Of a stretch of DNA of 5,159 nt, positions 1-5,159 are shown in pieces. The position numbers were made by a program, and so were the translations under genes. Position 1 is the first letter of the stretch. Each line of letters starts with the position of its first letter. Below the pieces are notes generated by a model, which did not search any database, had not been told where the DNA came from, and was given only the letters and a program-made list of their open reading frames with translations. The stretch is from Eubacteriales bacterium. GTDB lineage: Bacteria > Bacillota_A > Clostridia > Christensenellales > Aristaeellaceae. The stretch is taken from positions 1-5,159 of the forward strand of contig JARKQO010000517.1 in NCBI GenBank assembly GCA_029974855.1. Direction: 5' to 3'.

Positions 1-151
1 TGATGCCGGACAGAAAGCTCACCGTGGATACGGGCAGCAGCCCCAAAGCGTCCACCACGGGCTGGATCAGAATTCCCCCGCCGATGCCGGTAATGGCCCC
101 CACCGTGGAGGCCAGCAGGCTGACCAGCAGCAGAGTTAGCGCTGTGAACAA
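1..151 (-). CDS. TSUP (TauE/SafE) family membrane transporter, N-terminal fragment
   Basis: This is the first 50 codons of a minus-strand gene that runs off the left edge. The translation starts LFTALTLLLVSLLAS and continues into TVGAITGIGGGILIQPVVDALG, then VSTVSFLSGI. A first hydrophobic helix, a glycine-rich GAITGIGGG turn, a PVxDALG stretch and an STxSFLSG stretch are typical of the N-terminus of the TSUP family (Pfam TauE, formerly DUF81). These are inner-membrane proteins linked to export or uptake of sulfite, sulfonates and other small anions; the substrate cannot be told from this piece. I chose the TTG at 151-149 because a strong GAGGTGAGG site lies 6 bases upstream. An in-frame GTG at 163 would consume that site and is less likely. 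The gene has its own promoter, so it need not be cotranscribed with the methyltransferase upstream. The family call is made from recognised motifs only and is fairly sure; most of the protein is not visible. Confidence 0.8.
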   Translation of the reverse strand, partial: MFTALTLLLVSLLASTVGAITGIGGGILIQPVVDALGLLPVSTVSFLSGI

Positions 152-157
152 GGATAT

Positions 158-202
158 CCTCACCTCGGGTTTTATTGTAGTGGAAAAGGAGGTCTTTGGC
201 AA
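158..202 (-). promoter_or_regulatory. Sigma-A promoter and ribosome binding site of the TSUP gene
   Basis: Read on the minus strand, TTGCCA (202-197) and TACAAT (179-174) are separated by exactly 17 bases, a near-consensus vegetative promoter with five of six matches in each box. The expected start of transcription, about 7 bases after the -10 box, is near 167. The Shine-Dalgarno sequence GAGGTGAGG (166-158) would therefore begin almost at the first base of the mRNA, giving a leader of about 16 bases. Confidence 0.75.
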
Positions 203-263
203 GGCGGGGTAGGGGCGGCAGGAGCCGTCCGCTCTGCGCGGGAGTCGGCTGACCGCCCTAATC

Positions 264-318
264 CGCCGCCCGCAGGGCCCCTCCGCAGGAGCGCCGCCCG
301 CAGGGCCCGTCCGCAGGA
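264..318. repeat. Two tandem copies of a GC-rich 28-base unit
   Basis: Bases 264-290 and 292-318 are identical except at one position (C281 against G309), giving a period of 28. Each copy contains two small inverted repeats with the same GCA loop: GCCC-GCA-GGGC and TCC-GCA-GGA. The array begins 8 bases beyond the stop codon of the methyltransferase, in its 3' flank. There is no run of T after it on the minus strand, so it is not a standard intrinsic terminator. It could be a structured mRNA end, a slippage duplication or a fragment of a dispersed repeat. Confidence 0.7.
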
Positions 319-325
319 CCAGGAC

Positions 326-1444
326 CTAGAAGATGAAAAATTCGCACTCCAGCCGCCCGTTGTACAGGCGGCGCTTTTGGGTGGCCCGCCTGCCGAAGAA
401 GCGTTCAAAGGCCGGGTCCGAGGCCACCACCCCCATCCGCCAGCCGGGGTGGCGGCGCAGCAGCGCCCCCATGTCCTTGTACAGGGCCTGGCAGGCGGCC
501 TTGTCCCCCAGCCGCTCCCCATAGGGGGGATTGGCCAAAAACACCCCGGGAGGGCCCTGCTTTTCCAGGGTCCGCAGGTCCAGCAGCCGGGTGGGAATTT
601 TACCCTCAAAGCCCCCTTGGCGGATGTGCTTTTCGCACAGGGCCAAAGCCTGGGGGTCGATGTCGCTGCCGGAGATGTCCATGGGCGCGTCCGGGTCGTA
701 GGCCTCCTGGGCCTCCTGGCGCAGCCGCTGGAGCTCCTGGCCGGGCATAAAGGCGAAGCTTTCGCAGGCAAAGGAGCGGGTCAGGCCCGGGGCCCTCCTG
801 GCAGCCTTCATGGCCGCCTCCATGAGCAGCGTGCCCGTGCCGCAGCAGGGGTCCACCAAGGGCATCCCCACCCGCCAGGGGCTCAGGTCCACCAAGGCCG
901 CAGCCAAAGTCTCCCGCAGGGGCGCTTCCCCGTTCCAGGTGCGGTAGCCCCGGCGGTTCAGGGCCTCGCCGCTCATGTCCAAGGTGATCCGGGCCAAGTC
1001 CTTGTGGATGGCCACGTCAATGGGATAGGCCGGGCCTGTTTCCGGAAAGCGCTCCAGCCGGTAATGGGCTTGCAGCCGGTTGCAGACGGCCTTTTTGCTG
1101 ACGGCCTGGCAGTCCCGCACGCTCATCAGGCGGCTGCGGACGCACTTGCCCGTCACGGGGAAGGCCCCGTCCTTGGGCAGGTAGGCTTCCCAGGGGATGG
1201 AGGACACCAGCTGGTATAAATCCTCGAAGCTGTACACCGCCTTTTCCGCCAGCACCAGCAGCACCCGGTCCGCAGCCCGCAGCCACAGATTGGCGCGAAA
1301 GGCCTGGGCCCAGGTGGCCTCAAACCGCGCGCCCCCCTGTTCCGCCTTGGCGGGGAGGCCCATGCGCTTCAGTTCGCCCGCCACCACGCCCTCCAGCCCA
1401 AAGGCGGCGGTAGCCAGGAAGGAATGGAGAGAAGTGGGATTCAT
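326..1444 (-). CDS. THUMP-domain class I SAM-dependent RNA methyltransferase (RlmL/YpsC type)
   Basis: The 372-residue protein resembles Bacillus YpsC and the N-terminal half of E. coli RlmL, which makes m2G2445 in 23S rRNA. The N-terminus (ATAAFGLEGVVAGELKRMG, about 11-29) and the region to about 160 fit the ferredoxin-like/THUMP RNA-binding part. LNRRGYR (162-168) leads into a Rossmann methyltransferase domain. Motif I is DPCCGTGT (198-205, SAM binding), an acidic motif SDIDP is at 260-264, and the catalytic NPPYG at 305-309 is the form used by enzymes that methylate exocyclic amino groups such as guanine N2. The end, LYNGRLECEFFIF, is family-like. The start is the second of two close ATGs: AAAGGAG (1458-1452) lies 7 bases before it, but only 1 base before the first ATG (1450). 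The reading frame stays open far upstream on the minus strand, opposite deoB and punA; that extension is a GC artefact. The exact modified base is inferred from homologues. The gene is divergent from deoB, with no evident functional link. Confidence 0.9.
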   Translation of the reverse strand: MNPTSLHSFLATAAFGLEGVVAGELKRMGLPAKAEQGGARFEATWAQAFRANLWLRAADRVLLVLAEKAVYSFEDLYQLVSSIPWEAYLPKDGAFPVTGKCVRSRLMSVRDCQAVSKKAVCNRLQAHYRLERFPETGPAYPIDVAIHKDLARITLDMSGEALNRRGYRTWNGEAPLRETLAAALVDLSPWRVGMPLVDPCCGTGTLLMEAAMKAARRAPGLTRSFACESFAFMPGQELQRLRQEAQEAYDPDAPMDISGSDIDPQALALCEKHIRQGGFEGKIPTRLLDLRTLEKQGPPGVFLANPPYGERLGDKAACQALYKDMGALLRRHPGWRMGVVASDPAFERFFGRRATQKRRLYNGRLECEFFIF

Positions 1445-1487
1445 GGGCATGCTCCTTTGGCGTCCGGCTCTGCCGGTTGCGCTTCGC

Positions 1488-1516
1488 ATTATACCGGATT
1501 GCCGGGGGAAAGGGAA
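1488..1516 (-). promoter_or_regulatory. Probable promoter of the RNA methyltransferase gene
   Basis: A perfect TATAAT is read on the minus strand at 1493-1488. A 17-base spacer places the -35 at TTCCCT (1516-1511), which matches TTGACA only at three positions. The predicted leader of about 37 bases contains a short perfect hairpin (CCGGC-TCT-GCCGG, 1464-1476) just upstream of the AAAGGAG site. The -10 box is convincing and the -35 box is weak. Confidence 0.5.
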
Positions 1517-1532
1517 GCCCGGAAGGATTCCC

Positions 1533-1561
1533 TTTTCAATTTCCTGGGATTCGTGTACAAT
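1533..1561 (+). promoter_or_regulatory. Probable sigma-A promoter of the deoB-punA operon
   Basis: TTTTCA (1533-1538, four of six -35 positions) is separated by 17 bases from TACAAT (1556-1561, five of six -10 positions). The predicted start is near 1568, giving a leader of about 33 bases to the deoB start. This local AT-richer stretch stands out from the GC-rich surroundings. It is the only good vegetative promoter seen ahead of deoB and punA. Confidence 0.6.
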
Positions 1562-1585
1562 ACAACCAGGGAAGCACAGGAAACA

Positions 1586-1592
1586 AAGGAGG
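1586..1592 (+). promoter_or_regulatory. Ribosome binding site that fixes the TTG start of deoB
   Basis: AAGGAGG is a full match to the 16S rRNA anti-Shine-Dalgarno sequence and lies 8 bases before TTG 1601. No in-frame ATG has comparable spacing, and the next residues (KRVFLIVLDSVGVG) are exactly where DeoB proteins begin, so TTG is the start. Confidence 0.85.
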
Positions 1593-1600
1593 AAATTCCC

Positions 1601-2764
1601 TTGAAGCGAGTTTTCTTGATCGTGCTGGACAGCGTGGGCGTAGGGGCCCTGCCTGACGCGGAGAAATACGGGGACGCGGGGGCCAACACCATGGCCAGCA
1701 TTCTGGCCATGGCCAACCCCAAGCTGCCCCATATGGCCTCCATGGGCCTGGGGAAGATTCCCCAGGTGAGCTATCCCGTGCCCCAGGGGGCGGCGGGAGC
1801 CTATGGCCGGGCTGCGGAGGTCTCCCCGGGAAAGGATACCACCACCGGCCATTGGGAGTTGATGGGCGTAAGGCTCACCCAGCCTTTTCCCACCTATCCC
1901 CAGGGCTTTCCCCCGGAGATCATGGAGGCCTTTGAAAAGGCCATCGGCCGCAAGAGCCTGGGCAACTATCCCGCCAGCGGAACCGTCATTTTGGACGAGC
2001 TGGGGGAGGAGCACATGAAAACCGGGTATCCTATCGTGTACACCTCGGCGGACAGCGTGTTCCAGATCGCCTGCCATGAGGACGTGGTGCCCGTAGCCAC
2101 CCTGTATGAATGGTGCGAGATCGCCCGGGGGATTTTGCAAGGGGAGCACGCCCTGGGCCGGGTCATCGCCCGCCCCTTCGCCGGCCCCGGCAAGGGGGCC
2201 TTTGCCCGTACCCCCAGGCGGCGGGATTTTTCCCTGCCCCCCACCGGGGAAACCTTGCTGGACGTGATGCAGGCCCAGGGCCTGATGACCATGGGCATCG
2301 GCAAGATCGAGGATATCTTCTGCATGCGGGGGCTGGTGGAAAGCAACCACGCCGCCGGCAACACGGCCTGCATGGACGCCATGATGGACACTTTGGACCG
2401 GGACTTCACAGGGCTGGTGTTTGTGAACCTGGTGGATTTCGACTCGGTCTACGGGCACCGCAGGGACGCGGAGGGTTATGCCCGGGCCCTGGAGGCCTTT
2501 GACCTGCGCCTGGGAGACATGATGGGGCGTATGGGACCTGAGGATTTGGTGCTGATCACCGCAGACCACGGCTGCGACCCAGGCCACAGCGGCACCGACC
2601 ACACCCGGGAGTATATCCCGGTGCTGGCCTGGAACCCGGCCATGAAGGGCCTGGTGGACCTGGGTACCCGGGGGACCTTTGCGGACATCGCCGCTACCAT
2701 CGCCCAGCTCTTCGGCCTGCCCCAGCGCTTCGGGGCCCGGTCCTTTGCGGATCAGCTGCAGTAA
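1601..2764 (+). CDS. deoB: Phosphopentomutase DeoB
   Basis: The enzyme interconverts (deoxy)ribose-1-phosphate and (deoxy)ribose-5-phosphate in the cytoplasm, feeding nucleoside-derived sugars into the pentose phosphate and glycolytic pathways. It is 387 residues, close to the usual length of about 390. It belongs to the alkaline phosphatase superfamily with two Mn ions. Aligned from memory to the Bacillus cereus enzyme, all metal ligands and the phosphorylated threonine are present: D10 (in IVLDSVGVG), T80 (in KDTTTGHWE), D281 and H286 (in VDFDSVYGH), D322 and H323 (in TADHG), and H334 (in GTDHT). The mobile cap domain lies between about residues 95 and 275. Nothing is missing or truncated. 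The start is TTG, supported by an AAGGAGG site. It is followed after 81 bases by punA, whose product makes its substrate, and no terminator is visible between them, so the two probably form one operon. No repressor site could be recognised. Confidence 0.96.
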   Translation: MKRVFLIVLDSVGVGALPDAEKYGDAGANTMASILAMANPKLPHMASMGLGKIPQVSYPVPQGAAGAYGRAAEVSPGKDTTTGHWELMGVRLTQPFPTYPQGFPPEIMEAFEKAIGRKSLGNYPASGTVILDELGEEHMKTGYPIVYTSADSVFQIACHEDVVPVATLYEWCEIARGILQGEHALGRVIARPFAGPGKGAFARTPRRRDFSLPPTGETLLDVMQAQGLMTMGIGKIEDIFCMRGLVESNHAAGNTACMDAMMDTLDRDFTGLVFVNLVDFDSVYGHRRDAEGYARALEAFDLRLGDMMGRMGPEDLVLITADHGCDPGHSGTDHTREYIPVLAWNPAMKGLVDLGTRGTFADIAATIAQLFGLPQRFGARSFADQLQ

Positions 2765-2845
2765 GCCTTCCGGAGAGGGCCCAAGGCGTCCCTTCCGGGA
2801 AAGCGGGAAGACACCACCCAAGAAAAATGGAATGGGGGAACGATC

Positions 2846-3667
2846 ATGAGCGAAACCTATCTGGGCAGGATTGAAAAGGCCGCCGCCGCAGTGGAGCGGG
2901 CCTGCGGCCGGGCGGACATCGGCCTCATTTTGGGCAGCGGCCTGGGGGACTATGCCGAAACCCTCCAAGGGCGGCGCAGCATGGCCTATCAGGACATCCC
3001 CGGCTTCCCCCTCTCCACGGTGGAGGGCCACGCGGGGATGTGGCACACCGGGGAGCTCATGGGCAAGCGGGTCTGCATGATGCAAGGGCGGTTTCACGCC
3101 TATGAGGGATACGACCTGCTGGATGTGACCCTTCCCGTGCGGGTGATGCAGCTGCTGGGGGTGAAGATCCTCATCGTCACCAACGCCGCCGGGGGCGTGA
3201 ACACCGGGTTTTCCGCCGGGGATTTGATGCTGATTACGGATTTCATCAACCTGTCCGGCAAAAACCCCCTGACGGGCCCCAACATTCCGCAGTTGGGTCC
3301 CCGCTTTCCGGATATGACCTATGCCTACGACCGGGAGCTTCGGGCCCTGGCCCTGAAAACCGCCGGGGAGCTGGGCATCAACCTTCGGCAGGGGGTGTAC
3401 TGCTGGCTCAGCGGCCCCAACTACGAGAGCCCTGCGGAGATCCGCATGACCCGGATTTTGGGGGCCGACGCCGTGGGCATGTCCACCGTGCCGGAAACCT
3501 TGGTGGCCCGGCATGGGGGCATGCGGGTGCTTGGCGTCAGCTGCATCACCAACATGGCGGCGGGCATTCTGGACGAGCCCCTGAACCACCAGGAGGTCAT
3601 GGAAACCGGCGTTCGGGTGAAGGACACCTTCCGCGCTTTGCTGGACGGGGTCATCGCCAGCCTGTAA
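2846..3667 (+). CDS. punA: Purine-nucleoside phosphorylase, trimeric (PunA/PupG type)
   Basis: The enzyme uses phosphate to split purine ribo- and deoxyribonucleosides into free base and (deoxy)ribose-1-phosphate, the substrate of DeoB. It is 273 residues, normal for the homotrimeric family (human PNP, B. subtilis PupG) and unlike the shorter hexameric DeoD. The phosphate site is visible as S31 in LILGSGLG, H62 in VEGHAG, R82 and H84 in QGRFHAYEG, and the NAAGG loop (113-117). The base and sugar site is seen as E194 in GPNYESPAEIR, M212 in VGMSTVPE, T235-N236 in CITNMAAG, and H248 in LNHQEV. The Glu plus Asn pair is the signature of 6-oxopurine preference (inosine, guanosine and deoxy forms), not adenosine. 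The ribosome binding site is a weak G run, GGGGGA (2834-2839), 6 bases before ATG. The 81-base gap after deoB shows no clear promoter or terminator, which supports cotranscription. A strong inverted repeat follows 33 bases after the stop. Confidence 0.95.
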   Translation: MSETYLGRIEKAAAAVERACGRADIGLILGSGLGDYAETLQGRRSMAYQDIPGFPLSTVEGHAGMWHTGELMGKRVCMMQGRFHAYEGYDLLDVTLPVRVMQLLGVKILIVTNAAGGVNTGFSAGDLMLITDFINLSGKNPLTGPNIPQLGPRFPDMTYAYDRELRALALKTAGELGINLRQGVYCWLSGPNYESPAEIRMTRILGADAVGMSTVPETLVARHGGMRVLGVSCITNMAAGILDEPLNHQEVMETGVRVKDTFRALLDGVIASL

Positions 3668-3692
3668 TTTCCGGTATTTTCCAGAATCCTTG

Positions 3693-3724
3693 GCACAAAG
3701 AAAACTCCTTCCATGGGCATGCTA
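3693..3724 (+). promoter_or_regulatory. Possible forespore (sigma-F/sigma-G-like) promoter of dacF
   Basis: GGGCATGCTA (3715-3724) fits the sigma-F -10 pattern GGnnAnAnTR at five of six fixed positions, and its CATGCTA part fits the sigma-G pattern CATnnTA fully. The only upstream candidate is GCACA (3693-3697), four of five against GYATA, but its spacing is 1 to 2 bases too long for sigma-F and too long for sigma-G. A start about 7 bases downstream, near 3731, would fall inside the loop of the large hairpin. B. subtilis dacF is forespore-expressed, which makes the idea reasonable. The match alone is weak. Confidence 0.25.
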
Positions 3725-3756
3725 TCCAATGAGGATGCAGCCATGGAAGGAGTTTT
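3701..3756 (+). terminator. 56-base hairpin after punA; possible bidirectional terminator that also buries the dacF ribosome binding site
   Basis: Bases 3701-3716 (AAAACTCCTTCCATGG) are the exact reverse complement of 3741-3756 (CCATGGAAGGAGTTTT), a 16-base perfect stem. Inside it, after a small internal loop, 3721-3727 and 3733-3738 form a further six pairs with one bulged T and an AATGA loop. Each arm is AT at its outer end, so either strand shows a GC-containing stem followed by T: four T on the plus strand, and TTTTCTTTG on the minus strand. The position 33 bases after the punA stop suits a terminator, but the plus-strand T run is short. The right arm also contains AAGGAG (3747-3752), the only ribosome binding site for dacF, so the folded RNA would pair it. 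The structure is certain as sequence; termination and translational control are inferences. Confidence 0.75.
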
Positions 3757-3762
3757 GATACA

Positions 3763-4935
3763 ATGGGCAAGAATGGAGTACGCAGAGGCGCGGCCCTGGT
3801 GGCGGCCCTTTGGATTTTGGGAAGCGCCACCGGCGCGGCTTCGGCCCGGCCCCTGGAGGAAGGGACCCCGGTGGAGATCACCTCCCCCTCGGCCATTTTG
3901 GTGGAGGCGGACACAGGCACCGTGATTTTTGAAAAGGGCGCGGACATCAGGCGGCAGGTGGCCAGCGTCACCAAGCTGATGACCTTGCTGATCGTCCTGG
4001 AGGAGCTGCAGGCGGGGAGCATCGCTTTGGGGGATGAGATCACCGTCAGCAAAGCCGCCGCCGCCCAAATTGGCAGCCAGGCTTTGCTGGACGCCGGGGC
4101 GGTCTATCCCCTGGGGGATTTGCTGCGGGCCACCGTCATCTCCAGCGGCAACGACGCCGCCTGTGCCCTGGCGGAGCATATCGCGGGCACCGAGGAGGGC
4201 TTTGTGGAGCTGATGAACCGGCGGGCCCAGGAATTGGGCCTGGAAGATACCCTGTACCGCAATTGCACGGGCCTGCCTGCCGAGGGCTCCTATACCACCG
4301 CCCGGGACGTGGCCAGGCTTTCCTGCCAGGTGGCCCGCTATCCCGCCTATTTTGACTATGCCGCCGTCTGGATGGACACCCTGAAGCACCCCAGCGGGCG
4401 CGTCACCGACCTGACCAACACCAACCGCCTGGTGCGCTTTTACCCCGGCTGCGACGGGCTGAAAACCGGCAGCGCCGACGTATCCAAATACTGCCTCAGC
4501 GCCACCGCCCAAAAGGACGGTCTGCGGCTCATCGCCGTGGTGCTGGGCTCCGCCGCCAGCCAGCGGCGCTTTGACGAGGCCCGGGCCATGATGGACTACG
4601 GCTTTGCCACCTACCGCCGGGTGCAGATCCTCCGCAAGGGAGAGCTGCTGGGCAAGCAGGTGCCCGTGAAGCTGGGCAGCGCCGAGCAGGTGGAGGCGGC
4701 GGTGGGCACGGGGCTTACCATGCTGCTCAAGGCCGGGCAGGAAAAACTGCTGAGCCTGGAGGTGGAGCTGCCCCAGGAGATTCACGCCCCCGTCACCGCC
4801 GGGGACACCCTCGGCATGGTCCGGGTGTTGCTCTCCGGCAAGGTTATCGCCCGGCTTCCCGCCGTGGCCGCCTCGGACGTGCCCATGCCCGGGTTCCTGG
4901 AGGGATTCTTCCGGATGTTGCAGAACTGGCGGTAA
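3763..4935 (+). CDS. dacF: D-alanyl-D-alanine carboxypeptidase DacF (low-molecular-weight penicillin-binding protein)
   Basis: This exported serine enzyme removes the terminal D-Ala from peptidoglycan pentapeptides. It is 390 residues, normal for the PBP5-like class. An N-terminal signal peptide is seen: basic K3, R7, R8, a hydrophobic core at 9-20, and a likely signal peptidase cut after ASA (26-28). The three active-site motifs are intact: S68-V-T-K71 with the nucleophilic serine, S128-G-N130, and K234-T-G236. A beta-rich PBP5 C-terminal domain spans about 283-372. The last residues (GFLEGFFRMLQNWR) look like the amphipathic helix that anchors these enzymes to the outer face of the membrane. 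ATG 3763 is preceded by AAGGAG with a rather long 10-base gap. The DacF assignment over other DacA/DacB paralogues rests on location directly after deoB-punA, as in Bacillus, where dacF precedes spoIIA and is active in the forespore. The ribosome binding site lies inside a large hairpin, suggesting separate control from punA. Confidence 0.88.
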   Translation: MGKNGVRRGAALVAALWILGSATGAASARPLEEGTPVEITSPSAILVEADTGTVIFEKGADIRRQVASVTKLMTLLIVLEELQAGSIALGDEITVSKAAAAQIGSQALLDAGAVYPLGDLLRATVISSGNDAACALAEHIAGTEEGFVELMNRRAQELGLEDTLYRNCTGLPAEGSYTTARDVARLSCQVARYPAYFDYAAVWMDTLKHPSGRVTDLTNTNRLVRFYPGCDGLKTGSADVSKYCLSATAQKDGLRLIAVVLGSAASQRRFDEARAMMDYGFATYRRVQILRKGELLGKQVPVKLGSAEQVEAAVGTGLTMLLKAGQEKLLSLEVELPQEIHAPVTAGDTLGMVRVLLSGKVIARLPAVAASDVPMPGFLEGFFRMLQNWR

Positions 4936-4952
4936 GGGGCTCCGCCCCTTAC
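4932..4952 (+). other. Perfect 9-pair stem-loop overlapping the dacF stop codon
   Basis: GTAAGGGGC (4932-4940) pairs perfectly with GCCCCTTAC (4944-4952) around a TCC loop. The dacF stop codon TAA (4933-4935) lies in the left arm. No T run follows (next bases ATCCCC), so a classical intrinsic terminator is unlikely. It may protect the mRNA 3' end, pause polymerase, or be the edge of the structured repeat that follows. Confidence 0.65.
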
Positions 4953-5104
4953 ATCCCCGCCAAAGGGATATATTCCGGCTCTTCGGTGTCGCGGCCTGCA
5001 CTGCCATTTGGCCGCTCGCCTCATCCCCCAGCTTCGGGTCGCTTTGGGCTTCGCCCAAGGGCCCACTGGGCCCACGCTTCCCTCCGCTGCCTTTAGAATC
5101 CCGC
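4953..5104. repeat. Structured GC-rich intergenic region, candidate dispersed repeat
   Basis: No convincing gene is seen here. The stretch holds several stem-loops in a row: GCGGCC (4991-4996) with GGCCGC (5010-5015); CTTTGGGC-TTC-GCCCAAGG (5042-5060, one G.U pair); and GGGCCC-ACT-GGGCCC (5059-5073), which shares two bases with the previous stem and is therefore an alternative fold. The sequence has no downstream T run and is not built like the coding DNA around it. The look is that of a multi-copy intergenic palindromic element in a high-GC Clostridia genome, but copy number cannot be judged from one window. It could instead be a structured leader for the next gene. Confidence 0.4.
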
Positions 5105-5159
5105 CTTTTTAAGGAGAAATGGATCTATCTTGTAAAATAACGGGAATGCCCGGAAGGGT

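Follow-up and report, generated by a model that had tools for sequence, protein, structure and literature searches.

A hairpin over the dacF ribosome binding site as a probable one-way gate against read-through from deoB-punA

Introduction

What becomes of dacF in RNA that enters from the deoB-punA genes in front of it, when its Shine-Dalgarno (SD) sequence lies in one arm of a perfect hairpin, and how could the gene then be expressed at all? Spore genes often sit behind growth-active genes and, to our knowledge, the prevention of leak-through into them has been described only for single cases. A read-through hairpin at sigG was reportedly first proposed by Masuda in 1988 and by Sun in 1991. 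In a later account, the B. subtilis sigG (spoIIIG) hairpin, of 20 or more pairs, is proposed to block translation in spoIIG read-through RNA, and it cannot form in RNA from sigG's own sigmaF/sigmaG promoter (PMC5942855). Another report describes gene e (lysozyme) of phage T4, where longer early transcripts sequester the initiation region, with a reduction of about 100-fold, and where RNA from late promoters, which lie directly ahead of the ribosome site, lacks the 5' part and is well translated; the same report lists soc and 49 as other cases of inhibitory structures (PMC3014915).

Here we analyse the window, that is, the whole stretch of 5,159 bp, in which deoB, punA and dacF follow one another in a single strand direction, together with the corresponding start regions of relatives.

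Results

The dacF Shine-Dalgarno sequence lies in a perfect inverted repeat

The punA gene stops at 3667 and dacF begins with the ATG at 3763, the hairpin being located in between. The following features are considered.

1601..2764, + strand: deoB, phosphopentomutase, upstream operon (NCBIfam TIGR01696 and NF003766 over cut-off)
2846..3667, + strand: punA-type purine nucleoside phosphorylase, possible source of read-through RNA (NF006054 and TIGR01700 over cut-off)
3701..3716, + strand: left arm, anti-SD, in the candidate promoter spacer, AAAACTCCTTCCATGG, with ACTCCTT at 3704-3710
3741..3756, + strand: right arm with the SD AAGGAG (3747-3752) and TTTT as would-be U-tract, CCATGGAAGGAGTTTT
3763..4935, + strand: dacF, S11 D-alanyl-D-alanine carboxypeptidase (PF00768 and PF07943)

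The gene is called dacF on account of its sporulation context and its place in the gene order; the window's protein exceeded the cut-off of no NCBIfam model, and its N-terminus is signal-peptide-like by eye. On the minus strand, a frame at 326-1444 resembles, in its part up to about 1444 and also by eye, a THUMP/RlmL-type RNA methyltransferase.

A preliminary description of this DNA had placed the dacF SD within the right arm of an exact 16-base repeat and had read ACTCCTT in the left arm as an anti-SD. Both points are borne out. The arms are complementary at 16/16 positions and are separated by 24 nt, the SD sits 10 nt ahead of the ATG, and ACTCCTT is located at 3704-3710. This inverted repeat is not a product of chance. 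It is the sole perfect one found in the window at a length of at least 12 nt and a distance of up to 80, the one further pair from this search being a 75% overlapping palindrome, and rough arithmetic puts the chance that a stretch of 5,159 bp holds a perfect 16-mer repeat within 60 nt below 1e-4. In addition, the RNA of 3680-3790 folds at -44.7 kcal/mol as compared to -26.8 +/- 3.6 for shuffled sequences (z -4.92), none of 200 shuffles being as stable.

Pairing is maintained by compensatory change

With the DacF protein as query, 51 loci were found on genome contigs, of which 14 have an identity of at least 61%; sigG is found in 14/14 of the close relatives' genomes, 12 over the curated cut-off. 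A family search of 200 genomes identified DacF in 94 at E <= 1e-60. Start regions were gathered from 96 loci, 90 from the 94 family matches and six from the contig scan, to which the window was added. The fold z averages -2.3 over 96 of these 97 regions.

Two architectures were observed. In form A, the right arm holds the SD, with a T-run behind it in most cases. Form B has the SD in its loop and the start codon in the right arm, and here the T-run falls within the first codons (e.g. ATG GCC CGT TTT TTT). Some dacF rows have neither form. A loose pairing-probability rule, which lets in weak cases and puts some rows (L077, L079) in the wrong class, assigns 47 of 94 regions to A and 25 to B, with five that pair solely downstream of the predicted start and 17 that fall in none of these classes. 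Classes A, B and other were also set by a 12 kcal/mol threshold and placed on the dacF tree; this gave 26 changes and split the near-identical L061 and L062, so that the counts were not used as origins.

The window clade has 12 members. The ten with punA directly upstream, window included, were aligned, and L068 and L072, which have no punA directly upstream and weaker stems, were left out; the punA end lies about 91-123 nt upstream in all ten. Pairing is kept in 10/10 of these sequences. Six pairs, CTCCTT/AAGGAG, are invariant, which is what a need to retain the SD would predict. Overall, 87.5% of the cells are paired versus 44-48% in slid controls, and 13 cells changed on both sides versus 5.6 in shuffles (0/500 reaching 13). 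Counted by pairs, 5/16 changed on both sides, a number that 48/500 shuffles also reach. The preliminary description had suggested comparing the two arms in relatives. Carried out here, this comparison gave the result it anticipated, namely compensatory arm changes with AAGGAG kept in the ten clade sequences; in punA-dacF neighbours of other clades the hairpin is present and its letters differ.

The form B alignment (17 sequences, 16 distinct) points the same way, with 90.9% of the cells paired as compared to 31-43% in slid controls, even with L071 included, a truncated and misaligned row that weighs against the structure. Both sides changed in 5/11 pairs (matched by 3/500 shuffles) and in 14 cells (0/500), and 0/500 shuffles attain as high a covariation score. 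G-U pairs are found in several rows of both alignments, which favours a structure in the sense RNA over a DNA palindrome.

The SD of dacF is predicted to be unusually costly to open

The energy needed to open the region from SD to start codon was computed over positions -75 to +30. It could be scored for 94 of the 97 dacF regions and has a median of 13.8 kcal/mol, with 42 regions at 15 or above. Among 77 control starts from the same 14 contigs, a set cleared of the 14 dacF starts themselves, of an antisense frame that covers the same hairpin and of one gpr, the median is 5.5 and a single start is at 15 or above. For the window, the cost is 19.5 kcal/mol in read-through RNA and 2.5 kcal/mol in the predicted own RNA of dacF, whose fold is no better than that of shuffles. 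With an assumed own start, the medians go from 14.8 to 5.0 for form A and from 17.2 to 6.9 for form B; the lower costs follow from the assumed start and are not independent evidence.

The nearest relative provided a broader background, consisting of 80 regions without dacF (1.10 Mb of 3.1 Mb) on which 946 genes were called. The 598 starts that had an SD were scored; they come from a home-made start caller, and some are surely wrong. When the SD alone is considered, the cost is 15.8 for the relative's dacF and 15.9 for the window's, while none of the 598 other starts is at 15 or above and three are at 12 or above. With the SD-to-start measure, the 598 starts have a median of 6.9, 16 are at 15 or above and six match or exceed the 18.1 of the relative's dacF. 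By this measure dacF is less unusual than by the SD-only cost. One of the three starts at 12 or above belongs to an FAD-dependent oxidoreductase with a Rieske domain (L428:2881-4224, minus strand); upstream of it, CCCTCTCCC and the SD form a pairing that spans a CATACTG element.

A promoter-like element overlaps the left arm

The preliminary description had overlooked a promoter-like element in the hairpin, which would let dacF be expressed at all. We scored matches, 11 at most, to what we take to be the sigmaF/sigmaG consensus (GYATA, N14-16, GGNNANANTR), picked after viewing the sequences, at 20-45 nt before the start. In the window, its candidate parts are as follows.

3695..3699, + strand: candidate -35, ACAAA, weak (3/5 to GYATA), and weak across the window clade too
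3715..3724, + strand: candidate sigmaF/sigmaG-type -10, end of the left arm and loop, GGGCATGCTA
3731..3731, + strand: predicted start of dacF's own mRNA, approximate, placed from the -10, about 7 nt after it

Six positions of the -10 (G, G, A, T, G, T) are invariant in 10/10 clade sequences, giving G-x-G-x-A-T-G-x-T. The window itself scores 8/11, near its shuffles (about 7.3), and an upstream promoter-like site scores equally, so that the predicted start in the window rests on conservation and on the relatives.

In those relatives the element is clearer. A score of at least 9/11 is reached by 31/96 dacF regions, against a shuffle mean of 2.8 and maximum of 7, and by 18/598 of the nearest relative's other starts. 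Nine of the 27 strong-stem rows score at least 9, and in 9/9 of them the predicted start is located between the arms, and the spacer takes in 10-15 nt of the left arm. Strong-stem promoters of this kind include GTATA-agcagcctcccgcagc-GGGGAAACTA and GCATA-ttgcttcctcccgtc-GGATATTCTA. Eight further rows score 6 to 8 and are likewise compatible with a start between the arms; in 10/27, window included, the best match (7 or 8, which is near background, shuffles being at about 7.1) is not placed as the model needs. A near-identical -10, GGGCATGCTG, stands behind a clear GTATA at spoIIR of the nearest relative. Judged from these sequences, the relatives would have a promoter of sigmaF/sigmaG-like type in which the anti-SD arm serves as spacer and from which transcription is predicted to start between the arms.

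Related pairings at other sporulation genes of the lineage

At spoIVB, a form-A hairpin just before an ATG was seen by eye in 10/11 clade genomes searched, the exception being G001, the nearest.

L222:1401-1473, + strand: spoIVB start with form-A hairpin (by eye; likewise in nine other clade genomes)

The spoIVB hairpin of G096 is formed by AAAACGCCTCTTTCTGTG...CACAGAAAGAGGCGTTTT (fold z -7.3), and the spoIVB loop keeps a -10-like G-x-x-x-A-x-A-x-T. At sigG, 22/34 start codons have their pairing partner over 20 nt upstream, and in a number of rows the start codon pairs visibly with the -10 (GTGCCATACTGC with GCAGTATGGC). The sigG regions of G189 and G070 (L285, L286) are form-A-like, with the anti-SD between GCATG and CATACT; other sigG of the family show form B or neither. 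Form-A hairpins are located within 60 nt before the ATG of gpr in G002 (L175, AAAAATCCCTCCTG...CAGGAGGGATTTTTT) and in G011 (L189, CCCCTCCGC...GCGGAGGGG). Other gpr leaders (L194, L195, L197-L199) carry CCGCATTC-AAGGAGG-AATGCGG or similar, with the SD in a small loop near the start. At spoIVA of G010 (L307), a mother-cell gene, AAACGCCTTTCTCCGC...GCGGAGAAAAAGGAGGCGTTT flank a GCATATGCAT element following the same logic, and this element may be a sigmaE promoter.

Median opening costs are 12.4 for spoIIR, 12.3 for gpr, 10.8 for spoIVB and 14.2 for sigG, above the 77 controls (5.5), which are predicted starts of all kinds, and the 598 starts (6.9). The mother-cell genes spoIVA (10.8) and spoIID (10.3) also exceed the controls. 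A specificity for forespore genes is therefore not upheld, and the tendency belongs to sporulation genes of the lineage and not to the forespore alone. Judging by the sequence ahead of it, spoVAC looks operon-internal, and it has a lower value of 6.7 (p 0.012 versus the 77 controls).

A one-way gate and its alternatives

At the initiation region of dacF, the hairpin probably acts as a one-way gate, by which read-through RNA would be blocked and the gene's own predicted sporulation transcript left free. Polymerase arriving from deoB-punA would transcribe both arms. The hairpin and its T-run could terminate this read-through transcription, and any RNA passing the terminator would fold the SD into the 16-bp stem, leaving dacF untranslated. 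The left half of this DNA would also hold a sigmaF/sigmaG promoter, with the anti-SD arm as spacer and a -10 that runs from the inner end of this arm into the loop. RNA starting about 7 nt past this -10 would have no left arm and could form no hairpin, so that its SD would be exposed. In C. difficile, dacF is under sigmaG (PMC3789822).

The idea, put forward in the preliminary description, that a single element combines a translation lock with a terminator is well supported for the lock, whose pairing is conserved by compensation; the terminator role is plausible. Like an intrinsic terminator, the window hairpin is a stable, G+C-containing stem at the end of an operon, with a T-run that would serve as U-tract. 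It differs from one in that the window's T-run is short, the stem holds the SD of the next gene and the arms are 24 nt apart; a terminator pattern scan covering loops of 3-8 did not have it among its results. In 24/27 strong-stem rows, the 8 nt that follow the SD contain at least four T. The window has TTTTGATA at this place, with 5 T of 8 and a run of only TTTT, inside the stem. As for the neighbouring gene, punA lies within 150 nt and in the same direction in 22/96 scored rows. A stem covering the SD (score of at least 8) is present in 19/22 of these and in 24/74 of the others (Fisher p 7.5e-6, not corrected for kinship; a kinship-corrected independent-pairs test had four pairs only and no power). 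Among the rows with near punA, the misses L077 and L079 have a hairpin in the fold, beside which the script put the SD, and L132 has punA nearby without a hairpin. In rows without punA, upstream orientation by longest frame is unreliable in G+C-rich sequences and was not used.

The T-run and the association with a punA directly upstream would also suit a plain intrinsic terminator of deoB-punA, in which a short gap forced the overlap with the SD and the lock is a side effect, all the more so as a G-rich SD followed by T looks like the right arm of a terminator. We find this unlikely, because form B encloses the start codon instead and has punA within 150 nt in 0/17 rows, of which 13 carry at least 5 T in 8 and four do not, because the run in the window is just TTTT, and because similar enclosures occur at spoIVB and sigG of relatives. 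The equal-scoring promoter-like site upstream in the window, and an opening cost high enough for a switch, could on the other hand point to a cis-regulatory RNA or operator in dacF's own mRNA, transcribed from a promoter upstream of 3701 and opened by a ligand, a protein or temperature. This appears quite improbable. Rfam covariance models gave 0 matches with 3600-3850 at E up to 1, no motif shared upstream of the hairpin was seen by eye, the six sporulation-type -10 positions are invariant in the clade, and the nine strong-stem rows with clear promoters have their predicted start between the arms. Finally, arms so long, perfect and palindromic might suggest a mobile or dispersed palindromic element inserted between punA and dacF. 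This reading, to which we give hardly any credence, was rejected: a search of 11 related genomes gave matches with an E of 1e-3 or better at dacF only (four genomes), the remaining ones are short with E 0.05 or worse, and the arms change by compensation while the SD is kept.

Discussion

A read-through lock can be recognised by an SD or start codon paired with an upstream complement in the long transcript, and at dacF such a pairing is both predicted and conserved. The logic of the proposed gate is already known from sigG and T4 gene e. By the sigG account (PMC5942855), sigG, downstream of spoIIGA-sigE, resembles dacF in that read-through RNA would be blocked and RNA from the own promoter would lack the hairpin. 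As compared to B. subtilis sigG, dacF is another gene behind another operon, a T-run is attached to the hairpin, and the pairing is conserved by compensatory change across relatives. T4 gene e relies on early and late phage timing, whereas sporulation sigma factors would be involved here, and the part of the gene e account that is accessible mentions no terminator (PMC3014915). Among titles and abstract openings of the open-licence literature, we recognised no description of a dacF read-through lock. Within the literature searched, the new points are that dacF is the gene concerned, that relatives conserve the pairing by compensatory change, that a terminator-like tail is combined with it and, perhaps, that a promoter spacer is used as anti-SD arm.

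The recurrence of such pairings at dacF, spoIVB, sigG and some gpr and spoIVA copies raises the tentative possibility, which we hold with less than even confidence, that sporulation promoters of this lineage are built as gates, the spacer or the -10 complementing the gene's own SD or start codon. If this is true, one stretch of DNA would serve as promoter, terminator arm and translation lock, and a repeated design would silence spore genes during growth. A spacer that doubles as anti-SD arm is a searchable sequence rule and predicts sporulation promoters of uncultured Clostridia. It would also represent a compact design for an insulator, translation being confined to transcripts begun by the right sigma factor.
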